NCBI GenBank assembly: GCA_027490225.1
Contig: JAIXYK010000011.1
Location: forward strand, 1-64,000
Source of the DNA: Bacteroidota bacterium
GTDB lineage: Bacteria > Bacteroidota > Bacteroidia > M30B66
DNA: 64,000 bases
Direction of reading: 5' to 3'
Shown here piece after piece: positions 1 through 64,000 of this stretch. The position numbers and the translations under genes are program-made. How positions within the stretch are numbered: the first letter of the stretch is position 1; each line of letters begins with the position of its first letter. The notes beneath the pieces are model-generated. The model made no database searches, was not told the origin of the DNA, and was given only the letters and a program-made list of their open reading frames with translations.

Positions 1-792
1 AGAATGTTCTTTATTACTGCAGGATATCACCGATATTTCTCCCACAGAACCTTCAAAACATCCCGTGTTTTCCAGTTCATTATGGCATTTTTTGCACAAA
101 GCAGTTTGCAAAAAGGTGCATTGTGGTGGTGCTCAAATCACAGGGTGCACCACAAATACAGCGACCAACCCGAAGATCCACACTCTGCAAACCTTTACGG
201 TTTTTGGTATGCTCACATCGGCTGGATTATCAGTCCGGAATTCAAAGCTACCCGCTACGACTTAATAAAGGACCTTGCAAAATATCCTGAATTGGTATGG
301 CTCAATAAGTACCACTGGATTCCAGCTTTATTCCTCGCTGTTGTAGTTTATTTTACCGGTAATGTTTTACATGGCACTGGCATCTTCGATTTTTCTGCTG
401 GCCTGGGAACCTTACTTATCGGTTTTGTATTAAGTACAGTTGTTTTATACCACGGTACATTTACCATCAATTCTTTAATGCACGTAATTGGTGGCCGCCG
501 TTATGCAACAACCGATAAAAGTAAAAACAGCGTCATTCTCGCTCTAGTTACTTTAGGAGAGGGCTGGCACAACAACCACCATTACTACCAAAGCACAGCA
601 CGCCAAGGTTTTTACTGGTGGGAAATTGATATTACTTACTACCTCATTCGTTTGCTGGGTCTATTTGGCATTGTTTGGGAAATAAGAGAAGTACCAAAAC
701 ATGTACTCGATGGCGGTCGCGAAAGACCAAGATCAAATAAGTACCGCAACATCAATCCTGCGCTTCAAAAAGGAAATTTACAAGAGCATTAA
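1..792 (+). CDS. Acyl-CoA (delta-9 type) fatty acid desaturase, 5' end cut by window
   Basis: Membrane-bound di-iron desaturase that introduces a double bond into a fatty acyl chain at the inner membrane. The three histidine boxes of the family are visible: HRYFSH near the start, HRVHHK about 40 residues later, and HNNHH near residue 190. Hydrophobic segments lie between boxes two and three. The reading frame is open to base 1, and the family normally has an N-terminal membrane segment before the first box, so the true start lies upstream of the window; the ATG at base 4 is probably internal. The C-terminus is complete (stop at 790-792). The family assignment is secure; chain-length or position specificity cannot be read from the sequence. 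Confidence 0.9.
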   Translation, partial: RMFFITAGYHRYFSHRTFKTSRVFQFIMAFFAQSSLQKGALWWCSNHRVHHKYSDQPEDPHSANLYGFWYAHIGWIISPEFKATRYDLIKDLAKYPELVWLNKYHWIPALFLAVVVYFTGNVLHGTGIFDFSAGLGTLLIGFVLSTVVLYHGTFTINSLMHVIGGRRYATTDKSKNSVILALVTLGEGWHNNHHYYQSTARQGFYWWEIDITYYLIRLLGLFGIVWEIREVPKHVLDGGRERPRSNKYRNINPALQKGNLQEH

Positions 793-898
793 TTGCAACA
801 AATATCGCAAAACCAATAGCTTAGGTTTTCCTTTAAATCCATTTCTAAAACATTCTCAAAAGATGTTAACAATGCCCGTAATCAGCTAGGCCTTGTTG

Positions 899-906
899 TA
901 TATTTG
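899..906 (+). promoter_or_regulatory. Putative -7 box of dnaX promoter
   Basis: TATATTTG matches the Bacteroidota -7 consensus TAnnTTTG exactly. It ends only five bases before the dnaX ATG at 912, so transcription would start at or within a base or two of the start codon, giving a leaderless mRNA. No clear TTG-type -33 box is seen at the usual 19-21 bp spacing. Confidence 0.45.
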
Positions 907-911
907 TGTCA

Positions 912-2618
912 ATGGAAAATTTCATTGTATCTGCCCGTAAGTATCGTCCAGTAACATTTAAATCTGTTGTTGGTCAGGAAAATATAACCTCCACTTTACA
1001 AAACAGCATTCGCAACAATCACCTTGCGCAAGCATTTTTGTTTTGCGGTCCAAGAGGTGTCGGTAAAACCACTTGTGCAAGAATTTTGGCAAAAACCATC
1101 AATTGCATGAATTTGCCCGAAAATATTGAACCTTGCAACGAATGCGATAGTTGTAAAGGATTCAATACCAACGCTTCCTTAAACATACATGAATTAGATG
1201 CTGCTTCCAACAACAGCGTTGATGAAATGCGCAGCCTCATTGACCAAGTTCGTTTCGCCCCACAAATAGGAAAATACAGCATTTACATCATAGATGAGGT
1301 GCACATGCTTTCTACAGCAGCATTCAATGCTTTCCTTAAAACGCTCGAAGAACCGCCAAAACATGCCATCTTTATTTTAGCAACTACCGAACGACATAAA
1401 ATATTACCAACTATTCTTTCACGTTGTCAGGTATTTACATTCAACAGAATAAAAGTTGACGACATTGCCAATCACCTGCAACATGTTGCTAAAAGCGAAA
1501 ATATTGTTGCTGAGCCTGAAGCATTGCATGTTATTGCTCAAAAAGCCGATGGAGGTTTGCGTGATGCGCTCTCTATGTTCGACCAATTGGTAAGTTATGC
1601 AGGTGGCGAAGTTTTGACTTACCAAAACGCAATCGATAACCTTAACGTGCTCGATTACGACTATTATTTCAGAATGGTCGATATCCTTTTGCAAAGCAAT
1701 TATGGAGCAGCCTTATTGCTGTTCGATGAAATTTTATCCAAAGGTTTTGATGGAAGCTCTTTCCTCAGTGGCTTAGGCGAGCATTACAGAAATCTATTGG
1801 TTTGTCAGGATGCCGTTACTTTGGTATTATTGGAAGTAAGCACTGGCGTTAAAAGCAGGTATCAAATGCAAAGTCAGCAATGTTCACCAGTGTTGATTAT
1901 TAAATCTCTAGAAATTGTTTCCAAAACCGTTCAAGGCTTGCGTGAAGCAAAAAACCAAAGGTTACACATCGAATTAGGTCTTTTACAATTGAGCATGCTC
2001 TTGATGCAGCAAGAAGAAAAAAAAAAGCCTGAAGTATCCGCAGGAATTTCAAACTCAGCACCTCAACCAGTAATACCGCAAATTCCCGCGCTAGAAGAAA
2101 AAAGAACAGTGATGAATTACCGAGGTTCAGCCACTATTAAAACTGTTTCTATCAATCAACACATTCAAAAAAAGCAAGTTGCTGAAGCTGGAATAGAAGT
2201 AGAAACAGGTACGAAATCATTAGAGCATTCAATTACTGAAGATTTACCAAAAGCACCATTTAACGAAGAAAAAGCGCAAGCCATTTGGTTAAAATACTGC
2301 GAGAAATTATCAAACGAAGGTCGAAAAGCAATGTCTGGTTCATTGTCTATAACGCAACCAACTTTAACAGATGGAAATCAATTGCATTTTGAAGTGCAAA
2401 ATGAAGCGCAACTCAAAGAAATTGAACTGGAAAAAGCTGCTTTAATGATGTTCTTAAGGAAGGAATTAAATAATTACAGTGTGCAATTAAATCTTGAAAA
2501 ATCAATTGTACCTATTAAAACGAGACCTTATACTTCCGAAGAGAAATTAGCTGCATTGGAAGAAAGTAATCCTAACATCACCTTATTAAAAAATAAGTTA
2601 GGATTGATATTAGATTAA
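912..2618 (+). CDS. dnaX: DNA polymerase III subunit gamma/tau
   Basis: Clamp-loader ATPase subunit of the replicative polymerase. The N-terminal AAA+ module has a Walker A motif GPRGVGKTT near residue 46, a zinc-binding cysteine cluster (C-x(9)-C-x2-C-x2-C), a Walker B/DExx box IDEVHM and a sensor motif ILSRCQ. Domain III follows to about residue 360, then a low-complexity linker and a tau-type C-terminal region. I place the start at ATG 912 rather than GTG 906, because 906 is the last base of a good -7 box. The tau product is 568 aa. A run of ten A at 2017-2026, at the end of domain III, forms the slippery heptamer A AAA AAG with a -1 frame TGA at 2030-2032, so a shorter gamma-like protein of about 373 aa is likely made too (separate entry). 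Confidence 0.97.
   Translation: MENFIVSARKYRPVTFKSVVGQENITSTLQNSIRNNHLAQAFLFCGPRGVGKTTCARILAKTINCMNLPENIEPCNECDSCKGFNTNASLNIHELDAASNNSVDEMRSLIDQVRFAPQIGKYSIYIIDEVHMLSTAAFNAFLKTLEEPPKHAIFILATTERHKILPTILSRCQVFTFNRIKVDDIANHLQHVAKSENIVAEPEALHVIAQKADGGLRDALSMFDQLVSYAGGEVLTYQNAIDNLNVLDYDYYFRMVDILLQSNYGAALLLFDEILSKGFDGSSFLSGLGEHYRNLLVCQDAVTLVLLEVSTGVKSRYQMQSQQCSPVLIIKSLEIVSKTVQGLREAKNQRLHIELGLLQLSMLLMQQEEKKKPEVSAGISNSAPQPVIPQIPALEEKRTVMNYRGSATIKTVSINQHIQKKQVAEAGIEVETGTKSLEHSITEDLPKAPFNEEKAQAIWLKYCEKLSNEGRKAMSGSLSITQPTLTDGNQLHFEVQNEAQLKEIELEKAALMMFLRKELNNYSVQLNLEKSIVPIKTRPYTSEEKLAALEESNPNITLLKNKLGLILD
2017..2032 (+). other. Candidate dnaX slippage / programmed frameshift site
   Basis: Zero-frame codons read GAA GAA AAA AAA AAG CCT. 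The ten-A run contains the heptamer A AAA AAG in the correct X XXY YYZ phase (2021-2027). A one-base backward shift, or one extra A in the transcript, reads AAA GCC TGA and stops at 2030-2032. This is the arrangement known for E. coli dnaX (ribosomal -1 shift at A AAA AAG) and is compatible with the transcriptional slippage described for Thermus dnaX on an A9 run. The product would end just after domain III. I see no obvious stimulatory stem-loop downstream or Shine-Dalgarno-like stimulator upstream, which favours transcriptional slippage. Confidence 0.6.
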
Positions 2619-2812
2619 GCTCCAAAAGGGTTTAATATTTAATGTGGAACTACTAAAAATTCTGATTCTTTCACCAAAAAACATCATAGTAGATTTGTTT
2701 ACTTTCCAAAGCAAAAAGATAGATGAATAAATTGTCATTTTTTTGTTAATTGATTGTGTAAAAAATCATTCAAATCAATGGTTTCAGCCTTTTTATTGAG
2801 GTCTATTTTCAC

Positions 2813-2820
2813 TACATTTG
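2813..2820 (+). promoter_or_regulatory. Putative -7 box of gyrB promoter
   Basis: TACATTTG is an exact match to TAnnTTTG. It lies 63 bases before the gyrB ATG, giving an expected leader of roughly 55-60 nt. A -33 TTG at the ideal spacing is not evident. Confidence 0.5.
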
Positions 2821-2850
2821 CGCGTAAATCAAAAATAACTCTCAAAATAG

Positions 2851-4854
<2,004 letters not shown>

Positions 4855-4885
4855 CATTAAATAAATTATTTAAATAATCTTTTTG

Positions 4886-4915
4886 GGCCCGTGGTAAAAA
4901 CCATGGGCCTTTTTT
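4886..4915. terminator. Rho-independent terminator after gyrB
   Basis: Arms GGCCCGTGG (4886-4894) and CCATGGGCC (4901-4909) form a 9-bp stem with one G-U pair and a six-base loop, followed by six T. It serves gyrB. Its T-run overlaps the last codons of the convergent lipoprotein gene, so it may also terminate that one imperfectly. Confidence 0.85.
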
Positions 4916-5645
4916 ATTGCTCCGAAGTGCAATTTCCGTTTAACAATTTCATTTCAGCATTAAAAACACCCGTCCAACCTCCGCCAGAAATTAGGCAGTC
5001 TTCATCAGGACCAATGTCTGGAGTTAATCTTCCATCGGAACGGTCGTAAGCTTTGGTAGCTTTTACTTCTAATAATCCTCCAGGAAGAATGCTTAAAGGA
5101 GCAATATTTCCATCTTCCAAACGTAACGTATTGGTCTTGCCGTTATTTAATTTTCCTCCCACAAATGTTGCACCTTCAATATTTCCATTTATTGCTTTCA
5201 TGCGTGTTAAATACAAGATTTTAGGACCTCCGCCAGTTCCATAGCTATTTTGAAAAGCTCCGGAAGTAGCTTTAAATGATGTGTTTCCGCCAGTACATGA
5301 AAAAGCAACATACAAATTATTACCATCAGCAATGATGGCTTCTCCACGGGAATCATCGGCCGAAGAATCATAATAGCGCGACCAAATTATTACATTATTC
5401 TCTTCGCAAATTACATAAGCATCTTGGTTGTTGGAACGCTGTGTAAAGCCAGTAATGTACTTTCTATTACCAAAAACAAATGATTTTTCAGAACCTGCAT
5501 TTCTAGTAATTGCCTGTATTTGAGGTTGCGCTCCATTTTGATTTCCAGCCTGATTGGTAATGGGTTCCAATTTTTCTTCCTTCTTGCAACTGCTCATTGC
5601 TCCAGTAGCTAATGATGCAAGCAATATTGAATGTACGATGCGCAT
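4914..5645 (-). CDS. Lipoprotein with SBBP/beta-propeller-like segment
   Basis: Predicted lipoprotein of 243 aa, function unknown. A short signal peptide ends in a lipobox-like MSSC with Cys19. The mature protein begins C-K-K-E-E-K, which resembles the acidic lipoprotein export signal that sends Bacteroidota lipoproteins to the cell surface. Residues about 60-150 contain the pattern W-S-R-Y-Y...GEAIIADGNNLYVAF...GG, which looks like one or two SBBP-type beta-propeller repeats. There is no catalytic motif. It is convergent with gyrB and shares its terminator T-run. Upstream lies a 9-bp inverted repeat (5721-5751). The lipoprotein call is good; the fold is inferred from pattern only. Confidence 0.75.
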   Translation of the reverse strand: MRIVHSILLASLATGAMSSCKKEEKLEPITNQAGNQNGAQPQIQAITRNAGSEKSFVFGNRKYITGFTQRSNNQDAYVICEENNVIIWSRYYDSSADDSRGEAIIADGNNLYVAFSCTGGNTSFKATSGAFQNSYGTGGGPKILYLTRMKAINGNIEGATFVGGKLNNGKTNTLRLEDGNIAPLSILPGGLLEVKATKAYDRSDGRLTPDIGPDEDCLISGGGWTGVFNAEMKLLNGNCTSEQ

Positions 5646-5720
5646 ACGTTGAATGTTTTAAGCATTTAACGAAATTGTAAAAACCATCGTTGCAGGAGAT
5701 TTGGGAAGAAACTTACATGC

Positions 5721-5751
5721 TGGTTTTGTAAAACTTGCATACACAAAACCA
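5721..5751. repeat. Inverted repeat upstream of lipoprotein gene
   Basis: TGGTTTTGT (5721-5729) and ACAAAACCA (5743-5751) form a perfect 9-bp inverted repeat with a 13-base spacer, about 75 bases before the lipoprotein start. No T-run follows on either strand, so an operator or RNA structure is more likely than a terminator. The rest of 5646-5897 is AT-rich without an evident gene. Confidence 0.4.
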
Positions 5752-5897
5752 AATAATGCATGCTAAAGGCATTGGCAAATTCTGCATTGTCACTATTTAA
5801 TTTATTATCAGCCTATGCTCAATTTACTGATAAACAAGTACTAAATTAACTTACTTAGAATGTACTAAACAAGTCGAAATATTAATAAAAATGAAAA

Positions 5898-6098
5898 TTA
5901 AGAATTCAAAGCAGCAAACTGCTCAGGCGTTAACAAACCATAAAACCATTCATTTCCCATAGAATAAGAAAGTCCTTCAGGATCCGGTGCTTCAACAAGC
6001 CTTTGCAATTTTCTTAATGTGGCAAGATCATTTTGAACGGATGCTTTAAAGGTAAGTTCTGAAATTTCTTGAATTCTTTCTGTTGTAAATGTGCTCAT
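5898..6098 (-). CDS. Small hypothetical protein, 66 aa
   Basis: I do not recognise this protein. It begins M-S-T like the small ORF 90 bases upstream on the same strand. The N-terminal two thirds look helical (ERIQEISELTFKASVQNDLATLRKLQRLVE), and a short tail holds NEWFYGLLTPEQFAAL. It has no signal peptide, no membrane segment and no cysteine. Codon use fits its neighbours and the ORF sits in an otherwise empty stretch, which supports it being real. No good -7 box is seen directly upstream, so it may be cotranscribed with the ORF at 6188-6331. A regulatory peptide, toxin/antitoxin partner or peptide precursor are all possible and none is demonstrated. Confidence 0.5.
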   Translation of the reverse strand: MSTFTTERIQEISELTFKASVQNDLATLRKLQRLVEAPDPEGLSYSMGNEWFYGLLTPEQFAALNS

Positions 6099-6187
6099 AG
6101 TGTCTGAACTTTTTTAGGTGAACCGAATCAAATACTTGTAATTACAAAAAATATTATGGTAAAATGCAATGTTCACAAAAGCAAAAA

Positions 6188-6331
6188 TTACTCTTTATCT
6201 TTCTTTTTGGCTTTCGGTTTTAATAACTCTCTGTTTGGGTATTTGCCTGTTCCTAAAGGCAGCAAATCTTCTTCAGGATACTTTCTAGGTTTTACTTTAG
6301 TTAGCCAATCTGGCTTTTTTAATGTGCTCAT
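6188..6331 (-). CDS. Small Lys/Pro-rich hypothetical protein, 47 aa
   Basis: A 47-residue ORF, ATG at 6329-6331 and stop at 6188-6190, starting M-S-T-L-K-K-P-D-W-L. It has an imperfect internal repeat, K-Y-P-E-E-D-L-L-P followed by K-Y-P-N-R-E-L-L-K, and a very basic end (KPKAKKKDKE). A perfect -7 box on the same strand (6354-6361) predicts a leader of about 17 nt, which is the main support for expression. Function unknown. The K-Y-P motif is reminiscent of microviridin-type graspetide cores, but no ATP-grasp ligase gene lies nearby, so this stays a weak lead. Confidence 0.5.
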   Translation of the reverse strand: MSTLKKPDWLTKVKPRKYPEEDLLPLGTGKYPNRELLKPKAKKKDKE

Positions 6332-6353
6332 AATTTTTAGATTTATAGTTTAT

Positions 6354-6361
6354 CAAATATA
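6354..6361 (-). promoter_or_regulatory. Putative -7 box for the 47-aa ORF
   Basis: CAAATATA on the plus strand is TATATTTG on the minus strand, an exact TAnnTTTG match. It lies 23 bases upstream of the ATG of the 47-aa ORF. No clear -33 TTG is found at 19-21 bp. Confidence 0.45.
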
Positions 6362-6476
6362 TATTTTATTCAATTTAAATTATCTACGCTTCATTGAATT
6401 GCTATTTGCTGTAAAGATAATCTGCCCAAACTTGAATTAAGGTACATATTTAATTTGAAAACAAAGCACCTATAAA

Positions 6477-6512
6477 TTATACATTTTGTATAACACATTA
6501 TGTATAATACAT
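6477..6512. promoter_or_regulatory. Pair of operator-like palindromes in the 6332-6691 gap
   Basis: TTATACATTTTGTATAA (6477-6493) is a perfect 7-bp dyad around three bases, and ATGTATAATACAT (6500-6512) a perfect 6-bp dyad around one. They share the half-site TGTATAA/ATACA, and their centres are 21 bases apart, about two helical turns. This suggests a cooperative repressor or activator site. The remaining bases of the 360-bp gap between the 47-aa ORF and the TonB-C gene are very AT-rich, and I see no gene in them. Confidence 0.4.
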
Positions 6513-6691
6513 TTTGTTTATTACTTTTCAAAAATGAAAACATCTGCAAATCCCTGCAGAAAACACATGTTATTCCGTATATGACAAATCTTTGATGCGT
6601 TGGTTACAAAACATATAACAATAAGCAATTATTAAAAGTCCTCCCTCTTTTAAAATAGATTTCTTCACATTTAAAAAAAAGGAAACAGTAC

Positions 6692-7429
6692 TTATTTCAA
6701 ACTAAAGTTAATAGGTAATACAAACTTTACTTTTACATTTTCACCTTTTTGCCTACCAGGAATAAAAGCTTTATTCATTGAATTTATGAGTCTAACTGCC
6801 TCCTCATCAAATCCAAAACCTGCTGGTTTCATGCTTTTCGCTTCAATTATACTTCCATCTTTATCTACTATAAAGTTGACGTAGACTTTTGCAGTTTTAG
6901 ATGCCTTAAAAGCGCCTTCAGGATAAGTGCAATAGTTACTCAAGTATGTTTGCATGTAGAATGTCCCACCAATAAATATTGGTATTGTTTCACTTGCTGT
7001 ATCTGGAAAAACTGATGGTGCATTTCCAATGTTTCGTTCTGTTTTAACATCAAAATACTCCAATTGATGTGTGTCATAATTATACTTTTGTACTATTTTA
7101 TTGTTGCTTGAAAAATAACTCCAAATACCAGATTTAATTCCTGCAGCGTACTTACCTTCTCCGACCAATTGTTGGGTCATTGCGAATTCTTTCCAGGTGC
7201 TATCTTTCAGATTATTTTTATAAAAGCCATCTTCAATTAATTTTTTATATTTATATTTTTTATAATAACCATGTTTAAATTCTGGCATATCTTTTTTTAC
7301 CTGAAACACTTCTTTAATACCAATATGAGCTGGAGTTTTGACTTTAATTGTTTTTAATTTTTGCGAATATAAAATCGAAAAATTGAGAATTAAAAACACA
7401 CTTAAATAAATACTTAAAATATTTTTCAT
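6692..7429 (-). CDS. Secreted TonB C-terminal-domain protein with MORN-like repeats
   Basis: 245 aa with an N-terminal hydrophobic signal/anchor (residues 1-22). Residues about 50-125 contain short repeats of the MORN_2 type, with G-x-Y-K-N-x-L-K-D-S-T-W and G-x-G-K-Y-x-x-G-I-K-S-G-x-W patterns. The C-terminal 90 residues match the TonB C-terminal domain: VYVNFIVDKDGSI, DEEAVRLI, F-I-P-G-R-Q-K-G, and LPINF at the end. Such proteins are common in Bacteroidota and are usually not true energy transducers; a periplasmic peptidoglycan or protein-contact role is plausible. It is the last gene of an operon, two bases after the GDYXXLXY gene. Confidence 0.8.
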   Translation of the reverse strand: MKNILSIYLSVFLILNFSILYSQKLKTIKVKTPAHIGIKEVFQVKKDMPEFKHGYYKKYKYKKLIEDGFYKNNLKDSTWKEFAMTQQLVGEGKYAAGIKSGIWSYFSSNNKIVQKYNYDTHQLEYFDVKTERNIGNAPSVFPDTASETIPIFIGGTFYMQTYLSNYCTYPEGAFKASKTAKVYVNFIVDKDGSIIEAKSMKPAGFGFDEEAVRLINSMNKAFIPGRQKGENVKVKFVLPINFSLK

Positions 7430-7431
7430 TT

Positions 7432-7923
7432 TTATTTAGGATTAATTAATTTTTTTTCGCGGTTGTAAAGTCCAATCAAAACAGAGTTCCCTTCTGCATC
7501 TATTTTTAATCCTCCAAAAAAAGCACTATCAAACTTCTCTGCCATACCTTCTTGAAAAAAATAAGATGGAGAACCAATGTTGAATCCCCGGTTGGAAGAA
7601 GTATATTCAATTAAAATTTCACCATTGTTTAACGGAGTTCTATTTTCCTGTAAACGAACAAATTGTGCAGTATGATCTTCATATAATCGTACAATACAAA
7701 ATCCTCTTTTTGAAGATTTGTTCATAGCAATTGTATCTGTTATGGCATAGCGTAAATCCATATAATCTCCTTGCATAAGCGAACGTGGATCAATGGGCGC
7801 TAAAGCTAATAATACGAATTCTCCTTCTTCTAAGATGGTTTCTTTGCTCTTAACAGAAAAATTGAATATCAGCAAAAGGCCAATTAAATTAACACCTATT
7901 AAAATATTCTTAATTGTTTTCAT
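7432..7923 (-). CDS. GDYXXLXY domain protein
   Basis: 163 aa. One N-terminal transmembrane segment (about residues 7-24) is followed by an extracytoplasmic domain with the signature G-D-Y-M-D-L-R-Y near residue 53, preceded by L-A-P-I-D-P-R-S-L-M-Q. This defines the GDYXXLXY family, whose genes are typically linked to DUF4401 and DUF2157 genes, as here. It overlaps the end of the DUF4401 gene by 14 bases, suggesting translational coupling. Biochemical function is not established for the family. Confidence 0.88.
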   Translation of the reverse strand: MKTIKNILIGVNLIGLLLIFNFSVKSKETILEEGEFVLLALAPIDPRSLMQGDYMDLRYAITDTIAMNKSSKRGFCIVRLYEDHTAQFVRLQENRTPLNNGEILIEYTSSNRGFNIGSPSYFFQEGMAEKFDSAFFGGLKIDAEGNSVLIGLYNREKKLINPK

Positions 7924-8986
7924 CAGTCACTAATTTTTTATTGGTTATAAAATAGCAAATTAAAAATACTATACCCGTTGTGAACATTAATATTGATTTC
8001 ACTAACAATGTGTAAGACAAATCGTAATAAAACTGACTGACAAAATAAATCAAACTAAGCAAGCCTAATGCAAAACCTGTTTTGTAATTACTTCGAAAAC
8101 AGCATAACAGAATTAAAATACTTCCCGAAATTGCTGGAAAATTAATTGTTGGTAATAAAAGCAAAACAACCGCAATAAATATCCAGATTAAAAAACTGTT
8201 TTTAACAATATTAAATGTGATTCGATTTTCAAAAATAAAATAAGAAACGAGTAAAATATTGGTTATAGTTGAGATAAAAGAGAATGAACGAGTCACAGGA
8301 AACATGAAATTGGTACTCACCAAATACAACATAAAAATAAAAGAACAAATAAATGCAACACGCAGCGGCTCATAATGAATGGATATTCTTTTCAATTTAG
8401 CCAATATAATCGATTCGAATTGAAATAAATAGAATAATAATATTGCAGATGTTACTGATAATAAATGATAAGCATTATATAAATTATTAATACTAAATAT
8501 GGCAATGATGCAGCTGAATATAATTAAAAATGAAATAAAAGAAAATATAAAACTTCTCACATAATTTAAAGCAACAAAAGCAATAACAATATAAAGTAAA
8601 CATGATAATGTATCGCTAAAGTCCATTTTACCAAGGCCAAAAGTCAGCAGCGCATAACCACTTACGTAAAGAGAAATAGCAGATGTATCTATTACAATTT
8701 TATCATATATTCTGCTACCAATAATTGATAAAACAATAAATAGCACTCCAAAAAACACCAAGCCAAATGCAGAATCATTTAATCCTGAAATAAACAAGAA
8801 AGCAAGAAATGCTAATGTTGCAAGAAAGCCGCCAAAAATAGAAAGCACTTTAATCGCTAAGGTTCCAGTTTTACTTGTTTTATCTCCCATCTCAGAAAAC
8901 ATCTCTTCTTCGTTCCACGCGAGCGCATCACCTTCTTTTTCTTTTAAGGCTAACAAAAAATCTTCAATTTGTTGCTGCTTGCTCAT
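7910..8986 (-). CDS. DUF4401 polytopic membrane protein
   Basis: 358 aa with a cytoplasmic N-terminus carrying an acidic, glutamate-rich stretch (EEMFSEMGD) and about ten hydrophobic helices from residue 45 to the end. This is the DUF4401 pattern, the usual middle gene of the DUF2157-DUF4401-GDYXXLXY set. The start overlaps the DUF2157 gene by 23 bases and the end overlaps GDYXXLXY by 14, so the three are almost certainly made as a stoichiometric membrane unit. Function unknown. Confidence 0.85.
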   Translation of the reverse strand: MSKQQQIEDFLLALKEKEGDALAWNEEEMFSEMGDKTSKTGTLAIKVLSIFGGFLATLAFLAFLFISGLNDSAFGLVFFGVLFIVLSIIGSRIYDKIVIDTSAISLYVSGYALLTFGLGKMDFSDTLSCLLYIVIAFVALNYVRSFIFSFISFLIIFSCIIAIFSINNLYNAYHLLSVTSAILLFYLFQFESIILAKLKRISIHYEPLRVAFICSFIFMLYLVSTNFMFPVTRSFSFISTITNILLVSYFIFENRITFNIVKNSFLIWIFIAVVLLLLPTINFPAISGSILILLCCFRSNYKTGFALGLLSLIYFVSQFYYDLSYTLLVKSILMFTTGIVFLICYFITNKKLVTDENN

Positions 8987-9932
8987 GGTTCCATTTTTTA
9001 TACAGGTGAATTAGATTTTTGATTACCAGCGTAACACTTACAATAATAAAGAGACTTGTAAATAGAAACATACCTTCATTATCGGATATTTTAATAAATA
9101 AAGAAGAACATATTATAATGATGCAGAATGGAATTGCTGAGAGTAAAAATCCACTTCTAAATAAATATCCAAAATAAATACCTAGACCAAATGCAATTGC
9201 AGTGAGACTGATGATGGCTAGAAATTCATTGCTGTATTCATTAAAGATTCCAATAGAACTTCCGAGTGTGGCTGGAACAATTGCTGCTAAAGCAAGGCTG
9301 TTATTAAACCAAACAGGCACTCTAGAATGTTGTTTTACCTTTTTTATGGACAATGAGATGATATAAGATGTTGCATTCACACAAAATAAAAGTAAAAACA
9401 AAAACACTGTGGACCATTGACTAGCAACTTGCTCAGCATACAAATTAATTGTGGTATTAATTAAAATTAAATAAACCAGCCAAAGAGGAGGAAATGCACT
9501 TATAAAAACCCAAAGTGAAACACCCATTGTCCAACCGAGAAAAAAATCATAGGCATTCGCTCCTGTTTGATAAATCTGACCAAATACAGCAAATAAAACG
9601 CCTACTAAAACAGATGCTCCTGTGATTAACAAATTCTTAACTAATTGATTCAATTTAGCAAACAAGGCAATTCCTACTGAACTTACAATCAACAATTCAA
9701 TGATTCCAAGTTTTACAAATTTGTGCAAGTCGGCCCAGTTATAAGCAAAAAAGAAAATAATACCAGCCACTGTAAAACCAACACCAAGGCTGATAAGGAA
9801 AATCCTTAGAAATTTATACCAATCTTTCCTATCGGCATACACATTCTCCTTTAAAGCTTCTGATAAAGCTTGTTGTGAAATATTGCTATATCGAGCAATT
9901 TGTAAAATATCTTCTCTTTCTAGTTTATCCAT
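8964..9932 (-). CDS. DUF2157 polytopic membrane protein
   Basis: 322 aa. The N-terminal 45 residues form the soluble region typical of DUF2157 (LEREDILQIARYSNISQQALSEAL), followed by about nine transmembrane helices starting with FLISLGVGFTVAGIIFFFAYNW. It is the first gene of a four-gene minus-strand operon (DUF2157, DUF4401, GDYXXLXY, TonB-C protein). No perfect TAnnTTTG box is seen in the 100-bp upstream gap. Function unknown; an envelope-associated complex is inferred from context. Confidence 0.87.
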   Translation of the reverse strand: MDKLEREDILQIARYSNISQQALSEALKENVYADRKDWYKFLRIFLISLGVGFTVAGIIFFFAYNWADLHKFVKLGIIELLIVSSVGIALFAKLNQLVKNLLITGASVLVGVLFAVFGQIYQTGANAYDFFLGWTMGVSLWVFISAFPPLWLVYLILINTTINLYAEQVASQWSTVFLFLLLFCVNATSYIISLSIKKVKQHSRVPVWFNNSLALAAIVPATLGSSIGIFNEYSNEFLAIISLTAIAFGLGIYFGYLFRSGFLLSAIPFCIIIICSSLFIKISDNEGMFLFTSLFIIVSVTLVIKNLIHLYKKWNHEQAATN

Positions 9933-10032
9933 GTAATAAGCTAAATGAATTGTTAAACTGAAAATAAAACTTCATTGAAGTATGATTCGAGATCCAAATA
10001 AAGGATAAAAATTCGAAAACAATAGTGTAAAA

Positions 10033-10830
10033 TTACTTTCTAGCAGTTGCTTTAATATCTTCTTTTTGCAAAATGAATTGCCCCTTTACGTATTTAAAAC
10101 TGCCCGTTCGAATTGTATCGATATCCAAATCTAGTTGGTAAGCATAATTGGTAGCATATGAATAATCAAGCAATTTTTGTTTCGTGTTATAGGTTAAGAA
10201 AGGTTGGCTTTCAGTAATTGCAGATTCTTGTTGACAAAATTTTAAAGCTGAATTTCCTTTATAAAAGATAGGCTGGTAATACACAGAATCCGCAGTAAAT
10301 GAAACAAGGTCTGCTGATTTGCAATAATTATAAACAGGACCAACAGGATGTTCTGAGCTACTTTGTAAAATTAAATATTTATTTTTCTCTAATTCGTAGA
10401 TGGTATCAATATCTGTAAAGTCCGCTGGTATTACAATTTCTTTTCCCAAATAAAAATAATGAATAAATGAATAATAGAAATTACTGCAAGATGCCCCACA
10501 ATCGTCGCCTTCAATAACAAAAATTTTGAATGTACTATCAGGAGCATATTTAACTGAACCATCTTGCAAATTAAAATTGGTTTGTTCTAAATATATTTGC
10601 TTTTCTTCTTCGGTAATGAATGAATCCAATTCGAATATTTCCATTATTATTTTTTGCTGATATTGAATCAGTAATAGCGAGTCTTCTGAAGTATTCTTAT
10701 GCAATCTTTTAGAAGATTTATCAGTTGGAAATAAATTAAATGAATAAAATAAAACAATGAAAAATGGCAAAATAATATAATTAAAAAATATATTCATTAA
10801 AGAAATAAACGAGTGTTTATTTGGCCACAT
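10033..10830 (-). CDS. Hypothetical protein with one N-terminal membrane segment
   Basis: 265 aa, not recognised. A hydrophobic segment at residues 13-33 is followed by an exported domain. The only notable motif is D-D-C-G-A-S-C near residue 112, a C-x3-C pair that could be a disulphide or metal site. The start at 10830 is one base beyond the stop of the upstream membrane-protein gene, which suggests termination-reinitiation; an internal ATG twelve codons later is an alternative. Confidence 0.65.
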   Translation of the reverse strand: MWPNKHSFISLMNIFFNYIILPFFIVLFYSFNLFPTDKSSKRLHKNTSEDSLLLIQYQQKIIMEIFELDSFITEEEKQIYLEQTNFNLQDGSVKYAPDSTFKIFVIEGDDCGASCSNFYYSFIHYFYLGKEIVIPADFTDIDTIYELEKNKYLILQSSSEHPVGPVYNYCKSADLVSFTADSVYYQPIFYKGNSALKFCQQESAITESQPFLTYNTKQKLLDYSYATNYAYQLDLDIDTIRTGSFKYVKGQFILQKEDIKATARK

Positions 10831-10831
10831 A

Positions 10832-11545
10832 TTACTTTTTAATTAATTGTCTGATAGAGGTCAAATGCCCAAATATAACAACAGGAACAATAAAAGTAGG
10901 AAGTAAACTAAATGGGAAATATAATATTGCAATATTGGGTTGATCAAATGAAATTTGCTGAAATGGTGAAGGAACGGAAAGTATTGCAAGAATTATAATA
11001 TTTAATAATAAAACCATTGAGATAATGTTCCAAATTAAAAGAAGATTTCGATTTAATTTCAATGATATAAAACCCAAATATGCAATAATAGGTGCTGAAA
11101 TACCTGCCAGAATATCAAAATTAAGTCCTTCGAAAGTCATGATTTGTGGAACAAGCTGATGTATAAATAGCCAGTACAATACAATTTCAACAGGAATTCT
11201 AACACAATTAATAAGTGTAATATGAAATAAAGGAAGACTATCTATAAATTGCTTTCCATTTTTGGTATTAAATAGAATAATAAAGAGCAATAACATTGGC
11301 AGAATGCCTAAAAGGACGATTCTAGGTGGTAATAAATTTGTATTTGAATAAAACACCCCGTTTAAACTTAAAACAGATTGTAAAATAATCCAGATAATAC
11401 TAAAAACTAACACATAAAGAGCAATTTTCGGGGTTTTACTATTCACAGATTTTAACATTGTATTGTAAAAAAGTAACAAAGTTATTATCACCGTAAAAGC
11501 GAAAACTACAGCATAATAGCTGAATAAATTATCAGGAATTTCCAT
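10832..11545 (-). CDS. Conserved polytopic membrane protein (about seven helices)
   Basis: 237 aa with about seven transmembrane segments. Conserved-looking features are R-I-P-V-E-I-V-L near residue 110, L-N-F-D-I-L-A-G-I near 135 and L-P-T-F-I-V-P-V near 215. I recall similar unnamed membrane proteins in other Bacteroidota but cannot name a family. The gene is coupled (one-base gap) to the downstream secreted protein of unknown function. Its start codon lies eight bases after an AT-rich hairpin (11554-11580). Confidence 0.7.
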   Translation of the reverse strand: MEIPDNLFSYYAVVFAFTVIITLLLFYNTMLKSVNSKTPKIALYVLVFSIIWIILQSVLSLNGVFYSNTNLLPPRIVLLGILPMLLLFIILFNTKNGKQFIDSLPLFHITLINCVRIPVEIVLYWLFIHQLVPQIMTFEGLNFDILAGISAPIIAYLGFISLKLNRNLLLIWNIISMVLLLNIIILAILSVPSPFQQISFDQPNIAILYFPFSLLPTFIVPVVIFGHLTSIRQLIKK

Positions 11546-11553
11546 TTCTAATT

Positions 11554-11580
11554 AAGAGAAGAATTCAGTTTAATTCTCTT
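11554..11580 (-). repeat. Hairpin between two minus-strand genes
   Basis: AAGAGAA (11554-11560) and TTCTCTT (11574-11580) form a perfect 7-bp stem, extendable by A-T pairs. On the minus strand it lies 20 bases after the stop of the upstream gene and eight bases before the ATG of the next. It could be a weak terminator or a leader structure; no strong T-run follows. Confidence 0.4.
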
Positions 11581-11600
11581 GATAAAGGTAAAAACATTAC

Positions 11601-12500
11601 TTAATAAATCTCCACATTTGAAACAAAATCATGGCCCTCAAAATTCTTTATTATTTTCTTTAAGAAACCCGAATTATCGTATTGAAAATAAAGCAAATAC
11701 ACTATTGAAATGCTACCGTAAGAATCGAAATAATATCCATGACTTGCTACAATAGCAAGATTAACCCTACCTTTTTCATCATAATCGAAAGAAATAGATT
11801 CTCCACCAGCCTCACCAATTTTCTTTTTAAAATAATGCATAAGCTGGCCATCGGGATTATATGAAAATTGATCACGTGTAATACCTCCTGCCCCATCTGA
11901 ATAGGCGATGATTGTATTTAATTTCGAATCAACATATTCGAAATTTACGATATTATGTACTTTATAATCGAACGAGCTTTCTTTATTGATGACGATTTCT
12001 CGTTTACTAAAATCTTTGCAGATGGCTTCATAACTATCCGGAGTTTCTATTTGATGATAATTAGAATCCGCGTATAGCTTAAGCCTCAGTTTCGCTTTTT
12101 CGAGAAAAGACTTTGGTAAATCTCCTTCAAATTCTGTATAATCTTCAAAAGGAAAATTTCGATGAGCATTTGATTTTTGGGATTTTTTCCTAAGTGCATC
12201 CTTCTGAATAATCTGAACTGGAGTTATGTTGTTGCTGTAGCGACTTTCAATAAAAGTGGACTGTTGAAAAGTAAGTTCTTGTTGAATAAATTCTTGAATG
12301 GTTCTTCTTTGAAAATCTTCATACTTATTGAATTCAGAATATTTAACGGAGTCTTTGCCTGCAATATCAGGAATTGTATAATCAAAAGTGCTCAAATAAA
12401 TTTCCCCTTTCACATTCATTTGAATGCCAATTTGGAGAGGCTGCGAAATTGATTGGAAAACACCACTAATAAAAATAAAAAACACTATCCTTAACTTCAT
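11601..12500 (-). CDS. Secreted hypothetical protein with YD-like repeat
   Basis: The likely start is ATG 12500 (MKLRIVFFIFISGV), which gives a proper signal peptide; an upstream in-frame ATG at 12539 would put 13 extra residues before it. The mature protein of about 280 aa is not recognised. Near the C-terminus it has F-D-Y-D-E-K-G-R-V and F-Q-Y-D-N-S-G-F-L, the Y-D-x-x-G-R/L pattern of RHS/YD-type repeats, preceded by F-S-Y-N-P-D-G-Q-L. No enzyme motif is visible. Outer-membrane or periplasmic location is likely. Confidence 0.65.
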   Translation of the reverse strand: MKLRIVFFIFISGVFQSISQPLQIGIQMNVKGEIYLSTFDYTIPDIAGKDSVKYSEFNKYEDFQRRTIQEFIQQELTFQQSTFIESRYSNNITPVQIIQKDALRKKSQKSNAHRNFPFEDYTEFEGDLPKSFLEKAKLRLKLYADSNYHQIETPDSYEAICKDFSKREIVINKESSFDYKVHNIVNFEYVDSKLNTIIAYSDGAGGITRDQFSYNPDGQLMHYFKKKIGEAGGESISFDYDEKGRVNLAIVASHGYYFDSYGSISIVYLLYFQYDNSGFLKKIIKNFEGHDFVSNVEIY

Positions 12501-12658
12501 ACTAATAAATTTAAAAAAAGATGCTACCATTGACTTCAATTACAAAGTTCTAAAATTTTAAACGTTTATACACGTTTAAAAAACGGTTAAATCAAGTCGA
12601 AAGCATAACTTTGCTTTGCTGGGTAGGGGAGTTGGGTTTCCTATGAAAATAATTTTAT

Positions 12659-13144
12659 TTACAAGCTTTGTAAAAACAATAAATACGCTTTCCCCCTACT
12701 TTCTGCAAAATAATCGAGCAATAACATGAAGCTGCTTTGAATAGAAAGCCCCAGCCCTATTCCTTTCCAAAGTGGTTGTGGTTGAAAATAAAAATACAAA
12801 ATAATTCCGATTATAATTAATGCAATTTCAATCAATCGATACATAACAAAATTCTTCATTACAACTTGCATTCTAGGAATTTCCTCAGAATTAATAGCCG
12901 ATTTGTTGGTTTGAACAATTTGATTTACCCTAGAAATATCCTTAGGACTTCTAAAATAAACTGTACTTCCCACAATAATTTGTATGAGAGCAATACCAAT
13001 TAAAGGAAAGACCATTCCTGTGTAAAATGGTTGTTTTATTTTAATTAAAAAATAAATGGAAGCGGCAATTGCAGCCAAACCAACCAAAACAAATAATAGA
13101 CTTTCGAATTTCTCTGCATTAAAATACTTTTCGATGGGGCTCAT
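12659..13144 (-). CDS. Hypothetical four-helix membrane protein
   Basis: 161 aa with four predicted transmembrane segments, about residues 16-34, 41-62, 104-122 and 128-148. A soluble loop of about 40 residues between helices two and three contains S-P-K-D-I-S-R. Not recognised as a named family. It begins two bases after the stop of the SDR gene, so the two are cotranscribed and presumably regulated together from the promoter facing merR. Confidence 0.7.
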   Translation of the reverse strand: MSPIEKYFNAEKFESLLFVLVGLAAIAASIYFLIKIKQPFYTGMVFPLIGIALIQIIVGSTVYFRSPKDISRVNQIVQTNKSAINSEEIPRMQVVMKNFVMYRLIEIALIIIGIILYFYFQPQPLWKGIGLGLSIQSSFMLLLDYFAESRGKAYLLFLQSL

Positions 13145-13146
13145 TT

Positions 13147-13926
13147 CTAATGTGCTTTATCTTGGAGTTTTCTTGTAATTTTTACAACCAATGCTCTTGG
13201 AGTAAATCGTACCGAATTAGCCATAACTGCATTCATAAAACCATGTATGGCAACGGTCTTACCTTTTAACATAGCATCGTATCCATAAATGGCAACTGCT
13301 TGCGAGGTTGGTAATTTTTTTCCTTTAACCAAAGCACTTTCTTCCATTGAAGCTGCTGCTTGAAATCCGCTTTCGGTTGCTCCAGGACATAAAGCTGTAA
13401 CTGTAATACCTTTATCGCTTACTTCATTATCTATTGCTTCTGAGAAACTTAATACATAAGCTTTTGTAGCATAATAAACTGCCATAGTTGGTCCAGATTG
13501 AAAGGCTGCTGTAGAAGCAACATTCATAATTTTTCCACTTTTGCGTTTTACCATGTCTTGCAAATAAAGATGCGTGAAATGGGTAAGTGTAGTAATATTT
13601 AAATTAATCATTTGCAATTGCTTGCTCCAATCTAAATCTACAAACATTCCAAAATCGCCAAAGCCTGCATTATTTATTAAATAATCAATTTGAATATGTT
13701 GCTTTTTTGTTTCTTCATATACTTCTAATGCTGCATTAGGAGCTGAAAGGTCTTTACCAATGGTATACACTTTTACTTGGTATTGTTTTTCTAATTCAGC
13801 TTTCAGTTCGTTTAGTTTTGCAATGTTTCTTGCTACTAAAACCAAATCGCCTCCTTTGGAAGCGTGTACTTTTGCCAATTCTAACCCAATACCATTGGAT
13901 GCTCCTGTAATTAATGCTGTTGCCAT
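13147..13926 (-). CDS. SDR-family short-chain dehydrogenase/reductase
   Basis: NAD(P)-dependent oxidoreductase of the classical SDR family, 259 aa. The nucleotide-binding motif TGASNGIG is at residues 7-14, N-N-A-G near 84, the catalytic serine in N-V-A-S-T near 138, and Y-x3-K (YYATK) near 152. I choose ATG 13926 over an upstream in-frame start at 13950, because the -7 box occupies 13948-13955 and the transcript would begin downstream of it. Substrate unknown; it resembles the DltE/YqjQ-like general group. Divergent from merR and first of a two-gene operon. Confidence 0.9.
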   Translation of the reverse strand: MATALITGASNGIGLELAKVHASKGGDLVLVARNIAKLNELKAELEKQYQVKVYTIGKDLSAPNAALEVYEETKKQHIQIDYLINNAGFGDFGMFVDLDWSKQLQMINLNITTLTHFTHLYLQDMVKRKSGKIMNVASTAAFQSGPTMAVYYATKAYVLSFSEAIDNEVSDKGITVTALCPGATESGFQAAASMEESALVKGKKLPTSQAVAIYGYDAMLKGKTVAIHGFMNAVMANSVRFTPRALVVKITRKLQDKAH

Positions 13927-13947
13927 ATAGATTGTTTTAATTTGCGA

Positions 13948-13978
13948 CAAAACTAAAACAATTGATTAAAACCTACAA
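13948..13978 (-). promoter_or_regulatory. Promoter of the SDR operon
   Basis: On the minus strand, TTG (13976-13978), a 20-bp spacer and TAGTTTTG (13948-13955) match the -33/-7 layout of Bacteroidota promoters. The expected start is near 13942, giving a leader of about 16 nt to ATG 13926. Confidence 0.65.
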
Positions 13979-13998
13979 CATTAGAGCATAGTCTATAC

Positions 13999-14029
13999 TT
14001 GTATTTTATTTTTAAACCAAATACATTTG
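13999..14029 (+). promoter_or_regulatory. Promoter of merR-type gene
   Basis: TTG (13999-14001), 20-bp spacer and TACATTTG (14022-14029) match the -33/-7 consensus. The ATG at 14034 falls where transcription should begin, implying a leaderless mRNA. A small dyad ATAG-T-CTAT (13988-13996) lies just upstream, between the two divergent promoters, and could be part of an operator. Confidence 0.65.
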
Positions 14030-14033
14030 TGCT

Positions 14034-14396
14034 ATGCTAATAAATGAATTATCTAAACGTACTGGAGTTACTGCACATACCATCAGGTTTTATGAAAAAT
14101 CAGGATTGATAAAAGGAAAACGAGATGAAAATGTGAAGTCTAATAATTACTTTCAATACGATGAAGAAACGGTTGAGAAGCTTGAATTGATTAGAGATGC
14201 GAAGTCAATTGGTTTTACATTAAATGAAATTGGTCAATTGATGGACGCTTGGTATAACAACAAAATTACCATTTCAGAAAAGCTAAAAATACTTGATGAA
14301 AAATTACTTTCTATCGACTCTAAAATAAAGCATCTGAAAGAAATGAAGAAATTAGTTTCGGAGTTTAAAAAAAGTGTGGAAACTGAAGGGTGTTGA
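14034..14396 (+). CDS. MerR-family transcriptional regulator
   Basis: 120 aa. The N-terminal winged helix-turn-helix is typical (INELSKRTGVTAHTIRFYEKSGLI, then YFQYDEETVEKLELI). A long coiled-coil dimerisation helix follows at about residues 75-115. The only cysteine is the last residue, so the paired metal-binding cysteines of ZntR/CueR-type sensors are absent. Divergent arrangement with the SDR operon suggests it controls that operon and itself. The ligand is unknown. The transcript appears to be leaderless. Confidence 0.9.
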   Translation: MLINELSKRTGVTAHTIRFYEKSGLIKGKRDENVKSNNYFQYDEETVEKLELIRDAKSIGFTLNEIGQLMDAWYNNKITISEKLKILDEKLLSIDSKIKHLKEMKKLVSEFKKSVETEGC

Positions 14397-14420
14397 AAAT
14401 AAATTGAATATTCAGATTTA

Positions 14421-14509
14421 CCGAAACGCCGCGCACGTGGGCGAGGCAAATAGCTCCCGGCCGGCGCAGCAAGGTCGGGACTATAGCCGAGCACGCGAAA
14501 TTGCGCCCA
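14421..14509. repeat. GC-rich structured intergenic patch A
   Basis: A markedly GC-rich island in an AT-rich region, just before the giant adhesin gene. It contains nested complementary segments: GGGCG (14439-14443) with CGCCC (about 14504-14508), and TAG(C)TCCCG with CGGGACTA, around a palindromic CCGGCCGG. It has no convincing ORF of its own. I believe similar GC-rich boxes are dispersed in Bacteroidota genomes, but only one copy of this form is in the window. Its composition and structure suggest a repetitive element or structured RNA. Confidence 0.4.
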
Positions 14510-14642
14510 AGAATTAAAATAAAATTACTAACTTATTTTGATTGAAAAACGAGGTATATACCTGATAGTTATTCTATTCGATAATCTATATCTTGCAGAT
14601 TCGTTGAGGACTGTTTTAGAATACCGCCTTTCTAACAAAAAA

Positions 14643-17600
14643 ATGAACTTGAATAAAAATTATCATTATTTAAATTTACATAAGAATCTGATTCTGATTG
14701 TGTTAACAATGATGGTAATTTCGGTAAAATTAATAGCACAACCTTGTACAATTAATTATCCTGCAGCGCTTACTGCTTGCAACGGACAAGCTACTCAAAT
14801 AGCACCTACGTTAAATAATGGATACACTTCCTTTTCTTGGGTATTTGCTGGAACGGGAACTTTGAATAATGCGAATGTTGCAAATCCTCAACTTACTGCT
14901 ACTGCTGCTGGAACTTTAAATTTAACTGCGAATGGCGGCGCTTGTGCCACAGCAACGGAAGTGATAAACGTTTCGATTGGCGCAGCTTTAAATATTCCAA
15001 ATATAAATGTAAGCACCACACAACCTGTATGTTCTGGAAACAATGTTGCTGCAAGCATTACAAATCCACAAGCAAATGTAACCTACACTTGGACCTTTCC
15101 CGGTGGGGCAACTGCAACTGGTACCAGCGCCACGCGGCCCGTTTCAGTAAGTGTAGGAAACGGAACGTTAACTCCCAATATTACAGTTGTTGGGACTAGT
15201 ACGGGAGGTTGCATTGTAACTGGATCAACAACTGTGAGTGTAAAACAAGCGCCAGATGTTTCTTTGAACGATTATGTGAGTTTAAGTCCGTTTGTAAATT
15301 GTGGAAGTGGAAATTTTAATTTGGCAGCTACCAATACCTCTTCAACTGCTGCTACAAATGCTACATATGCAATAAATTGGGGTGATGGCAGTGCCGTAAG
15401 TAACTTTACTACAGCAACATATGCAAGTGGAACTGATGCCACACATAGTTACACCACATCTGGTTTCTTTAATTTGGTTTGCACCATTGTAGGACAAAAT
15501 GGTTGCAGCGCCTCACAAACTTATATTGTTTTTAATGGTACAAATCCAGCTGGTTCTATTACCAGTCCTGGAGGAACTGTAGGTTTATGCGGACCTGCTA
15601 ACTTGAGTTTTCCGTTTAATGGCTGCGGTGGAAATTCCAATGGAACTACTTATGCCATTACCATAAACGATGGCTCTGATACTATTTTCTACTCACAACC
15701 TCCGCCAGTAAACTTCAATTATATTTTTGATACCACTTCTTGCGGGGCTATTGGTGCATTAACACCCAATGTGTTTTTTGTGCGATTAAGGATTTTTAAT
15801 CCATGTGGGTTCACGACTTCTACCATTGAACCAATTATTGTAAACCAGCGGCCAAGTGCCGATTTTAATGCGCCAGCGCAAGGCTGCGTAAATGTTCCAG
15901 TAAATATTGCAAATGTTACTTCACCCGGTGTGGATGTAAACAATAGTGGCGTTTGTACCTCAACGAGTTGGATTGCCTGGAATATAAGTCCCGCTGCGGG
16001 TTGGAATTTGAATTCAGGCGCTTTCGGAACCTCACCTCCTACTGCCAATCCCGCAACACAAGGAAGTGCAAATTTAAATGTAACATTTACTTCTCCCGGA
16101 ATTTATCAAATTAGGTTAATTGCCAGAAGCAACTGCGGAGCTGATACTATTATCAAAGATATCTGCATTCAAACTCCTGCCACCTCAGCATTTACTGCGT
16201 TGCCGGTAAATGGTTGTTCACCATTGGCAGTAAATACTACCAATAACTCAACAGGTAACGCCAATTGTGGTGTATTGAATTATTTATGGTCTGTTTCTCC
16301 ACTTACAGGCTGGACCTACACTAACAATACAACTGCTACATCGGCTCAGCCCCGATTCTCATTTACAGCCGCAGGAACTTATACCATTACTCTGACCACC
16401 AGCAATGGTTGCGGGCCAGTAACCTCAACCCAACAAGTTACGGTAGTAGCACCGCCAACAGTTGCGATAGACCCTATTTCGGCGGGCTGCGCGCCAACAT
16501 CTATAGATCCTTCTGCTGTAATTACCAACGGAGGAGGAACTATTTCGGCCACCAACTGGACGTTTACCGGAGCCACGCCAGCAAGTTCGAATGTTGCTGA
16601 CCCAACACCAATTAATTACGCAACTGGAGGAAATTATACTGTTTCGGTAAGTGTTACTAATCAATGTGGAACAGCAACAGATTCAGAAAATTTTACGGTT
16701 GCAAGTCCACCAGCTCCGCCAGTAATTGTTTCTAACTCTCCATTATGTGTGGGGCAAACGTTGAATTTATCGGTTACGCCAGTTACGGGTCTCAATTACA
16801 CCTGGTCTGGTCCTGCAGGATTTTCAGCTGTAGGAACTTCAACTTCATTGCCCAACATACAAAGCAGCAATGCCGGAACGTACACAGTAACTGCATCAGC
16901 TGGCACATGCAGCAATACAAATACAACAGCAGTGGTGGTAAATACTCCGCCAGTTATCAATATTTCGCCATTGAATCCAGATTTTTGTCCGGGTCAAGAA
17001 ACTGTAACAATTACAGTATCAGGAGCAGATAACTATACTTGGACTCCATCAACAGGACTAAATGTAACCAATACTGCCAGTGTAATTGCATCTATTCTTA
17101 ACACACAAACTTATACTGTTACTGGATTACAGAATGGAAATATTTGTCCAGGAACTGCAAGTATAACTTTAACTGCCAATACAATTCCCACAATTTCTAT
17201 AACGCCTCCGGGAATTATTTGTAACCAGCCAGTTGCAGTGCAGCTTACGGCAACTCCTGTAAATGGAACTTGGTCAGGACCTGCAGGTTTATTGGCAAAC
17301 GGACAATTTACACCTGCAACTATTGGGAATTTTACAGCTTATTATTCATACACAGCGCCAGTTACGGGTTGTACAGCAATTGATTCGGTAGTTTTGAATG
17401 TTCAAAATCCAACTGTTGCAGTTGCAGGCAATGACACTACAATTTGCCAGAACTCACCAACACTGCAATTACTGGGCAGCCCAGTTGGAGGAACATGGTC
17501 GGGCTCAGGTCAATTAAGCGGAAATCAATTCAATACTTCACAAAGTGGAATATTCAGTTTAACATATAGCGCTGGCAGTGGTTCTTGCGCTGTGAATGAT

Positions 17601-20600
17601 GTTAGAGTTATTAATGTAACACCTCAGCCTACTGTGAATGTTACAGGAAACCCTTCAAACATTTGCGCTATACAAGATACCAGTATACTTACTGCAACAG
17701 GAGCGAACACTTATGTTTGGACGCCATCAGCAACATTAAATAACGCAAGCGGAAATATAGTTAGGGCATTCCCAACCACCACAACAGTTTACACAGTAAC
17801 AGGAACCAGCAACAGTTGCAGCAGCAGCAATCAAGTTACGGTAACGGTGAATGCACTGCCAGTAGTTACTGCGAACGATACAAGTTTTTGTAACACCACA
17901 GCAGTGCAGCAATTAGTTGGAAATCCTGCAGGAGGAACATGGTCAGGAACGAATGTTACTTCAACAGGACTTTTCACGCCAAGTGCAAATGCAATATTAA
18001 CTTATACTTATACAGATGCAAATGGCTGCATTGGAAGCGACCAAGTGAATGTTACAGTTACAAGTCCCACGAGCATAAACGCTGGTAATGATACTAGTAT
18101 TTGCATAAACGCCATCAATGTGCAGCTCAATGGAATTCCAGCTAATGGGCAATGGTCGGGAAATAGTCAAGTGTCTACTGCAGGAATATTTAATCCAACA
18201 ACTGTAGGACCTGTAACGCTTACCTATACCGTTGGCACTGGAAGTTGCGCAGCTCAAGCCCTGCGAATTATTACTGTAATAGATTTACCAGCAGTAAACG
18301 CTGCACCCACTTTACAATTTTGTGAAGAAAATACAATCGTAAATTTAGTTGGGCCAACACCTATTGGTGGCGTTTGGAGCGGAACTGGCGTTAATGCTGC
18401 AAACAGTAGTTTAGATGTTAGTTTATTGCCTATCGGAATTACACCATTAAACTATACTTATACAGATGCGCTTACCGGCTGCAGCAACAATGTGGCTCAG
18501 AATGTGAATGTGAATGCTTCACCAATTGCAGATGCAGGAGTAAACCAGCAAGTTTGTTTAAATGGCATTTCGGTGCAATTAACTGGTATTCCTGCAAATG
18601 GAACTTGGTCGGGAACGGGAGTTTCTGCAACAGGCAATTTTACTCCTTCTGTAATTGGAATTGTAAACTTAACATATTCGTTAACAGATGCCAACGGTTG
18701 TATCGGAAATGATGTAGTGCAAGTTGATGTAATTACTCCACAAAATACAGTTGTAGGAAACGATACCAGCATTTGTTTAGATGGAAATGCAGTGCAATTT
18801 AGTGGTTCGCCCATTAATGGAACTTGGTCAGGTTTTGGAGGTATTTCAAGTACCGGATTAATAAATCCAATAACCGCAGGACAAGGTTTTATCTTTTATC
18901 AAACTGGCAGCGGCACTTGCTTAACAAAAGATTCTTTATTGCTTACCATTAATGCACTACCAATTGTAAATGCTGGAAATAACTTAGCTGTTTGTTTAGC
19001 AGCCAATGCATTTCCCCTTTCAGGCTTTACGCCAGCCGGCGGCAACTGGACAGGAACTGGTTTAAGCGGAAATACATTCACGCCAAGCATTGCAGGAATA
19101 GGCAATACAACACTTACTTATTCATTTACCAACCCAACAACAGGTTGTAACAACAGCGATTCAATTTTGGTAGATGTACAAGCCATGCCCATTGCAGCTT
19201 TTACCTTGCCAGATACAGTTTGTTCAAGCGAAGCAACCATTCCAACTACAAATCCAATCATTTCTGAAACTTACCAATGGAAAATTAATGACATTAACTT
19301 TTCTACCTTACCAACACCCATTTTCAACTTTGCAACTACTGGCGATTTTACAGTAAAACTAATAGTTTCAACTCCTATTGGTTGTAAAGATTCTATTAGT
19401 CAATTAGTTACTGTAGTTGGCGCTCCCGTAGCAAATTTTTCAACCGATGTAAATCAAGGTTGTGGTCCATTGGCAGTTACTATTAATAATCAATCATCAG
19501 GATTTAATGTTGCTTATTCTTGGTTAAATCCTTCACAATTTTCCACATCAGCACTACCTCCACCCATTATTCTTCCTGCACCAATTTTAAACGATACCAC
19601 TTATCAAATTATTCTGGAACTAAGCAGCGCATGTGGCTTAAAGCGAGACACTGCTGATATTCTTGTATTGGCATCGCCAGTTGCAGAATTTGGCACCGAT
19701 TATTCTGAAGGTTGTTCGCCCTATTTTCCAATTTTCCAAAACATCAGTTATGGAAACCCTCAAAATTACCAATGGGATTTTGGTAATGGAAACACATCTA
19801 CAACTAGCTTACCCGTAAATATTGGTTTTGTAACAGGAGCTGCCGATACCACATTTTTTATCCGATTAATAGTAAGCAATACTTGTAACGCAGATACGTT
19901 CGTCAATTTTGTAAATGTCCTGCCTAACACCATCAATCCATTTTTTAACACTTTCCCTGCAATTGGTTGTGCGCCATTAACCGTAAACCTCACCAACGTA
20001 ACAGCCAGTGCCACCAATTACTTTTGGGATTTTGGCAATGGCTCAGGCACTAACACCGAAGATGCCAGCGTAACTTATACAGATGCAGGAAATTATACCG
20101 TAAGACTCATTGCCATCAACTCCTGCACTGCCGATACATTCTACAGCAATGTTTTAGTAAATGGTCCGCCCGATTTAGATTTCAGCCTTTCAGAAAACAG
20201 CATTTGTACAGGGCAATCCGTAACTGCCATTAACAATTCAACCGGCGCAAGTGTTTATTCCTGGGATTTTGGTGATGGATTTCAAACCCTTGGCCCCAAC
20301 CCTACTCACAGCTATGCTACCGATGGAAATTACAACATCCAGTTAATCGGTTTTACCAACGTTACCAACTGTCCCGATACCATTTCATTGCCCATTGCCG
20401 TTAATCCAACAGCACAAATTCAAGTTACTGCGCAGCCTGCCGAAGGTTGCATGCCATTAACTGTCAGCTTCGCCAACACAAGTTCAGATGTTAGTTTTTA
20501 TTCCTGGGATTTTGGAAATGGAAATACATCCATCGGAAGCAATCCATTAGCAATTTACCCTACAGATGGTGCTTACAATGTGAACGTAATTGGCACAAAC

Positions 20601-21662
20601 TTTAACCAGTGTGCCGATACCACTGAACTTACCATTCAGGTGTATCCAAAACCTGTAAGTGCTTTTGCAGTGAGCGATTCGGCTGTTTGTGGTGTACCAA
20701 CTGCTATCACAACTACCAACAATTCAACAGGAGCCATAGGATTTACATGGCTTTTAGGAGATGGCAGCAGCAGCAATCAAAATGCGCCCACCCTGCAATA
20801 TGCAACCGAAGGCGATTACACATTAAGCCTTATCGCTCAAAACACCTTTACCTGTTCAGATACAGCCACCAAACCAATTTCGGTTTTGAACCAGCCTACA
20901 GCAGATTTTTCACCATCACCCATTCGTGGTTGTGAGCCGCTTACTGTAAACTTAAACAACACTTCTACAGATTTTACTTCATTTGAATTCAGCTTTGGAG
21001 ACCAAACCAGCAGCACCACAAACGATGTCTCGCATATTTATAGTGAAAATGGACTTTATTCAATCACATTGATAGCAAAATATGGCGTTTGCAGCGATAC
21101 ACTTACATTAGAAAATGCAGTTACAGTTTACCCCACTCCAACCGCCAATTTTAACATTACACCAGAAATTGCATTTACCAGTTTGCCTAGCATTCAATTA
21201 GAAAATACATCTATTGGAGGAAGTAATTTCGCCACTGATTTTGGAAATGGAGATTTTTACAATTCTTTTAAAGCAGCATACCTATATTCAAATCCCGTTG
21301 CCGGCGTTTACTACATTACCTTAAAAGTTACAAATGAAAATGGTTGTGTTGATTCTATCATTAAGCCACTCATCATGAAAGATGAACTTTCGGTGTACAC
21401 TCCATCAGGATTTACGCCAAATGGTGATGGCATTAACGATTCATTTGGCCCCTATTTCGAGGGTTTAACTGATGATTTCAACTTTTGGGTATTCAATCGC
21501 TGGGGAGAAGTAATTTTTTACACCAAAAATGCTTTCCAAAAATGGGATGGGACCGTAAATGAACGGGAAGCCCAAAACGATGTGTATGTTTTCAAATACA
21601 ACATCAAGTTTAAAAATGAACAAGTAGAAAGCAGCGTAGGAAAAGTTACCTTATATCGATAG
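14643..21662 (+). CDS. Giant T9SS type B secreted protein with Ig-like and PKD repeats
   Basis: A 2339-aa adhesin-like surface protein. I choose ATG 14643 (MNLNKNYHYLN...) because it gives a signal peptide ending at I-A-Q-P; the in-frame TTG at 14538 adds 35 residues without purpose. Residues about 30-750 hold PKD-like domains (WGDGS, YLWSVSP). About 870-1500 hold eight similar modules, each with G-x-W-S/T-G and a V-x-A-G-N-D-T-S-I-C-type start. About 1560-2230 hold PKD domains with WDFGNG or WDFGDG. The last 90 residues are a gliding-motility-associated/type B sorting domain (P-S-G-F-T-P-N-G-D-G-I-N-D, then F-N-R-W-G-E-V, W-D-G, ending T-L-Y-R). It should be exported by Sec, then across the outer membrane by T9SS. 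The role in adhesion or gliding is inferred. Confidence 0.92.
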   Translation: MNLNKNYHYLNLHKNLILIVLTMMVISVKLIAQPCTINYPAALTACNGQATQIAPTLNNGYTSFSWVFAGTGTLNNANVANPQLTATAAGTLNLTANGGACATATEVINVSIGAALNIPNINVSTTQPVCSGNNVAASITNPQANVTYTWTFPGGATATGTSATRPVSVSVGNGTLTPNITVVGTSTGGCIVTGSTTVSVKQAPDVSLNDYVSLSPFVNCGSGNFNLAATNTSSTAATNATYAINWGDGSAVSNFTTATYASGTDATHSYTTSGFFNLVCTIVGQNGCSASQTYIVFNGTNPAGSITSPGGTVGLCGPANLSFPFNGCGGNSNGTTYAITINDGSDTIFYSQPPPVNFNYIFDTTSCGAIGALTPNVFFVRLRIFNPCGFTTSTIEPIIVNQRPSADFNAPAQGCVNVPVNIANVTSPGVDVNNSGVCTSTSWIAWNISPAAGWNLNSGAFGTSPPTANPATQGSANLNVTFTSPGIYQIRLIARSNCGADTIIKDICIQTPATSAFTALPVNGCSPLAVNTTNNSTGNANCGVLNYLWSVSPLTGWTYTNNTTATSAQPRFSFTAAGTYTITLTTSNGCGPVTSTQQVTVVAPPTVAIDPISAGCAPTSIDPSAVITNGGGTISATNWTFTGATPASSNVADPTPINYATGGNYTVSVSVTNQCGTATDSENFTVASPPAPPVIVSNSPLCVGQTLNLSVTPVTGLNYTWSGPAGFSAVGTSTSLPNIQSSNAGTYTVTASAGTCSNTNTTAVVVNTPPVINISPLNPDFCPGQETVTITVSGADNYTWTPSTGLNVTNTASVIASILNTQTYTVTGLQNGNICPGTASITLTANTIPTISITPPGIICNQPVAVQLTATPVNGTWSGPAGLLANGQFTPATIGNFTAYYSYTAPVTGCTAIDSVVLNVQNPTVAVAGNDTTICQNSPTLQLLGSPVGGTWSGSGQLSGNQFNTSQSGIFSLTYSAGSGSCAVNDVRVINVTPQPTVNVTGNPSNICAIQDTSILTATGANTYVWTPSATLNNASGNIVRAFPTTTTVYTVTGTSNSCSSSNQVTVTVNALPVVTANDTSFCNTTAVQQLVGNPAGGTWSGTNVTSTGLFTPSANAILTYTYTDANGCIGSDQVNVTVTSPTSINAGNDTSICINAINVQLNGIPANGQWSGNSQVSTAGIFNPTTVGPVTLTYTVGTGSCAAQALRIITVIDLPAVNAAPTLQFCEENTIVNLVGPTPIGGVWSGTGVNAANSSLDVSLLPIGITPLNYTYTDALTGCSNNVAQNVNVNASPIADAGVNQQVCLNGISVQLTGIPANGTWSGTGVSATGNFTPSVIGIVNLTYSLTDANGCIGNDVVQVDVITPQNTVVGNDTSICLDGNAVQFSGSPINGTWSGFGGISSTGLINPITAGQGFIFYQTGSGTCLTKDSLLLTINALPIVNAGNNLAVCLAANAFPLSGFTPAGGNWTGTGLSGNTFTPSIAGIGNTTLTYSFTNPTTGCNNSDSILVDVQAMPIAAFTLPDTVCSSEATIPTTNPIISETYQWKINDINFSTLPTPIFNFATTGDFTVKLIVSTPIGCKDSISQLVTVVGAPVANFSTDVNQGCGPLAVTINNQSSGFNVAYSWLNPSQFSTSALPPPIILPAPILNDTTYQIILELSSACGLKRDTADILVLASPVAEFGTDYSEGCSPYFPIFQNISYGNPQNYQWDFGNGNTSTTSLPVNIGFVTGAADTTFFIRLIVSNTCNADTFVNFVNVLPNTINPFFNTFPAIGCAPLTVNLTNVTASATNYFWDFGNGSGTNTEDASVTYTDAGNYTVRLIAINSCTADTFYSNVLVNGPPDLDFSLSENSICTGQSVTAINNSTGASVYSWDFGDGFQTLGPNPTHSYATDGNYNIQLIGFTNVTNCPDTISLPIAVNPTAQIQVTAQPAEGCMPLTVSFANTSSDVSFYSWDFGNGNTSIGSNPLAIYPTDGAYNVNVIGTNFNQCADTTELTIQVYPKPVSAFAVSDSAVCGVPTAITTTNNSTGAIGFTWLLGDGSSSNQNAPTLQYATEGDYTLSLIAQNTFTCSDTATKPISVLNQPTADFSPSPIRGCEPLTVNLNNTSTDFTSFEFSFGDQTSSTTNDVSHIYSENGLYSITLIAKYGVCSDTLTLENAVTVYPTPTANFNITPEIAFTSLPSIQLENTSIGGSNFATDFGNGDFYNSFKAAYLYSNPVAGVYYITLKVTNENGCVDSIIKPLIMKDELSVYTPSGFTPNGDGINDSFGPYFEGLTDDFNFWVFNRWGEVIFYTKNAFQKWDGTVNEREAQNDVYVFKYNIKFKNEQVESSVGKVTLYR

Positions 21663-21726
21663 TGTGAAAATTAATAGTTGGCTGCGCGCCCCATTTACAT
21701 TTCAAAAACCAAAATCTTTTTCAGAA

Positions 21727-21785
21727 AGGGCGCCGGGCTTTCCGCGCCACACGGTGGCTTGCTCCAATCCCTCGCAGAGCTTTAC
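21727..21785. repeat. GC-rich structured intergenic patch B
   Basis: A GC-rich patch 65 bases after the giant gene. It contains GGCGC...GCGCC (about 21729-21748) around CGGGCTTTCC, directly followed by the tight hairpin GCCAC-ACG-GTGGC and a T-G-C-T-C-C-A-A-T-C-C-C-T-C tail. Together with patch A it brackets the giant gene. No ORF is convincing. Dispersed repeat or structured RNA are both possible. Confidence 0.4.
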
Positions 21786-21851
21786 AACTAAATTTGGTAT
21801 CTGTACTTTGTACAAAACTTCTTCGTTATTAAATTTCAAAAACATCTACTC

Positions 21852-22739
21852 ATGACATTCAATAAAACGCTGGCAATCTTAATGGCAATAATTTTAATAT
21901 CAAGCTGCAAAAAAGAAGATGAAGATGTAACACCTACACCACAGCCCAGCCCTGGCCCTAAACTTATTGTAAAACTTTCTACCAATCCAAACCAAGAAAG
22001 ATTAGGCAATTTAGGACAACCAACTTCCATTCCTGCTGGCAATGCAGGACAAAATCCGACTTTCAATAAAATCTCAGCACATTACTTCGAATTGGCACCA
22101 ACTGCTTTGACAGCGTTAGGCGCAGGACAAGTATTGTATCATGCTCCCGAAACCACAACTGGTGGTTCTACTGCCATTAATTTCAGTCAAAGTAAAATTG
22201 TAAATCCGGGGGATATTTTTCTTGAAATTCCAATAAAAGATATTGCACCAGGTAGCTATTCTTGGGTACGACTTTCTCTTTCTTACCAAAATTACGACCT
22301 TCAATTTTATTTTAATGGCTTGGCTTTAACAGGCACAGTAGCCAGTTTTGTTGGATTCAACACTTATATTTCAAAATTCCCTGTAAAAAATCAGGAATTA
22401 ACTGTAAATGCCAACAAGTTGCAGGGCTTTTGGGCATTCGAAACCATCAATGGCATCACATCAGGACAAGCACCAGCTGGAGCGACTACAGTTCCTAATC
22501 CATTATTTGCTTCTTCTCCTATTCCAGCTGGTTCTTGTGTTGTTACGGGGCAGTTTGCAGCGCCGCTTCAAATTACGGGAAATGAAACATCAAACATTAC
22601 CATAAACATGTCACTTTCTGTAAACAAAAGCTTCGAATGGGTCGACACCAATGGAAATGGAAAATGGGACGTTGAACCGGGTGCCAACGAAAATGTGGTA
22701 GACATGGGCTTACGTGGTTTGGTTCCAATAATTGAGTAG
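21852..22739 (+). CDS. Surface lipoprotein of unknown function
   Basis: 295 aa with a lipoprotein signal peptide ending L-I-S-S-C (Cys18). The mature N-terminus is C-K-K-E-D-E-D, a lysine followed by acidic residues, as in the Bacteroidota lipoprotein export signal for surface display. A Pro-rich linker (TPTPQPSPGP) follows, then an all-beta-looking domain. Near the C-terminus, D-T-N-G-N-G-K-W-D is a calcium-loop-like motif. No enzyme motif. The gene sits alone between patch B and the DUF6580 gene. Confidence 0.75.
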   Translation: MTFNKTLAILMAIILISSCKKEDEDVTPTPQPSPGPKLIVKLSTNPNQERLGNLGQPTSIPAGNAGQNPTFNKISAHYFELAPTALTALGAGQVLYHAPETTTGGSTAINFSQSKIVNPGDIFLEIPIKDIAPGSYSWVRLSLSYQNYDLQFYFNGLALTGTVASFVGFNTYISKFPVKNQELTVNANKLQGFWAFETINGITSGQAPAGATTVPNPLFASSPIPAGSCVVTGQFAAPLQITGNETSNITINMSLSVNKSFEWVDTNGNGKWDVEPGANENVVDMGLRGLVPIIE

Positions 22740-22795
22740 TAGTTTTAAGCGCATTCTTATGAAAAATTAAGGGCATTTTTAAATAAGAAAATTCC

Positions 22796-22803
22796 TACCT
22801 TCG
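22796..22803 (+). promoter_or_regulatory. Putative -7 box of DUF6580 gene
   Basis: TACCTTCG differs from TAnnTTTG at one base and lies 21 bases before the ATG, so a short leader is expected. No -33 TTG at standard spacing. Confidence 0.35.
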
Positions 22804-22824
22804 CAGCCTTATTCAAAAAATAAA

Positions 22825-23391
22825 ATGAAGCATTTACAACCCAAACTTGCCATCATCATAGGTTTACTTATTCTTGCAGCATTTAGCAGATTATTTCCAA
22901 TTATGCCAAACTTTACACCTATGTGCGCAATAGCGCTGGTGAGTGGAGCATTAATTAAAAACCGAACATTCGCTTTTATATTTCCGCTATTTGCAATGTT
23001 ATTGGGCGATGTGCTTACTATTACACTTATCAATTATCAATACATCAATATTCCTGAGTATTTCTCTGCACCATACACTGCATTGATTTACCTTAGTTTT
23101 ATTGGTATGACATTAATGGGTTTCTGGTTACGCAACCGTAAAACTTGGTCAAACCTAGGAATCGCTTCATTCGCTGGGCCTACATTATTTTTCCTTACTA
23201 CAAACTTTGGTGAATGGACACACAACAACCTTCCTAAAACTTTTTCGGGTTTAATGGCAACGTATGAATTAGGAATTCCATTTTATCGCAACGACATTTT
23301 AGGAACTTTTGTATTCAGCTTTTTGTTTTTTGGTGTGTTAGTTTTACTTACTCAAAACAACCCAAAACTTCAAGAACAAAAAGTTAAATAG
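22825..23391 (+). CDS. DUF6580-family integral membrane protein (putative transporter)
   Basis: 188 aa with about five to six transmembrane helices. The pattern F-S-R-L-F-P-I-M-P-N-F-T-P-M-C-A-I-A-L near residue 22, L-L-G-D near 58 and T-N-F-G-E-W near 130 fit the DUF6580 family, annotated as putative transport proteins and thought to resemble ECF transporter S components. The substrate is unknown and no ECF ATPase is adjacent. Its own promoter and a strong terminator make it monocistronic. Confidence 0.75.
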   Translation: MKHLQPKLAIIIGLLILAAFSRLFPIMPNFTPMCAIALVSGALIKNRTFAFIFPLFAMLLGDVLTITLINYQYINIPEYFSAPYTALIYLSFIGMTLMGFWLRNRKTWSNLGIASFAGPTLFFLTTNFGEWTHNNLPKTFSGLMATYELGIPFYRNDILGTFVFSFLFFGVLVLLTQNNPKLQEQKVK

Positions 23392-23410
23392 TACAGCTTT
23401 CAAACCTTTC

Positions 23411-23447
23411 AAAAAATCCTGTTTCTTTGTTGCAAACAGGATTTTTT
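23411..23447. terminator. Strong bidirectional-looking terminator
   Basis: Arms aaaaaatcctgttt (23411-23424) and aaacaggatttttt (23434-23447) are perfectly complementary over 14 bp with a nine-base loop, and A- and T-runs flank a GC core. It ends the DUF6580 transcript and lies 13 bases before the next start codon, which rules out the in-frame TTG at 23427 as the start of the oxidoreductase. Confidence 0.9.
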
Positions 23448-23459
23448 TATTTTACGCCT

Positions 23460-24593
23460 ATGCTTAGTTTTTGGGAAAAAGATTCATGGTTCAGTAACAT
23501 TGATGTTTGTATCATTGGAAGCGGAATTGTAGGTTTAAACGCAGCTTTGCATTTAAAAACAAATGCGCCAAAATTAAAGATTCTAGTTGTTGAACGAGGA
23601 ATTCTTCCTTCAGGTGCGAGTACCAAAAATGCCGGTTTTGCTTGTTTCGGAAGCTTAAGTGAAATACTTTCTGATTTAAATAAAATGCCCGAGAATGAGG
23701 TATTAGATTTAATAGAAGAACGATATCTTGGACTTCAATTATTGCGTGAAACATTAGGAGACGAAGCGCTCGATTACAAAGAATGGGGCGGTTTTGAAAT
23801 GTTTACCTCATCACAGGAAAACTTATTTGAGCACTGTTTGGAATTAATGCCCCGATTAAACACATTGCTAAAAGAGCGTTTCAAAACAAGTGCTCCCATT
23901 TATCAAAACGCAGAAGAAACAATCAATAACTTTGGTTTTAATGGTGTGCAACATTTAATTAAAAACACCTTAGAAGGTCAAATTGATACGGGGAAAATGA
24001 TGAAAGCCCTGATTCATAAAGTGCAGAATGTAGGCGTTACTATTATAGGTGGAACAGAAATAAAGCAATTTAAAGAAACTGAAGTTGGTGTTGAATTAGA
24101 AACGCAACAATGGGGCTCCATCAAAGCAAAAAAGTTGATAATTGCCACCAATGGTTTTGCAAAACAACTATTGCCCGAATTAGATGTGCAACCAGGCAGA
24201 GCGCAAGTGCTCATTACCAGCGAAATTGAAAACTTAAAAATAAAAGGTTGTTTCCATTTCGATGAAGGTTATTACTATTTCAGAAATATCGGAAATCGTA
24301 TTTTACTCGGTGGTGGGCGAAATTTGGATTTTAAGGGCGAAGAAACATATTCGCATGAGGTTACAAACAAAATTCAGAACGCACTTGAAAATTTGCTTTC
24401 TACAGTAATTTTACCTCATCAATCTTATTCAATTGAGCAACGCTGGAGTGGAACCTTAGGTTTAGGGCAAATAAAAAAACCTATCATCCAAGCCATTGGA
24501 AAGCATAGTGTGTGCGCTGTTCGCATGGGCGGAATGGGTGTAGCTATTGGAAGTTTGGTAGGGAAAAAAGCAGCGAAACTACTAATTAGTTAA
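23460..24593 (+). CDS. FAD-dependent amino acid oxidase-like oxidoreductase
   Basis: 377 aa, DadA/glycine oxidase-like flavoprotein. The Rossmann motif I-I-G-S-G-I-V-G-L-N-A is near residue 19, E-R-G for the ribose near 49, and S-G-A-S-T-K-N-A-G-F just after, as in this family. The C-terminal FAD-contacting stretch R-M-G-G-M-G-V-A-I-G is near 356. The start at ATG 23460 is preferred because the terminator hairpin lies directly upstream. It oxidises an amine or N-substituted amino acid, substrate unknown. The stop overlaps the stop of the convergent subtilase by four bases, with no terminator between. Confidence 0.88.
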   Translation: MLSFWEKDSWFSNIDVCIIGSGIVGLNAALHLKTNAPKLKILVVERGILPSGASTKNAGFACFGSLSEILSDLNKMPENEVLDLIEERYLGLQLLRETLGDEALDYKEWGGFEMFTSSQENLFEHCLELMPRLNTLLKERFKTSAPIYQNAEETINNFGFNGVQHLIKNTLEGQIDTGKMMKALIHKVQNVGVTIIGGTEIKQFKETEVGVELETQQWGSIKAKKLIIATNGFAKQLLPELDVQPGRAQVLITSEIENLKIKGCFHFDEGYYYFRNIGNRILLGGGRNLDFKGEETYSHEVTNKIQNALENLLSTVILPHQSYSIEQRWSGTLGLGQIKKPIIQAIGKHSVCAVRMGGMGVAIGSLVGKKAAKLLIS

Positions 24594-27500
24594 TTTGAAA
24601 CAACCAAACGCTTTACTGCAACTTTGTTCTTACTATCTACAATTTTCAATAAATAAGTGCCATAAGAAATTCCTTCAAGGTCAAGTTCGTTGGAATTATT
24701 AACTTCCTTTACAAACTTACCTTCAATTGAGTACAATTGTAACTTAACAAGTTTCTCTATTGTTTTTACAAATACTTTGCTATTCGCCGGATTAGGATAA
24801 ATGATACCATTAATGTCATTTTGTTGTTCAATTCCTACATCATCAATTACAAAATTTACTGTAAAAATCCCAGATATTGAAGTACATCCAAACTCATCAT
24901 ATATCCTTACATTGTAATTTCCATTTGTATCTGGTACCCAAGTAATGGTATCAGAATCAAGTAATTCAACTCCATTTAAATACCAAACAAATGAACTCGC
25001 AGGCACTGTAGTAATTGAAACTCCATTAGAGGTTATTGTAGGTTGCGTTGGAGGTAATAAAACAGTAAGAGAAGTAGTTCCAATATCAGTACAGCCTTGT
25101 TCTGAAACGCCTGTAACAGTATAATTTGCAGTATTAAAGGGTGAAGCTGTAATTGTATCTCCAATTAAATTAGTTAATCCAGAACCTGCATTCCATTGAT
25201 ATTGAGCTGCACCAGTTGCTATCAATGAAGAGCTGCTTCCCCTGCAAATTGAATCTGGAGATGCAAATGCCAAGACTTCAGGTATTGGGTAAATTGTTAT
25301 GTAGTTTTCTAGCAATAAAGAATCTACACCATTTTGATTGGTAGCTATAAGTTTTACGTCATAATTACCCGGAACATTATAAGTAATTGTTGGATTCAAC
25401 AAATTACTTGAGCTTGGAGCACCTCCTTCAAAAAACCATTGATAAGTAGTAGGCAAATTTAAACTCGTATTATTAAATGTAACTTGACGATTCTGACACA
25501 CTTCTTGATTGCCATCTGCATTAAAGTTTGCAACTGGCGGAGCGTTAGATGGCACTCCACTTATATTAATATTATCTATATAAATGTTATTTCCATTAGC
25601 ATTATAACCTTCAAATCTCAACCTCACACTTGTAAAACCAGCAAAAGAACTTAGATCTATTGAATGACACTGCGATAAATTACTTCCACACCAATCTGAA
25701 TTAAATTCAGGTAAGAAAAAGTCTAAAGGATTCACAGATGTCACTAAACCGCCGTTTTCTTCTTCATTATTAGGTAATTGCAATAATCTTATCCAATTAT
25801 TTCCGCAGTCTGTAGAAATACTTAATATTAATGAATCCGAAATTCCGAATGTTCTTTCTTTGTATGCATGTTCGAAATCAAGAACAATATCTTCATAACC
25901 CGAAAAATTAAACGTTGGAGTTAAAAGATAATCTCTTGTTTCTGTTTGAAAATCAATAAAATAGGGCAATCTCGCTGCTGTAGCGCCAGGTGTATTTCCA
26001 CTAACAGATGCAATTTCCCAGGTAAAATCGGAAGCTGTATTTTCGATATACCAATTGTTGGTTGAGAAAACTCCAGATTCAAAATTCTCTGAAAAAGGAA
26101 TTGATTGACCGGTGCTCGAAACTATTTGAAAGTATTGTATTTTCTGATTGTTTCCTAAATAAGCGTCTGTTTGTGTTCCATTAAGAGCAGAAGGCAAATT
26201 TATTTTTAGTGAATGATTCCCAACTGAGGCAGTTAAGTTTGGCAATACAACTAAGGCAATTTGTCCAAACGCTAAATTTCCTGTCCAATTATATTGAAGC
26301 GGAAAATTAGCATCTAATTGATATGTTATCTGAAATGAAGTAAGATTTTGGCTACCATTATTACGAACCCTTATAACTGGAGAGAATGTAGTATTACAAC
26401 TACTTAATGTTGGGCTTAAAATGGATAATACTTCACCATCATATTGTGCATTCGATTGCACCAAGCAATTGAGAGATTGTTGCACATTTAATCTGCCGGC
26501 ACCCAATAATCCTTGAGCTGAAGGGTTAAAAATATCAATGTTATCGGCGCTGCTTCTTAAGCAAGATATAATTTCTTCATTAGATAAATTGCTGTTTTGA
26601 GATAACATCAATGCAACTGCGGCAGTAACTAAAGGTGCTGAAAAAGAAGTACCACTTTTAACGGAATAAAGTCCACCTGGTTTTAAAGAATAAAGTGAGC
26701 TACCTGGAGCAGAAATATCTATAGAAGAACCGTAAGTTGAAAAATTTGAACGAGCATCGGTATTAGTAGTGGATGCTACACTTATTACACCTAAGCACCC
26801 AGCTGGATAATTCACAGAAACGTCTCCCGTATTTCCTGCGGCTGCAATAATTGGAATTCCTGCACTTAAGGCATTTTCAACAACTGTAAGGAGCGATTGG
26901 GAAACTGCGGAAAATCCCCAACTAACATTTATCAAATCAGCACCTCTGTTTACAGCTTCGTTTATTCCCTCTAAACCATATGAAGCTTGAGTTGGGTCGA
27001 AATCGTTAGCAATTTTAATCGGAATAATCTTAACACCATAAGCTAAAGAAGCAATGCCAATTCCATTATTTGTATTTGCACCAATCAAACCAGCAATAAA
27101 AGTTCCATGATCAAATTCAGAAGTTGGTGGTGTTACATCTAAATCAAACTCTGCCACATCTGCACCTTGAGTATAAACGCCTTGCATATCAGGATGATCA
27201 ATATCAAAAGCATCGTCACAAATTGCAACTTTTATTGTACTGTCTCCCGTTTGGATATCCCAAGCTTGTTGCGCCCTCACCTTGTACAAATACCATTGTC
27301 CATTTGCACCCACAGAATTAGGCAATAAATCATTGGGAGTAATAAAACGTTGTGCAAATTGAATGTGTTCTGCATATTCTACATTCGGATTTGAAGAAAG
27401 TTGAAGCATCAAATTATCTAGTTGTCCTTCTTCGAGGCATTTTACCCGATATGTTCTTTTTAAAGCTTCTGATTTTGAAACTTTAAAACTTTCTTTAATT

Positions 27501-27673
27501 TGAATAGTATATGGTGAAGCGTACTGTTTCAACAACTGTTCTATTGCTGAGAATTCAAGCTCCCGAGAAGTTGATTTTTTTAATCTAACATAGCATTCGA
27601 TTTGAGAATGCTGTTGAACTTGAGCGCAAAGAGAAGTAGAGACTAGTAATAAAACGAATAATATTTTTTTCAT
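24590..27673 (-). CDS. T9SS-secreted subtilisin-like (S8) serine protease
   Basis: 1027 aa from ATG 27673, which gives signal peptide MKKILFVLLLVSTSLCAQ. After a propeptide-like region, the S8 catalytic Asp lies in A-I-C-D-D (about 154), His in F-D-H-G-T-F-I-A-G (about 189), the oxyanion Asn in A-A-A-G-N-T and Ser in G-T-S-F-S-A-P (about 341). Downstream, in order: a CARDB-like beta domain, a jelly-roll/MAM-like domain (S-E-N-F-E-S-G, then N-I-Y-I-D-N-I), a PKD domain (YQWFFEGG) and an Ig-like domain. Last comes a type A sorting domain (Y-P-N-P-A-N, then G-T-Y-L-L-K-I). It lies 32 bases after the HMG-CoA lyase gene, probably in the same operon. Confidence 0.92.
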   Translation of the reverse strand: MKKILFVLLLVSTSLCAQVQQHSQIECYVRLKKSTSRELEFSAIEQLLKQYASPYTIQIKESFKVSKSEALKRTYRVKCLEEGQLDNLMLQLSSNPNVEYAEHIQFAQRFITPNDLLPNSVGANGQWYLYKVRAQQAWDIQTGDSTIKVAICDDAFDIDHPDMQGVYTQGADVAEFDLDVTPPTSEFDHGTFIAGLIGANTNNGIGIASLAYGVKIIPIKIANDFDPTQASYGLEGINEAVNRGADLINVSWGFSAVSQSLLTVVENALSAGIPIIAAAGNTGDVSVNYPAGCLGVISVASTTNTDARSNFSTYGSSIDISAPGSSLYSLKPGGLYSVKSGTSFSAPLVTAAVALMLSQNSNLSNEEIISCLRSSADNIDIFNPSAQGLLGAGRLNVQQSLNCLVQSNAQYDGEVLSILSPTLSSCNTTFSPVIRVRNNGSQNLTSFQITYQLDANFPLQYNWTGNLAFGQIALVVLPNLTASVGNHSLKINLPSALNGTQTDAYLGNNQKIQYFQIVSSTGQSIPFSENFESGVFSTNNWYIENTASDFTWEIASVSGNTPGATAARLPYFIDFQTETRDYLLTPTFNFSGYEDIVLDFEHAYKERTFGISDSLILSISTDCGNNWIRLLQLPNNEEENGGLVTSVNPLDFFLPEFNSDWCGSNLSQCHSIDLSSFAGFTSVRLRFEGYNANGNNIYIDNINISGVPSNAPPVANFNADGNQEVCQNRQVTFNNTSLNLPTTYQWFFEGGAPSSSNLLNPTITYNVPGNYDVKLIATNQNGVDSLLLENYITIYPIPEVLAFASPDSICRGSSSSLIATGAAQYQWNAGSGLTNLIGDTITASPFNTANYTVTGVSEQGCTDIGTTSLTVLLPPTQPTITSNGVSITTVPASSFVWYLNGVELLDSDTITWVPDTNGNYNVRIYDEFGCTSISGIFTVNFVIDDVGIEQQNDINGIIYPNPANSKVFVKTIEKLVKLQLYSIEGKFVKEVNNSNELDLEGISYGTYLLKIVDSKNKVAVKRLVVSN

Positions 27674-27705
27674 CATCAGGTAGAGAGCATGCAAGCTAAT
27701 AAATT

Positions 27706-28566
27706 TTAGTGGTATTTGTTAAACAATGCTAATGCATTATTTTCTGCCTTTAAAAATGCTTGTTCGTTAATATTTGTTTCTATACTTTGTGATTTACACC
27801 AGTTATAAACCAGTTCTGTGGCAGTGTTTCCGGTTAATGAATCGGCCGCCATTGGGCAACCACCAAAGCCTTTGAATGCTGTATCGTAATGCCTGCAACC
27901 TGCATTCCAGGCGGCACTTACTTTTTCTTGAACTTCATTTAGCGGAGCATGCAAATGGGCACTTAACTTAACATTTTGAGGTAATTGCGGAATTATAAAA
28001 CCAAACAGCTGCTTTATTGTTGCCACATCAGAAACGCCTGTTGTGTCGGCAAGAGCAATATCAGTTATTCCTAGTTCTAACATTTTATTGAGCCAGTTAT
28101 ATACAATTTCTGCATTCCAATCATCACCATAAGGATTCCCAAAAGCCATTGAAAGGTAAACCCTTAACTGTTTGTTATTTTGAATTGCCAAGGATTGTAT
28201 AAATTCAACAGTTTCTAATGATTGTAAAATCGAACTGTTTGTATTTCTTTGTTGAAAGGTCTCAGAAACTGAAAATGGAAATCCAATAAAATCGACCATT
28301 TCCATTTTTATGGCTTCTTCAGCTCCACGCCTATTTGCAATAATGGCAAGAATCTTAGATGAAGATTTACTCCAGTCTATTTTACTAAAAACCTCTGCAG
28401 TATCTGCCAATTGAGGAATTGCTTTGGGAGAAACGAAACTCCCTGCGTCAATTACATCAAAGCCAACTTCCAATAAAGAATTAATATATCCAATTTTTTC
28501 AGCTGTTGGCACAAAATCGAGCAAGCCTTGCATTGCATCTCTCGGGCATTCTGTAAAATGCATCAT
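27706..28566 (-). CDS. Hydroxymethylglutaryl-CoA lyase
   Basis: 286 aa DRE-TIM metallolyase that cleaves 3-hydroxy-3-methylglutaryl-CoA to acetyl-CoA and acetoacetate, the last step of leucine breakdown. Supporting features are E-C-P-R-D-A-M-Q at the N-terminus (catalytic Arg), the metal-binding H-L-H near residue 200 and the catalytic Cys in G-F-G-G-C-P-M-A near 235. The start overlaps the pyrD stop by four bases (ATGA), so it is translationally coupled. An acyl-CoA dehydrogenase (35462) and a biotin carboxylase (39158) nearby would fit the same pathway, although they are separately transcribed. Confidence 0.88.
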   Translation of the reverse strand: MMHFTECPRDAMQGLLDFVPTAEKIGYINSLLEVGFDVIDAGSFVSPKAIPQLADTAEVFSKIDWSKSSSKILAIIANRRGAEEAIKMEMVDFIGFPFSVSETFQQRNTNSSILQSLETVEFIQSLAIQNNKQLRVYLSMAFGNPYGDDWNAEIVYNWLNKMLELGITDIALADTTGVSDVATIKQLFGFIIPQLPQNVKLSAHLHAPLNEVQEKVSAAWNAGCRHYDTAFKGFGGCPMAADSLTGNTATELVYNWCKSQSIETNINEQAFLKAENNALALFNKYH

Positions 28567-29603
28567 ACTTTTCTCTTTAAGAGTGATTTATTAATTTTCT
28601 TTACCAATGATGGACCTTCATAAATAAACCCTGTATAAAGTTGCACTACATCAGCTCCAGCAGCTAATTTTGCACTGGCTTCTTTTGCAGAATGAATCCC
28701 TCCTACTCCCATTATAAGGTAAGAATCACCTAACAAATTACGCAATTGGCTAATTATTTCAGTAGACTTTTCTGTCAAAGGTTTACCGCTTAATCCTCCT
28801 GCTCCTATTGCACTAATTTCCGTTGAACTTGTTTTTAAATGCTCTCTTGAAATAGTAGTATTGGTAGCTATTACTCCATCAATTCCGGTTTCTTTAATAA
28901 CATCCACAATTTCAACAATGGCTTCTTTGCTCAAATCTGGAGCAATTTTCAAGAGTATTGGTCGTGTAACCGAAAATGTACTTCCTTCTTTTTTTAAAGC
29001 ATTCAGTAGTTTTGTTAATGGTTCTTTGTCTTGTAAATTCCTTAATCCAGGTGTATTTGGAGAACTTACATTAATGGCAAAATAATCAACATAATTATAC
29101 AATTTTCTAAAGCAAATAAGGTAATCGTTTACTGCATCTTCTTCAGGTGTATTTTTATTTTTTCCAATATTTCCTCCAATTACAATATTATATGGTCTTT
29201 TCTTTAATCTTTCAACCAAGGCGTCAACTCCATCGTTGTTAAATCCCATTCTATTAATCAATGCCTCATCTTTTGGCAATCTAAAAAGTCGAGGTTTAGG
29301 ATTACCAGGTTGAGCAATTGGAGTAACGGTTCCCAACTCAAAAAAACCAAATCCAAAATGCTGGAATGACTTGTAAAAACTGCCATTTTTATCAAATCCG
29401 GCGGCGAGGCCAACTTTATTAGGAAAGGTAATATTTTTTTTTGTAAGTTTTAAGGAAGCGCTTTCTATAAAAAACAACTTTCTAATCACATTTTTCCCAA
29501 AAGGAAAAATTAAAAATACATTTAAAATTGTAATAGAAATATGATGTGCTTTTTCTGGTGTAAACAGAAATAAAAGCGGTTTTACAATGTATTGGTACAT
29601 CAA
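28563..29603 (-). CDS. pyrD: Dihydroorotate dehydrogenase (quinone), class 2
   Basis: 346 aa membrane-associated flavoenzyme that oxidises dihydroorotate to orotate in pyrimidine synthesis, passing electrons to quinone. The N-terminal helical membrane-binding extension of class 2 enzymes is present (KPLLFLFTPEKAHHISI). FMN and substrate motifs include G-L-A-A-G-F-D-K-N-G near 65 and N-V-S-S-P-N-T-P-G-L with the class 2 catalytic Ser near 178. Near the end come G-A-G-G-L-S-G-K-P and the G-V-G-G-I phosphate loop. Five bases separate it from tatA upstream, and it overlaps the HMG-CoA lyase gene. Confidence 0.95.
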   Translation of the reverse strand: MMYQYIVKPLLFLFTPEKAHHISITILNVFLIFPFGKNVIRKLFFIESASLKLTKKNITFPNKVGLAAGFDKNGSFYKSFQHFGFGFFELGTVTPIAQPGNPKPRLFRLPKDEALINRMGFNNDGVDALVERLKKRPYNIVIGGNIGKNKNTPEEDAVNDYLICFRKLYNYVDYFAINVSSPNTPGLRNLQDKEPLTKLLNALKKEGSTFSVTRPILLKIAPDLSKEAIVEIVDVIKETGIDGVIATNTTISREHLKTSSTEISAIGAGGLSGKPLTEKSTEIISQLRNLLGDSYLIMGVGGIHSAKEASAKLAAGADVVQLYTGFIYEGPSLVKKINKSLLKRKV

Positions 29604-29608
29604 TCAGT

Positions 29609-29869
29609 TTATTCTTTCAGTTTTTTTATTTCTTCTTCAAGATTTACCTCTTCTTTAATAACTTTCACTTCTTTCTGAATTTTATCAGCTTCTTCTTGAA
29701 TTTCTCTTCGAATTCCCGCTGAAGCATCTTTAAATTCTCTCATTCCTTTTCCTAGTCCTCTTGCTAATTCTGGAATTTTCTTTGAGCCGAAAAATACCAG
29801 CACAAACATCATGATGAGAAACAACTCACCACCACCAATATCAAAAAATAATAATACAGTTGAAAGCAT
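29609..29869 (-). CDS. tatA: Twin-arginine translocase subunit TatA/E family
   Basis: 86 aa. One N-terminal membrane helix (F-D-I-G-G-G-E-L-F-L-I-M-M-F-V-L-V-F-F) is followed by the conserved F-G-S-K-K-I-P-E-L-A-R-G-L-G-K amphipathic hinge region. A charged, lysine/glutamate-rich coiled-coil-like tail ends the protein. TatA pores export folded proteins; no tatC is in the window. The start is unusual: the ATG follows directly on the T-run of the secDF terminator, with no room for a leader or ribosome-binding site other than the hairpin itself. Confidence 0.92.
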   Translation of the reverse strand: MLSTVLLFFDIGGGELFLIMMFVLVFFGSKKIPELARGLGKGMREFKDASAGIRREIQEEADKIQKEVKVIKEEVNLEEEIKKLKE

Positions 29870-29870
29870 A

Positions 29871-29905
29871 AAAAATGGCGGATTCCCTTGTCAGAAATCC
29901 GCCAC
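29871..29905 (-). terminator. Terminator of secDF abutting the tatA start
   Basis: TGGCGGATT (29877-29885) and AATCCGCCA (29897-29905) form a perfect 9-bp stem. On the minus strand it is followed by six T (29871-29876) and then immediately by the tatA ATG (29867-29869). It lies 28 bases beyond the secDF stop. Confidence 0.85.
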
Positions 29906-29932
29906 TAAATTAAGCTTTTATTGTCTAAATTT

Positions 29933-32900
29933 TTATTTCTTTTCTTCCTTTGGTGTACTGTCTTTAACAACTCTTCTAGTTAAATCTACCACTACTGGAG
30001 AAGCAACAAACAAAGAAGTGTAAGTACCTACAATTACACCTAATAACATCGCAAAAGAGAAACCTCTAATTACCTCACCACCAAATAAGAATAAGATAAT
30101 TAAAACTCCAATGGTTGTTAAACCAGTTACAACGGTTCTACTCAATGTACTGTTTAATGCATTGTTAATTACAACAGATAATTCTTCTTTTTTACTGCTA
30201 TTCAATGCCAAATACTCTCTGATACGGTCAAAAATTACAACGGTATCGTTAATAGCATAACCAACAACAGTTAAAATTGCCGCAATAAACGCTTGATCAA
30301 TATCTAATGAGAATGGTAGAATACCATTAAAAATAGAGAAGATTGACAAGATGAAAATAACAACATAAGCTAAAGCCGCAATTGCACCCACACCATATTG
30401 CCATTTGCGGAAACGCAGTAATAAATAAAGGAACAATACTAACAATGAGAAGATTACAGACAATACTGCTGATTCTTTAATATCATTAGCTACAGTTGGC
30501 TCTACTTTTTGAGAAGATACAATTTCTGGTGCTTTTCCTGTTATTTTAGTTAATTCAGCAACAACCTGATTTCCAACAATTGAATCTGCTGCCAAAGACT
30601 CATCTTCAACCATATAATCTGTTGTAATACGCAATTGGTTTGAGCTACCGTATACTTTTACATCTGGAGCTTGCTTGAATGCTGCGTATAACACTTCTCT
30701 TGCTTTATCTGAAGCAACAGGTTTATCAAAACGAACCACATAAGACCTTCCACCTTCGAAATCTACACCGAAACCGAATCCTTTAAAAATCATGGAACCA
30801 AGTCCAACAACGATTACAATTAAAGAAACTGCATAGAATCTTTTACGCTGGTTAATGAAATCGAAATTGCTATCCTTTAAAATGTTAGCAGTCATTGGAA
30901 CAGAAAATTTCACTGACTTGTTTCTTGCTCCTAAGAATTCAAAAACTAAACGCGTAATAAAAATAGCAGAGAATAAAGAGGTGATAATACCTATTACCAA
31001 TGTTGTTGCGAAGCCTTGAATCGGACCTGTACCGAAAATATACAAAATAACACCTGTTAATAAGGTAGTAACGTTAGAGTCGATAATGGCTGAATATGCA
31101 TTCTTGTAACCATCAGCAATTGCCAATTTATATCCTTTCCCTGCAGCCAGCTCCTCTCGAATACGCTCGTAAATCAATACGTTTGCATCTACCGACATAC
31201 CAATGGTTAATACGATACCTGCAATACCCGGCAATGTTAACACTGCTCCCAAAGAAGCCATAACACCCATTAAGAAAAATACGTTTGCCAATAATGCAAC
31301 GTCTGCAACTAATCCACCACCGCTATAGTAAAAGCCCATGAATAAGAATACCAAAAGTAAACCTACCATTGAAGATATTAATCCAGAATTAATAGCTTCC
31401 TGACCTAAAGATGGACCTACAACAGCTTCTTCAACAATACGTGCAGGAGCATCCATTTTACCTGAATTCAAGATATTAGATAAATCTTCTGCTTCTTTAA
31501 TAGTGAAATTTCCGTTGATAGATGAATTACCACCTGGTATTTCTCCTTGAACATTAGGGTAGCTATACACATAATTATCCAAAACAATTGCAATGCTTTT
31601 CCCAACATTTTCGCCAGTCATTCGCTTCCAAATTCCAGCTCCTTCACCGTCCATAGACATGCTCACTTCTGGTTTATTATTCAATTGACCGAATTGTAAA
31701 CGTGCATTAGTTACACGCTCTCCAGTTAATCTAGGTTTACCATCGTTTGGTACTTTAATAGCAACCATTTCGAAAGCATTACCTTTATCATCAAAAGGTT
31801 TCACACCCCAGAAAAAGCGAACGTTTTTAGGAATTAAACTAGCAATTTGTGGCATTGCTAAAATTGAATTTACCTTAGCAGTATCTTTTGCTGCAGCAAT
31901 ACCTACAACAGGACCTGGACGGAAGAAACTTCCTTCTTCAGATTGAGAAACATTTGGGCCTAAAACTGCGAAAAGAGGGTTTTCTTTCAAGCTTTTTGCT
32001 CTCATTGCATCTTTCGAAGTATCGCTTGCTGCCTTACCAGTATCTTTTTGAGCAAGTTTTTGCGCTAAAGTAAGTTTAGTGGTGTCAGCAGCTTTTGCTG
32101 CAATTGAAGTGTCTGCAGCAGCATTTACTACAGCAGCAGTATCAACAGGAGCTGGAGTTCCGCCCTGTAAATCATTCAACTCTTTTAATTTTTTATTTGC
32201 AGCTTCCAAATACTGGAAAGCATCTTTATTATCATAAGTTTCCCAAAACTCCAATTTTGCCGCTCCTTGTAATAATTTACGTACACGATCTGGATCTTTC
32301 ACACCTGGTAATTCAACTAAGATTCTTCCAGAACCTTCAAGTTGTTGAATGTTAGGCTGAGCAACACCAAATTTATCGATACGGTTACGAATTACAGTGA
32401 AGGCATTTCCAACAGAAGCCTTTACTTTGGTACGAATTACTTCAAGAACCTCTGGATTGGTCATTTTAGAATTTACCAAATCTTTCATGTCTTTGTTACC
32501 AAAGAACGCTGGAGAGCTCAATTTTGCTTGAGGGTCGATTTCTAAAACTGCAGAAGAAAAAAGATCAAGGAAATCTCCTCCACTTTTTTTCTGTTTGTCA
32601 ACAGCTTGTTTAAACGCCTTTTGGAATGTAGGGTCAGTGCTATTGTTAGCCAAAGTTCTAACAACATCTGGAACTGCAACTTCTAAAGTTACATTCATAC
32701 CACCTTTTAGGTCAAGACCTAAGTTCAATTCTCTTTCTTTACATTCTTTGTAAGTGTATTTTTTGAATAATACATTGTACACTACTTCGCTGGAAATAGA
32801 ATCAATATAGGCTCTTTCCTTTTGGAGATCACCGGCTGCAAATGCTTTTGCATCACCTTCTATACTACTTACTTTCCATGTAAACGATAATTCGAAAAGA

Positions 32901-32953
32901 CAAACTAACGACAAGAGAATCGCGAAAAAACTAATCGCACCTTTATTTTGCAT
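29933..32953 (-). CDS. secDF: Fused protein translocase subunit SecDF
   Basis: 1006 aa, fusion of SecD and SecF, with twelve expected transmembrane helices. It uses proton motive force to assist Sec export and release substrates into the periplasm, which all the T9SS cargo here depend on. The SecD part has L-G-L-D-L-K-G-G-M near residue 75, the P1 head and helices from about 530. An Ala/Thr/Asp-rich low-complexity insertion lies at about 268-320. The SecF part starts near 665 with F-G-V-D-F-E-G-G-R-S-Y near 700 and the family motif Y-A-I-N-D-T-V-V-I-F-D-R-I-R-E near 900. It has its own promoter and terminator. Confidence 0.96.
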   Translation of the reverse strand: MQNKGAISFFAILLSLVCLFELSFTWKVSSIEGDAKAFAAGDLQKERAYIDSISSEVVYNVLFKKYTYKECKERELNLGLDLKGGMNVTLEVAVPDVVRTLANNSTDPTFQKAFKQAVDKQKKSGGDFLDLFSSAVLEIDPQAKLSSPAFFGNKDMKDLVNSKMTNPEVLEVIRTKVKASVGNAFTVIRNRIDKFGVAQPNIQQLEGSGRILVELPGVKDPDRVRKLLQGAAKLEFWETYDNKDAFQYLEAANKKLKELNDLQGGTPAPVDTAAVVNAAADTSIAAKAADTTKLTLAQKLAQKDTGKAASDTSKDAMRAKSLKENPLFAVLGPNVSQSEEGSFFRPGPVVGIAAAKDTAKVNSILAMPQIASLIPKNVRFFWGVKPFDDKGNAFEMVAIKVPNDGKPRLTGERVTNARLQFGQLNNKPEVSMSMDGEGAGIWKRMTGENVGKSIAIVLDNYVYSYPNVQGEIPGGNSSINGNFTIKEAEDLSNILNSGKMDAPARIVEEAVVGPSLGQEAINSGLISSMVGLLLVFLFMGFYYSGGGLVADVALLANVFFLMGVMASLGAVLTLPGIAGIVLTIGMSVDANVLIYERIREELAAGKGYKLAIADGYKNAYSAIIDSNVTTLLTGVILYIFGTGPIQGFATTLVIGIITSLFSAIFITRLVFEFLGARNKSVKFSVPMTANILKDSNFDFINQRKRFYAVSLIVIVVGLGSMIFKGFGFGVDFEGGRSYVVRFDKPVASDKAREVLYAAFKQAPDVKVYGSSNQLRITTDYMVEDESLAADSIVGNQVVAELTKITGKAPEIVSSQKVEPTVANDIKESAVLSVIFSLLVLFLYLLLRFRKWQYGVGAIAALAYVVIFILSIFSIFNGILPFSLDIDQAFIAAILTVVGYAINDTVVIFDRIREYLALNSSKKEELSVVINNALNSTLSRTVVTGLTTIGVLIILFLFGGEVIRGFSFAMLLGVIVGTYTSLFVASPVVVDLTRRVVKDSTPKEEKK

Positions 32954-32987
32954 TGGATTCTGTTAAAATTTCTTAAAATTCGGACGG

Positions 32988-33018
32988 CAAATATAGAATA
33001 TCAAGCATTAAATACCAA
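32988..33018 (-). promoter_or_regulatory. Promoter of secDF
   Basis: On the minus strand, TTG (33016-33018), a 20-bp spacer and TATATTTG (32988-32995) give a perfect -7 box at ideal spacing. The expected start near 32982 leaves a leader of about 29 nt. This also shows that the upstream part of the divergent plus-strand ORF (from 32948) is non-coding. Confidence 0.7.
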
Positions 33019-33085
33019 TTCAAGAAAATATTTCGAAAATGCTTTATTTTTAGGACATTTGCAGCTAATCATCAATTTATATTTT

Positions 33086-35278
33086 GTGAGAAATTTACTC
33101 CTACTTATCATTTTCTTGTCTTTTTTTGGTTCAAATTTAAGTGCCCAACAAACAATTCTTGCCTTGCAACGAAACGACACCTTAAAAGTTACAATTGGGA
33201 CAGATTCTTTGGATTTTCCTTGGACCGGAGGCTTTAATTTCTGTCAGGTCGGGAATATTGATTTGAATTTAGATGGTCAAAAAGATGTTGTAGTATTTGA
33301 CAGAACCGGCGACAGGTTGATTCCTTTAGTATTTACAGGCAGTCCTGAGTCTCCAAGGTATAAACATGAATTTAGGTATACTGCAGCTTTTCCCTTAATC
33401 AGCAATTTTATTCAGTTGGTTGATTTTAATTGCGACGGAAAAGAAGATATTGTAACTTTTGCCAATAGTGGCTTGAGGTTGTATAAAAACATTTCTACCT
33501 TTTCTGATGGATTAAAGTTTGAATTGTATCAGGAAAGTTTGCAATCATTGTACAACAATGTCGATATTCTACCAGTTTTTACCATTCCAATTGACATTCC
33601 TAATGCAACAGATGTTGATAACGATGGAGATTTAGATTTTTTGGTTTTTAGTTTACTTGGTTCTTGTGTAGAATATCATAGAAATATGGCGCAAGAAAAT
33701 TTAGGGAGATGCGATACTGTTGTTTTAAAATTAGAAACAGATAACTGGGGAAAGTTTACAGAAAGTTTTTCTTCCAATACAGTAACTTTTAACGATAGTT
33801 GCGACAGGTCAACGTCTGGAAAGTTTAGAGAAAGGCACGTTGGTTCTACCATATTGGCTTTTGATAGTGATGGTGATAATGATAAAGATTTATTGATTGG
33901 AGATATTGCTTATGCAACATTAACAAAGTTGATAAATGGAGGAAATGCAAACGAAGCATTAATTACTGAGCAACAAACCAACTTTCCAGCCAATACAACC
34001 TTTATTAATTTAGCAATTTTTCCGGGAGCATTTTATGTTGATATCAATCAAGATGGAAAAAGAGATCTTGTTGTTTCTCCGAATTCGAAAAGTGGGTCAG
34101 AAAATTTTACGTGTATTTGGTATTACAAAAATGAAGGAACAGATATTTTACCCATTTTCAGTTTTGAGAAAAATCAATTATTTGTTGATGAAACATTAGA
34201 TTTTGGTGAAGGAGCTGTTCCTGTATTTTTTGATTATAACAATGATGGGAAAAAAGACTTAGTTGTTGGCAATTACGGATACTTTCAAACGAATGGCAAT
34301 TACGCTCCGAAATTAGCATTGTTAAAAAATAATGGAACAAATGAAAATCCAACATTCGATTTAGTTACCAGAGATTACGCGAATCTTGGCGCCCTTGCAG
34401 GAAATTCTACAAGCTACCACCCAACTTTTGGAGATTTAGATGGTGATGGAGATTTAGATTTGTTGGTAGGAACTTCTGATGGGCGAATTTTCAGGCTCGA
34501 TAATACAGCATCGAGCGGTCAAATAGCAAATTTCGTTTTTGTAGACGCCAATTTCCAAGGAATAGATATCGGCACTTTTGCCACACCATTTTTGGGTGAT
34601 GTAGATTTAGATGGAAAAATAGATTTACTGGTTGGTAAAAAAGATGGTACAGTTTCCTATTATAGAAACACAAGTTCAAACCAGCAAATACAACTCACAG
34701 AAATCTCAAGCACTTTTGGAAATATAAATACAGCACTTCAAGGCGAACCTAATGGATATTCCACTCCTGTGCTTTTTCGCAAAAGTGGCACTACATATAT
34801 AGTATCGGGAAGTACACATGGCCCATTTTATATTTATTCTGGAATTGATGGTAATTTAAGTGGTGATTTCATTTTAGAAGACTCTCTCTTTCTTGGAACA
34901 TCTATTGGAGAGCGCTCGAGCATTACATTATCTCAAATGACAGACGATGCATTCCCAGAAGCTGTTACAGGGAATTATTCAGGAGGAATCAATTATTTTA
35001 ATGGAGTGCTTGCTACTTCATTTCCATCAATTAATAACAGCAGCAGCGATTTTGTAGTTTTTCCAAACCCAAGTAAAGGACAATTTATAATAAAAGGTAC
35101 TTCAGATAAAATTAAAGAGATTATTGTTACTGATGTTTGCGGAAAAATTGTGCTTTCTCAAACAATTAATGATTATGAAACCTCATGTAACCTGGAAAAT
35201 GAGGCCAATGGAATGTATTGGATTGCAATTATCACGAACAATTCCGTACATCGTTTACCGTGGATAAAATATTTCTGA
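33086..35278 (+). CDS. T9SS-secreted VCBS/FG-GAP repeat protein
   Basis: 730 aa from GTG 33086, which gives signal peptide (V/M)RNLLLLIIFLSFFGSNLSAQ; the ORF extends upstream in frame but that part overlaps the secDF promoter. At least eight calcium-binding loops of the form D-x-D/N-x-D-G-x-x-D occur (for example DLNLDGQKD, DFNCDGKED, DYNNDGKKD, DLDGDGDLD), typical of integrin-alpha-like beta-propellers. The C-terminal 80 residues are a type A sorting domain (VFPNPSKGQF, then ENEANGMYWI). A surface or secreted binding protein is likely. The start codon is inferred, not certain. Confidence 0.85.
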   Translation: MRNLLLLIIFLSFFGSNLSAQQTILALQRNDTLKVTIGTDSLDFPWTGGFNFCQVGNIDLNLDGQKDVVVFDRTGDRLIPLVFTGSPESPRYKHEFRYTAAFPLISNFIQLVDFNCDGKEDIVTFANSGLRLYKNISTFSDGLKFELYQESLQSLYNNVDILPVFTIPIDIPNATDVDNDGDLDFLVFSLLGSCVEYHRNMAQENLGRCDTVVLKLETDNWGKFTESFSSNTVTFNDSCDRSTSGKFRERHVGSTILAFDSDGDNDKDLLIGDIAYATLTKLINGGNANEALITEQQTNFPANTTFINLAIFPGAFYVDINQDGKRDLVVSPNSKSGSENFTCIWYYKNEGTDILPIFSFEKNQLFVDETLDFGEGAVPVFFDYNNDGKKDLVVGNYGYFQTNGNYAPKLALLKNNGTNENPTFDLVTRDYANLGALAGNSTSYHPTFGDLDGDGDLDLLVGTSDGRIFRLDNTASSGQIANFVFVDANFQGIDIGTFATPFLGDVDLDGKIDLLVGKKDGTVSYYRNTSSNQQIQLTEISSTFGNINTALQGEPNGYSTPVLFRKSGTTYIVSGSTHGPFYIYSGIDGNLSGDFILEDSLFLGTSIGERSSITLSQMTDDAFPEAVTGNYSGGINYFNGVLATSFPSINNSSSDFVVFPNPSKGQFIIKGTSDKIKEIIVTDVCGKIVLSQTINDYETSCNLENEANGMYWIAIITNNSVHRLPWIKYF

Positions 35279-35353
35279 AAATTTTCAATACGTATTGTTA
35301 TCAATTTAATATAAAAAACCTCTATTGATTAACAATTCAGCAATTTTTAAAGT

Positions 35354-35366
35354 TGTCATAATGACA
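35354..35366. promoter_or_regulatory. 13-bp palindrome upstream of acyl-CoA dehydrogenase
   Basis: TGTCAT-A-ATGACA is a perfect dyad, 34 bases upstream of the -33 element of the acyl-CoA dehydrogenase promoter. It could bind a regulator of fatty or branched-chain acid catabolism; there is no direct evidence which. Confidence 0.4.
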
Positions 35367-35399
35367 CTTTGAGATTTTCATAATTATTTAACGTATTTT

Positions 35400-35432
35400 T
35401 TGTTTTAGAAACGAAGCATTCCCTTACTTTTG
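35400..35432 (+). promoter_or_regulatory. Promoter of acyl-CoA dehydrogenase gene
   Basis: TTG (35400-35402, at the end of a T-run) and TACTTTTG (35425-35432, exact TAnnTTTG) are separated by 22 bp. The expected start near 35438 gives a leader of about 24 nt. Confidence 0.6.
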
Positions 35433-35461
35433 CAGCAAGTTTCAAAAAAGAAACAAAAAAG

Positions 35462-36601
35462 ATGGAATTTCAACAAAATGAGAATCAACGCATGATCACA
35501 GATATGATTCGTGATTTTTGCGAAAAAGAAATACGCCCTTATTTTATGGATTGGGACGAAACACAGTTTTTTCCGCGTGATGTGTTTCGTAAAATGGGAG
35601 CCTTAGGACTTATGGGAATGTTAGTTCCTACAGTTTATGGTGGAGCCGGCTTAGGATATTTTGAATATGTAACCGCGATAACCGAAGTTTCAAAAGTATG
35701 CGGATCTGTGGGGCTTTCTATGGCTGCACATAATTCTTTATGCACCAATCATATTTTAATGTTTGGGAATGAAGAACAAAAACAAAAATATCTACCAAAA
35801 CTTGCCACTTGTGAATGGTTAGGTGCATGGGGCCTAACAGAACCAAATACTGGTTCAGATGCCATGCGTATGAAATGTGTAGCCAAGCAAGATGGGGATT
35901 ACTGGGTAATTGATGGCACCAAATGCTGGATTACACATGGTATCAGCGGTGATATTGCTGTTGTAATTGTTAGAACAGGTGAATTACTAGATTCTCATGG
36001 AATGACCGCTTTTATAATTGAGAGAGGAACTCCAGGATTTAATGCGGGTAAAAAAGAAAATAAATTGGGAATGCGCGCTTCAGAAACCGCTGAAATGATA
36101 TTTGATAATTGCCGCATTCACAAAGACCAGGTTTTAGGTAAAGTTGGTGATGGATTTATTCAAGCCATGAAGATTTTAGATGGAGGAAGAATCTCTATTG
36201 CAGCTTTGTCTTTAGGAATAGGTAAAGGTGCTATTGATGCTGCATTAAAATATTCAAAAGAAAGAGAACAATTCGGGAAGCCGATTTCTCAGTTTCAAGC
36301 AATTGCTTTTAAATTGGCAGATATGGCTACCCGCTATGAGGCTGCTGAATTACTTACTTTCCAAGCAGCAGATCTTAAAAATAGAGGCGAAAAGATGACC
36401 AAAGAATCGGCTATGGCTAAACTTTATGCTTCTGAAATGTGTGTTTGGGCTAGTAATGAAGCTGTTCAAATTTTTGGAGGTTACGGTTATACCAAAGATT
36501 TTCCGGTTGAAAAGTTCTATCGTGACTCTAAACTCTGCACTATCGGAGAAGGAACCTCAGAAATTCAAAAGATTGTAATTTCAAAATTACTTTTAAGTTA
36601 A
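35462..36601 (+). CDS. Acyl-CoA dehydrogenase
   Basis: 379 aa FAD enzyme that introduces the alpha-beta double bond in an acyl-CoA and passes electrons to ETF. Features are W-G-L-T-E-P-N-T-G-S-D near residue 125 (FAD/substrate contact), the R-x-Q-F-G-x-P segment (EREQFGKPIS) near 268, and Q-I-F-G-G-Y-G-Y near 338. The C-terminal G-E-G-T-S-E-I-Q has the glutamate at the usual SCAD/MCAD catalytic base position. Length and sequence fit short/branched-chain enzymes (butyryl-, isovaleryl- or 2-methylbutyryl-CoA); chain specificity cannot be assigned. It is monocistronic, with a terminator 22 bases downstream. Confidence 0.93.
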   Translation: MEFQQNENQRMITDMIRDFCEKEIRPYFMDWDETQFFPRDVFRKMGALGLMGMLVPTVYGGAGLGYFEYVTAITEVSKVCGSVGLSMAAHNSLCTNHILMFGNEEQKQKYLPKLATCEWLGAWGLTEPNTGSDAMRMKCVAKQDGDYWVIDGTKCWITHGISGDIAVVIVRTGELLDSHGMTAFIIERGTPGFNAGKKENKLGMRASETAEMIFDNCRIHKDQVLGKVGDGFIQAMKILDGGRISIAALSLGIGKGAIDAALKYSKEREQFGKPISQFQAIAFKLADMATRYEAAELLTFQAADLKNRGEKMTKESAMAKLYASEMCVWASNEAVQIFGGYGYTKDFPVEKFYRDSKLCTIGEGTSEIQKIVISKLLLS

Positions 36602-36623
36602 TTGTTTTTTTCGTGTTTTGTTC

Positions 36624-36657
36624 AACCGCATTTCTTAAACGATTTGCGGTTTTTTTA
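36624..36657 (+). terminator. Terminator after acyl-CoA dehydrogenase
   Basis: AACCGCA (36624-36630) and TGCGGTT (36645-36651) form a 7-bp stem with a 14-base loop, followed by a run of T. Confidence 0.75.
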
Positions 36658-36722
36658 TTGTCAATTTTTCATTTTAAGCCCTTTACGATAAAATTGTAAT
36701 TTTTTAATAAATCAAAATTTGC

Positions 36723-36742
36723 TGTAACCCTGAAAGGTTACA
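36723..36742. repeat. Hairpin in the 36.66-36.95 kb gap
   Basis: TGTAACC-CTGAAA-GGTTACA is a perfect 7-bp inverted repeat with a six-base loop and no T-run on either strand, about 210 bases before the PKD-protein gene. It may be an operator or a leader structure. The rest of 36658-36954 is very AT-rich and I see no gene or clear -7 box in it. Confidence 0.4.
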
Positions 36743-36954
36743 AAAACATAACAGCGTTTTAATATCAATAGAAAAGTTTTAAAAAGCAACTTGTAATTAT
36801 TGTATCTTATTCATAATCAATATATATAACAAATCATTTCAATATTAACAAATATCAATAATTAAATTTTCTTACACATTACCAAATCAGAGTTATTTGG
36901 AAAAGTAGGGCCATGGTCTAAAAGTAAGTTTGCTAAGCACACAAGTGTACAGCT

Positions 36955-37674
36955 ATGAATAAGACCTTACCTCTTTTAATTTTGTTTGCAACGGGCGCAA
37001 CTTTTCTCACTGAAAACGGTTTCGCACAAACAACTCCTCAACCAGGAGATCCAGTTGCTTTTGGTGACTTCTCACCTAATTTTGAAATTCTTTCGGAATT
37101 AAACGCCGAATATGAAGCTCCTAAACCAGTTCCTAAAAAGGAAATGATTGATTTAGATATCAAAGCGTCTAAATTAAACATTGACTTAAACTCAGAAAAA
37201 CAAGTTGAATTTTCTGCTAAGTCGAGCTGGGCTAAAAACTTTGTTTGGAAATTTGGCGACGGAACCGTCGTAAGTGGATTTCAACATGTAAAACATAAAT
37301 TTACTGAACCTGGAACTTATAATGTAATGTTGCAAGCCAGTAACGGTGAAGAATCCTATTCCAAATCTATAGTGGTGAATGTTATTGACAATTCAAAGCC
37401 ACTTGAATTAGAGGAAATGGAGCATTATGTTATCTTCCCTCACAACAATAAAATGGAAGCAGAAATTCAACTAAATCTGCCCCGCAAAGAAAAGCATTTT
37501 CAACTGGAAGTGCAAGATTGCGAGGGAAACAAAATTATGCAACAAAATATAGGACGTGTAAAGAAACACAGTCTTATCAAAGTTGATATGCAGGAACTGG
37601 CCGACGGTAAATACTACGCAATACTCAAAGGAAAGAAATACAGCTTGGTTTCGAGAATAACAATTGTGCGTTAG
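36955..37674 (+). CDS. Secreted PKD-domain protein with degenerate sorting-type tail
   Basis: 239 aa with signal peptide (MNKTLPLLILFATGATFLTENGFAQ). A linker is followed by one PKD domain at about residues 65-145, with W-K-F-G-D-G-T and F-T-E-P-G-T-Y-N-V. The C-terminal 85 residues have the outline of a type A sorting domain (Y-V-I-F-P-H-N-N-K, then L-A-D-G-K-Y-Y-A-I-L-K), but the usual Y-P-N-P is replaced by F-P-H-N. Either it is a divergent T9SS cargo or the domain has another role. It overlaps the stop of the convergent biotin carboxylase gene by four bases. Confidence 0.75.
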   Translation: MNKTLPLLILFATGATFLTENGFAQTTPQPGDPVAFGDFSPNFEILSELNAEYEAPKPVPKKEMIDLDIKASKLNIDLNSEKQVEFSAKSSWAKNFVWKFGDGTVVSGFQHVKHKFTEPGTYNVMLQASNGEESYSKSIVVNVIDNSKPLELEEMEHYVIFPHNNKMEAEIQLNLPRKEKHFQLEVQDCEGNKIMQQNIGRVKKHSLIKVDMQELADGKYYAILKGKKYSLVSRITIVR

Positions 37675-39158
37675 TTAAACGCCCTTTGTTTCCACTTTGA
37701 TGTAGTTGTTGCAACTGATTCTGAAGTTGAAACAACAGGTTTGTCTTGTGCCAATAACCAAGAAGAAAACAATGCTGCAACTTTAGTTTCTTCTTCGCTT
37801 AATGGCCGCTGCAGTTTTTCTGGAGTGAAATATAACTTAACGAAGTTAGTGTCGAATTTACCACTTACAAAAGCTTCGTGTTGGAGTGCAAATCTGCAAA
37901 ACGACAAAGTGGTTTCTACTCCTGTAATGTTGTAATCATCAATTGCACGAATCATTTTTTGGATTGCAGCATTGCGGTTTTCAGCATGCACAATGAGCTT
38001 ACTGAGCATTGGGTCATAATAGATTGGAATATCCATTCCTTCTTCAAAACCTCCATCAACGCGCACACCATTGCCTTGAGGAAGTTGATAAACAGATAAA
38101 TTTCCGATATCTGGAAGAAAATTATTTGCAGGATCTTCTGCATACACCCTAATTTCTATTGCATGTCCATTGATGGTAAGGTCTTCCTGCACAAAACTTA
38201 ACTTCTCCCCTCTTGCCACACGAATTTGCTCTTTAACCAAATCTTTTCCTGTTATTAGCTCTGTAACAGGATGTTCAACTTGTAAACGCGTATTCATTTC
38301 TAAAAAATAGAAATTCAATTTTTCATCAACTAAGAACTCGACCGTACCTGCTCCCAAATAATTGCAAGCTTGCGCAACACGCACAGCGCACTCGCCCATA
38401 GCTTTTCTCATTTCTGGAGATAAAATCATAGATGGTGCTTCTTCAACCACTTTCTGATGCCTGCGCTGAATGCTACAGTCTCTTTCGAATAAATATACGC
38501 AATTGCCATGTGTATCGGCCATTACCTGAATTTCAATGTGTCTTGGTGATGAAACATATCTTTCAATAAATACAGATCCATCCCCAAAAGCTGAAGTAGC
38601 TTCCGAAATTGCCAATTGCAATTGTTCTTCAAATTCTTCACTATTTTCAACAATGCGCATTCCTTTTCCACCACCACCAGCAGACGCTTTAATCAAAACA
38701 GGGAAACCAATGTCCTGCGCAATTTTTCTAGCTTCCTGGTGATCAGAAATTGCTTCTTCCGTGCCTGGAACTAATGGAATATTATACGCTTTTGCAGCGG
38801 CTTTTGCGGCCAGTTTCGAACCCATCATTTCCATAGACTCTGCTGAAGGACCAATTAAAGTAATCCCAGCTTCCTTTACAGCTCTTGCAAAACCAGCATT
38901 TTCAGATAAAAAACCATAACCTGGGTGAATTCCATCGACACCCAATTTTTTGCAAACTTCTATAATTTTGTCACCTCTTAAGTAAGATTGATTACTTGGT
39001 GCTGGACCAATATTCACAGCTTCATCTGCATACCTTACATGAGGTGAATTCCTATCAACATCAGAGTAAACTGCAACAGTTTTTATACCCATTTCTTTTG
39101 CCGAACGCATTACTCTTAATGCAATCTCACCACGATTTGCAACTAATATTTTATTCAA
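37671..39158 (-). CDS. accC: Biotin carboxylase subunit of acetyl-/acyl-CoA carboxylase
   Basis: 495 aa ATP-grasp enzyme that carboxylates biotin on a carrier protein. Features are K-I-L-V-A-N-R-G-E-I-A at the N-terminus, H-P-G-Y-G-F-L-S-E-N near 80, the glycine loop K-A-S-A-G-G-G-G-K-G-M near 159, catalytic residues in E-M-N-T-R-L-Q-V-E-H-P-V-T-E near 287, and a C-terminal 45-residue extension rich in Ser/Thr. There is no biotin carrier or carboxyltransferase gene beside it. The variant N-F-L-P-D and the extension suggest a propionyl- or methylcrotonyl-type acyl-CoA carboxylase rather than the fatty-acid-synthesis AccC, but this is not certain. Ten bases separate it from the upstream subtilase gene. 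Confidence 0.9.
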   Translation of the reverse strand: MNKILVANRGEIALRVMRSAKEMGIKTVAVYSDVDRNSPHVRYADEAVNIGPAPSNQSYLRGDKIIEVCKKLGVDGIHPGYGFLSENAGFARAVKEAGITLIGPSAESMEMMGSKLAAKAAAKAYNIPLVPGTEEAISDHQEARKIAQDIGFPVLIKASAGGGGKGMRIVENSEEFEEQLQLAISEATSAFGDGSVFIERYVSSPRHIEIQVMADTHGNCVYLFERDCSIQRRHQKVVEEAPSMILSPEMRKAMGECAVRVAQACNYLGAGTVEFLVDEKLNFYFLEMNTRLQVEHPVTELITGKDLVKEQIRVARGEKLSFVQEDLTINGHAIEIRVYAEDPANNFLPDIGNLSVYQLPQGNGVRVDGGFEEGMDIPIYYDPMLSKLIVHAENRNAAIQKMIRAIDDYNITGVETTLSFCRFALQHEAFVSGKFDTNFVKLYFTPEKLQRPLSEEETKVAALFSSWLLAQDKPVVSTSESVATTTSKWKQRAFN

Positions 39159-39168
39159 TTTATTTAAT

Positions 39169-41643
39169 TTAAGGATGAATGAAAGATTTTACAGAAGTAC
39201 CCTGAGACGATTGCAAACGAATAAAATAGATTCCTTTTGATAAACCGGAAACATTCAATTGTTTGAAATTAGTATTTGAAATAGATTCTTTATTGATGAT
39301 TCTTCCCATTAAATCTATGATTTCAACAAAGCCATTTTCAGTTTTTCCTAAGTCAATATTCAATAGATCCATCGCTGGGTTAGGATACAATATAAAGTCT
39401 TCAATGTTATTCTGTTTTTTAATACTTGTAGGTATTTCACAATTTCCTTCTACCTTAAAATTATCGAGATAAATATTATTTCCAGCATCATTTACTACCT
39501 CGAATTTCAATTTAAAATTTGAGGCTCCATCATAATCAGAAATATCTACACTTAAACATGATGTGCCAATGGTACCAGTTAAACACCAATCATCAGAATT
39601 CTGAGGAGTAAAAAATGTAGTTAATAAACCAGCTGTAGCAAAAGAACCAGTACCTGATTCTGCTCTTTCAAAAATCTTAACCCAATTAAAACCATCATTT
39701 ATTGTTGCATAAATATTTAGAGAATCACTTTGGCTGGAAGCCCTACGGCGATGCGCATGTTGAAAATAAAATACATTGTTGCTGGTTTGACTAAGATTGA
39801 TAGCAGGTGTTATGAATGCATCTTTCTCGCCCGACCTTGCTTGATTGTTGAAAATATCAATAAAAACAGACTTATTTCCTGGTGTATTTCCCGCAGTTGT
39901 GGCAAGTTCCCATCCATTTTGATTGTCAGGATTTTCGATTACAAATCCTGCTGCTGTTAAATCAGCACTTTCAAAATCTTCGGAATAAACTTGTATCACT
40001 CCATTGTTATTTACATCTACATAATTGGCCAAAATTATAGTATCGGCGCCAAATTGATTATTTGCAATTAATTGAACATTGTATTGTCCAAATTCTGTAT
40101 AGGTAACAACTGGTTCTTCTAACGTGGACGAACTTGGATTTCCTCCGGGGAACAACCATGAATATTCAGCACCACTTCCAAAAGATTGATTGTTAAATTG
40201 AACTGATAATCCCGGGCAACCTGAGCGGTTAGTCGCAGTAAAATTTGCATTGGGCGGTGAATTTGGAATACAATTAAACGACTGAACACCTAATAATGCA
40301 CCATTTACATTTAACCTTCTATTGCTATTTACCAGGTTTGCCAATGCTGGAATTTGGTCTGCACCATTTAGCAAATAATCTCGCATTACCAATGCTATAG
40401 CACCAGGACTAGCTTTATAGGCAGAAATTAATTCATTGCAAGCAGCGGCATACATTAAACCAATAGAACCTGCAACATGCGGTGTAGACATTGAAGTTCC
40501 TGTTAAATTACCATAATTTGAGCTTGTAATTGTGCTATAGACTTCTGTTCCAGGAGAGGCAATATCAATACTTTGAATTCCATATCCAGCAGAGTTGTAT
40601 TTAGTATCGTTGCGGTTTGAATTCGTTACAGAAATTAAAAACTCTGAAGCACAAGCAGTTGGTATATCACCAGTTACATCAATGTTATAATTTGCATTTG
40701 CAGTAGCACCAGCGCTTAAAATCCCATAACTTCCGAGAGTATCATAAAACGAACACCATATTGGAAATTCAGCAGGGTCGCCATTATTGACCCCAAACGA
40801 AGAATTAGTTGCAACTACAAAGGCTCCTTTCTCTCCATTTGTTTCGTCATATAAAATACGCATTTCGGCTGCATAAGAATAAGCAGCAACCACAGTTGCT
40901 TCATCGCCCGAACTACCTGCAATTGCTAATATTTTTACATTCCAGTTTACGCCAGAAACTCCAATAGTATTGTTTCCTTTTGCGCCAATTGTTCCGGCAA
41001 CGTGTGTTCCATGCTGGTCTGAAGGAATTGTTGCATCATCATTAAATGCATCCCATCCATTTATATCATCAATATAACCATTGTTATCATCATCAATTCC
41101 GTTGGCTGCAATTTCATTTCTGTTGATGAAGAAATTACCGATTAAATCTGGGTGATTTAATTGAAATCCTCCGTCAATAACTGCTACAACAATTGAATCT
41201 CCTTGAGCCGTTAAACCACCAGTAGTAATGTCCCAAGCTTCAACGGCATCTATATCTGCGTCTGCAGTTCCGCTGTTTTGACCAGTGTTATTTAATGACC
41301 ATTGACTGGTAAAACTGGCATCATTTGGAGTAGTGTTTCTCAACTCTACTTTGTGGTTTACTTGGGCATTAGTTACTTCCGGCAATCTTTGAAGTTCTGA
41401 AATAACTTCAAGTTCGGTATTTTCGACTGTTTTTAATAACCAAATATTGAATCTTGCCGACAAAACCCTTTTCACTTCAATTTGAGCGAATGGATAGTTA
41501 CTGTTAAGTTGTTGTTGAAGTGAGGCAGAAGTATATTTTTTGTTGAATTGAACAATGAGCTCACCTGAATGAAATGCTGATTGTGCCTGAGAAAAAAGGT
41601 GAATGAAAGTAAAAAGAATAGCTGGTAGTATGCCCTTAAACAT
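39169..41643 (-). CDS. Second T9SS-secreted subtilisin-like (S8) serine protease
   Basis: 824 aa from ATG 41643 (MFKGILPAILFTFIHLFSQAQ signal); seven extra in-frame codons upstream overlap the inverted repeat. A propeptide-like region precedes the S8 domain with catalytic Asp in A-V-I-D-G-G (about 149), His in H-G-T-H-V-A-G (about 211) and Ser in G-T-S-M-S-T-P-H-V-A-G (about 382). It is followed by a PKD domain (YSWLFPGG), a jelly-roll/MAM-like domain (S-E-D-F-E-S-A, then N-I-Y-L-D-N-F) and a type A sorting domain (Y-P-N-P-A-M, then G-I-Y-F-I-R-L). The PKD and jelly-roll order is reversed relative to the subtilase at 24590-27673. Its promoter appears to lie inside the hairpin at 41646-41683. 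Confidence 0.93.
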   Translation of the reverse strand: MFKGILPAILFTFIHLFSQAQSAFHSGELIVQFNKKYTSASLQQQLNSNYPFAQIEVKRVLSARFNIWLLKTVENTELEVISELQRLPEVTNAQVNHKVELRNTTPNDASFTSQWSLNNTGQNSGTADADIDAVEAWDITTGGLTAQGDSIVVAVIDGGFQLNHPDLIGNFFINRNEIAANGIDDDNNGYIDDINGWDAFNDDATIPSDQHGTHVAGTIGAKGNNTIGVSGVNWNVKILAIAGSSGDEATVVAAYSYAAEMRILYDETNGEKGAFVVATNSSFGVNNGDPAEFPIWCSFYDTLGSYGILSAGATANANYNIDVTGDIPTACASEFLISVTNSNRNDTKYNSAGYGIQSIDIASPGTEVYSTITSSNYGNLTGTSMSTPHVAGSIGLMYAAACNELISAYKASPGAIALVMRDYLLNGADQIPALANLVNSNRRLNVNGALLGVQSFNCIPNSPPNANFTATNRSGCPGLSVQFNNQSFGSGAEYSWLFPGGNPSSSTLEEPVVTYTEFGQYNVQLIANNQFGADTIILANYVDVNNNGVIQVYSEDFESADLTAAGFVIENPDNQNGWELATTAGNTPGNKSVFIDIFNNQARSGEKDAFITPAINLSQTSNNVFYFQHAHRRRASSQSDSLNIYATINDGFNWVKIFERAESGTGSFATAGLLTTFFTPQNSDDWCLTGTIGTSCLSVDISDYDGASNFKLKFEVVNDAGNNIYLDNFKVEGNCEIPTSIKKQNNIEDFILYPNPAMDLLNIDLGKTENGFVEIIDLMGRIINKESISNTNFKQLNVSGLSKGIYFIRLQSSQGTSVKSFIHP

Positions 41644-41645
41644 GA

Positions 41646-41683
41646 ACGATGGATTTTCCCACAAATTTAGGAAAATCCATCGT
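41646..41683 (-). promoter_or_regulatory. 14-bp inverted repeat with a -7 box in its loop
   Basis: ACGATGGATTTTCC (41646-41659) and GGAAAATCCATCGT (41670-41683) are perfectly complementary. On the minus strand the loop reads TAAATTTG (41662-41669), an exact TAnnTTTG box. It lies 22 bases after the sucC stop and ends two bases before the subtilase ATG. It could stop sucC transcripts (there is no strong T-run) while carrying the promoter of the next gene. Confidence 0.6.
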
Positions 41684-41704
41684 TAAATAAAGTGTTTTAT
41701 TAAA

Positions 41705-42895
41705 TTATGCTAATACTTCTTTTACGCTATCTGCGGCTTCTTGCAAAAGAATAACAGATTTAACACGCAAGCCTGAAGCATCAATAATATCTTTTGCTTC
41801 TTTGGCATTGGTTCCCTGTAAACGTACAATAATTGGTACACGCACAGATCCCATATTTTTGTAAGCATCTACAATTCCCTGCGCAACTCTGTCGCAACGT
41901 ACAATACCTCCAAAAATGTTGATTAAAATCGCTTTTACATTTTCATCACGTAAAATAATTCTAAAAGCTTGTTCAACACGCGCTGCATCAGCTGTTCCAC
42001 CAACATCTAAGAAGTTTGCAGGTTCTCCACCGGCATGTTTAATAATATCCATTGTAGCCATTGCCAAACCTGCACCATTTACCATGCAACCAATGTTACC
42101 ATCTAATTTCACATAATTAAGGTTGAATTCTCCAGCTTCTACTTCAGTTGGGTCTTCCTCAGTAACATCACGCATGGCAAGAATATCTGCATGACGGTAT
42201 AAGCCGTTTTCATCTAAGTTAACTTTAGCGTCGACTGCAATAATTTTTGAATCAGAAGTTTTTAAAACTGGATTGATTTCAAATTGAGAAGCATCAATAG
42301 CATCATAAGCTTTGTAAAGGTTCATTACAAATTTAACCATTTCCTTATTTGCATTTCCACTTAAACCCAGGTTATATGCGATTTTACGTGCTTGAAATCC
42401 TTGCAAACCAACTCTTGGGTCCACTTCTTCGTTTAATATTTTTTCAGGATGGTTGTGTGCTACTTCTTCAATGTCCATTCCTCCTTCGGTAGTGTAAATA
42501 ATTACATTTCTTCCAGTTTGACGGTTCAATAAAACACTCATGTAAAATTCCTGTGTTTTTTCTGGACCTGGATAATAAACATCCTGAGCTATTAAAACCT
42601 TTCTAACAAGTTTACCTTCAGGACCTGTTTGAGGGGTAACTAAAGTCATTCCTAGAATTTGGTCAGCAGTAGTTTTAACATCTTCTAAACTTTTTGCCAA
42701 TTTTACACCTCCACCTTTACCTCTGCCTCCAGCGTGTATTTGTGCTTTAATTACCCACCAACCAGTGCCAGTTTGGGCTTGTAAATCTTTAGCTGCTTGC
42801 ACCGCTTCATCAGAAGTTTCTGCAACAATACCTTCCTGTATTGCTACGCCATAGCTTTTTAATATTGATTTTCCTTGATATTCGTGGATATTCAT
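41705..42895 (-). CDS. sucC: Succinyl-CoA synthetase (ADP-forming) subunit beta
   Basis: 396 aa ATP-grasp subunit that, with SucD, converts succinyl-CoA to succinate with substrate-level phosphorylation in the TCA cycle. Features are M-N-I-H-E-Y-Q-G-K at the start, the nucleotide-binding H-A-G-G-R-G-K-G-G-G-V near residue 53, D-V-G-G-T-A near 300 and I-F-G-G-I-V-R-C near 345. sucD is not adjacent. A near-consensus -7 box (TTAATTTG on the minus strand, about 42913-42920) lies just upstream. Confidence 0.97.
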   Translation of the reverse strand: MNIHEYQGKSILKSYGVAIQEGIVAETSDEAVQAAKDLQAQTGTGWWVIKAQIHAGGRGKGGGVKLAKSLEDVKTTADQILGMTLVTPQTGPEGKLVRKVLIAQDVYYPGPEKTQEFYMSVLLNRQTGRNVIIYTTEGGMDIEEVAHNHPEKILNEEVDPRVGLQGFQARKIAYNLGLSGNANKEMVKFVMNLYKAYDAIDASQFEINPVLKTSDSKIIAVDAKVNLDENGLYRHADILAMRDVTEEDPTEVEAGEFNLNYVKLDGNIGCMVNGAGLAMATMDIIKHAGGEPANFLDVGGTADAARVEQAFRIILRDENVKAILINIFGGIVRCDRVAQGIVDAYKNMGSVRVPIIVRLQGTNAKEAKDIIDASGLRVKSVILLQEAADSVKEVLA

Positions 42896-43029
42896 GTTAA
42901 TATTTTTTTGCGCAAATTAATAGAATAAATTGCTGCCAACAACACATTGTTGAATAAAACATTTTTAAAAGATAATCATTTTATGATTTTATATTCTACT
43001 TTAGCGGCTCACAAGCTACCCAAATTACC

Positions 43030-43578
43030 ATGCCTCAGAAATCTGCCATTCTGAATCGTGTAAGTGATGAAAAATTACTTGCCGAAACTGGAAAAAACTG
43101 GACCGAATGGTTCGATATTATTGAGAAATTAATGCTTCAGTTTAAATCTAATAAACCAACGGCAAAACTTTTAAGCCAGGAATTTGGACTTGAAGATTAT
43201 TGGGCCAGAACAATTATTGATTCATTTGACTGCTGTAATGTCTCTTTGCCACATGAGACGAAAAATACTGATTTTGAAATTACCGCAACCTTAACAATAG
43301 AAGCTCCGCTACATATTGTAGAGCAAGGTTTCACAGATGTAAGTCTTCGCAGAATGTGGCTTCCTGAAATTAATGAGTTCAAAAAATACAATACAGGAAA
43401 AAATGTTCGTTTTGAATGGACAGATGAGACAGTAGTTAATGTTAATTTTTATCCTAAAAATGCCAAAAAATGTCAAGTGTCTTTGCAACATACCAAAATT
43501 AAAGACCAAGAACATATTGAACATTTCAAAAAAGAGTGGAAAACCAGACTTGAACTTCTGGCTTTAATTATAAGTTAA
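43030..43578 (+). CDS. START/SRPBCC-like domain protein with DUF4287-type N-terminus
   Basis: 182 aa, cytoplasmic. The N-terminal 60 residues contain T-G-K-N-W-T-E-W-F-D-I-I-E-K-L, as in the short DUF4287-type helical segment. The rest, from about residue 80, looks like a START/AHSA1-fold lipid- or ligand-binding domain (ATLTIEAPLHIVEQGFTD, then FEWTDETVVNVNF, ending W-K-T-R-L-E-L-L). No direct function is known. The stop codon abuts the ATG of the LolD-type ATPase gene, indicating one operon with it and ispE. Confidence 0.72.
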   Translation: MPQKSAILNRVSDEKLLAETGKNWTEWFDIIEKLMLQFKSNKPTAKLLSQEFGLEDYWARTIIDSFDCCNVSLPHETKNTDFEITATLTIEAPLHIVEQGFTDVSLRRMWLPEINEFKKYNTGKNVRFEWTDETVVNVNFYPKNAKKCQVSLQHTKIKDQEHIEHFKKEWKTRLELLALIIS

Positions 43579-44232
43579 ATGATTGTAGCATCGGGAATTA
43601 CTAAGTCTTACGGAAAACTTCAGGTTTTAAAAGGAGTAGATTTTAGTATTCAGCCCGCAGAGATTGTTTCAATTGTAGGTGCATCAGGCGCTGGTAAAAC
43701 AACTCTTTTACAGATTCTCGGAACCTTAGACAAAGCAGAATCTGGAAACATTAGTTATTTCGGAGAAAATCTAAATGCTCTTAGTGATAAAGCATTGTCT
43801 AAATTTAGAAATCAAAATATCGGATTTATATTTCAGTTTCACCAGTTATTTCCTGAATTTACTGCATTAGAAAATGTAATGATTCCAGGAATGATAGCTG
43901 GAAAAAACAAAGCTGAATTAAAAAAAAGAGCAACACAATTATTAGAAGAATTAAATCTTAAAGATAGAATTGACCATAAACCAAGTGCTTTGTCGGGCGG
44001 AGAACAACAAAGAGTAGCGGTAGCACGAGCTTTAATGAATTCTCCTAAGTTAATATTAGCAGATGAGCCCAGTGGTAATTTAGATTCTAAAAATGCGAAA
44101 GAACTGCACGATTTATTTCTTGAATTACGCGAAAGAACAAATCAAGCCTTTGTTATTGTTACCCACAATGAAGATTTGGCTAAAATGGCCGACAGAAGAT
44201 TGGTGATGGTCGACGGAAGATTTCAAGCTTAA
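43579..44232 (+). CDS. lolD: ABC transporter ATP-binding protein, LolD/MacB type
   Basis: 217 aa ATPase. Walker A is G-A-S-G-A-G-K-T-T near residue 35, Q-loop F-Q-F-H-Q-L-F near 90, signature L-S-G-G-E-Q-Q-R near 140, Walker [12 protein letters not shown] near 160, and the H-loop T-H-N near 195. The P-S-G-N-L-D variant is typical of the LolD/MacB/FtsE group. It probably energises lipoprotein release from the inner membrane, but no LolC/E permease is adjacent, so a MacB-like role is possible. Middle gene of a three-gene operon. Confidence 0.88.
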
Positions 44233-44241
44233 TTAATAAGT

Positions 44242-45066
44242 ATGCTGCGTTTTTCTCCTTGTAAAATAAATATTGGTTTAAATATCATCAATAAGAGAGA
44301 AGACGGTTTTCATAACCTGCAATCAATTTTTTACCCTGTTCCATTGCATGATGTTTTGGAGATTGTTAAAAACAATGATTCCGCAGCATTACCTGTCGTT
44401 TTCAATTGCACTGGTTTAAATATTTCAGGAAATTCCTCAGACAATATTGTTTTAAAAGCAATTGAACTTTTAAAAGCTGATTATCCAATATCACCTATTA
44501 AAGTTCATTTGCATAAAGTAATTCCAATGGGCGCTGGATTAGGCGGAGGTTCTGCAAATGGCGCAATTACATTATTACTTATAAATGAATTATTTGAATT
44601 AAATATTCCATCGAATAAATTACTTGATTATGCAGCAAGATTAGGGTCTGATTGCCCATTTTTTATCTATAATTCGCCTTGTTTTGTTGAAGGAAGAGGA
44701 GAAATTATAACTCCTGTAGAATTAGATTTAAAAGGAAAATATTTAACATTAATATATCCTCAAATACACATCAATACTGGAGTTGCTTTTAGCAAAATAA
44801 TTCCAAAAAACAGAAATATTGATTTTAAAAATATTCGAGCTATGGAAATTTCCGAATGGCAGCATATTTTTATCAATGATTTTGAAAAACCAATGTGTAA
44901 TTTGTTTCCTGATTTAAATGAATTAATTACAGCATTAAAAAACACGGGAGCCGAATTTGTTTCCATGACTGGCAGTGGTTCTACCATTTATGCCATTTCA
45001 AGCAATGAATTAGATATTTCGCATTTTAATAAAACCGACAATTTTATTTTTCAAACGCAACTTTAA
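44242..45066 (+). CDS. ispE: 4-diphosphocytidyl-2-C-methyl-D-erythritol kinase
   Basis: 274 aa GHMP kinase of the non-mevalonate (MEP) isoprenoid pathway that phosphorylates CDP-ME. Features are K-I-N-I-G-L near the start, the GHMP ATP loop P-M-G-A-G-L-G-G-G-S-A-N near residue 93, G-S-D-C-P-F-F near 134 and the C-terminal M-T-G-S-G-S-T near 240. Nine bases follow the ABC ATPase stop. Convergent with, and directly adjacent to, the YdeI-type gene. Confidence 0.95.
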   Translation: MLRFSPCKINIGLNIINKREDGFHNLQSIFYPVPLHDVLEIVKNNDSAALPVVFNCTGLNISGNSSDNIVLKAIELLKADYPISPIKVHLHKVIPMGAGLGGGSANGAITLLLINELFELNIPSNKLLDYAARLGSDCPFFIYNSPCFVEGRGEIITPVELDLKGKYLTLIYPQIHINTGVAFSKIIPKNRNIDFKNIRAMEISEWQHIFINDFEKPMCNLFPDLNELITALKNTGAEFVSMTGSGSTIYAISSNELDISHFNKTDNFIFQTQL

Positions 45067-45420
45067 TTATTTTTTCTTTTTAAAATAGAGCTCTTTAGCC
45101 CTTTCAATGATTAGTAATGCACGTTTAATTCGGGTATCGATAGATTTCCCAGAATTTACATAATGCAAATAACTGCGCTTGGCTCCGGGATTCATTGCAT
45201 CCCAATATTTTCTACTCTCTTCATCTTGGTCTAACAATTCTTGCATTTCTTCCGGGAAAGCATATCCATATTCACTTTCGTCTGCTTGCAACTTCACCTG
45301 TATGGTTTGCTGATAATCAACTTTAGCTGCTTTTAAAACTGCTTTACCAATTTGGATTACAAATCCGTCTAATCCACGTTTTACAATGCCAGCATGAAAA
45401 GTATGCCAATTATTGTGCAT
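45067..45420 (-). CDS. YdeI/OmpD-associated family protein, C-terminal part of a frameshifted gene
   Basis: 117 aa ORF. It holds the end of a DUF1905 domain (G-F-V-I-Q-I-G-K-A-V-L-K-A-A-K) and a C-terminal YdeI/OmdA domain (Y-W-D-A-M-N-P-G-A-K-R-S-Y-L-H-Y-V, then I-D-T-R-I-K-R-A). The start of the DUF1905 domain is missing from this ORF but is encoded in another frame just upstream (45381-45548), so the apparent ATG at 45420 is probably an internal codon of a gene interrupted by a one-base indel. Confidence 0.7.
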   Translation of the reverse strand: MHNNWHTFHAGIVKRGLDGFVIQIGKAVLKAAKVDYQQTIQVKLQADESEYGYAFPEEMQELLDQDEESRKYWDAMNPGAKRSYLHYVNSGKSIDTRIKRALLIIERAKELYFKKKK

Positions 45421-45548
45421 AAACTACGAAATGGAAATTTATCGCTTAATGCAAGCGCTACATCATGTGGTACTTGAAAATAATGGTAACCCATTTTTTC
45501 ATCAAACTTATTTATAACAGATGTGAATGTATATGCACTAGTTTCCAT
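45381..45548 (-). pseudogene. N-terminal DUF1905 fragment of the same frameshifted gene
   Basis: ATG 45548 opens a 55-codon ORF that starts M-E-T-S-A-Y-T-F-T-S-V-I-N-K-F and contains Y-H-Y-F-Q-V-P and F-P-F-R-S-L-C-T-I, as expected for the beginning of DUF1905. It runs into a stop at 45381-45383. Adding one base near 45407-45412 would join it to the downstream frame at N-N-W-H-T-F-H, giving one protein of about 160 aa. It starts nine bases after the class V aminotransferase gene on the same strand. A sequencing error must be excluded before calling it a true pseudogene. Confidence 0.6.
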
Positions 45549-45557
45549 AATTAAAAG

Positions 45558-46811
45558 TCATGCACCGGCCAATTTCTTTAATGCAGCAACCAATTTATCT
45601 AATTCGAATGTATTTGTATATAAATGAGGCGTAATCCGAACTCCATGAACATTGGCATAATCAATGGCAACTGTCCAAATTTTAAATTGTTCCAATAGTG
45701 TTTTTGCTAAAACTGAAGGAGCAATTCCCTTTAAACCAACATTTGCAATTGCACAACTTCTAGATTCATCGTCAGGAGTATTGAGTATAACTCCTGGAAT
45801 GTCTTTCACTTGATTTACCCAGTAATTCTGCAAAAAACGAAGCCTATCTTGTTTGCGCTGAATACCAATTTTTTCATGATAATCAATGGCATGATGTATT
45901 GCAATGTTTGTTGCTACCGGAATTGTACCTGTATGATTTAATTTTAAAATATCATCTACATTAAAGTTTAATTCACCAAATAATGGCCAAACAGAAGTGA
46001 TTTTTTCTTTCTTCACATATAATATACCCGCACCCAGCGGAGCTCCCAGCCATTTGTGCAAACTGCTTCCGTAATAATCGCAGCCTAATTCATCTATTTT
46101 AAAATCTAATTGCGCTATTGCATGGGCTCCATCAACAAGTACTTCAACACCTTTGCTGTGGGCCATTTCACATATTTTCTTTACCGGTAAAATTTGCCCA
46201 GTAATGTTTATCATGTGGCAAATCATTAACAATTTTGTTTTTGGGGTGATCGCATTTTCATACAATTGCACCAATTCCTCATCAGAAGTAGGATTATTAG
46301 GAACGGAAACTATTTTATTTATAATTCCAAACCTGCGCGCCTGCTGCTTAAACATATCGAGCATGCTCCCATAATCTTGTTCAGCCATTACAGCTTCATC
46401 GCCAGCTTTCCAGTTCAATCCAGAAATTATAGTATCGAGAGATTCTGTTGTATTTCTTGTGATGATTAATTCTTCTAATTTACAACCAAATAAATCAGCC
46501 AAACGTTTTCTTATTTTGTCGCGGTCGTTAAACTGTTCTGTTCTTAAATAATAGGAAGCTTCTAAATTCTGTTTTTCTATATCATTCAAATATGCTTTCA
46601 ATACGGGTTGAGAAGCCATACTGTAGTAGCCATTTTCAAGATTAATGTATTCGGGTTTTAATTTATAATCATTACGAATTTGTTCCCAGAAATCATCTGT
46701 TGAAGTGTTTGGAAGAAAAATTGATTTTTCAAATATCGAATTCGCCTTTGATGCAAATGGAGCAATGGCTGAAAAGGCTATTGTTTTTAAGAACATTCGT
46801 TTATTAGGCAT
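45558..46811 (-). CDS. Class V aminotransferase-like PLP enzyme (isopenicillin N epimerase-like)
   Basis: 417 aa fold-type I PLP enzyme. Features are N-T-T-E-S-L near residue 120, D-G-A-H-A-I-A near 228 (Asp to PLP nitrogen), and S-S-L-H-K-W-L-G-A-P near 250 with the PLP lysine. Together they fit the group annotated as isopenicillin N epimerase-like or cysteine desulfurase-like. An N-terminal hydrophobic stretch (MPNKRMFLKTIAFSAIAPFASKA) looks like an export signal, with no twin arginine. Actual substrate unknown. Cotranscribed with the broken YdeI-type gene downstream. Confidence 0.87.
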   Translation of the reverse strand: MPNKRMFLKTIAFSAIAPFASKANSIFEKSIFLPNTSTDDFWEQIRNDYKLKPEYINLENGYYSMASQPVLKAYLNDIEKQNLEASYYLRTEQFNDRDKIRKRLADLFGCKLEELIITRNTTESLDTIISGLNWKAGDEAVMAEQDYGSMLDMFKQQARRFGIINKIVSVPNNPTSDEELVQLYENAITPKTKLLMICHMINITGQILPVKKICEMAHSKGVEVLVDGAHAIAQLDFKIDELGCDYYGSSLHKWLGAPLGAGILYVKKEKITSVWPLFGELNFNVDDILKLNHTGTIPVATNIAIHHAIDYHEKIGIQRKQDRLRFLQNYWVNQVKDIPGVILNTPDDESRSCAIANVGLKGIAPSVLAKTLLEQFKIWTVAIDYANVHGVRITPHLYTNTFELDKLVAALKKLAGA

Positions 46812-46993
46812 GTATAAATAAGTTCAATTAATTGATACTCAAATTAAGCAATAATTTACTAAATCTATACTATCAGAAATAATCAATAAAAGCAAATTCA
46901 ATTTGTTCATCATTAAAATGAGAATAATAAAACTCAAATAATTAAAAGTATTTAAGGCATTATATACACTAAAATTAAAAACTATTTTTAACA

Positions 46994-47023
46994 TTGGTAT
47001 TTAAGCAGAAATAAATACTTTTA
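46994..47023 (+). promoter_or_regulatory. Promoter of the GH13-esterase-GH92 operon
   Basis: TTG (46994-46996), 19-bp spacer and TACTTTTA (47016-47023, one mismatch to TAnnTTTG). The expected leader is about 23 nt. The gap 46812-47051 otherwise holds only AT-rich sequence between divergent genes. Confidence 0.5.
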
Positions 47024-47051
47024 TAAACCAATATAAATTAACAAATACCAC

Positions 47052-48911
47052 ATGAATACTTATAAAAAAGCAATTATACTTATATCAATTCTATTTTCGA
47101 CAGTTCATCTATACGCACAAATTTATCATGTTGAGCCGCTCAATTGGTGGGTTGGTATGAAAAACCCGAACGTTCAACTTATTGTTAACGGGAAAAATAT
47201 TGCAGCTTCAACACCTGAGATAAAATATCCTGGGGTAAGTATTTCAAAAATAACATCCGGAGAAAGTAAAAACTACATTTTTATTGACTTAAATATAGCA
47301 CCTTCTACCCTACCCGGAAATTTTCCAATAATATTTAAAATTGGCGAAAAAACAGTTCAGAAATACACTTATTCACTTTTACAAAGAGAAGCTGGTTCTG
47401 AAAATTTAAAGGGCTTTTCAGCATCAGATGTTGTTTATTTAATTACTCCAGACCGGTTTGCGAATGGTGACCCTAAAAATGATGTGGTGCCCACTATGCT
47501 AGAAACGAAGCTCAATAGAAAAGACCAGTCAGGAAGACATGGAGGAGATTTACGTGGCATCATAAATAGCCTCGATTATATTGAAAATATGGGATTTACA
47601 GCCATTTGGCCAAGTCCTGTTTTGGAAAATAATATGCCTGAATATTCTTATCATGGCTACGCAATTACCGATTTTTATAAAGTTGACCCGCGTTTTGGAA
47701 CCTTAGATGATTATAAGGAATTGTCAAAAAAAGCAAAACAGAAAGGAATTAAACTAATTTTCGATGGTGTTGTAAATCATTCTGGAAGTAAATATTGGTG
47801 GATGGATGATTTGCCATTTAAAACATGGATTAATCATCCCGATTCATTTGTGATGACCAATCACAGAAGGACTACCAATGAAGATTTGTACGCATCAAAC
47901 TACGATAAAGAATTAATGACCAAAGGCTGGTTTTGGACCAATATGCCCGATTTAAATGGAGCAAATGAATTTATGGCCAATTATTTAATTCAAAATTCTA
48001 TTTGGTGGATTGAAACATTACAACTTGGTGGCATCAGACAAGATACCTATTGCTATTCCGATAAATCATTTTTAACAAATTGGAGCTGTAGCATTATGAA
48101 AGAATATCCTAATTTTAGTATGGTAGGAGAAGAATGGAGCTATAATCCACTCATCGTTTCTTATTGGCAACAAGGCAAGAAAAATCATGATGGCTACACA
48201 GGTTGTTTAAAAAGCAGCATGGATTTTCCAACACAAATGGCAATTGTGCAAGCATTGAAAGAATCTGAAAGTTCAGATTTTTCTAAAGGAATGACACGCA
48301 TATATGAAGGATTGGCAAATGATTTTGTATATACAAACCCAAATGCATTGCTGGTTTTTGGCGACAATCACGACATGGATAGAATCTATACCCAACTAGA
48401 TAAAAACCTTGATTTAACAAAAATAGCACTCACTTATTTATTTACTATTCGCGGTATTCCACAAGTATATTATGGAACGGAGGTTTTAATGGACAACACT
48501 GGATTTAACGGTAATCATGGTGTAATTAGAACCGATTTTCCTGGAGGCTGGGCTGCAGATTCTGTGAATGCATTTACCGGAAAAGGTCTTTCAGCTGACC
48601 AGCAAAATATGCAGAATTATATGAGGCAATTATTAAATTGGAGAAAAAATAATACAACCATTTCGACCGGAAAAACATTGCACTTTGCCCCATTCGATGG
48701 AATTTACGTGTATTTCAGATATACCGAAAAAGAAACAATAATGGTAGTAATCAATAAAAATGAAAAAGAAATTAAATTGGATACCAAAAGATTTAATGAA
48801 ATACTCACAAATAAAAATAAAGCTACAGAAGTATTAAATGGAGAGCGTTTCCAATTGAATACTGGAATAAAAATAAATGCTAAATCTGCAACAATTTTTA
48901 AAATTGAATAA
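47052..48911 (+). CDS. Secreted GH13 alpha-amylase family enzyme (cyclomaltodextrinase/neopullulanase type)
   Basis: 619 aa with signal peptide (ending L-Y-A-Q). An N-terminal Ig-like/CBM-like domain at about 22-115 is followed by the (beta/alpha)8 barrel. The four GH13 regions are visible: D-G-V-V-N-H (about 237), G-G-I-R-Q-D-T-Y with the nucleophile Asp (about 327), G-E-E-W with the acid Glu (about 359) and F-G-D-N-H-D (about 435). A C-terminal beta domain ends the protein. It acts on alpha-1,4-glucans or cyclodextrins in the periplasm, like SusA. First gene of a three-gene operon. Confidence 0.93.
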   Translation: MNTYKKAIILISILFSTVHLYAQIYHVEPLNWWVGMKNPNVQLIVNGKNIAASTPEIKYPGVSISKITSGESKNYIFIDLNIAPSTLPGNFPIIFKIGEKTVQKYTYSLLQREAGSENLKGFSASDVVYLITPDRFANGDPKNDVVPTMLETKLNRKDQSGRHGGDLRGIINSLDYIENMGFTAIWPSPVLENNMPEYSYHGYAITDFYKVDPRFGTLDDYKELSKKAKQKGIKLIFDGVVNHSGSKYWWMDDLPFKTWINHPDSFVMTNHRRTTNEDLYASNYDKELMTKGWFWTNMPDLNGANEFMANYLIQNSIWWIETLQLGGIRQDTYCYSDKSFLTNWSCSIMKEYPNFSMVGEEWSYNPLIVSYWQQGKKNHDGYTGCLKSSMDFPTQMAIVQALKESESSDFSKGMTRIYEGLANDFVYTNPNALLVFGDNHDMDRIYTQLDKNLDLTKIALTYLFTIRGIPQVYYGTEVLMDNTGFNGNHGVIRTDFPGGWAADSVNAFTGKGLSADQQNMQNYMRQLLNWRKNNTTISTGKTLHFAPFDGIYVYFRYTEKETIMVVINKNEKEIKLDTKRFNEILTNKNKATEVLNGERFQLNTGIKINAKSATIFKIE

Positions 48912-48916
48912 ATAAT

Positions 48917-49843
48917 ATGAAATCAATTGTTTTAACAAACATTTTTGCAATGTTCTTTTTGATTAATTGTATTGCCCAAATACCAAAAGTAAAGCAAGGA
49001 ACCATTAAACAATATCCAAATTTTGCTACCCAATACATCAAACCAAGAAATGTAGACGTATGGTTACCAAATGGTTACACAAAAGAAAAGAAATATCCGG
49101 TACTTTACATGAACGACGGTCAAATGTTGTTTGATACCAGCATTAACTGGAATAAAAGCAGCTGGCATGTAGATGAAATTGTGACTAAACTAATAAATGA
49201 AAATAAAATTAAAGAAATAATTGTTGTAGCCATTTGGAATACCGGCCCAGAAAGACACAGCGATTATTGCCCGCAAAAGCCTTACGAAAAATCAACAGCT
49301 GATGAAAAAGTAATGTTAAAAAATAGTGTTCGCAAAAACGGAGCAAGTGTTTTTAATAATTACGAGATTAAATCAGATTATTATTTAAAATTTATCGTGG
49401 AGGAATTAAAACCTTTTATTGATAAAAACTATTCCACATTAACACGAAAAGAAAATACATTTATTGCGGGCAGTAGCATGGGCGGATTGATATCGCTTTA
49501 TGCTATTTGCGAATATCCTGAAGTATTTGGCAATGCTGCTTGTTTGTCTACTCACTGGCCTGTGATATTTACAATGGAAAATAATCCTATGCCGAATTTA
49601 ATTTTTAATTATTTAAAAGAAAAACTACCTGACACAAAATCCCATAGAATTTATATGGATTATGGTGATTTGACTTTAGATGCAATGTATCCTCCATTTC
49701 AACCGAAAGTAAATGAAATAATGACCGAAAAAGGATACTCAGAAAATAATTGGGTTAATAAATATTTTAAAGGTGAAGACCACAGCGAAAAAGCCTGGAG
49801 CAAAAGATTACATGTGCCTTTAGAGTTTTTATTGGCTAAATAA
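48917..49843 (+). CDS. Secreted esterase (enterochelin esterase/esterase D-like alpha/beta hydrolase)
   Basis: 308 aa with signal peptide (MKSIVLTNIFAMFFLINCIAQ). The hydrolase has Y-P-V-L-Y-M-N-D-G-Q near residue 56, the nucleophile elbow G-S-S-M-G-G near 186, and a late D-H-S (GEDHSEKAW) near 293 that supplies the catalytic His. Such esterases often deacylate glycans or act with glycoside hydrolases in the same operon. Five bases separate it from GH13 and twelve from GH92. Confidence 0.88.
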   Translation: MKSIVLTNIFAMFFLINCIAQIPKVKQGTIKQYPNFATQYIKPRNVDVWLPNGYTKEKKYPVLYMNDGQMLFDTSINWNKSSWHVDEIVTKLINENKIKEIIVVAIWNTGPERHSDYCPQKPYEKSTADEKVMLKNSVRKNGASVFNNYEIKSDYYLKFIVEELKPFIDKNYSTLTRKENTFIAGSSMGGLISLYAICEYPEVFGNAACLSTHWPVIFTMENNPMPNLIFNYLKEKLPDTKSHRIYMDYGDLTLDAMYPPFQPKVNEIMTEKGYSENNWVNKYFKGEDHSEKAWSKRLHVPLEFLLAK

Positions 49844-49855
49844 TCATTAAATAAA

Positions 49856-51991
49856 ATGAAAATTAATTCAATAATCATATTTCTTTTACTGTGCTTTTTA
49901 TACAACTGCAATCCAATTGAAAAAGAAGCAGAAAAGGATTTTACACAATTTGTAAATCCATTTATTGGCACACAAGGAACAGGTCATACATTTCCAGGTC
50001 CGTGCTTACCTTTCGGAATGGTGCAACCCGGACCAGATAACAAAGATCAAGGCTGGGACAATACGAGCGGTTATCAATATAATGATTCCATTATTATGGG
50101 CTTTTCACAAACCCGCGCAAATGGTACCGGAATCAATGAATTCGGAGATATTCTATTGCAACCATTTACCGAAAATAAAACAGATAATTTTGGGGAATTG
50201 TATTTAAAAGAAACCGAAAAAGCATATCCAGGTTATTACACAGTTACCTTAAAAAATAAAGTAAAAGTAGAATTAACAGCTACTTCCAAAGTGGCGTTTC
50301 ATCAATATACTTATCCTGAAAATAATGCAAAACTGCTGGTTGATTTGCAACATGGACTTAAATTTCTAACCGACTCATTGGTATTAGAAAGTGATGTACA
50401 AATCGAAAACAACAACACTATTAATGGTTATTGCCACACAAAAAATTGGGTAGACAGAAAATATTTCTTTTCCATTCAATTTAATCAAGCATTTAATTCA
50501 TCCTTTAAATTACCAAGAAAAGCCAAAGAAAATGCACCACGATATGTTTTAACATTTAATTTACCCAATAAAATATTACAAACTAAAATTGCATTGTCAA
50601 CGGTAAGTGCTGCAGGTGCTAAAAACAATTTAATTACTGAACTACCAAATTGGAATTTCGATACTACTGTAAAAAATGCAAAAGATGTTTGGAATACTTA
50701 TTTAAGTCGCATTGAAATAGAAGCTCCTCAAAAACAAAAAGAAATTTTCTATACTTGCTTGTACCGCTTGTTTATTCAGCCATCTAACATTGCTGATGTA
50801 GATGGAAAATACCGTGGACCGGACGATAAAATTGACATTGCTCCGAATAAAGAATATTATTCCATGCTTTCCCTTTGGGACACCTACCGTGCTGCACATC
50901 CGTTGTATACTTTAATTGCTCCTGAAAGAGTAAATGGATTTATCAATAGCATGATTATTCATTCTCAAAAAGCAGGATTTCTTCCAATTTGGAGCGCCTG
51001 GGGACAAGATAATTATTGTATGATTGGCAATCATGCAATTCCTGTTATTTCAGATGCATATAGCAAGGGTTTTACAGGCTTCGATGCTAATAATGCATTA
51101 AAAGAAATGGTAAAATCGAGTACCGAAAATCATATCAATAGCAATTTTAAATTATTAAATCAATTTGGATATTATCCTTTTGATAGTTTAGATAATGAAG
51201 CAGTTTCCCGAACATTGGAGCATGGAGTAGACGATTATTGCCTGGCGTTAATGGCGGAGAAAATGGGTAAAAAAGAAATCGCTTCTCAATTTTACAAAAG
51301 AGCCGGATATTACAGAAATGTCTATGATCATTCTACCCGACAAATGCGTGGCAAAGACAGCAAAGGCAATTGGAGAAGTCCATTTAATCCGCTTATGGCA
51401 ACTTCGCCCATGAACAATCCCGGAGATTATACAGAAGCCAATGCCTGGCAGTATTTCTGGACACCTGCTCAATATGATGTGGAAGGAATGATAACATTAC
51501 TGGGAGGTAAAAAGAATTTCACGACTCAACTGGATAGTTTTTTCAGCATCAAAGCCATCAATCCAAATAAGCATCTAGGCCAGGAAGCAATGATTGGTCA
51601 ATATGCACATGGCAATGAACCAAGCCACCATATCGCTTATTTATACGCTTATTCGGAAAATCAAGCAAAAGGAAAAAAACTAATTTCTCGGATTTATAAT
51701 GAATTTTACAACAATACAACCACGGGCATGATTGGCAACGACGACTGCGGACAAATGAGTGCCTGGTACATTTTTTCGAGCTTGGGTTTTTATCCTGTAA
51801 ATCCTTCGAATGCTACTTATGTGTTAGGAAATCCTCAAGTTAAAAACGCCACCGTGCACCTCGGAAATAATAATAAATTAATAGTTACCAATAATTCTAA
51901 AAACGAAATTCAATTAAATAGTAAAACTGTTAAAGGGCCAATCATTTTGCATAAAGATTTAATTAGTGGAAATGTGAATTTAGATTTTTGA
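49856..51991 (+). CDS. GH92 family glycoside hydrolase (alpha-mannosidase-type) lipoprotein
   Basis: 711 aa. The N-terminus has a hydrophobic stretch ending L-Y-N-C, a plausible lipobox. The GH92 signature begins F-V-N-P-F-I-G-T near residue 34, with P-G-P-C-L-P-F-G-M-V-Q-P-G. The catalytic region has G-N-E-P-S-H-H near 586 and G-N-D-D-C-G-Q-M-S-A-W near 626, matching the conserved acid Glu and base Asp of calcium-dependent exo-alpha-mannosidases. It likely removes terminal mannose from glycans. Last gene of the operon; no SusC/D pair is nearby. Confidence 0.93.
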   Translation: MKINSIIIFLLLCFLYNCNPIEKEAEKDFTQFVNPFIGTQGTGHTFPGPCLPFGMVQPGPDNKDQGWDNTSGYQYNDSIIMGFSQTRANGTGINEFGDILLQPFTENKTDNFGELYLKETEKAYPGYYTVTLKNKVKVELTATSKVAFHQYTYPENNAKLLVDLQHGLKFLTDSLVLESDVQIENNNTINGYCHTKNWVDRKYFFSIQFNQAFNSSFKLPRKAKENAPRYVLTFNLPNKILQTKIALSTVSAAGAKNNLITELPNWNFDTTVKNAKDVWNTYLSRIEIEAPQKQKEIFYTCLYRLFIQPSNIADVDGKYRGPDDKIDIAPNKEYYSMLSLWDTYRAAHPLYTLIAPERVNGFINSMIIHSQKAGFLPIWSAWGQDNYCMIGNHAIPVISDAYSKGFTGFDANNALKEMVKSSTENHINSNFKLLNQFGYYPFDSLDNEAVSRTLEHGVDDYCLALMAEKMGKKEIASQFYKRAGYYRNVYDHSTRQMRGKDSKGNWRSPFNPLMATSPMNNPGDYTEANAWQYFWTPAQYDVEGMITLLGGKKNFTTQLDSFFSIKAINPNKHLGQEAMIGQYAHGNEPSHHIAYLYAYSENQAKGKKLISRIYNEFYNNTTTGMIGNDDCGQMSAWYIFSSLGFYPVNPSNATYVLGNPQVKNATVHLGNNNKLIVTNNSKNEIQLNSKTVKGPIILHKDLISGNVNLDF

Positions 51992-52020
51992 AGCTTTTAT
52001 TTCATTGAGTTTTTTAATTG

Positions 52021-52410
52021 CACGGAGAACACTGAGGTTGTTGCACAGAGAGCACAGAGTTATTTCTTTTATCTAATTTCGAAAATTAAACGTATTTGTA
52101 ATTATAGAAAAGCACATAGTCTATTTTATTAACGTTAAAATAAATATAAAAACTCTTTAAGATAAAATCTCCGTGAACTCTGTGCTACAATCTCTGTGAT
52201 CTCCGTGCTAAAATATTGAGCGCAGCGAAGCTATCAGCAGAAAATATAATAAATCAAACTCTGTGATCTCTTTGCCACAACCTCACTTCGACAAGCTCAC
52301 TTCGACAAGCTCAGTGACCACAATGACCGCAGTGATCTCCATTAACTCTGTGCTACAACCTCTGTGCGCTCAGTGCCAAAAAAATATTGAGCGAAGCGAA
52401 GCTAACAGTA
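52021..52410. repeat. Repeat-rich intergenic region
   Basis: The 517-bp gap 51992-52508 has no gene. It contains: AACTCTGTG-type units at about 52175, 52258 and 52344, with an inverted copy at about 52043-52061; AATATTGAGCG-(A/C)-AGCGAAGCTA-(A/T)-CAG twice (52212 and 52383); and a 14-bp tandem duplication CACTTCGACAAGCT at about 52283-52310, followed by CAGTGACCA. The inverted outer arms (GAGGTTGTTGCACAGAG versus its near complement at 52344-52366) enclose about 320 bp. It looks like a mosaic of dispersed intergenic repeats or a small non-autonomous element. Confidence 0.65.
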
Positions 52411-52508
52411 ATTAAAATCTCCATGCAACTGCTTCCTAAAAATATCAATGAAAAACATCTCGATATAAATAAATAAACTTCCTAATATTACTTTTTAATT
52501 TCAAAACC

Positions 52509-53309
52509 ATGTCTGACAATAAAATCGACTACATCCAAATAAACAAACACTCTTGGAACAACAGAGTCGACGCACATATTCACTCCGAATTTTATGATGT
52601 TAAAGGATTTAAAGCCGGAAACACCTCTTTAAAATCCATAGAATTAGAACTTCTTGGAGATGTAAAAGGTTTGTCAATCTTGCATTTACAATGTCATTTT
52701 GGTCAGGATTCGTTGTCGCTTGCTCGAATGGGCGCAAATGTAACCGGTGTAGATTTGTCTGACAAAGCCATTAAAACAGCGCAGGAATTAAATGCTGAAT
52801 TACATTTAAATGCCGAATTTATTTGTTGTGATATTTATGATTTACCTCAACATTTAAACAAACAATTCGACATTGTTTTTACTTCTTATGGCACCATTGG
52901 CTGGCTTCCCGATTTAGATAAATGGGCCCATATAATTCATCATTTTTTAAAACCGAAAGGCAAATTTATTTTCGTAGAATTTCATCCTGTAATTTGGATG
53001 TACGACGATAATTTCGAAGGCGTAGCATATAATTATTTCAATGCAGGACCAATTATAGAAACAGAAAGCGGCACTTACGCTGATAAAAATGCAAATATTA
53101 AATCCGAATACATCGGCTGGAACCACGATTTAGGAGAAGTTCTGGGTGCATTATTAGCACAAAAATTACAGATTCAAAGTTTCCATGAATTCGATTATTC
53201 ACCTTATAGTTGTTTCAATAATACAATCGAATTCGAACCCGGAAAATTCAGAATTGAAAAATTCGGCAATAAAATTCCAATGGTTTATGCGATAAAAGCA
53301 ATAAAATAA
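52509..53309 (+). CDS. Class I SAM-dependent methyltransferase
   Basis: 266 aa Rossmann-fold methyltransferase. Motif I reads L-H-L-Q-C-H-F-G-Q-D-S-L near residue 59 (glycine pattern altered to C-H-F-G-Q), the acidic residue follows in G-V-D-L-S near 81, and F-D-I-V-F-T-S-Y-G near 119 is motif IV. Substrate unknown. It stands alone after the repeat region; the SUMF1-family gene starts 35 bases after it and may be cotranscribed. Confidence 0.88.
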   Translation: MSDNKIDYIQINKHSWNNRVDAHIHSEFYDVKGFKAGNTSLKSIELELLGDVKGLSILHLQCHFGQDSLSLARMGANVTGVDLSDKAIKTAQELNAELHLNAEFICCDIYDLPQHLNKQFDIVFTSYGTIGWLPDLDKWAHIIHHFLKPKGKFIFVEFHPVIWMYDDNFEGVAYNYFNAGPIIETESGTYADKNANIKSEYIGWNHDLGEVLGALLAQKLQIQSFHEFDYSPYSCFNNTIEFEPGKFRIEKFGNKIPMVYAIKAIK

Positions 53310-53344
53310 CTGAGTTAATCCTGCATTATCCTTAAAAGGAATTT

Positions 53345-53944
53345 ATGAAGAATTTAGTCATGTTATTATGCTGTTTCCAATTCAATACTTTCAATTTATT
53401 TTCACAATTAAATGCAAATAAAATTGAAAAAGATTTAGTCAAAATAAATGACACATTATATGCTTCAAAATTCGAAGTGAGTAATGGTTTATATAAAGAA
53501 TTTTTAGCTTCTGCTTGGTTAAATAGTAAAACCCCAGATACCATTTTATTGGCTCAAATAGTTGCTTCAAAATGGATAGATTTCTCTTCAAACATGAGTC
53601 CTTTTGCAAAAGAATATCATTCACATATTGCATTTAACAACTATCCTGTAGTAAATATTCATTACCAAGGAGCAATTTTATTTTGCCAATGGTTAAGCTA
53701 TTTATGTAGTATTTCAACCAACAAAAAGCATCAAACCTTCATTTTTAATTTACCAACCGAAGAAGAATGGGAGCTTGCCGCAAAAGGTAAAACCAAATCC
53801 ACTTTTTTCCCTTGGAAAGGAAAATTGCCCTATAAAACTTTAGAAAACCCCTTATGCAATTACAATGATAGCAAGGGACATGTAGGAGAATCTTCTTACA
53901 AATACAGCGATAATGCAAACGTTACAGCCATTGTAACCGCTTAA
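53345..53944 (+). CDS. SUMF1/FGE-family protein, truncated by an in-frame stop
   Basis: 199 aa ORF with signal peptide (MKNLVMLLCCFQFNTFNLFSQ). The formylglycine-generating/sulfatase-modifying family pattern is clear: E-V-S-N-G-L-Y-K-E-F, N-N-Y-P-V-V-N-I-H-Y-Q-G-A-I-L-F-C-Q-W-L-S, then L-P-T-E-E-E-W-E-L-A-A-K-G. The domain breaks off at TAA 53942-53944, which opens a run of 16 A. The missing C-terminal third continues in the same frame after the stop (next entry). The full gene would be 262 codons plus stop. Catalytic cysteines of true FGE are not evident, so it is more like the GldK/GldJ-type structural members, or an undefined one. Confidence 0.75.
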   Translation: MKNLVMLLCCFQFNTFNLFSQLNANKIEKDLVKINDTLYASKFEVSNGLYKEFLASAWLNSKTPDTILLAQIVASKWIDFSSNMSPFAKEYHSHIAFNNYPVVNIHYQGAILFCQWLSYLCSISTNKKHQTFIFNLPTEEEWELAAKGKTKSTFFPWKGKLPYKTLENPLCNYNDSKGHVGESSYKYSDNANVTAIVTA

Positions 53945-54133
53945 AAAAAAAAAAAAAATGGTCTTTACAATATAATTGGAAACGTTTCAGAAATGATTCT
54001 TGGCGCAGAAATTACCAAAGGAGGAAGCTGGCTCGACACCGCTCAAGATCTTTACATCAGCAGCAAACAGCCCTATAATAAAGTGCCGTCTGTAAAAGTT
54101 GGATTCAGGTATTTTGCAACCATTAAAAATTAG
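53945..54133 (+). pseudogene. C-terminal remainder of the SUMF1-family gene
   Basis: After TAA the same frame reads four AAA, then N-G-L-Y-N-I-I-G-N-V-S-E-M, T-K-G-G-S-W and V-G-F-R-Y-F, which are the conserved C-terminal motifs of the SUMF1 family, ending at TAG 54131-54133. No frameshift is needed, only loss of the stop. Because the stop is made of the T and the first two A of the run, slippage in the A tract cannot remove it. Nonsense mutation with poly(A) expansion, or an assembly error at the homopolymer, are the options. Confidence 0.65.
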
Positions 54134-54250
54134 GGCGGCCCCTAAAGGTCGCGTTTTCGCTACTCGCTTTTTGCCATCCATAGGTTAAAACCTGTGGCTA
54201 GTCAAAAGAGCTCAAACAGGTCGCTCAACCGCTGCCGTGGGCATTTCGTT
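54134..54250. repeat. GC-rich structured intergenic patch C
   Basis: GC-rich sequence directly after the SUMF1-family remnant. It contains the stem CCATAGGTT (54178-54186) with AACCTGTGG (54189-54197, one G-U pair), plus GGCGGCC...GGTCGCG and CGCTCAACCGCTGCCG segments. It differs in sequence from patches A and B. It resembles dispersed Bacteroidota intergenic repeats by composition and hairpin form. The rest of the gap to 54318 holds nothing I can identify. Confidence 0.4.
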
Positions 54251-54318
54251 AAAAAATAATCCAATAGATTTAAATGTCAATTACAACAATCAATAGGTTG
54301 GTAATTATTCAATCAGTC

Positions 54319-55341
54319 TTATTTAAATCTCTTTCCTTTAGATTGCCCCACTATTCTTAAAGAAAATTCCAATCCGCCTTTACCATTGCTGGCAGTGCGC
54401 AATGAAGACGTATTGATGTCGTAACTAAATCCAAGCGTTATGTTAGAAAATTCAAACATCGTGGCCAGTACTACTGCATCTTTTGCACGAACATATGCAC
54501 CTAAATAAACTCCTCCACCATTAAATGCTCCAGTATATTTAGATTCTGGTAAAATATTATACCGAACCATTGTTCCAATTAAAATTTGTTGTGCAGGCCC
54601 TTGCCTGTAATACATAAATCCTGGATTGATGGCGAATTTAGTATCTTCAAAACTGTATATATAATTACCATGCAGTACATATTTCAAATTCAATTTATCT
54701 CCAGAAGAAACAAACGAATACAATGGTTGATTGATGTGAAATACAGAAAAGCCGAAACTACCTTTATTAAATTGATTATTAGAAGTTTTTAAATTACCCG
54801 CCGTTTTATTGTATGTCCAAACAATGCCGCTGCTGAAATCCAAGTATCCAAACTGATTGGTTGCGCTTGCTTCTCCGCTTATTTGGTTAGGGTCGTATGC
54901 TCCATTTCCATATTGACTTCCCCATTGAAACTCAGAAAAATTAATCCGAACCTGTCCAAATCCACTTTGTAATCCTAAACCTAATTTGTTGTATCTATTT
55001 ATAGGAATTTGTAAAGCCAGAGTAAAATTGCCATTGGTTGTTATTAGCTTTCCATCACCACTTTGATCGTTAAAAAAATTCAAACCTAAAGCCCAATGCG
55101 CTTTATCTTTTTTATATTTCCCAACCCGCATCATGGCCGAAAGTGCAAATGTCTTGTAAGGACTTGTTACGTTGTTCCACTGGTTTTTATAATTGAAATT
55201 TACCTCAGATGTACTTAATGCTCCTGCCATAGCTGGATTTTGTGTAAGAGGCGCCATGTAAAATTGAGAAAAGTGAATATCCTGAGCTTTCAATTCAATG
55301 AAACTCAAAACAGAAAGAAATATGTAAACCAGTTTCCTCAT
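54319..55341 (-). CDS. PorP/SprF-family type IX secretion system membrane protein
   Basis: 340 aa outer-membrane beta-barrel with signal peptide. The family opening Q-D-I-H-F-S-Q-F-Y-M-A-P-L-T-Q-N-P-A-M-A-G is exact, and the C-terminal part has L-G-A-Y-V-R-A-K-D-A-V-V and L-G-F-S-Y-D-I-N. SprF of Flavobacterium is needed for export of its adjacent type B cargo SprB, and PorP-like paralogues are encoded beside individual cargo genes. Here it is the last gene after three large secreted proteins, six bases from the type B cargo, so it is probably their dedicated partner. Confidence 0.93.
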   Translation of the reverse strand: MRKLVYIFLSVLSFIELKAQDIHFSQFYMAPLTQNPAMAGALSTSEVNFNYKNQWNNVTSPYKTFALSAMMRVGKYKKDKAHWALGLNFFNDQSGDGKLITTNGNFTLALQIPINRYNKLGLGLQSGFGQVRINFSEFQWGSQYGNGAYDPNQISGEASATNQFGYLDFSSGIVWTYNKTAGNLKTSNNQFNKGSFGFSVFHINQPLYSFVSSGDKLNLKYVLHGNYIYSFEDTKFAINPGFMYYRQGPAQQILIGTMVRYNILPESKYTGAFNGGGVYLGAYVRAKDAVVLATMFEFSNITLGFSYDINTSSLRTASNGKGGLEFSLRIVGQSKGKRFK

Positions 55342-55347
55342 TTTCTT

Positions 55348-56865
55348 TTATTTTATTAAGGTGATATTTCCTTTTCTACTAATCTTTTCCTCACTTTTTA
55401 GTACCACTTCTAAACTATACACAAAAACATTTGTATTGAGTTCTTCCCCTTTGTATAAGCCATCCCAACAATCTCTAACATCAGTAGTTCTAAACACTAC
55501 TTCACCCCAACGGTTAAAAATTTTAAAATCAAGTTCCTTCACACAATTGGTTCCGTATAACCTCAAACATTCATTTTCTGGGTCACCTTCATTTCCCGGT
55601 GCAAATGCGGTCGGAACAAATAATTCATCACAAATAATCTCTACCTTTACTTCCACACAAGCGGTATCAGTACAGCCATTCTGACTAGTTCCTACAACAC
55701 AATAAGTTGTAGTTTCTATTGGATAAGCATCAGGATTGAAACAATTTTCGCAACTTAAATTGTTTGTAGGTGACCATAAATAAGCATTTGCTCCAAACGC
55801 AGCAATTACTGCAGTATCTCCCAATTCAATGGTTGTATCATTGCTTATAATCAAATCTGGTAATGGAAAAACATTTACCAAAACCTCAGCAGTATCAGGA
55901 CAACCGCCAGCATTTACAATTACCGAATAAGTAATATTTTCTTGCGGTGTTACTTCAATAGCAGCAGTTGTATCTGCTGTGCTCCACAAATAGCTTGTTC
56001 CTCCTGAAGCTTGTAAGGTGGTTGGCTCTTGAAGACAAATTGAAGTATCGCCAGAAATCTCTGCAATGGTTTCTGGAAACTCACTTATAGCTACAACACT
56101 TTTAGTGATGCTTGTGCATCCAGTTAAAGTATCAACAGCTTCTAAATAATATACACCAATTGAATCTGGTGTAAATTGAGTTGTATCGGCTGCTAGTAAA
56201 TTTAAACCAGTAGAATCGGCATACCAATTTACCAAAACGCCATCAGGAACTGTTGCATTCAAAACAGGAAGACTTGCTCCAGCGCAAATAGAAACTGAAG
56301 GTGCAATTATTGGCGGAGACACAATAGGACAAGGACAAGCAGGCGGCAAAACCTCTAAAGTATCTGTACACCCATTAAAAAGTAATGTTAACAATGCATT
56401 TGTACCTGAAGGAATATTTGAAATTAGATAGTTATTCAACGAGACAGAATCTACAGAGCCGGCATTGCTTTGCAAAACGCCACCTGTAACAGAAACTGAT
56501 AATGAATATGATTGTAAATCGGGTGCACAAATAGGTTGATCTAACAAGATAATTGAAGGTGCAATTAAAACTATACTAATAACCTGTGGAGCACCAACAC
56601 AGCCTTCTGCACTTGTTTCAGTTACCTGCAGTTGATAAGTCCCTACAATTGAATTCCACGCCACAGAAACAGAATCATTTCCTTGTCCAGTTAAAATTTG
56701 ACCATTTCCTTGGGTACTCCATTCGAATGTACTGCCAGCCCAGCCCACAACATGATAATTACTTACTGCATTAGTAACACACAGCGTATCAGCCTGACTC
56801 CATAAAGAAGTCAGGTTGAAAATTGCCGCAGTTACGAGCAGTAAATATTTAAAATGTTTCGACAT
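55348..56865 (-). CDS. T9SS type B cargo protein (gliding-motility-associated C-terminal domain)
   Basis: 505 aa with signal peptide (ending L-W-S-Q). An N-terminal Ig-like segment is followed at about 100-270 by a module (I-C-A-P-D-L-Q-S-Y-S-L-S-V, then C-P-C-P-I-V, V-N-W-Y-A-D) homologous to the duplicated module of the upstream 607-aa protein. Two further Ig/PKD-like domains follow. The last 90 residues are a type B sorting domain (F-V-P-T-A-F-A-P-G-N, then F-N-R-W-G-E-V-V-F, W-D-G, ending N-I-T-L-I-K). Eighteen bases separate it from the upstream gene and six from porP/sprF. Confidence 0.92.
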   Translation of the reverse strand: MSKHFKYLLLVTAAIFNLTSLWSQADTLCVTNAVSNYHVVGWAGSTFEWSTQGNGQILTGQGNDSVSVAWNSIVGTYQLQVTETSAEGCVGAPQVISIVLIAPSIILLDQPICAPDLQSYSLSVSVTGGVLQSNAGSVDSVSLNNYLISNIPSGTNALLTLLFNGCTDTLEVLPPACPCPIVSPPIIAPSVSICAGASLPVLNATVPDGVLVNWYADSTGLNLLAADTTQFTPDSIGVYYLEAVDTLTGCTSITKSVVAISEFPETIAEISGDTSICLQEPTTLQASGGTSYLWSTADTTAAIEVTPQENITYSVIVNAGGCPDTAEVLVNVFPLPDLIISNDTTIELGDTAVIAAFGANAYLWSPTNNLSCENCFNPDAYPIETTTYCVVGTSQNGCTDTACVEVKVEIICDELFVPTAFAPGNEGDPENECLRLYGTNCVKELDFKIFNRWGEVVFRTTDVRDCWDGLYKGEELNTNVFVYSLEVVLKSEEKISRKGNITLIK

Positions 56866-56883
56866 TTATTTTAATCTCGTTCT

Positions 56884-58707
56884 CTAATCGTGGAAAATTG
56901 GTGAGGTTGTAGGAACAGGATTCACAGTTACAGTAACTGTAGCAGTATTCACACAACCATTTCCATCTGTACCTGATACCACATAAGCTTGTGTTGAAAC
57001 TGGACTAGCCGTAACCGGACTTCCTGTAGATGAAGACAGCCCAGTAGAAGGACTCCAAGAATATGATAAACCTCCAGTTGCCGTTAATACCACATTATTT
57101 CCTACGCATATTATTTCATCTAATCCTGCACTTATAGAAGGCAAAGGATTTTGAGTAACGATAACAGCTGTTCTTGTAGCGCTTAAGCAACCAGTAGAAA
57201 TTTCCCTTGCTATTGCATAAAAAGTTCCAGGCCCAGTTGGAGTGTAAGAAGTGGTATTGCTTGCCAATAAAGTTCCTGCCGAAGCAGCATCATACCAATC
57301 TACCGCAATACCTGCAGGAACTGTAACCGAAATAGTTGGAATTGGGCTTCCAATGCAATAAGCAGCATTTGCAACAAAAACCGGCGGTGTAATAAGTGGG
57401 CAAGCACAGTTAGGTGAAGTTACCGCTAAAGTTGCGCTACATGGCGCTGAGGTAACTGTTAAGGTAATGTTTGTTCCTGTTGAAACGTTGCTTATTGTCC
57501 AAATATTACCAGTTGTATTTACAACTGTTCCTGACGTACTTGTTACCGTTCCTGCGCTTACAGTAACCTCAACAGAGTAAGTTAATAAATCTACAGAGCA
57601 AGTTGGACCGTTGGAAATGCTTATTGTAGGAAGCGGATTTTGAGTGACTGTTACAGCCGTTCTGGTTAAACTTAAACAACCATTTACAAGATTCCTAGCC
57701 TCTGCGTAATAAGTTCCAGGTCCTGATGGCGTGTAAGAATTACTAGCACTTACCAAAAGGTTTCCTGCTGTTGCTGCATCATACCAATCAACTGCAACTC
57801 CTCCAGGAACTGTTACAGAAATTGAAGGAATTGAACTTCCCGTGCAATAAGATGCATTTGCAACAAAAACAGGTGCTGCAACCACAGGACAAGGACAATT
57901 AGGAGATAATATTGGCAGCGTCGCCGGACAAGATGCACTTGTTACAGTTGCTGTAATATTTGTACCTGTAGGAATGTTACTGATGGACCAAATATTTCCT
58001 GTGGTATTTAAAACTGTTCCTGCGGTACTCGTTACCGTTCCTGCACTAACAGTTACTGATACAGAATAAGTTAATAAATCTGGAGCACAAGCAGCAGCTG
58101 TAGAAACTGATATTGTTGGAACTGGATTTACCGTTACTGTAACATCATCTGTACTAACACAACCGTTTGCATCTGTTCCTGTAACAGTGTAAGTAATAGT
58201 AGAGGCAGGAGTTGCAGTTACACTGGCTCCAGTAACAGCAGATAAGGCCGTTGCGGGGCTCCATGCATATGTTGCAGCTCCAGTGGCGGTAAGTGTTGTT
58301 GGTGAGCCCGCACAAATTGCCACATTCGAACCTGCATTTATTGTAGGCAAAGGAACAATTTGAACGTTCAACTGCATGGGCGTTCCTGGGCAGCCCCCGT
58401 TTGTTTCTATTACTTGTAAAACATACGTTCCAGCTGGTGTTGTTCCCCAGTTTATAGAAATAGCATTACTACTGGCACCAGGGCCTTGGTTAGTAGCAAT
58501 ACTTCCTGTAAAACCTGCAGTTAGTATTGACCATGCATAAGTGGAACCAGTTGTTCCTGCTCCTGCATTTTCTGTATAATCTACCCTGTATGGTTCTGTA
58601 GAACCAAAACAGACCACATGTGGATCACTGCTGTTGGTTTGAGCTTCAACTAATGGACTCAATAAAAGCCCAAATAGCAGCAGCAAGATAAGTTTGGTTG
58701 TTTTCAT
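56884..58707 (-). CDS. Secreted Ig-like repeat protein with P-I-F-H-D tail, no known sorting domain
   Basis: 607 aa from ATG 58707 (MKTTKLILLLLFGLLLSPLVEAQ signal); 50 further in-frame codons upstream overlap the preceding gene and are rejected. Architecture: N-terminal Ig-like domain, an Ig domain (Y-A-W-S-P-A-T-A-L), two near-identical 163-residue modules, another Ig domain (Y-S-W-S-P-S-T-G-L) and the end N-P-V-P-T-T-S-P-I-F-H-D. It has neither a type A nor a type B sorting domain. The neighbouring 1243-aa protein ends in almost the same way. Comparable in position to SprC/SprD of the Flavobacterium sprCDBF operon, but homology to them is not shown. Confidence 0.8.
   Translation of the reverse strand: MKTTKLILLLLFGLLLSPLVEAQTNSSDPHVVCFGSTEPYRVDYTENAGAGTTGSTYAWSILTAGFTGSIATNQGPGASSNAISINWGTTPAGTYVLQVIETNGGCPGTPMQLNVQIVPLPTINAGSNVAICAGSPTTLTATGAATYAWSPATALSAVTGASVTATPASTITYTVTGTDANGCVSTDDVTVTVNPVPTISVSTAAACAPDLLTYSVSVTVSAGTVTSTAGTVLNTTGNIWSISNIPTGTNITATVTSASCPATLPILSPNCPCPVVAAPVFVANASYCTGSSIPSISVTVPGGVAVDWYDAATAGNLLVSASNSYTPSGPGTYYAEARNLVNGCLSLTRTAVTVTQNPLPTISISNGPTCSVDLLTYSVEVTVSAGTVTSTSGTVVNTTGNIWTISNVSTGTNITLTVTSAPCSATLAVTSPNCACPLITPPVFVANAAYCIGSPIPTISVTVPAGIAVDWYDAASAGTLLASNTTSYTPTGPGTFYAIAREISTGCLSATRTAVIVTQNPLPSISAGLDEIICVGNNVVLTATGGLSYSWSPSTGLSSSTGSPVTASPVSTQAYVVSGTDGNGCVNTATVTVTVNPVPTTSPIFHD
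57151..58129 (-). repeat. In-frame tandem duplication of 489 bp
   Basis: Two copies of a 163-codon module lie head to tail in the 607-aa protein gene; equivalent points are 57151 and 57640. Shared landmarks are D-L-L-T-Y-S-V-x-V-T-V-S-A-G-T-V-T-S-T, T-T-G-N-I-W, C-P-C-P/C-A-C-P, and V-D-W-Y-D-A-A. A more diverged third copy is in the adjacent 505-aa type B cargo. Confidence 0.85.
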
Positions 58708-58718
58708 AGTGTAATTGT

Positions 58719-61700
58719 TTAGTCGTGGTAAATAGGTGTAGTGATTGGGATTGGATTTACTGTTGAATTTAAAGTTGTGGTCGTGGCACATTGACCGCTT
58801 GTTGGTGTAAATGTATAAGTTGCACTGCTGGTGTTGTTCACTGTTAACGGTGACCAAGATCCTGTTATGCTATTGTTTGAGGTATTTACAAGTAATGGGG
58901 CTGTTTGTCCGGTGCAGAAGGGTGACAATGCTGTAAATGTTGGAACAGTTGGAGCATTCACAGTAACAGGTAATGTAACCAATGGAGATGTGCAACTTCC
59001 TAAAGATGCTGGTCCTACAATTTGCAAAGAAATATTGTAAGTTGTAGCTGATGCAAATCCAATTGTATAAGGTCCTGCGCCTGTTCCACTAATAACATTA
59101 ACACCTGCTGGCCAAGTCCAGTTATATGTTGAACCAGGACATGATGTTCCGACAAATGTAACTGTTGCGTTTTGCCCCAAACAAATAGGATTAGGACTTA
59201 CCGTAAATGTTGCAATTGGTTTTGGTCTTATTGTTACGGGAACAACTAATGCTGTACCTGTGCAAGTTCCTAAAGAAGGAGTTATCGTATAATTTACTAC
59301 TTGATCTGTACAAGTGTTATTTGGAATTGCATTGGCAATAGGACTACCTGTTCCGCTACTTCCATTTGAGCCAGTCCAATTTATACTTGCCCCAAGAGGA
59401 TTTGTTGTAAGATTAATGGTAGACGTTGATGCGGTAGGTAATGTTGGCCCAGAACAAGTTGAATAACTTGGCAATGCTGATAATACTGATGGAATTGCAT
59501 TTACAGTAATTGTCATTGTAGCTGTGGTTGCGCATACTCCAGCTGCAGGTGTAAATGTGTAAGTTGTAGTGGTGGTATTGTTTATTGCTGGTGACCAAGT
59601 TCCAGTAATGCCATTAGTAGATGTTGTTGGCAATGCCGAAAGTGTAGCACCTGAACAAATAGCAGCAACCTGATTAAATGTTGGTGTTATAGGGTTTATC
59701 GCAGTTACGCAGGTTTGTGAAAAACAATCCGCGCTTAAAGAATAAGTAACAGGATTTGGTCTTCCGAACCCAAAATTAATAGAAACACTTCCATAATTAT
59801 TTTCATTCGGACCTGCTGGTGTTAAAAATTGATTGCTCACAAAAGTTGTTAGAAATTGTCCTGGGTCATTCACCATCATGGTAAAAAAACTGATGTTTCC
59901 TGTTGGGTTTCCAAGTTCATTCATTGGAATTTTGAATTCAAAGCCTTGTGTAAAAACACCCACACCTGCATTACCTATAAATCCAAAGTTAGGTGAACCA
60001 TTTGCTGAACCAAGAAATACAGAGCTATTATTAGGTATGTCGTACAAATCAAAAAAAACATCTCCGAAAGCCTGATTAACACCTAAAATATAATCTGGAA
60101 AAAACCCTGCGTCAAAAGTTATGGAACTGTTCAGATTTTCCATAGAATAATAGGGTGCATTGCTTCTTGCTATCCAAGCTCCCAAATTATTAACCCCTCC
60201 AGCCCGACAATCAATAAATAAAAGTATTTTATTATTAGAACCATTTACCAAATTAGCAGCTATTCCTACATTTAAAAAATTACCAATATTGTTTACATAA
60301 AGTGCATCTAAATTATTACCAGGTCCAAATCCACTATTTGCTGGTCCTCCTGTGGATTTAGCAATAGGATTTCCCCATTCAGGTTCTGAAAAATTTCCTT
60401 CGAACAAAAAAGGAGGTGGCGGATAAGAAATCACACAAACTTCGTCACCAGTTACTAAAACAGGACTTGTAAAAGTATTGGTACTACTAGGGATTCCCTG
60501 TGAAGTTCCATTTATAGTAAATTCGTAAAGCGCTCCATTTCCTGCAGTAAAAGTAAGCGGAACTCCAGCGCATGGAAGTGTGGGTGTTACAGTTGGTGTT
60601 GCAGGTAAATTATTGATTACAACTGTTTGTATTACTGAAATAGCAGGACAAATACCTGAACCGGCAACTGTGTAAGTTATAGTGTAAGTCCCGGCAGTAC
60701 TGGTCGAAGGCACAATTGCACCAGTTGATGTATTAATACTTAATCCCGATGGACTTGCACTGTAAGTCCCGCCAGTAATTCCTGTAAACGTTGGCAATTG
60801 AGAAGTAGTAATATTCGTACAAAATGGTGCTCCTGCATATGAAATTGTTGTAGGAGTAAATGGTGTAAAATTTACATTTACCTGGTCAGTTGCGGTACAA
60901 CCATTTGCATCAGTAACAGTAACAGTATACACGGTGTTTGCTGTAGGACCAACTATCGGATTTGCAGAAGTTGCTCCACTTATAATACCTGTAGCAGGCA
61001 ACCAGGAATATGTATAAGAACCCGCACCACCTGTAGCAGTAGGAGAACCTCCGATTATTACTTGGCCAGAATTTGCACAATTAGAAACGTTGGCGCCTGC
61101 ATTAGCCGTTAAACTGCTATTAGGGGCGAAATTAATACATCCACTTGTGCTAGTATTGCCGCATAAATCACTTATTCCGCCTGCTGTATTTGTAATACAT
61201 AAATTGTAGGTACCAATTATAGTAATTGCCGGAGAAACATTAAATGTTAACTCCTGAGAAAATTGCGTTCCTCCTCCGGTGCATGATTCTACATTTATAG
61301 AAGTAATGGTGTAAGGCCCCCCTGGTCCTGTAATTGAGAAATCTCCTGCCTGAATGCTACTGCATAGAGTGGGCTCAGAAAACTCCATTTGAAATGTTAC
61401 TCCTACACAATCATCGCTTGATACACTTTCTACTACTGGTGCAACATTATCGAATAAAGAGGCTGTTGACGGAGATAAATCTATAAAATATCCTCCTTGA
61501 GAAGCATCAAAATTACTTACCAAAATAGCATATGAATTACCGGCAGTTACTGGAATACTCGCGTTAAATGATTCATCTACATCGGTAGCACTGTTTCCAC
61601 TGCCAAAATAAGGCGTTGCACTATAAGCGCCAGTTTGTCCAGCCCAAGTTCCAACATCAAATGAATAATTACAACTAATCTCAGCACTAGAACCATCAGA

Positions 61701-62450
61701 AATTCCATCACAACCATCATTTGTAATATCATACAAAGCCCAATCATAATCATCGTCAGACAAATTTGGGGAAATTATAAATGAAAGATTCCCACTCGAT
61801 GCTGCTGTAAAAACATACCATGAGTTATTCAATTCACCGTCTTGCAAGCAAGAACCAGCAGGTACTATGTCGCTTCCATTATTCCCAATATAGCCATTAG
61901 GCTGATAGTATTGCTCTAAACAAATAGGTATTGCCCCATTACAATCTTGTTGTGAAAAGGTAGCTGGAATTGGACATGGCTGGCAAGAAATTAATCCTGT
62001 CCACCCCGGATCTCTATTGCTTCCATCAGAAATAAATTCAAATGTTAAACATCCTGAAGAAGAAGCTACGGGAAATGATGTAGGAAAGGGGCCTCCACTA
62101 ATATCAAACATATATGTTGCCGGATTTACTATTGGCCCATCATAAACGCTCAAATAATCATATACTGTTCCAAAAATAATATCATTTACATTAAACTGAG
62201 TAAAATCAACTGTAATGCATTGCCCCGGTGTATTGCTGCAAAAAGTATAAGTAGAAGAACTACCATTGGCATAATTGCTAGTTGGTCCGCCGCTATCATA
62301 AAAGGTACCTGAACAAGTGGTTACGCTGCTGTCAATGGAGCCTGTTGGCATTGTATAAACTTGCCCTTTCAAATTAGAAACTTGAAAAACGCAAAACAAC
62401 AAATACGTTAGGTAAGTAAGGTGTTTCAAATCCCAAGTCTTTTTTTCCAA
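58719..62450 (-). CDS. Large secreted multidomain protein (CUB, Ig-like) with P-I-Y-H-D tail
   Basis: 1243 aa. The start at ATG 62450 overlaps the 164-aa gene by 25 bases and is followed by a signal-like stretch (LTYLTYLLFCVFQVSNLKGQ). In order: a CUB-like domain (about 30-145, with F-Y-D-S-G-G-P, Y-D-Y-L-S-V-Y-D-G-P and G-C-L-T-F-E-F); a domain with L-N-N-S-W-Y-V-F-T and D-Y-D-W-A-L-Y-D-I typical of Bacteroidota surface proteins; an Ig/SbsA-like domain; several PKD/Ig-like repeats; and a segment near 690-850 that reads like a cell-surface beta domain. The C-terminus is N-P-I-P-I-T-T-P-I-Y-H-D, without a known T9SS signal. Eleven bases separate it from the 607-aa gene. Confidence 0.82.
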   Translation of the reverse strand: MEKKTWDLKHLTYLTYLLFCVFQVSNLKGQVYTMPTGSIDSSVTTCSGTFYDSGGPTSNYANGSSSTYTFCSNTPGQCITVDFTQFNVNDIIFGTVYDYLSVYDGPIVNPATYMFDISGGPFPTSFPVASSSGCLTFEFISDGSNRDPGWTGLISCQPCPIPATFSQQDCNGAIPICLEQYYQPNGYIGNNGSDIVPAGSCLQDGELNNSWYVFTAASSGNLSFIISPNLSDDDYDWALYDITNDGCDGISDGSSAEISCNYSFDVGTWAGQTGAYSATPYFGSGNSATDVDESFNASIPVTAGNSYAILVSNFDASQGGYFIDLSPSTASLFDNVAPVVESVSSDDCVGVTFQMEFSEPTLCSSIQAGDFSITGPGGPYTITSINVESCTGGGTQFSQELTFNVSPAITIIGTYNLCITNTAGGISDLCGNTSTSGCINFAPNSSLTANAGANVSNCANSGQVIIGGSPTATGGAGSYTYSWLPATGIISGATSANPIVGPTANTVYTVTVTDANGCTATDQVNVNFTPFTPTTISYAGAPFCTNITTSQLPTFTGITGGTYSASPSGLSINTSTGAIVPSTSTAGTYTITYTVAGSGICPAISVIQTVVINNLPATPTVTPTLPCAGVPLTFTAGNGALYEFTINGTSQGIPSSTNTFTSPVLVTGDEVCVISYPPPPFLFEGNFSEPEWGNPIAKSTGGPANSGFGPGNNLDALYVNNIGNFLNVGIAANLVNGSNNKILLFIDCRAGGVNNLGAWIARSNAPYYSMENLNSSITFDAGFFPDYILGVNQAFGDVFFDLYDIPNNSSVFLGSANGSPNFGFIGNAGVGVFTQGFEFKIPMNELGNPTGNISFFTMMVNDPGQFLTTFVSNQFLTPAGPNENNYGSVSINFGFGRPNPVTYSLSADCFSQTCVTAINPITPTFNQVAAICSGATLSALPTTSTNGITGTWSPAINNTTTTTYTFTPAAGVCATTATMTITVNAIPSVLSALPSYSTCSGPTLPTASTSTINLTTNPLGASINWTGSNGSSGTGSPIANAIPNNTCTDQVVNYTITPSLGTCTGTALVVPVTIRPKPIATFTVSPNPICLGQNATVTFVGTSCPGSTYNWTWPAGVNVISGTGAGPYTIGFASATTYNISLQIVGPASLGSCTSPLVTLPVTVNAPTVPTFTALSPFCTGQTAPLLVNTSNNSITGSWSPLTVNNTSSATYTFTPTSGQCATTTTLNSTVNPIPITTPIYHD

Positions 62451-62920
62451 TTCAACAATTCAACTTTATTAAGCAAATAAACTTTCTGAGACTTTGGCTC
62501 ATTCTTGGTTTTCTTTTTTAAGATTTGTGCCTCTTCATTTTTTTGAATCTTTTTCTTTTGAAAAATCAAAATAGGCTCATGTGCATTGCTCAATTCTTTA
62601 AATATACTTTTTTGATCATTGCTGAATTTTTGAAAATCTACATAACTTACATTTGAATAATCTGCAGGAGATTCAACAATTGATTGATATAAAGTATGAT
62701 TGGCTTCAATCCATTTCAAAATGCTTTCACCGTACTTTAGCGAATCGTTGGCTGAACTATTCCTTTTAAGTCTGGGAAAACCAGCTACATCTACTCCAAC
62801 AATCCAAAATTTAGGAAAATCTGTGTTTCGATTGTATTTTCTAAAAATCGTGTCTTGCGCATTTAGATTATCATTACAAAAAAAAACAAAAAGCAATAAA
62901 ATTGGTAGTTTTATCTTCAT
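62426..62920 (-). CDS. Secreted hypothetical protein, first gene of the T9SS cluster
   Basis: 164 aa with signal peptide (MKIKLPILLLFVFFCNDNLNAQ). The mature part is not recognised; it contains F-W-I-V-G-V-D-V-A-G-F-P-R-L near residue 40 and a lysine-rich C-terminal third (KKKIQKNEEAQILKKKTK). Its end overlaps the 1243-aa gene, so the two are translationally coupled. As the lead gene of a cluster of T9SS cargo and a PorP/SprF protein, it could be a periplasmic chaperone or accessory factor; that is context only. The 198-bp gap to purF holds no further gene that I can see. Confidence 0.65.
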   Translation of the reverse strand: MKIKLPILLLFVFFCNDNLNAQDTIFRKYNRNTDFPKFWIVGVDVAGFPRLKRNSSANDSLKYGESILKWIEANHTLYQSIVESPADYSNVSYVDFQKFSNDQKSIFKELSNAHEPILIFQKKKIQKNEEAQILKKKTKNEPKSQKVYLLNKVELLNWKKRLGI

Positions 62921-63118
62921 ATAAGCATTGAAAAGTCTCTGTTTAATTAAAAACAGAAATAACTTCAGTGTGCAATATACACAAAGGCTTTTAATAATTA
63001 AAAAATGAAGCCCTAGCTCCCAAAATCCTCGAAAGAAAAATCATAAACTACGCATATCTGGTGATTTAGATTTAATTCTAAAAAACTATAACAGTCAATA
63101 AAGCAATTAAAAAGAAAT

Positions 63119-64000
63119 CTAATATGCCCTTTCGTTCACCTTGTTGTAAAAATTGATAAAGGCCCTGTTTACCACTTTGTTTCCGCCAGGTGTTGGGTAA
63201 TTGCCAGAAAAATACCAATCGCCGGTGTGGTTTGGAATGGCATGGTGCAAATCTTCTAAGTTTTGAAATATCACCACAACCTCAGCTTTAATGCCTTTAG
63301 GTTTCACCAATTCGGCAATCTTATCAGAAATTTCTTGTTCTGTAAAAGGCTCATAAATGCGTTTTACCACATTTCTCATTTCTTCTTTCGGGTAGCTATC
63401 TTGGGCAATGCATTGTTCATACACTTCATCAACCATGTAAGTAGTTCCATTGTCTTTGTGCAAAGCTATTGCCGCCTGAAATGCAATAAAATCGCCCATC
63501 TTAGCCATGTCAATTCCATAACAATCAGGATACCTGATTTGAGGTGCAGATGAAACAATTACAATTCTTTTCGGTCCTAATCGGTCCAGTATTTTTAAAA
63601 TACTTTGCTTTAATGTGGTACCGCGAACAATAGAATCATCCACAATAACCAAGGTATCAACATCATCTTTTACAACTCCATACGTAACATCGTACACATG
63701 CGCCACCATTTCATCGCGGTGCAAATCGTCGGTTATAAAAGTGCGGAGCTTTACATCTTTTATGGCCAGTTTTTCGGTGCGTATTTTTCGTGATAAAATA
63801 CTTTGCAGCCTTGCTTCCGAAAATTCACCATTCAACTGTAATATTTGTCGCTGCTTTTCTCTGTTTAACCAGGCATTTACACCTTCAATCAATCCTAAAT
63901 AGGCTGTTTCAGCTGTATTGGGAATGTAGGAGAAAACGGTGTTTTCAATGTCGTAATCTATTGTTTTGAGAATTTTTTTACTGATTTGTTCACCCAATGC
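63119..64000 (-). CDS. purF: Amidophosphoribosyltransferase, C-terminal part (5' end outside window)
   Basis: About 294 codons of the enzyme that makes phosphoribosylamine from PRPP and glutamine, the first step of purine synthesis. The phosphoribosyltransferase domain has the PRPP loop V-I-V-D-D-S-I-V-R-G-T-T, and further on S-S-A-P-Q-I-R-Y-P-D-C-Y-G-I-D and M-G-D-F-I-A-F. The N-terminal glutamine amidotransferase domain lies beyond base 64000; the frame is open to the window edge. A Bacteroidota-style C-terminal extension (H-T-G-D-W-Y-F-S-G-N-Y-P-T-P-G-G) ends the protein. Confidence 0.93.
   Translation of the reverse strand, partial: ALGEQISKKILKTIDYDIENTVFSYIPNTAETAYLGLIEGVNAWLNREKQRQILQLNGEFSEARLQSILSRKIRTEKLAIKDVKLRTFITDDLHRDEMVAHVYDVTYGVVKDDVDTLVIVDDSIVRGTTLKQSILKILDRLGPKRIVIVSSAPQIRYPDCYGIDMAKMGDFIAFQAAIALHKDNGTTYMVDEVYEQCIAQDSYPKEEMRNVVKRIYEPFTEQEISDKIAELVKPKGIKAEVVVIFQNLEDLHHAIPNHTGDWYFSGNYPTPGGNKVVNRAFINFYNKVNERAY

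Follow-up and report, generated by a model that had tools for sequence, protein, structure and literature searches.

A five-gene operon in a Bacteroidota genome (GenBank assembly GCA_027490225.1) raises the question of how secreted proteins that carry no T9SS sorting domain could reach the cell surface and remain there, when they are encoded directly beside a cargo protein that does carry one. The operon lies on the minus strand between positions 54319 and 62920 of the window, by which we mean the whole stretch of 64,000 nucleotides that was analysed (contig JAIXYK010000011.1, positions 1 to 64,000). An earlier note on this DNA had described five same-strand genes here, including a 505-aa type B cargo and PorP/SprF, and all five are present.

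The five-gene operon

The first gene (62426-62920, minus strand, as are all those that follow) encodes a small secreted protein of 164 aa that has a signal peptide and is without a confident Pfam or NCBIfam match. The second (58719-62450, TTG start) encodes a 1243-aa protein of the tip type, consisting of a signal peptide, a CUB domain (PF00431), Ig/PKD-like repeats and the C-terminal tail TTPIYHD (58722-58742), so that the protein ends in ...NSTVNPIPITTPIYHD*. The 607-aa protein of the third gene (56884-58707) is of the middle type. Its signal peptide is followed immediately by a PKD-like domain that we call HEAD (58345-58641), then by four Ig_7 stretches and the tail TSPIFHD (56887-56907), with the C-terminus ...VTVNPVPTTSPIFHD*. 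There is no CTD in either protein, and no HEAD in the 1243-aa protein.

The fourth gene (55348-56865) encodes a 505-aa protein of the base type, which has a signal peptide, HEAD (56557-56799), Ig_7 and a T9SS type B CTD (55354-55617, residues 417-504) that scores above the cut-offs of both TIGR04131 (39.5 bits, cut-off 35) and PF13585 (44.1, cut-off 27). It shares a reading frame with the 607-aa gene, with TAG and TAA between them, and is directly upstream of the last gene (54319-55341), whose 340-aa product is an outer-membrane carrier/anchor of the PorP/SprF family (TIGR03519, 185.2 bits; PF11751, 141.8 bits; both over cut-off) and one of eight PorP/SprF copies in the genome.

The 1243-aa and 607-aa proteins were previously noted to carry signal peptides but to lack sorting domains of type A or B, and searches of Pfam and NCBIfam agree: neither type A (PF18962/TIGR04183) nor type B (PF13585/TIGR04131) was matched, nor any other CTD family in these libraries, which may hold no type C (ChiA) model. 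Pfam reported no SprB repeat (PF13573) in the 1243-, 607- and 505-aa proteins, and no fimbrillin match in the operon.

A second type B cargo of 2374 aa is present in the window (14538-21662). It is absent from the HEAD matches of the genome and has no same-strand gene ahead of it, making it a small negative case. On the plus strand, at 53345-54140, the window also contains an interrupted GldK/FGE-like secreted protein: a 199-aa ORF (GldK, 79.7 bits; FGE-sulfatase) ends just ahead of a run of A, and the remaining domain continues beyond it in the same frame. The interruption may be a sequencing error, a pseudogene or a variable tract.

A C-terminal tail common to two proteins

The common ending was first described as beginning with N-P-x-P. 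The last ~7 residues are indeed conserved, but N-P-x-P is the usual end of Ig repeats and is missing from some tails, such as those of loci L076 (GGSIITTPIYHD) and L077 (GNVISTTPIYHD). The 3.77-Mb genome contains two matches to a DNA pattern for P-I-[YF]-H-[DN]-stop, one at each tail of the operon, and none to its reversed control.

The last domains of the two proteins are related and of Ig type, and the 100 residues ahead of their tails align with a z of 2.9 relative to shuffles, so the tail might have no function of its own, being simply where such a domain ends or a remnant of a recent duplication. We regard this as very improbable. The earlier note had pointed out that such an ending should be equally common inside proteins, and this was not found: T[ST]xIxH[DNY] is at the C-terminus of 22 of the 1057 ORFs read and occurs internally once in 468,644 residues, and PI[YF]H[DN] has no internal occurrence in those same loci. 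Moreover, in 6 of 15 clusters (L076, L118, L120, L122, L251 and L257; z below 1.3) the 100 residues ahead of two tails do not score above shuffles, yet the tails still agree. Agreement of the tails where the sequences ahead of them do not align argues against a natural domain end, and the tail is a true C-terminal tag common to two different proteins. Its endings differ among clusters (IxHD, IxHN, IxHY, IIAN, IQAY), which makes one fixed contact unlikely. An isopeptide (SpyTag-like) bond was also considered, and was dropped because the last residue of the tail varies among D, N and Y.

Occurrence in Bacteroidia

Tails are present in at least six further families of Bacteroidia. Within the family of the host, the raw DNA pattern detects the tail in 5 of 10 genomes. 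Raw counts of this pattern in 395 genomes of the class are at the level of controls, but when true stops in these genomes were read in frame, 10 ORFs longer than 100 aa emerged, of which 9 are Ig-type secreted proteins in similar clusters. Reading frames, rather than raw DNA counts, thus separate signal from noise. A second case of tails on two adjacent genes is found in family f27 (L064; PLISPIYHD and PVTSPIYHD), and a tail TTSPIFHN is found in family f4 (L047). A strict 24-base tail pattern, searched in all genome contigs, detected three loci only, all of which are HEAD clusters and two of which are on already known contigs. Order-level searches around families f27 and f58 gave no new cluster with an N-terminal HEAD.

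The content of tip proteins varies. The CUB domain in the window has as its counterparts a lamin-tail domain (LTD) with TIG in L130 (6588-8369) and a SprB repeat in L112 (4923-6476), and all of these proteins end in tails.

The HEAD domain

HEAD is an N-terminal PKD-like domain that follows the signal peptide in the 607-aa and 505-aa proteins and in their counterparts. Its signature is an invariant Cys near the start, a Trp, a Gly and a second Cys. Our profile matches the 607-aa and 505-aa proteins with E-values of 4.1e-43 and 2.8e-23, respectively, each of these sequences being itself in the seed alignment; other matches are strong in families f1, f4 and f27, and weaker in f10, f38, f56 and f58. 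In Pfam, the two HEADs of the operon fall below the cut-off of 25 bits (17.3 for PKD_6, PF19408, in the 505-aa protein; 20.0 for PKD_5, E 0.00065, in the 607-aa protein), and HEADs of relatives exceed the PKD cut-off of 25 bits (L113, 44.9; L121, 35.3; L114, 34.7 and 34.0). Genome-wide, exactly two HEADs and two tails were detected in the host, all of them within the operon.

Clusters containing HEAD follow a pattern of a tip with a tail only, a middle with HEAD and tail, and a base with HEAD and a T9SS domain, which is type B or, once, type A. Loci of families f10, f38, f56 and f58 were selected on HEAD alone, and their small HEAD proteins (~205 aa) nearly all end in tails (PATLAIYHN, PVTSQIYH, PTTTGIFHN, VTPSIQHN, TSAIRHY, NTSPISHY); the next gene typically encodes HEAD and a type B CTD. 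In f38, the tail-only protein (PVTSSIYHY, PVTGSIYHD, PITGAIQH) comes after rather than first.

The tail and HEAD occur together

Association was counted with a broad tail pattern ([ILV]xx[DNY] or [ILV]xH), which was partly shaped on the same sequences that were later counted, and with a strict one ([ILV]xH[DNY]?). Of the 33 complete HEAD proteins that lack a type B CTD, 32 have the broad tail and 26 the strict tail. For the upstream neighbours of HEAD genes, the broad tail is present in 27 of 27 cases and the strict tail in 13, although one of the 27 is an unrelated-looking 552-aa gene (L123) whose ending is probably due to chance. The corresponding numbers for other ORFs of the same loci are 32 and 11 of 372, a background that is overestimated because these ORFs hold further cluster tails. 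Fisher tests of the association give p-values of 4e-26 and 4e-11, which are indicative only, since related genomes were counted as separate and are not independent. The numbers of tails and HEADs are at times unequal: L076 and L077 have three tails to two HEADs, and in f10 the tail-only genes can be more numerous than the HEADs.

The sole exception among the 33 HEAD proteins (L124, 4606-6674) carries a type A CTD (TIGR04183, 46.8 bits) and is flanked by two tail proteins, ending in ATPIIQHRN and GTPAIQHKD. With a type A base between two tail proteins, the constant partner is HEAD and not the type of CTD.

The tail was proposed in the earlier note to be a third kind of T9SS sorting tag linked to PorP/SprF, in which case PorP/SprF or the translocon would read it and the 1243-aa and 607-aa proteins would be independent cargo. 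Tail proteins do have a signal peptide, lack a CTD and need to cross the outer membrane, and in the window they adjoin a type B gene and PorP. However, 60 loci chosen for PorP/SprF, from more than 30 families, contain 46 type B CTDs and 63 PorP proteins but no tail and no HEAD among 442 complete ORFs, which ties the tail to HEAD and not to PorP or to type B export in general; a sorting signal was dropped as the first choice on this ground. Strict tails on long ORFs are almost confined to HEAD clusters, several clusters of f10 and f38 have no adjoining PorP, and the type A base of L124 also speaks against a signal of this kind. Furthermore, known CTDs are folded domains of ~70-100 residues rather than 7-residue tails (PMC10202324, PMC10994853), and since a type C CTD has already been described (PMC10202324), the tail would hardly be the third. 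We consider a sorting signal unlikely.

Co-occurrence of genes within one operon can have many causes, and the tail might instead bind another partner from the cluster, such as a periplasmic chaperone or the small protein of the first gene, with HEAD a bystander. Clusters of f1 and f27 do begin with a small secreted protein (123-190 aa), which may possibly be a chaperone or anchor, and HEAD is itself only a candidate for the partner of the tail. Such a protein was not seen in clusters of f10, f38, f56 and f58, where tail and HEAD persist, and we judge binding to another partner to be quite unlikely. The sequence of the small protein varies among the positions where it comes first (62426-62920 in the window; L077, 3482-3853; L064, 2014-2541; L128, 3798-4361).

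Nine clusters of f10 (L115, L125, L126, L127, L252, L253, L255, L256 and L259) have tail dialects of their own that are common to neighbouring genes, namely PIIAN/INSN, ITPTN, IQAY/IQPY and INTY. These sequences suggest that tail and HEAD may form cluster-specific pairs.

A proposed surface assembly

We think it probable that the tail serves as a short peptide for docking, with HEAD as its partner, and that tip, middle and base form an assembly on the cell surface. Docking on the type B protein was one of the earlier proposals for the tail, and it is the one that fits best; the sequences point to HEAD as the feature that the tail follows, once on a type A base. In the operon, the 1243-aa tip would dock through its tail on the HEAD of the 607-aa middle, and the tail of the middle would dock on the 505-aa base, which would pass through the T9SS and be held by its own PorP/SprF. 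Docking in this order would allow the two CTD-less proteins to arrive at the surface and remain there by means of one CTD-bearing protein. They may be exported together with the base or, alternatively, bind it outside.

A single-chain AlphaFold2 model was made of a read-through fusion that contains the last Ig domain of the 607-aa protein, its tail, the linker, and the signal peptide and HEAD of the 505-aa protein; its alignment rows came only from the window or from loci that a DNA search had identified. The model has a mean pLDDT of 86.8 and a pTM of 0.70; pLDDT is mostly above 90 in Ig and HEAD, ~80 in the tail block, and 57-67 in the linker and signal peptide. The tail is predicted to be ordered, with a two-residue strand at F-H, and the Ig domain is predicted to stack on HEAD. 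A pTM of 0.70 despite a floppy joint of 30 residues suggests that the placement of Ig and HEAD in the model is defined. In a control without HEAD the Ig fold is lost entirely (pLDDT 53.6), and this collapse of the whole means that the control does not isolate HEAD as what orders the tail.

In most HEAD proteins, the mature protein starts 5-11 residues ahead of the first conserved Cys (~5 in the 505-aa protein), and the PKD_6 matches of HEADs in base proteins begin only at position 11-13 of 82. These features fit a HEAD whose first strand is missing and would be supplied by the tail. A more specific possibility, which we regard as tentative, is that the joint is a split Ig domain in which each tail supplies the missing strand A of the next HEAD, and that a chain of CTD-less proteins is pre-assembled on one CTD-bearing base and exported in this form by the T9SS.

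If the tail does tie CTD-less proteins to a cargo that bears HEAD, this would explain how such proteins, when encoded beside type B genes, could arrive at the surface, multi-part adhesins could be predicted from gene order, and tail and HEAD would make a small peptide-domain pair, perhaps usable as a tag. The tail and HEAD could also serve as an annotation filter for many "hypothetical" secreted proteins of Bacteroidia.

Comparison with known systems

Searches of open-access full text (subscription papers and preprints being outside their scope) found no description of HEAD, the tail or their link, and nothing matching CTD-less piggyback T9SS cargo or donor-strand joining in the T9SS. That type B proteins are held by PorP-like proteins is published, and the 505-aa type B protein beside its own PorP/SprF resembles the cognate pairs SprB-SprF and PG1035-PorP (PMC9143113, PMC12635249). 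In contrast to these pairs, the 505-aa cargo adds an N-terminal HEAD and the operon adds CTD-less tail proteins, an arrangement for which no description was found. Sorting domains of types A, B and C (PF18962, PF13585 and the ChiA type; PMC10202324, PMC10994853) share with the tail a C-terminal position on secreted proteins of Bacteroidota. The tail, however, is a peptide of ~7 residues and not a folded domain, and its link is with HEAD instead of the secretion machinery; in the published T9SS models considered here, cargo is recognised through a folded C-terminal domain, and the tail would differ from them in this respect.

The layout had also been likened to the sprC-sprD-sprB-sprF gliding operon of Flavobacterium, where genes for CTD-less secreted proteins likewise precede those for a type B protein and SprF, and whose SprC reportedly travels along the gliding track (PMC12635249). 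Beyond this, the likeness found no support: SprB repeats are absent from the 505-aa protein in Pfam, and neither tail nor HEAD was found in the stretches read of 16 loci with giant SprB-repeat ORFs.

Subunits of chaperone-usher and type V (FimA/Mfa1) pili are joined by donor strands, the Ig-like domain of each being completed by a terminal peptide from its neighbour. Strand donation from tail to HEAD would be similar in idea, by analogy with these pili, although the tail is shorter, the proteins are associated with the T9SS, and none has a fimbrillin match in Pfam. The best Foldseek match of the Ig-HEAD model (TMq 0.58, identity ~20%) is to the tandem Ig-like domains of GhpA, a grappling-hook surface protein of the Bacteroidota genus Aureispira (PDB 9flu and others). 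The domains of GhpA are joined in one chain, whereas in the assembly proposed here the joint would lie between chains.
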